From Chromera velia (taxonomy: Eukaryota > Sar > Chromeraceae), in assembly GCA_018398765.1 (NCBI GenBank), contig JAHBMJ010000226.1:33071-53545 (forward strand): a DNA stretch of 20,475 nucleotides, read 5' to 3'. A program made the translations under genes and the position numbers. The notes under the pieces were generated by a model that made no database searches, had not been told where the DNA came from, and saw only the letters and a program-made list of their open reading frames with translations. How positions within the stretch are numbered: the first letter of the stretch is position 1; each line of letters opens with the position of its first letter. This document shows positions 1 through 20,475 of this stretch, piece after piece.

Positions 1-317
1 CCCCCCCCACAGCTAGAGAAGAAGACAACATTAGATCCTCTCCTTCTCTTCTTTTTCCTGGCTCTCCAACAAACTCTCAGCAGAGGAACCGACACAACGG
101 CAGAACGATGAGCGGACTTACCGAGAGACGAAACAGAGGCGGTCAGGCCGAGCCAGAGAAAAGAAAGGGTGCAAGAAAACGAAGCAAGAAAGACGGAAAG
201 AAATGCCACAACCAAGAAAGAAAACCCTCGAGAAAGAAATGAGAAAGAAAGAAAGAAAGAAAGAAAGAAACGGAACGAAAAGAATGCAAACAAAGAAGGA
301 GAACCCAACTGACTGAC
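1..317. other. Purine-rich spacer or downstream part of the kelch gene; no supported gene
   Basis: The plus strand is strongly purine-rich, with a (GAAA)n tract at about 241-270 and scattered GAAAG runs. On the minus strand this reads as pyrimidine-rich sequence, as the introns of the kelch gene do. It could be intron or 3' untranslated sequence of that gene. The open frames on the minus strand here are low-complexity Phe/Leu/Ser read-through of the repeats and look non-coding. Confidence 0.5.
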
Positions 318-400
318 CGCGCCGTCCCTGATTTCGAGACAAGTAAGGAAAAAGAGTTTCTTGCTAATCCTCTGGCTGTGAGAGGATCCTCCTTCGTCAC
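318..400 (-). CDS. Possible extra downstream exon of the kelch gene
   Basis: On the minus strand a good acceptor (ACCGCAG) ends at 401 and a GTCAGTCAG donor begins at 317. The 83-bp segment is open in the phase needed if the exon at 888 were spliced at its internal donor (GTCAGTGAG, exon end 672, phase 1) instead of running to its stop at 664. It would encode a Ser/Gly-rich loop followed by a strand-like KKLFFLTCLEIR stretch, which could start a further kelch strand. No decisive motif is present, so the alternative that the gene simply ends at 664 stands. This is inference from splice signals and phase only. Confidence 0.25.
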
Positions 401-663
401 CTGCGGTCAGTGAGTCAAAAAAAACAAGAGAGAGCAGCAGGCAGACAGACAGGAAGGAAGGGGCAGACATAAACACAAAATCAAAAAAGTCCAAAGGAGG
501 AACACCTCTGCAGAGCACGGGTGATTCCCGTCCTTCGGCGGCAGTTTTCTCCTCTCCAAGAGGGGAGGGGGGTTTCGAAAATGCCCTACGATGAACGAAT
601 GGGCAGGGGACCCCTGGCTTCACAATATGCCTTCCTCGCTAGCTTCCTCACTGACTGACTGGC

Positions 664-1012
664 TCACTGACCGAGGGCGTCTCCTCTATCCTCCCTTCCT
701 CCCCCCTCTTTGTCCTTGTCTTTCGACGAGCTCCCACTGCGCTCCTTGGAACCTCCAAACACGAGCAGCTTGTCGTGGAGGACAGCTGCGGAGTGGCCCC
801 GGACGTTCACCGTGCCTTCGTAGAGAGGTCGGGACCACTTCTTCTTGGAAAGCTCCAGAATGTAGAGGTCAGACGTCTCCAGAAATGTCTGCACGCATCC
901 ATCGACAGTGTGTGTGATGCACACCAACTTGATGAAGTGTACTCAGATGGACTTTGACTAGTCGAGACGAACATGTAGGCATGATTCTGTTGGAAAAGAT
1001 TGTGTAGTACCA

Positions 1013-1048
<36 letters not shown>

Positions 1049-4000
1049 ACGCACACAGACACAGAGAGAGGGGGGNGGGGGGGGGGGCGGGAGAGAAATA
1101 CAGAGAGAGGAGACTTCCAAATCTGTTTGCCTTCCCGACTGCTGCTTCCTCTGAGATATCTGGCTACAGGCACAGATAGAAAAAAGAAGGCTCGCTCTTT
1201 TGTGTCTGCACCCAGAACTGACTGCGGCTGGGGGGTGGAGGTAGAAAAGCAAAGCAGTCGTTGAAGAGACAACAAAAAAAGAAAGTAAGTCTCCATGACA
1301 CCCCTATGCACACCAAACGACACTGACGGAAGGGGAGTGGGACACCCTCCCCTTCCTGTCCTCTGACTGACCAGTCCTGCGAAGACGAACAGCCGGTCCC
1401 CCACAAGGGAGAGCGAGTGGAACAACCGACCCATCGGGGGTGTGTGGGAGATCTCAGGCGTGCTCCTGCAAACCAACCAACCAAGGAACAAACAACAGCA
1501 GAGAAGGGAAAAAGATAGATAGACCAGACAGAAGGAAAACGCGCACAACTATCAAGAGAACCCAACAAGTAGAAAACTCTCTTTCGAATCTTGTTTGTTC
1601 ATTGCGGTCAACCTGTCTTGTCTCAATCCACATTTGTTTAGCAAAAAATGGCTTGATCTCCGAGACCGTACATGCTATGCCAACCCACACAACCAGCCAC
1701 AGAACAAAGACTGTGTGATTCTCTCCTTGCCTCCCTCCCTTTCTCTTTCTCTCTCTTTCAGTAACCAACGAACCACTCCATGGTGTCACAGTCCAAGGCA
1801 TACAGCTTGTTGTCCCTGTTGGGCCCTCCGAACATCAAAACTTGGTTGGAGGCAGACACGAACTCGCACTTGTGCCCGTACCTGCAGCAGGCCATGCCAT
1901 TTAAGTTCACCCGCCTCTCGCTTAAGACATCGACAGAGAGAGAAAGAAAGCAAGAAAAAAAAGAAAGAAAGACCGTCAATCCGATTTGCCAGCATGCAAG
2001 AAGAGCAGGCAGTCTCCAAAATAGACCTGGCAACATAAAAGCAAAATGGAGACTCGTTGCCCGATCCGCACGTGCCTCAGTCTCTCTTGTTCACGTGTCG
2101 CATTGAATGATCGGCAGATCCATTTTAAAGGGATGGATGGACCAGATGAATAACTTTGCCGGCCGCCACAAACAAATAACTGTTCATTACAGCACGGTGC
2201 ACAACGAAACAAAACACCGTCCCTGTGTGCACACACACACATAAACAAATACCCTCTGTGCACACACACAAAAATATACAGACAGTCGAATACATACATA
2301 CAGACAGACAGACAGACACCCTTCCTGTACAAACAAAAACAAATATTTGTATACAGACCGTCGAACAACTTGAAAGAATCAAAGAAGGAGGATATGTACA
2401 AAATCGTCTCACTCACTCACTTTGCTCCCGGAAGTGTTCCCTTCTGTTCCGTCTTGCTCCAGGAAGACGAAGAGGAGTCGAGCAGGTCAAGGGGAAGCAC
2501 CCAAAGTTCATCTGAAATCTGCAAAGCGAGAGAAGACACGTAAACAGGCGGGCAAGAGAGGAGTGAAAACGAAAGAATGAGAAGGTGAAACAGGGCGGAA
2601 TCACAAAAGAAACGACATGGTGAGAGGGAGGGAGGGAGCGACAGCCAGCGAGAAAGAGAGAGAGAGAGAGACCAAGGCGGAGACGGACAGCTGCAGACGA
2701 GACGAGCCCATGCGTAGAAGAAATGACTAAAGTTCCCCTCGTTCCTTTCTTCTTCACTTCTTTCACTCACCTCAGTGTAATTTGAGTCAGTCACTCCGCC
2801 GTGCACGATCAATTTGTCCTTCGCAACTGCACAACGAACAAGAAAGAGGGACGGGCACAAACAGGCAGGGAGGCCGACAGAATAATCAAACCATCGAGAG
2901 CCAGAATATCCTTGTCTCATACAATGCGTCTAACCAGAGTTCACGACCCCTCTAAGGAGGATTGACAGAAAGGCAGAAAGAAAGAAAAGCCAAAACGCGA
3001 AGGAAGGCTCAGACAGTTGGCCAGACTACATGAAAACAGCCACAGGCTCTCCTTTTTCAGAGAAAGGCAAAGACGTTGTTCTTGCGCCACGTAAAAATGC
3101 ACGAAGGTGTATAGCCAGGCACCAATTACGAAGGAAGCGTCCAAGCATGCGACCCACCACAAGCGCTATGGAACCCCCTGGCTGTCGGTCCCTCTCCCTC
3201 CTCAATCTCGCAACGTTCCCATTGGAGCTTCGACACCTGCATGCACAACATCACATCTCATCACAGTGAGCGTGCGTTCGTCAACAAGAGGGGGGCCAGA
3301 AGGCGTGCGTGCGTCAACAACAGGGTTCAGAGGGAGGGTGGGTCAATGTTTGGACAGCAGACTGGCTGGCTGGCTGGCTGAGCCCTGCAGGCCATGCTAA
3401 CAAAATTCGACCTTGTCACTCACATCCACACACACACGTGGGCTGAGACGATGAAGACCCAAAGAGAGAGCAGACAGACGTGGAGCGTTCAGACAAAGGG
3501 AAAGAAGGATTGATTCAAAGAGAGAGAAAGAAAGAGCATGTCATATCTGTCTGTCTCAAGCAAGCAAGCTGACGTGAAGAACGTAGACCTCAGCAGAGGG
3601 CGCTCCCTGATGGGCCCACGGTTTCGCCCTCGAGCCCATCACGGGGGGGGCTGGGAAGGACGCGGAGAGCTGGTCGTCCAATGCGATGTCCCCAGAGGAG
3701 TCGCTGGCCATTCCGCCGAACAGGACCAACTTGTCGTCCCTCCACACATTCAGAGAATGGCCAAAACGGGCGGAGGGTTTAGAGAACCCCCCCGTCGTCT
3801 GCTCCTTCCAGGAAGTCGTCTCTGCGGAAGAAGAAGGAAAGGCACGGAGAAGAGAACGCGAAGGAGAGAAAAAGGAGTGGATTGGGGCTGGAGGGAGAGG
3901 CGGGGGGAGGGTGCGCACAAGGAATGGATGGAAGTGGCACTGCAGCATCCATCGGGTTGATCCATCCGTATTCTTTCTGGTGTATTTATTGTTCATGCAT

Positions 4001-4837
4001 GTTCGTGCTGCTGCTGCGTCTTTTCTTTTCGTCCCTAGCTGTTTCCCTTTCTGCCTGTCGATCATGTCCTCATTTTGTGAGTGATGCAGGGAACAGCCAA
4101 GGCAGGCAGCTGCCCCGCTTCTCTCTTCATCGTCGCCATGCTCAAAGTGTGATGTAACCAGTTGCAGGGAAGTCGAGGCAGCCAGCACGCTGCAAAATGC
4201 GAATGGCATTTGAAAGCTTGTGTTATATGTGTGGATATGTAGTTGTTCTCTGCCTGACTGACCGATCTGCAGCATGTTCAGATCTGCATATGCCTGGCGC
4301 TCGTCGGCACCCCCGTGGAGGTACAGTCGAGTTCCGACGGTGGCAATCTGCGTGCACACCACACACACACGTCAGGGAGGTTACACAACGCACGCCAGAA
4401 GATTCCTAATTGCAGAGTTTGGCGCGCATCCGAAATCGAAGACTCACACAAATGAGACATGAGAATGAGTGAATGCCAGAGAGAGACACGCACCCATGTA
4501 GCATGGCATTTAGGACGGGGAGGGTGATAGTGACATGAGCCTGGACGTTGTGGAGTAGAGGGACTTCCGCATCTTCGCCGAAGCTGATCTTGGGGTGTTA
4601 GTGAAGGGGGACGGGCGGCTTTCAAAAGAGGCGTTGAAAGAAAGCACCCGAAGCACAGTCACCAGGCACAAAGTCGGAGCCTACCCAGGACCCTGCACAG
4701 GCCTTCCAGGACACTATGATGAAAAACCGGGGGGCCCTTCCTCCTCACCTGGGCTGCAACTCTTCCCGCCGGGGCGTCTCCGTGCTGTTTGAGGTCGCAC
4801 ACGGAGAGGACCAGATTACGGACTCCCTGTTTGTCGG
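664..4837 (-). CDS. Kelch-repeat beta-propeller protein, multi-exon, 5' end unresolved
   Basis: Exons in coding order: 4837-4749, 4588-4490, 4347-4263, 3821-3574, 3236-3158, 2826-2771, 2518-2421, 1881-1770, 1465-1372, 888-664 (TGA at 666-664). All have GT donors and AG acceptors and join in phase except 1770/1465, where exon 8 ends in phase 0 or 1 but exon 9 needs phase 2. About six kelch blades can be read. The strands carrying the glycines are TRLYLHGGADE, DDKLVLFGG, KDKLIVHGG, SNQVLMFGG, GDRLFVFAG and HDKLLVFGG; most are preceded by a P-x-(A)R-x-G/F-H turn and followed by strands such as AEVYVLHVSKLQW, ELWVLPLD, KLYALDCDTMEW and DLYILELSKKKW. This is the family pattern of a kelch propeller, a protein-binding scaffold found as a substrate adaptor or cytoskeletal partner. 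No BTB, F-box or catalytic domain is visible. The first two exons encode a non-kelch segment (LVLSVCDLK, then HVTITLPVLNAML) that I do not recognise; the first begins in phase 1, so at least one further 5' exon is missing. Kelch identity is secure; partners and cell location are unknown. Confidence 0.8.
1012..1090. repeat. (CA)n microsatellite followed by a G-run with an ambiguous base
   Basis: An alternating CA/CG tract at about 1012-1062 runs through a short GA block into a G-run with one undetermined base at 1076. It lies in the intron between the kelch exons at 1465-1372 and 888-664. The N suggests the G homopolymer was not resolved by sequencing. Confidence 0.9.
2630..2672. repeat. (GGGA)/(GA)n simple repeat in a kelch intron
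   Basis: GAGAGGGAGGGAGGGA followed by a short gap and a GA dinucleotide run. It lies between the kelch exons at 2826-2771 and 2518-2421. On the coding strand it is a CT-rich tract. Confidence 0.7.
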
Positions 4838-5516
4838 CTGCACACACGACACGACACGACACGACGCGGTCACGGAAATTCGCTGGAGGTGGCTACAGAT
4901 GATCAGGGGGGATCTCGGGGCGGGCGACGGAAGGAAAAGAAGAAACGGCAAATGCCTCCGCAGAAGAAGCAACGGAGAGTAAAACGACAGAGAGGAATAC
5001 ATAAAGCTAGAGATATATCAAGAGGAAACGCCCCATCTTTTGTCTTCCATGCACCAGAAACTTTCATTTATCTACCAACCGTCTTCTGCCATGGCTGCGT
5101 CCAGAGAAGAAAGGAGGGTGAAAGATCTTGAACGTCAACTCGAAAAAGGAACCGGAGAGTTTGCACCAGTGCGAGGAACGGAAGAGAAAACCTTTTCACG
5201 CTGCTCACAAATGCGTTAGATGACTGCCGCTTACTGGAATGTACTTATCCTTCAAGATGCTGGCAAAGAGGGAACAGCTGCAGACAGACAGTGCCTGCCG
5301 CAAAGAAAAGAGAGGCAAGCAAATTTTCCCGTGGCCCCTGCAGCCTGTTTCTCCTCTCAAGCCAAACTCACGCAAGTTTCTTGCCGCACCCACACAGGCA
5401 GTCACAATTTAACAACAGGATGAGAGAGGGAGATTTCTACCAAGGACAATCACCGTCAAACAGTCGAGATCGAGAATCCACCTCCACTTTTATGGACGAG
5501 GATCTTTGACGAGGAG
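4838..5516. other. Divergent intergenic region upstream of the kelch and fibrillin genes
   Basis: This lies between the left-most confident exon of the plus-strand fibrillin gene and the 5'-most recognised kelch exon. It should hold the kelch promoter and probably one or more missing kelch 5' exons, since the exon at 4837 starts in phase 1. A short ACGAC repeat lies at about 4846-4865. No promoter motif could be assigned. The base trend shifts around here from purine-rich to mixed on the plus strand, consistent with a change of transcription direction. Confidence 0.4.
5091..5219 (+). CDS. Possible short ORF or first exon, 42 residues
   Basis: An ATG in a strong eukaryotic start context (GCCATGG) opens a 42-codon frame ending TAG at 5217-5219. 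The product begins MAASREERRVKDLERQLEKG, which looks like a charged amphipathic helix. It resembles no family I know. It could be an upstream ORF in a long fibrillin leader, the first exon of an unrecognised gene, or chance. There is no phase or motif support. Confidence 0.2.
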   Translation: MAASREERRVKDLERQLEKGTGEFAPVRGTEEKTFSRCSQMR

Positions 5517-5585
5517 ACGGCGCGCACCGGCGCCGCGGCGGGCGGCCCGCCTGCCGGCATCTGCCGGCCGGCCGGCCGGGCTCGG
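5517..5585. promoter_or_regulatory. GC-rich, CpG-dense block upstream of the fibrillin gene
   Basis: About 70 bp made almost wholly of G and C, including GGCGCGCACCGGCGCCGCGG and a run of alternating CCGG units near 5566-5580 that can pair with themselves. It sits about 300 bp upstream of the fibrillin ATG and stands out from its pyrimidine- and purine-rich surroundings. The position suggests a promoter or 5' untranslated element. That role is inference; I see no TATA or initiator motif. Confidence 0.35.
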
Positions 5586-5891
5586 GAAAAAGTGTCGATC
5601 TGCGAAAGTTGCTTTCCGGGACCGCGTAGCAGTGTCTCTCCAATCAGTGCGAAGAGTGGTATTGTCACTGAGATTGAATGCTGCGTGAGGGCAGCAGGCA
5701 GCACGCACGAATACGGCATTCCAGTCCTTTTTGAATTGCATGCTTCCTTTCGCTCTGGGAGTGCTTGAGAACAGCAGGTGCCTGCAGGAGTGTGATCGAA
5801 ATTGTTGCGAGACGGGATCTTCGTTGAAGCCTTTGTGGGCTTGTGAGAGCTTCGGCGACGCGGGTCAGGGCAGTGGGCGTGGGGTGAGAAG

Positions 5892-6941
5892 ATGTTCTTG
5901 ACCGCTTCCCTTTTATCTCTTTCGACTGCGACTCTATGTGTCGCCTTCTGCCCAGGAGGCCAGTGTGGGTTCGCCCTTTCACGCCCTCACTCATCCTTCC
6001 TGGCCTCCGTGTCTCCGCCTTCATACAGACGAAGAAGCAGGGGGGCTTTTGCCCTTTCGGCAGAAGATCGCTCAGGGGCTGCAGAGCTTTTGCAGACAGA
6101 AGAAGATGTGTCTGTTAAAGAGCCGGCAGGCAGCAGAAAGACTCGCGAGGGAGACGGCCCCTCTCAGACGGAGACGGGGGAGACGGGAAGGGAGAAAGCT
6201 GGACTGCTGGAGACAAGCACTGAAGAGTCAAGAGTAACGCAAAAGAGAAGTGCAGGCAAGCAGAGGGCAACTGACGACGCCCTGCTGGATGCATTCCAGG
6301 GCATCGAGGTGAAGCCGCCGGAGGAGGAGGAGAGAGTAGTTGTTGGTGCAGAGGGGGAGTGGGCTTCTATGTATGAAGAAGAAGCTCGCGAGTTGTTGGC
6401 TTCTTCATTGTCTTTTGATGGAAAGGGGCAGCAAGCGAAAAGTAGCGGATTTGAGGCTGAGGATTACTGGGGAGATCTGGATGAAGAGACCGACGCCGAG
6501 TCCGTCACTGACAGATGGACACGTCTACTGACCAAACGGGTGATTGCGAAAAGGAAGGGTAAACGAATAGATGAGAGGGACACTTACTGGTCAGGAGTTT
6601 TTGCAACATTGTTACAGAAGGCAGAGCAGGAGAGCTTCGTCCCTGCTGTCACGGGAGGACAGGGGGAGGGGGAGGGAGGGGTTCGGGGCGTCTCGTTTTT
6701 TCAGTTTTTGGAACTCCCGCCGGTGCAGTCGTTGATCGAGTCGAAACGTCAGTCAGTCAGTCAGTCAGTCAGTCAGTTAGTCAGTCCACTCAGTCAGTCA
6801 GTCAGTCAGTCAGTCAGTCAGTCAGTCAGTCAGTCAGTCAGTCAGTCAGTCAGTCAGTCCAGTCTGTCAGTCTGTCAGTCTGTCAGTCTGTCAGTCTGTC
6901 AGTCTGTGAGTCTGTCAGTCTGTCAGTCTGTCAGTCTGTCA

Positions 6942-6977
<36 letters not shown>

Positions 6978-8230
6978 GACTGTCAGTCAGTCAGTCAGTC
7001 GGTCAGTCAGTCAGTCAGGGAGTCAGTGAGCCAGTCGGTCAGTCAATCTTGGAGGCAGACAGACAGACAGGCACGCAGACCGTCCCTTTCTGCGTTTGTG
7101 CGTTCGTCTGTCCGTTCATCTAGATTTCAGGAAGAGACAAAGAAAGCAGCGATGCTCGAGAGACGAAGAGGGAGGGAGCCAGCCTTGATTCAGACTTCCT
7201 TCTTTCTCTCCAGTGTGGATGGAGAGCCGTTGAGTTTGTTGGTGTGATTCTCGATTCTCTCTGTCGCTTGAGAAACTGTCATGCCTGCCTATGCCGAACA
7301 AGGAGGGCCCCAGGCAGAAAGGAATGAATGCACCAGGCAGAGAAGCCAAGAGGAGCCTCGATCCTCTCTCTTGTAGCTGTCTGTCACCACGAGTATCAAG
7401 ATTATTTCTTCCTGTCTTTGAAGCACCTCTTCTTTTACCAAAAGATCAGACATGACGTGTGTTTGTCTCTTCGTCCGTCCCTTCCTGCAGTCACGGATGA
7501 GGTGGAGCTCTGGAGTTTGTGGGAGCGGGCGGTTGTGTCGGAAGAGGATCTGCTGGCGTTTTCTGTTGACAGGGGTGTGGGGGGTGGACAGAGACCGGAG
7601 AAAGCTGAGGAGGAGGCAGACAGCGACGATGACTACGAGTGGGTGGAAGTTGACGAAGATGATGAGGACGAAGAGGCAGAGAAGGAGAGGGAAGAGGAGG
7701 AAACCGAGGAGGAAGAGGATATCGATGACTATGTGCCGCCTCCGTGCATCAGTACTCTGCCTCAATTCGTATCTGTTGGGTTCTTGTTTGATGACTTGGC
7801 CAGGGCACTAGGGAGTGCTTCAGATTTGGTGGCCGAAACAGAGGAGGGAAAGAAGAGAGGAGGGGGAAAGGATGAAGAGTCTACAGGCGGACTGATCAAA
7901 GTGTTGGTCGAAAGACTTGAGCAGAGCAAGAGGGAGGAAGAAGAGTCCCGTTACATTCGGTGGATTCCGTTCCTGGGTGGGAAAAGAAGGGCAGGGCTGA
8001 CTTCTGAGAAGGCGAAAGTGAGCGCGATGTTCGACGCAAGCATCAAGAGGATCCAGGCGGACAGAACCAAGGAAGGAGGAGGTACGTACAGAGAGAGAGA
8101 AAGAGAGAGAGGGGAGGGAAGTCAGAGAGAAGGGTGGGATTCCAACAAAGTCCATTTAGGGTTGTCTCTGTTGCTGTTGCTGTTGTTTCCGTGGTCGAGT
8201 CGGACTGATGCAATTTTTCTTTTCGTTGTG

Positions 8231-8261
<31 letters not shown>

Positions 8262-9606
8262 CATATGCCTGCAGGAGAGGCTGGGGTGGCGATGCTGCTG
8301 GCTGCAGAGTTGACAGAAAAAAAGATGAAGGCTGAGCAGGCAAACCAGAGAATCAGCAAGGAGATGATTCTCAAAGGTTCGTTGAATCAATCGTTGAGGT
8401 GTTCTTGTAGTCTTTCGTTCGTCTGTCACTGCTTTGTTGATTTGTCTTCGTTGATATTTGATGTCTCTCTCACTTGGACTCCCTTTGCGGGCGTCGGAAG
8501 GAAGAAAGGATGTTGCCTCTGCATGTCTTTAAGTTGCCTCTTGTCTGATTGTGTCTCTCTCTGCGTTCTGCTGTCTCTTTTCCATTTCGTAGCAATTCCT
8601 TGTACCTACTTTCTTTTTTAGACACTGATAAATCTTCACTCCTGTTTGTGAACCTTGGTTTGTTGTTTTTGATGATGCAGACATCCCACCGAAGACAGCA
8701 TTGAACTCAATGCTGAAACAGGTGTCCGACTCCGGTCTGGTCTGCCCTCCGTCGGCAGAAGAAGTTCTGAACGGCCTCTGCAAGGACCTCGTGAGGCAAC
8801 CAGACAACCTCATTTATAGAGTCAGTCAGTCAGTGAGTCAGACTGACATGGACAGACACAGCACGAATGGGACTGTTTGCGTCTTTCGGGCTGAAGAACT
8901 CAATAAATTGCGTCGTTTGGTGTTTGGTTGAGTCCGGTTCCTAATTGTACGCATACGCTTTCGATCAGTTGGAGACTTTCAAACAGACTTCTTGTTTCTG
9001 TGGGTCGTCTGGAATCCTTCATACGAAAGGGAGTTGGTGGGTTTTTCTTTCGGCTTTTGTGGTCTCTTCTCTTCTCGTTTCTTCTCTTCTCTTCTGAGCA
9101 CTGCGACACTCTTTTTGAACTGGTTGGGCGGATCTCTTTCTCTCCATTCTGCTCGTTGAACCCCATTTTGTTCCCCTCTCGCCGGCGTTGTGTCAATCTG
9201 GATCCATCTCCTCTTTTCTTTTGGAGGCCCCCCCTGTTATTTTTCTTCTCTTGCCATCTCTTTTCTTTTGGAGGCCCCCCCTGTTATTTTTCTTTTGGAG
9301 GCCCCCCCTGTTATTTTTCTTTTGGAGGCCCCCCCTGTTATTTTTCTTCTCCTCTTTTCTTTTGGAGGCCCCCCCTCTTATTTTTCTTCTCTTGCCAATC
9401 TTTCCAGTGCATGCATGGCAGTGGAAGGTTTTTTTTTTGTTGTGTCATTCTTCAACTCAAGACTGTACTCTCCCTTTGTGAGTGTTCCCTTACGACCTTT
9501 GCAGGGAAAATCGAAAATGGTCGAGGCTCTTGCGGGCAACTGGACGATGGTTTTCACGTCTTCCGAGAATGCGCGGTTCCATAAAGCGGTCACAGGTCTG
9601 CCTGCC

Positions 9607-9638
<32 letters not shown>

Positions 9639-12226
9639 GGCTGTCTTTCTTGAGTGTACGTCTTTCTCTTTCATGACACTGCTGTCAGGAGGACTCAAGC
9701 TTGTTCCTGGAGGAAAATGTAAGGAGGCGAGAAATCAGCCGTTTCTTTCCTTTCTTGCGGACCGTCTTTCACCCAGTGGATCTCCACTGAGACTCTGTGC
9801 CCCATTGAGATTCCTCAGGTGACTTGCTACCAAGATTCTCTCTCTCCCCTGCGTGTGTGTACTGCAAAAAGAAAAAATCGAGCAAAGTGAAATCAACATG
9901 CGTTTGGAATCTCTGCCCCTTTCCTTCCTGTGTCTGCTTTGACTTTCTTTTTTTTTCTGTGCAGGTCTTGTGAAGAACATACCAACCTCACGCTTCAGAA
10001 ATCTTCGCCTGGAACTGAAATCACTGTCAGTCACAGATCCGGGAGCTAGTAAGCTATCTCCTGCCTTTTTTTTCTATCTTTCCCCCTACTGGCCACATAC
10101 TGGATGGAAAAAGGGCGCGACGCACACAGAGAGGAAGGTAAAGAGGGGAGTAGCTGTATGCCCTCCTAGAGAGAGGTCCGGTTGCCCGGAATCAAAGCGT
10201 GTTTTCTTTCGGGCAGCTCTTCCTGTTCTGCCGGTTTGCCTGGCCCTTGTTTTTCATCTCTCCCTGTCTCCGGAGGCATCTGTTCGCCCTCTCTTTCCCT
10301 CTGCCTGAGCGTGGACGACGCATGTGATGGGAGTGTGTGATGGGGGTGCAGATATGACGGGCAGCTCTTGGAGATGTGTTTTCATGAGGACCTTCGCAGT
10401 GTGATCGCCGAGATCCATGGGACGTGGGACATCGTTCTCTGTCAGTTTGTCTGCCTGCCTGCATGAGTGGCAGGCAAATGATCTATCTGAGTGGGAAAGA
10501 GACAAATGCTTATTCATTTGCCTGTCTGTAATGATCGATCTGTTCTCTCTCTTTGTGTTTGCTTGTCCCTCCAGCATCAGTCCAGTCGATAGATGCTGGG
10601 AGGTGCTCTGCAGCTGCAGGGTCTTCTTTCTGCACATTTCATGCAGCCCCCTTTCTTTCACTTGATCGGGATGTCCCTGTCAGCTCTCAAAGTTTGTTCT
10701 TCCTCGCAGTGGTGATTGCATGCCTGTCTTCCCTTCCTTCCATCTCGTGTCAGCTCGCTCTTCGACTCATTCTTTGTTCTTTTATGATCTCTGATCACGT
10801 AAAAGACCGGGCCCTCCTAGGTGGTTGCCGTTGAGAGTCTGGTTTTTTTTGTCTACGCTTGTCTGTCTGAACCTGCGTGCAGCGACGTCGTCACAGAACA
10901 CGAACGCCGTCATGCAGTCAGTGGCTTTCAATCTTCCCCCTCCCCTTTTTCTTTGGGGAAGCCGAGAAGGGGAAAAGGATGTTGTGCGTGCTCTTTCCTC
11001 AGGCACTGGTTTCGATTGTTGTTTTTGAGCAACTGCTTCCTCATCACTCTTTCTGATACTACTTCTGATCCGTCCGTGTCGTATTTCTGCTTTTTTGTCT
11101 CTTTGCCTGCCGACTTTCTTTTCTTTTCGTTGAAATCGCGAGGTACTCGCTTCCCTCCCGTCTCCGCTCCTCGATCCTCATTCCTCACTTTAGTCACTCA
11201 CTGCTTTCTGTGTTTTCTGTGTGCGTGTCAGCCAGTTCGCAGTTCTGAATGAACATTGGTACGGATCATGAGAGTGAATTCTAACGGTGCTAATGCGTAA
11301 TCAGGGGGGTGATGCGAATAAGTTCTGTGACCCATTTGTCATACATTCCTTCCTCGCTGTCTGTCCGTCCGTCTGTCTGCAGACTCAGACTCAACATGAA
11401 GAAGTGTAAATACGGTTTTGTGGACACCCCGGTGAAATATTGGTCCACCCTCGCCGGGTGGAGAATTCTGGAGGTACGTCCGTCAGGTCTTTCTGCTTCT
11501 TCTCTTTCTCTGGAGCGTTTAGAGGGAGGGACTAGATTTGTGATCTTTCTTCGGGACTCTCTTCGGAATTGTTGGGTATGCGAGGGAGGGACATCAGGGG
11601 ACTTACTTGAGTGGTCCGATTGGCTCTTCACTCTGGCTGGATTCTTCAATCTGGACTCTCTCTGAATCTGATTTGGTTCTCCACTTCCCTTTGCAACTCT
11701 TCTCCGACTCTCAAAACCGCGAAAGAAATCGGGCTGCAGCGTCTTATGGCTTTTTGAGTCTTTCTTTCCCCTTCTCCACCGCCCTGATCATCTGCCTCTT
11801 TCTGTTTGCGTCAAAAAGTGTGCATTCTCGGAAAAGAGCAACAGCTTTCATCAAGGGTTGCCTGCAAGTCTGATCGATCTGATCGAGTCTTCCTTCCACG
11901 TTCTTTCTTTTTTTTGTTTGTGCGGCTTTGCTTGTATGAATGCGCGCATGCAGTTTTTGTACGTCGATCCGGAGCTTCTCGCCCTAAGCTTCCTTTCTGA
12001 GGACTCAATGGTTGTCTTCAAAAAGATCAAGGAAAAGGACCAGCAGCGGCCTCTAGGGGCAGCTGGAGAAGATGCAAAAGACCAGTTGGTGGGGTTCTTC
12101 AGGGAACTCATGCCAGAGACGACTCGAGGAGGGTCGTCGAGTCCTTCTCCCATGCAGGGGGAGACTGGAGGAAGGGAACTTGAAAGAAGTCTTGAAGAAC
12201 AGTTTCCACCTCAACCACAACGGTAG
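5892..12226 (+). CDS. Plastid-targeted protein with C-terminal PAP/fibrillin (plastoglobulin-like) domain, 10 exons, 763 aa
   Basis: Exons: 5892-6747, 7491-8081, 8275-8376, 8681-8820, 9505-9595, 9689-9718, 9965-10048, 10883-10916, 11383-11473, 11954-12226 (TAG). Every intron is GT-AG and every junction keeps phase, including exons of 30 and 34 bp, giving 2292 coding bases. Residues 1-18 (MFLTASLLSLSTATLCVA) are a signal peptide. Cleavage before Phe19, then a Ser/Arg-rich stretch ending near AFALSAED, is the two-part leader expected for a plastid of secondary origin. Residues about 60-510 are charged, with a Glu/Asp-rich block at 322-366 and no domain I recognise. From about 520 the sequence fits the PAP/fibrillin family: EALAGNWTMVFTSS at 570-583, a TGGLKLVPGGK turn, a central RLELKSLSV strand, then WRILEFLYVDPELL...MVVFKKI where the family has W-x-E-x-x-Y-L-D-x-D-L-R...FVL. 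Known fibrillins bind lipids in plastoglobules and thylakoids; that role is inferred here. The usual Arg after Y-x-D-x-x-L is replaced (LALSFL), so this is a divergent member. The family call is less certain than the gene structure. Confidence 0.8.
6748..7060 (+). repeat. Large GTCA/GTCT tetranucleotide microsatellite filling the start of fibrillin intron 1
   Basis: The repeat begins exactly at the intron 1 donor after exon base 6747. It runs as GTCA units, then alternating GTCA/GTCT, then pure GTCT, then GTCA again, over about 310 bp. On this strand neither GTCA nor GTCT arrays make a stop codon in any frame. The exon 1 frame therefore stays open to 7246 and would add a Ser-Val-Ser-Gln/Cys repeat if the intron were retained. 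I treat it as intron because a strong acceptor at 7490 restores the frame in exact phase. Confidence 0.9.
8229..8256 (+). repeat. (CT)n tract in fibrillin intron 2, near the acceptor
   Basis: A CT dinucleotide run ending about 18 bp before the acceptor at 8274 (TGCCTGCAG). It doubles as the polypyrimidine tract of this intron. Confidence 0.8.
8821..8842 (+). repeat. Short GTCA repeat starting at the fibrillin intron 4 donor
   Basis: GTCAGTCAGTCAGTGAGTCAG begins directly after exon 4 (last base 8820). It is the same unit as the much longer array at intron 1 and lies in the same position relative to the exon. Confidence 0.8.
9213..9395 (+). repeat. Minisatellite, core unit 27 bp, five copies, in fibrillin intron 4
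   Basis: Five near-identical units of the form TTTTCTTTTGGAGGCCCC(C)n-TGTTATTTTTCTT. The GGAGG cores start at 9223, 9270, 9297, 9324 and 9364, so the spacings are 47, 27, 27 and 40 bp. The longer intervals carry an extra CTCTTGCC- or CTCCTC-type insert. The last copy has CTCTTA for CTGTTA. The array is intronic: exon 4 ends at 8820 and exon 5 starts at 9505. The open frames across it are read-through with no stop in a pyrimidine-rich repeat. Confidence 0.9.
9597..9637 (+). repeat. (GTCT)n repeat at the start of fibrillin intron 5
   Basis: GTCTGCCTGCCT followed by about seven GTCT units. It begins one base inside the intron 5 donor (9596-9597). Confidence 0.8.
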
Positions 12227-12811
12227 AAGCGAAAGCACATTGTGATTTGAATGAGACTTTAGTTGGTGGCAATTTGGTGCATGTCTGACAGTGTGCCAGT
12301 GATCTGACTGTTGTGAGAATCATCAGACGAGACATCTTCCGTGCGAATCATCGCTCAATAAGTCGCACTTGTACATCGGAGAGCTAGGCCACATAACTCC
12401 AGTGCCAGCTCCATTGCCAGCTCCACTGCAGCTAGTAGATTTCGATTCGTTTGAGGCACTAACTTCTGCAACAAAATTATTGAATAGATTTTAAAGCTTT
12501 AGCGAAATTACGTGCCGGTGGGTGTAAATTACATCGTGTAATTAAGTGAATCAAGTTTGGTATAGTTTGAGAGCTTATGAGCCAATCGCTAGGCCAATCG
12601 ATTTTAGCAATCCTACACTGCGGCAGTCTTATACGAGCGTTTGTTTGGCCTAGTGTTTGGCCCATTTGGTTACTTAACTAGTTACTTGAAAGACACTCCC
12701 TAGGAAACTCCAACTATCATGACACTCATTTAATATATAAATATAGGACCTCTTTGAGTATATTTATTCAAATATAGGAAACTTTAAATTATATAGCTAG
12801 AGGCAAAGCGT
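12227..12811. other. Intergenic spacer after the fibrillin gene, becoming AT-rich
   Basis: The first 230 bp resemble local sequence and probably hold the fibrillin 3' untranslated region. Near 12400 there is a short direct repeat (TGCCAGCTCCA twice). From about 12450 the composition turns AT-rich, with AATATAGGA present twice near 12740 and 12770, and no open frames. No gene, RNA or clear polyadenylation signal could be supported. The AT-rich part may be older insertion debris. Confidence 0.5.
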
Positions 12812-14610
12812 ATGTTACCGGGGCTACAGCTAGCGCTACAGCCTCATCATCATCAGGTGAAGGCTCGGGTAGATGGGGTAATAGAATGCTTTTCAGAAGG
12901 CGGAGGAGTAAAACAAGGCGATCCTCTCTCTTCTCTCTTCTTTCTTCTTTTCATCAACAATCTGCATAAGTCTGTCAGCTCCGATAATGAAAACAGGAAT
13001 CAAAGCTTGGCTGGGGGTGCAGATAGAGAGACTCTTGTCAGACTGTCGAAAGCATCGGATACGCTGACGACCTTGTTCTGTTTGCTCACAGTGCTTCAGA
13101 CTTACAGAAACGTCTGTCCTATCTGGAGGACTATTATAAGGAGCACGGTCTGAAGGTGAATTTGAAAAAGACAAAAGTCATGCGTCTTTCCTCCCCCCAC
13201 CCTGACCTTGTGCCCCAGACCCCTTTTCTTTATGAAGGCAGACGAGTGGAAGAGGTGAGTAAATACAAGTATTTGGGCAACTGGGTTTTTGAGGGAGAGG
13301 ACCTTAGCAAGACAGTCGAAGCCCGCATTGAGGCGGCAGACAAGGCTTTGGGGGCTGTGTTTGGCACTCTCTCTTCTCTGGGCTTTATTTCTCCCTTTTC
13401 TAAAATTACCTTGTTCAAGGCCCTATGGCTGCCAGTCGCGCTGTATGGACTGGAAACGATCCCACTGAGAAAGACAGATGTTGCCTGCCTCAATGCTTTA
13501 CAGTTATGTTTTGTTGGATGTTGTTTTAGTCTCTCTTATCACTCTTTGAATTTGTTTCACCTTCTCTTTTCTCTCTCTCTCTTGAACCATTCAGTTCTTT
13601 GCTTGGTAAGTTGATTGGGGGCTTTGTCCAATGCATCAAATTGATTGACCGTGCTCTATCCCGGGCAGTGTAGAATGAGTGCTTGGCTGGCTTATATGAA
13701 CCCTTTGTTAAGACAGTAAAATGGCTGGCCGTTCCATTAGATTGCTCCTTTTTGTGGCCTCCATTGCCAAGCACGGTCGCGGATAAGTTTAAAAGGAAAG
13801 GCAAGGGTAGAAAGAAAAGGGTGGCAAGAAACTTAAAGATTGTAGAGGGTGCCTGGCTGTCCGACTGGTTAAAAGAGGAAACTAGAAACGTTAGAGACAG
13901 AGACAGAATTTTCCCCCACCTTGCAAATCTCTCTCCTTTCTAATCAGAGAATCCAACCAGACAGCGTTTGGCCATGCACCTTCTAAGTAAAAGGAAATGG
14001 TGTCCGAGAAGTGAAATGATAGAATACAGTGTTGAACCTCTGCCAAAGAGTCTGTTACAGTCCTCCGCAGGCTTCCGTATGCTTTTTAGGGCTCTCACAG
14101 GGGGGGATATAGATAGAACCCACTGGCAACCGGAATGGCTGTACAATAAGTGTTTGTCCCCCTCGTGTATGATCAAAGATGAGGTTCATGTCCTGACGGA
14201 ATGTAAAGACACAGAAAGGGAACGAAACAGACTGAAAATACTCTACGAAATTGCAATATAGAAAGCGCCCATTGACATAAGAATACAGATTGCACAACGC
14301 GTTGCAGGTGCAACCGGGAGGGGCACTTCTGATAATGAGAAGAAAATGAAGGAAATGGTGTTGCTATTGTGCATAATCCTGCCGAGAAGCGGTTCTAAAG
14401 CGCTAGCCGAGTGTTTCAGGAAGGTTCATTATGTCGATCATGCAAGTTGAGGCGAATCGATCCGATTGGCATGCAGGCTTCCTCATCCCCCCCCCCTATG
14501 AATATATGCTCTGGGTTGTCCTCAAAGCCTTGTTAGTGGCTTAGGATTTGGCGTCGCTAAATCTAGGATTTAACCCTCAATCATCATCATCATCATCATT
14601 ATTAATCGGT
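12812..14610 (+). mobile_element. 5'-truncated non-LTR (LINE-type) retrotransposon remnant with (CAT)n tail
   Basis: The recognisable part starts in the middle of the reverse transcriptase domain and runs in order through YADD, the thumb/connection region and a C-terminal Cys-Cys-His-Cys motif to a CAT trinucleotide tail at about 14580-14600. There are no long terminal repeats, no integrase and no endonuclease part. 5' truncation with a simple-repeat 3' tail is what target-primed reverse transcription leaves. The exact 5' junction is not visible (somewhere near 12800-12845), and I found no clear target-site duplication. Confidence 0.65.
12845..14261 (+). pseudogene. Broken reverse transcriptase reading frame of the LINE-type element
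   Basis: The family's palm motif GGVKQGDPLSSLFFLLFINN is read at about 12900-12963. After a frame change near 12985 a short stretch (TGIKAWLGVQIERLLSDC) is read in a second frame. Another change near 13048 leads into GYADDLVLFAHSASDLQ in a third frame, with catalytic YADD at 13060-13071. That frame continues through LKVNLKKTKVM, SKYKYLGNWVF and ALYGLETIPLRKTD to a stop at 13614. Two further open pieces in other frames (13683-13943 and 13968-14261) follow. The last ends in C-x4-C-x6-H-x4-C, the zinc-knuckle-like motif typical of the C-terminus of such elements. At least three frame breaks make it non-functional. Despite this, the YADD active site and long flanking stretches are intact, so the decay looks modest. 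Confidence 0.75.
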
Positions 14611-14704
14611 CTATAGGCCATCATGCAGTGCATGAGTCTAGGACAATGCTTTATTGCCCCTTTGCCAGACCTGCATCATACAACGGGAGGGGGCTTCATT
14701 CTCG
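14580..14704 (+). repeat. (CAT)n tail plus about 100 bp unit, copy 1
   Basis: CAT triplets followed by ATTATTAATCGGTCTATAGG, a near-palindromic ATGCAGTGCAT and a conserved TATTGCCCCTTTGCCAGACCT. The same block recurs 263 bp downstream with few differences. It adjoins the end of the reverse transcriptase remnant. Confidence 0.8.
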
Positions 14705-14831
14705 TAACTCTAAACACCCTGCATCTAGAAGATGCTTTCTCAATCGCTGATGTCATTTCCCTTCTGTGGGAAGAGTACGACGACTGCAACAGAGACTCTC
14801 AGGCAGTAGAGGCAGACAGGAAGACCGGTGG

Positions 14832-14947
14832 CATCATCATCATCATCATCATTATTAATCGGTCTATAGGCCATCATGCAATGCATGAGTCTAAGACAAT
14901 ACTGTATTGCCCCTTTGCCAGACCTCCATCACTCATCGGGGTGGGGC
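14832..14947 (+). repeat. (CAT)n tail plus about 100 bp unit, copy 2
   Basis: Second copy of the block at 14580-14704, aligned with an offset of 263 bp (GGTCTATAGG at 14871 versus 14608). The differences are mostly single A/G or T/G changes over about 85 bp, after which the similarity fades. It could be the 3' end of a second insertion, a tandem duplication of the element's tail, or a short non-autonomous element sharing that tail. Confidence 0.8.
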
Positions 14948-15117
14948 TACCGTCTGCTAGCGGAAACCTGGCGCCTGCATGAATGAGGCTTAATCGATCT
15001 AAGTGCTGCCCCTCACTGTAGAAGGCTACGATAGTGAAACCAATCCAAGGTACTGAGAGCAGACAGAGCAAATCATCATCACCTGTGCAATACTTGAACA
15101 ACAGTTGTTTGACTGAA

Positions 15118-15170
15118 AAAGAAAAAAAAAAAAAGTAAAGGGTGTAGGAGGATTTTTTTTTTTTTTCTTT
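15118..15170. repeat. A-run/T-run inverted repeat
   Basis: AAAG followed by 13 A (15118-15134) faces 14 T followed by CTTT (15153-15170), separated by about 19 bp. The arms are perfectly complementary over about 17 bp and could form a hairpin. The block lies about 170 bp past the second tail copy. It may be two opposed poly(A)/poly(T) retroposition scars. Confidence 0.7.
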
Positions 15171-16307
15171 AGCCGCCGCCTAGGAAGTTAAAGTAAATTA
15201 AGTTAGACACAATGAAAGGTAAAGAATGATTCTAGTAACTAGTCTATAAGAATGAGTATTGTATGTGTTGTAACTTCGATGTGCTCAAGAAGAGAACTCG
15301 GATATAGATGACTCTAAAATGAGACACCGAGCAAGACACATCTTTGCATGACTTCACACTTGCACAACATTACGAGCCACGTTCTTGAAGATATCGAATG
15401 AAAACAGACTGCATGTGTATGACAGACTCTACAGACGCAAGCCTTGTACAATCCTTGACATAATATTCAAAGCGATTTGATTCACCGATTCATTGACTAC
15501 ACTTCTTCAACCGACGAAGGAGCTCAATGAACTCAGCGCAATGGGCTCAGGCTGGGAATTAAACGAGGAAAGAAAGACTAGCAAGCAGACCGGCAGGGAG
15601 GTGTATGATGTCTCCCTGTCACTCTTTGAGTGATCAAACAACTGCATGTTCTTCAGATGCACGGAGTCTGCATGGTTGATGATGTGTTGATGTGCATGGA
15701 CGGCACTCCAGTTTGCATGATGGCTCCCCCTGCTCGCAGCTATGCCGATCGAGGCTGTAACTTCGCTTGAAAGATCCAAAGGAAAATTAAGTGAAACCCA
15801 TGCATGATCTATTTTCCTTTTTGGATGGATGAACGGCTTTCCCTTCATTCATTCATTCATTCATTCATTCATTCATTCATTCATTCCATTCTTGATCGAA
15901 GAACCGTCCCACCCCATCCATGCCTGCCAGCTCCGCGAGCAAACGATCGACGGATCGATCCATCGATCCACACTCCTTCAGTACAAGGTGAGAGGGAGCG
16001 TTGGATCATTAGATGCACTCTGCACTTGTCCATAAATGAGCATAGGCGGACGAAAAGGCATATGAAGGGCCACTAGGAACAGCGGGAAACACAGAAATTT
16101 TGTTTGATCTGTTTTGCATTTCTGCGCTTTCCTTTCCTCTCTGCATGCATCCTCGTTCCTGTTTCCGAACATTCAAAAGGCACCAAAGAAGAACAAAACA
16201 AGATGGATGGGGGCCATGCGAATGAATGACGCATGAATTCAAAAAAATAGTGTACAACACCGGCCTGACTGGAAGTCACATCGACCAATCTGATACATGT
16301 TTCGTCT

Positions 16308-16308
<1 letters not shown>
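15171..16308. other. Gene-poor spacer with an (ATTC)n microsatellite
   Basis: No exon with recognisable motif or usable splice phase was found on either strand. An (ATTC)n array occupies about 15844-15886. A run of overlapping CGATC/GATCGATC words lies near 15944-15970. Open frames here lack any family pattern. Confidence 0.5.

Positions 16309-16312
<4 letters not shown>

Positions 16313-16377
<65 letters not shown>
16313..16377 (+). repeat. Compound (CT)n(GT)n microsatellite
   Basis: About 13 CT units pass directly into about 19 GT units. It lies in the intergenic spacer. Confidence 0.9.
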
Positions 16378-16378
<1 letters not shown>

Positions 16379-17801
16379 GTCCAAGCACGAGATGCCGTGA
16401 CGATAAGGTCAACGCACAAGTTCCAGATCTTTCCTGTCTGCCTCACCAGAGAGAGAGAGAGAGTTGATGCCGGCATGCGGCCCCCCTTTCCTTTCCACTA
16501 CGCGACAACGACACATGCATGTCGCCAGGCAACATTCTTGAGACGCCCCTCTTCCTCTCTGTCGCTCAGTCCTGCCGCGGCTTTTCGCAGCGCCTCTCTT
16601 CTTTGACGCCTGCAGGCTCTCTCTCTCTGTCTGAGTTGAGTTCAGTTGATCATCGTGGAACAGAGGAAGGAAGGAAGGAAGGAAGGAAGGAAAAGCTTTG
16701 CTGGATGGGATAGAACGAGGACAAGACAGGATCTCGAAGCCAGGCCGCGAGGAGGGAAGGGGAAAGAATATGGACTGACAGAGAGAAGAGAGAAGAGATT
16801 GTTGGAGCATCTGGGGAGTAACGGACTTCGAAACAAATATCAGACGGAGAGGGGGACTGTAGAAAAGGACGGTAACAATGATACAGCAGGCTGATCCACT
16901 TTTCTTCAAATTCCTTTTCACCTGATACTGCTTGCATCGCACGAAAGCAGGCAGCCCTGCGAGAAACGAAATCTTCAGCCGAAGAAATGGAGGCCGATTC
17001 CTAGTCAGTCAAATACACCCATTCCCAGTTAGTCAAATACATCAGTTTCCCCTCTTCCCTTCATTGCCTTCCCCCTTCCCTCTCATATCCTTCCCCCTGG
17101 TTTCTTTCAAAAAACACTCCTTCTTCGGCTCTGACAGGCCAGTGAGGAAGCCGACCGATTATGTATTCTCACTTCTGTGTCTGTCAGTCTTTATTTCCCC
17201 TTGAAGCCATTAATTCCCTCAGGTTGCACATCCATCCATCGAAATACAGAAAAAAGCGCTCAAGTGACCTCCGGTCGACTTCACGCCAAAACATCTTTCT
17301 GTCTGTCTGTCTTTCTGTCTGTCTGTATTTTCTTCCCTCCAGACAGATCACGAGTACTTCCCCCATTTTTCTTCACGAGCGTATTCACATGCGAGTGTAG
17401 AGAATTCGCGAATTTCACTTCGAAATCACCCAAATCACTGCAGCCTTCATTTTCACTTTCTGTAAGCACGCACTCAGGAAAATTTCGTTCATTCCCCCCC
17501 CGCCCTGCAGGACCTGCCTGCCTTCCTGTCTCTCGAATTGAATTCAGTGGATCCCGCCCATTCCCTTTCCCACCCCTCAAGGAGACCCATGCGCCTTCAA
17601 GCTTCCGATCGATATCAGACAAATTGGTTGACGCCTCTCTCTCTCTCGGCTCGCTTAGACAACTTGACGCATGCAGAGAAGAGAAGAGAAGAGCCAACAC
17701 TCCCCGGACTGCTAAGCATGCAATAGCAACAGCATCAACGGACACGAAACAACAAAAGGATAGTCAGAGGCACGTACGATAAGATCAAACCGACGTACGT
17801 A
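16378..17801. other. Intergenic spacer between the retroelement debris and the cyclase gene
   Basis: Contains a (GGAA)n tract at 16664-16693, a near-repeat of AGTCAAATACA at about 17015 and 17033, a GTCT-type tract near 17296-17326 and long CT-rich runs at 17040-17110. The right-hand part probably includes the 3' untranslated region of the cyclase. A 201-codon plus-strand open frame (17177-17782) is low-complexity and was not accepted. No gene could be supported. Confidence 0.5.
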
Positions 17802-19566
17802 TTACCCAAAACCACACTTTGTGGGCGGAGGTACAGAGGCGGTTGTGGGTTCCGATGTGCCCTCCTCTTCCTCAGGAGGTGGGGGGGCCGGGAGTACCCA
17901 GAATGTTTTCAGTTTTCCCTTTCCCTTTGCTTCGACTGGATTGGGTCTCTCGAGGAAGTGCGCGTTCAGATCCGAGTCCTGTCTTACAGCCACCTCCCGA
18001 AAGGACTCCGACACATGAATGTGCCCAGGCTCTCCCGTCTGCTCCATGCGGGCTGCTGTGTTGACGGTATCCCCGAAGAAGCAGAACCGAGGGCATTTCA
18101 GTCCAACAACCCCCGTGTAGGCGGGGCCAGAATTCAATCCGATTCGAACTCTGAGAGTGGCCCCTGTGGGCATCTTGATCGTCCTCGCGGTACGGCGTAC
18201 GAGGCGGGCAAATTTGAGCAGCCGTTTGGCGTGATCGGTCTGTCCCTCCAGATGTCCACAGGCAGCCATGTAGGCATCTCCTATCGTCTCCACCTGCAGA
18301 GTTAAAGTCAGTAGAAAAAGGGGAGCAGCAGGTAGAATTACGAAGCAGACGACCGAATGAGAGAGCCGCTGAGCACTTGTAGTCCGAAGAAACCCGAATT
18401 AGCAAGAGAGAGATGAAATGCTTCTCTCTGAGGCCAGCCAGAGTCCCAGCTAGACACAGAACGACGTTTGCAGACACAGACGGAAGTGTGCGGCCATTCC
18501 GGACCTGAACTCAAAAAGAAAAAGAGGAGGGGAGAGTCGGAAAAAGAGAAACAAAGAGAGACGGGGAGGGGAGGGGAGGGGAGGGGAGAAAGACTTATGG
18601 AAAAGACCGATCGACCGACTGATTGACCAACTGACTGACCTTGAAGACTTGACAGTGGTCAGAGAGGACATCCATTGTACAGAAGAGTTTGTTCAGGAAC
18701 ACCACCACTTCCCGGGTCGGGACAGAGGCCGACATGAGCGTAAACCCGCAGACGTCCGAAAAAAAAAGAGACACCTGTAGTGTAGTCGCACACACAGGAA
18801 GACAGAAAAGGGTGTGCAGAGGAGAAGAACACAAGCTCAGAGGTGGAAGGACAGATTTCCGAAACAAACCATTCGGAATCCGGTACAAACCGTCAAGCCG
18901 CCGTTCAAGCAGACAAGTCGGGTTTTGCCCCCCCGCTGTGAAATGACAAATTGACGGTTAGAAGAATATTGAACAAAAACAGTCACGATCTATGACCCCT
19001 CACAGATGCAGAGAGAGCCAAGCAAAGCCGGTGAGGTCATTTAATTCAAATGTTAATAAGTGCGACTGCATGATCGCATCTCTCTGTCCCATGCACATTC
19101 GAATGCACCTGCCTACCTCCGGGTGGCTCTCTGCGATTTGTGCTTCTCCCATCTGGAGCCTGTGTGCGACTTGCTCAGGCAGGATCGACGATAACAGCTG
19201 CCCCTGACGAGTAGCCTCTGCCAGCAGTTTCACCTGCATGCATGTATGCGTGCAGTTGCATTTCAATGCAAGGTCACTGAATGCATCGGCAAATATCCTT
19301 GCGGGAAGAGAAGAGAGGGAAAAAGGGGGCGAAAAACGAGGGTGTGCATGAGGACAAGCAGCCCCGCAGACACGCTCGATGACATGAAAACAGACGAAGG
19401 CATTGCAAAAAAATGCAGGAAGGCTCAGCAGAGAGATCCGGAGAAAACAAGAGAAGGGAGATCAGGTGGACGCAAACCGACAGGATCTGTGAGTAGAAAG
19501 AAAACAAGAGGAAGAAAAACAAAGCAAGAAAGACGCACAGGTGGAAAAAATGCACAAACAGACAAA

Positions 19567-19604
<38 letters not shown>

Positions 19605-19939
19605 GAGATACTTCCTTCCTTCCAGCTTGGAAGGTCGGGGGCGGCAGAAGTTTCTTCATTTGGCACGTCCGGCCGGTCGTGTGCCTGCCTGTCCATCCTT
19701 CGCATACTCACCAAAAGTTCCCTTTGTGCTGCGATGGCCTTGGCTCTTTCGAACAGAATTACGGGTTGAAAAGGCCGCCGCTGAACTTCAGAGACCCCGA
19801 CGTCGAATGCTTTTTTGACGTCCATACTGCCTTCCAGAAAGCAGACGAGAACCTTCAGAAATTCATTCGGGAGGAACTGTCGGACCTTCTCCGTCGCCTC
19901 CACTGCACCGAGGTCGTCGTTCTCCTGATTGAACACCAC
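17802..19939 (-). CDS. Class III nucleotide cyclase, guanylyl-cyclase-type specificity, C-terminal part (5' end missing)
   Basis: Exons in coding order: 19939-19712, 19233-19117, 18774-18640, 18293-17802 (TAA at 17804-17802). All junctions are phase 0 with GT-AG ends, giving 323 residues. Exon 2 carries the linker LLSSILPEQVAHRLQMGEAQ, matching the family's L-x-x-x-L-P-x-x-V-A-x-x-L-x-x-G. Exon 3 begins VSLFFSDVCGFT with the first metal-binding Asp. Exon 4 begins VETIGDAYM with the second metal Asp, then RIGLNSGPAYTGVVG, FCFFGDTVNTAARMEQTG with the transition-state Asn and Arg, and KGKGKLKTFWVL at the domain end. Glu in K-V-E-T-I-G and Cys in F-C-F-F-G are the residues that select GTP in guanylyl cyclases; adenylyl cyclases have Lys and Asp there. 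All catalytic residues sit in one domain, so a homodimer could be active. The tail is Pro/Glu-rich. The first exon holds a separate FLPNEFLKVL segment (see findings). A phase-0 acceptor at 19940-19942 shows more exons upstream, probably beyond the window. No membrane segment is visible in the part present. Confidence 0.92.
18562..18588 (-). repeat. (GGGGA)n repeat in a cyclase intron
   Basis: Five GGGGA-type units on the plus strand, read as CCCCT on the transcribed strand, between the cyclase exons at 18774-18640 and 18293-17802. The G-rich strand could in principle form a quadruplex. It also serves as pyrimidine-rich intron sequence in the transcript. Confidence 0.7.
19570..19600. repeat. 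(GA)n microsatellite in a cyclase intron
   Basis: About 15 GA units between the cyclase exons at 19939-19712 and 19233-19117. It reads as CT on the transcribed strand. Confidence 0.9.
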
Positions 19940-19942
19940 CTG

Positions 19943-20368
19943 CAGCATGCATGCATTGATGGATGGATGGATTCCAGGGAAGGTCGCCGGATCAGTTCAT
20001 CAACCTTATGCATGCGCATGTGCAGAAAGAACAGTGAATGGATGCAGACGGAAGAGTCAGAAGACAAAGGGAGAGGACACAAATAAAAAGGCCGGTCAGA
20101 GGAACAGCGTGAGAGAAAAAGAAGAGACACAAGGGTGACAACGCGGCAGTTTCGACAAGTCCGCCCCCATCCGGCAATCGATGACTGCGATGTGCATTGC
20201 AGGCCCTCCAACAGAGAGAAAAGCAGAAACACATGCATGGAAAGACTCACAAACCGACACACAGGCAGACAAGATGCTCACGGTACAGGCAAGCACACAG
20301 GCACACAGGCGGCCCTGTGGGAGGTAAAGAAACGGCACAGAACGGCATTCGCAGATTCACGTTGCACG
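19943..20368 (-). other. Upstream intron sequence of the cyclase gene; no exon supported
   Basis: The acceptor of the exon at 19939 shows that the transcript comes in from higher coordinates. An open minus-strand stretch near 20150-20225 encodes MHIAVIDCRMGADLSKL, but it lacks convincing splice sites in the required phase 0 and matches no family I recognise. Simple repeats with TGCATG and GGATG words lie near 19945-19975. Confidence 0.4.
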
Positions 20369-20411
<43 letters not shown>

Positions 20412-20415
20412 CGCA

Positions 20416-20475
<60 letters not shown>
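20369..20475. repeat. Long (CA)n microsatellite at the window edge
   Basis: More than 100 bp of CA units with a few CG and TA interruptions, running to the last base. On the minus strand it is (GT)n. The Cys-Val repeat frames on that strand are read-through of the array. Confidence 0.95.

Follow-up and report, generated by a model that had tools for sequence, protein, structure and literature searches.

Tetranucleotide arrays that begin at splice donors in Chromera velia, with the donor as their probable seed

Tandem GTCA repeats in the genome of Chromera velia often start at the exon edge, in register with the splice donor. Donors are extended into such repeats more often than other sites of the same form, the arrays are anchored at the donor, they copy the bases of the donor at which they start, and the U1 and U6 RNAs of this genome are canonical. 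The explanation I consider probable, if well short of certain, is that donors of the form GTNNGT, kept in place by selection, seed tetranucleotide slippage into the intron, which would be tolerated since splicing at the first unit gives the same mRNA. The initial annotation of the 20,475 nucleotides analysed here (the window) had noticed repeats at its donors; this observation holds and extends genome-wide, while the interpretation offered with it was partly right.

Reading frames in the window yielded models for three genes, each with several exons. Two lie on the minus strand and encode proteins matching PF24681 (2.8e-52, Pfam; kelch domains present) and PF00211 (3.5e-47, Pfam), hereafter kelch and cyclase. 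The third, on the plus strand, has ten exons in one open frame; it had been called a fibrillin, a label that does not stand, as the whole protein found no Pfam family at E <= 0.001 and its C-terminal 204 residues found no PAP_fibrillin up to E = 10 within the HMMER filters. Across the 21 donors of these frame-consistent models (author's count), C occupied +3 in 11 and the hexamer was GTCAGT in nine, bearing out the claim that many donors here are GTCAGT with C at +3, where GTAAGT or GTGAGT would be usual. A 22nd donor, GTGTGG at 17817, was left out of the count, as it is not certain that the gene extends that far. The donor sites named earlier read as described on both strands, and the features are as follows.

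6748..7045, plus strand: intron 1 donor with its GTCA array (TRF: period 4, 74 copies, 84% matches)
8821..8841, plus strand: intron 4 donor GTCAGTCAGTCAGTGAGTCAG, starting GTCAGTCAGTCAGTGAG (placed by frame)
9596..9650, plus strand: intron 5 donor with a GTCT-type array, GTCTGCCTGCCTGTCTG (TRF and frame)
10026..10036, plus strand: intron 6 donor GTCAGTCACAG (frame)
10441..10446, plus strand: intron 7 donor GTCAGT (frame)
10917..10922, plus strand: intron 8 donor GTCAGT without an array, reading GTCAGTGG (frame)
4254..4262, minus strand: kelch donor GTCAGTCAG (exon 4263-4347 joins 3574-3821 in frame)
2408..2420, minus strand: kelch donor GTGAGTGAGTGAG (frame model)
1363..1371, minus strand: kelch donor GTCAGTCAG (frame model)
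647..671, minus strand: kelch donor GTCAGTGAGCCAGTCAGTCAGTGAG, starting GTCAGTGAG (frame model; the next exon lies outside the window)
18619..18639, minus strand: cyclase donor GTCAGTCAGTTGGTCAATCAG, starting GTCAGTCAGTTGG (residue-level homology)
18640..18774, minus strand: cyclase exon ending 3' at the array donor (its start, CTACAG/GTG, read by eye)

The array at 6748 had been put at about 310 bp, and measures 298 bp by TRF; splicing at its first unit joins exon 5892-6747 to exon 7491-8081 in frame. At 8821 both the first unit and a GTGAGT 12 bases further on are in frame, and in intron 6 the frame is kept by only one of two candidates, 10026, the other being GTAAGC at 10049, 23 bases on. 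The kelch junction at 1371 (residue 284 of the protein) falls within a Kelch_4 match spanning residues 264-303. The GTCAGT donors at 10026 and 10441 are additional to the examples given in the initial annotation.

The strongest single case of an array donor is the cyclase donor at 18639, where the predicted junction VFK/VETIGDAYM aligns ungapped to natriuretic peptide receptor 1 (E 7.7e-45). This places the junction at the first unit: a shift by one unit breaks the frame, and a shift by three inserts residues into a conserved stretch. In all, 39 junctions were inspected by eye in five genes (starch enzyme, GlyRS, ARF, EXS and cyclase), of which the 15 that aligned without gaps were kept and 24 excluded; kelch junctions were left out of this set because of gaps in the alignment near the one inspected. 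The models used correspond to real genes: glycyl-tRNA synthetase at 1.6e-168, the starch branching enzyme with glycosyltransferase at 3.5e-86 and 2.8e-17, ARF at 1.5e-70, and the EXS/XPR1 protein at 4.7e-39 (Pfam) and 7.7e-14 (PDB), while four of the eight predicted proteins searched found no match in Pfam. The predicted branching-enzyme gene (locus L052, 1-10000, plus strand) has a branching-enzyme-like part and a glycosyltransferase part and may be two genes; homology does not fix where the parts join (residue 713).

The base at +3 of the 15 homology-fixed junctions was C in six, G in seven, and A and T in one each. Full period-4 continuation was present at four of them (GTCAGTCAG twice, GTCGGTCGG and GTGAGTGAG, the cyclase junction included). 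In a fifth, GTAGGCAGG, the bases at +7 to +9 match those at +3 to +5, while +6 breaks the repeat. All four fully extended junctions splice at the first unit, so the first unit is the one used at these sites. Introns in the window models and at the homology-fixed junctions have a GT donor and an AG acceptor, which the gene finder itself assumes.

These junctions also bear on the proposal that the arrays are coding, with the true donor at their 3' end. Pure GTCA repeats are free of stop codons and read Val-Ser-Gln-Ser in every frame, and the frame of exon 1 stays open through the array at 6748 to about 7244. Against this, slippage by four bases would break the frame, the 3' edges of arrays show little register preference (see below), and ungapped homology assigns two junctions, that of the cyclase and that at residue 1000 of L052, to the first unit. 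I regard coding arrays as highly improbable.

Donors were then considered at larger scale with a hidden Markov gene finder built for this analysis, for which about 250 kb served as training sequence. A first version, whose splice motifs were GT and AG alone, yielded 19 introns and was set aside; the yield was 67 with a generic motif and 171 after self-training. The self-trained run placed C at +3 in 83 of its 171 introns, followed by G (52), A (23) and T (13), and its most frequent hexamer was GTCAGT (43). Two further decodes, A and B, kept the coding and acceptor models of that run and used a flat donor model, with no base preference at +3, +4 and +6, together with one shared non-coding model. 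In loci not chosen for arrays, GTCAGT was again the commonest hexamer in these flat-donor decodes (15/91 and 19/107 introns), with C at +3 in 36/91 and 43/107 introns, or 32/75 and 37/85 in the random loci alone, without the window.

Counts that need no gene model agree with this picture. MAG/GTCAGT occurs 6672 times in the genome, 2.5 times the ~2714 expected by chance with equal bases, and its reversed control 3227 times; locally, five of ten MAGGTCAGT matches lie at predicted donors. Donors in this genome thus depart from a purine at +3, C being the commonest +3 base in the decodes and roughly level with G at the homology-fixed junctions, so that C is securely a common +3 base, and less securely the commonest. 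The claim that the spliceosome accepts GTCAGT fits the decodes and the MAG/GTCAGT counts, and C at +3 does appear to be accepted as a common donor base, on sequence evidence. As a separate observation, MAG/GTAAGT, the donor of many eukaryotes and fully complementary to U1, was counted 1533 times genome-wide, 0.57 of equal-base chance (reversed control 5764), and its single local match was not at a predicted donor (0/1).

A comparison of the 5' end of U1 with GTCAGT had been suggested, and a U1 matched to this motif is refuted. U1 begins canonically with AAACTTACCTG, complementary to GTRAGT, in one copy above the cut-off and in one shorter copy, a third being a fragment that lacks the 5' end. 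Seven copies of U6 were found, and the four that were read carry ACAGAGA. C at +3 is therefore not explained by a matching change in U1.

Anchoring of the arrays was assayed across 177.8 Mb in 4040 contigs. The arrays are tandem runs of short units, as in microsatellites, both by TRF and by the 12,059 genome-wide matches of the (GTCA)5 20-mer. Edges were counted without gene models, a clean edge being that of a GTCA run of at least 13 bases with all three flanking bases off-period. Of 3383 clean 5' edges, 1787 (53%, where ~25% is expected) began GTCAG, followed by AGTCA (777), CAGTC (505) and TCAGT (314). The 2170 clean 3' edges were near-uniform (G 649, T 587, C 453, A 481); tested against equal quarters, the 5' register gave a chi-square of 1525 and the 3' register one of 46, which is also beyond chance, but small. 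Part of the AGTCA class is expected, because some donors have A as the last exon base (e.g. 8821). Immediately before the array, the first 100 listed edges of register G carried G in 69 cases, T in 16 and C in 15, A being excluded by the pattern. The -2 base of the first 100 listed array edges was T in 46, A in 35 and G in 19, with C excluded by the pattern, and is thus richer in T than at predicted donors generally (n=171), which have A at -2 in 92 and T in 28.

Coding potential supports the placement of these edges at exon ends. For 42 local arrays, the 90 bases upstream scored as coding in 28 and the 90 downstream in five, compared with 207 of 720 random 90-mers (upstream excess p = 1e-6 vs random and 4e-7 vs downstream). 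This sample comprised 34 arrays with the first run in register G, many of them fetched by a register-G pattern, and eight in other registers; five of the 42 lie in the window or in random loci used to train the coding model, and two (L035 and L038) are near-identical copies. Read antisense, upstream stretches also scored as coding in 23/42 and downstream ones in 3/42, so the test shows coding-like DNA rather than strand.

The 99% identity of the L035 and L038 upstream flanks is what would be expected if a single mobile element with an array in it had been copied to many sites and so produced the register lock. That origin is, however, extremely unlikely: in a comparison that covered roughly 250 kb of loci, not the whole genome, 38 of the 42 flanks had no similar stretch in other loci, and of the remaining four, two reached no more than 74-81% identity over 47-88 bases.

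The initial annotation had described the repeats as anchored at the exon boundary and not scattered in the introns. The anchoring stands, given the 5' register and the coding sequence upstream, while "not scattered" was too strong, as 47% of clean 5' edges genome-wide fall outside the GTCAGT register. Where GTCA runs reached nine bases or more, they coincided with predicted donors in 5/18 cases in random loci and 4/12 in the window, which also holds other tetranucleotide arrays remote from donors. GTGA arrays showed no lock to GTGAGT, with 513 clean edges in that register vs 1946 in a comparison pattern that mixes two other registers with a mis-set flank and is thus not a clean register count.

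A reading in which the genome is generally rich in tetranucleotide repeats, and GTCA arrays merely stop where purifying selection on the exon starts, draws on these observations: GTGA arrays are unlocked, 13 of the 18 random-locus GTCA runs are away from predicted donors, and the window has many other tetranucleotide arrays. The same holds for the lag-4 self-match, which in the flat-donor decodes was 0.365-0.382 in introns, 0.328-0.340 between genes and 0.277-0.281 in exons. Since period-4 similarity is raised across all non-coding DNA, part of the array signal is general. Nevertheless, I consider general richness quite unlikely as the explanation, as it predicts neither the GTCAGT register lock with a near-uniform 3' register nor the copying of donor bases described below. 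Self-match at lags 4, 8 and 12 was raised in introns and intergenic DNA and not in exons, and the genome seems unusually rich in tetranucleotide repeats. An apparent period-4 excess of introns over intergenic DNA (0.391 vs 0.305) shrank once the decoder could not learn it and is not claimed.

Copying of the donor's own bases was evaluated in the self-trained run at loci not chosen for arrays, where positions +7 to +9 equalled +3 to +5 in 20 of 129 introns; 5000 permutations gave a mean of 6.9 and a maximum of 15. The random loci alone gave 13/104 (mean 5.0; 2 of 5000 permutations as high), and the flat-donor decodes 12/75 (mean 4.6; 4/5000) and 10/85 (mean 4.1; 16/5000). After donors, lag-4 self-match stood at 0.46 for offsets 6 to 10 and at 0.36-0.40 further in.

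Donors were also extended more often than other GTNNGT edges. In the first flat-donor decode, edge-type GTNNGT was extended at 7/22 donors vs 8/118 intron and 15/317 intergenic sites (7/22 vs 23/435, p = 2e-4), and in the second at 6/28 donors vs 9/138 and 17/286 sites (6/28 vs 26/424, p = 0.01). Extension was low as well at two kinds of site that stood outside these tests, those antisense within introns (5/59, 3/52) and those in exons (2/72, 2/78; 2/79, 2/83). A decode with only GT and +5 G in its donor model used the first unit at 13 of 15 array donors, which is weak evidence, as this decode favours the first unit on tied scores and missed the array donors at 8821 and 18639.

The birth of microsatellites from short seeds is a known concept, and the mechanism I propose is a special case of it. 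Introns of this genome are ordinary GT-AG introns served by canonical U1 and U6. Their donor motif is relaxed at +3 and +4 to roughly AG/GTSRGT; about 40-49% of donors have C at +3, and no hexamer is commoner than GTCAGT. With GT at +1, +2 and again at +5, +6, a GTNNGT donor already makes up one and a half tetranucleotide units. Selection would hold this seed at the exon edge, and therefore replication slippage there would recur, copying the donor's own unit into the intron: GTCA most often, and also GTGA, GTCG and GTCT. Expansion would be tolerated because the first unit stays beside the exon and gives the same mRNA at any array length, and retention of the first unit would leave the array with a sharp 5' end in register and a 3' end that decays. 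I infer slippage as the cause, and general use of the first unit and neutrality of the arrays are likewise presumed from the sequence. As in other seeded births, slippage would lengthen a motif of about one and a half units; unlike an ordinary seed, this one would be a functional site under selection, and would set both the register and one end of the array.

That microsatellites are born from the donor, one of two options in the initial annotation, is thus the favoured reading: the own-base copying in 20/129 introns and the excess at donors over other edges speak for it, and the unlocked GTGA arrays against it. The other option, that redundant donors within arrays are used, is possible. If slippage were the whole cause, all GTNNGT donors should be extended equally, yet donors with C or A at +3 seem to be extended more than those with G or T. 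In the trained decode extension affected 11/39 donors with +3 C, 3/10 with A, 2/31 with G and 0/7 with T; control decodes gave 9/22 and 9/29 for C, 2/19 and 2/19 for G, and 2/7 and 2/9 for A. Extended donors were also less often preceded by AG than others (5/19 vs 25/55 in decode A, 6/21 vs 29/71 in decode B), which, together with the -2 tally at array edges, suggests that arrays may accompany weaker exon ends. With numbers this small, these biases are a hint that points to function or to relaxed constraint.

Functional redundancy would account for them as follows: C at +3 mispairs with U1, and copies spaced by four bases raise U1 occupancy, so that the array is a selected landing pad with several sites. 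The greater extension of +3 C than of +3 G donors and the scarcity of AG before extended donors are in its favour. Yet the counts are small, +3 A donors, which do pair with U1, are extended about equally, the same association would arise if selection were relaxed on a donor that is redundant to begin with, and the four fully extended homology-fixed junctions use the first unit. Selected redundancy is therefore unlikely, though not negligibly so. A wider form, in which the spliceosome has shifted to +3 C, avoids MAG/GTAAGT and offsets weak pairing by donor arrays that serve as multi-U1 landing pads, is rather unlikely; if such landing pads were real, the 5' splice site would include a microsatellite as a functioning component. 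Under the favoured reading, the GTNNGT donor would itself be the repeat seed, and splice sites could thus give birth to microsatellites and set their register. Such a process would link splice donors with microsatellite birth, topics usually studied separately, and would be relevant to any genome with GTNNGT donors. The common +3 C beside a canonical U1 suggests in addition that the purine rule at +3 can relax without a matching change in U1.

A close parallel is that of human alternative donors set in tandem at a distance of four bases (GYNNGY), such as the SFRS16 exon 15 extension /GTCA/, where gtcagt is one of two donors (PMC2423196). In both systems overlapping donors lie four bases apart, and exon ends here do carry two or more GY sites at that spacing. 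The human cases have two donors per exon with alternative splicing seen (PMC2423196), whereas here arrays stand at the exon edge, with ~74 imperfect units at 6748, and the first unit is the presumed donor. Introns and introner elements of Amoebophrya are mostly not GT-AG, partly have direct repeats of 3-5 nt and inverted repeats, and come with no detected U1 (PMC7789003). The likeness lies in alveolate introns with unusual boundaries and repeats at them; the introns described here differ in being GT-AG, with a canonical U1 and period-4 arrays. Dinoflagellates use GC/GA donors (PMC7789003), likewise a lineage-specific shift of the donor motif, with the change at +2, and here at +3 with GT kept. 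Among the literature matches listed, seen partly as excerpts and covering few subscription papers, nothing joined donor sites with anchored tetranucleotide arrays, and the available text, including the main text of the chromerid genome paper (PMC4501334), held no account of the donor motif of this lineage. No paper was found that combines "proto-microsatellite" with "splice site". Seeding of repeats by splice sites at the exact exon edge is little described.

Predicted acceptors of the self-trained run showed a TGCNTGCAG-like motif with a four-base spacing of its own. Finally, the plus strand of the window at 12850-14450 reads like a decayed non-LTR reverse transcriptase, judging by a stretch near 12900.
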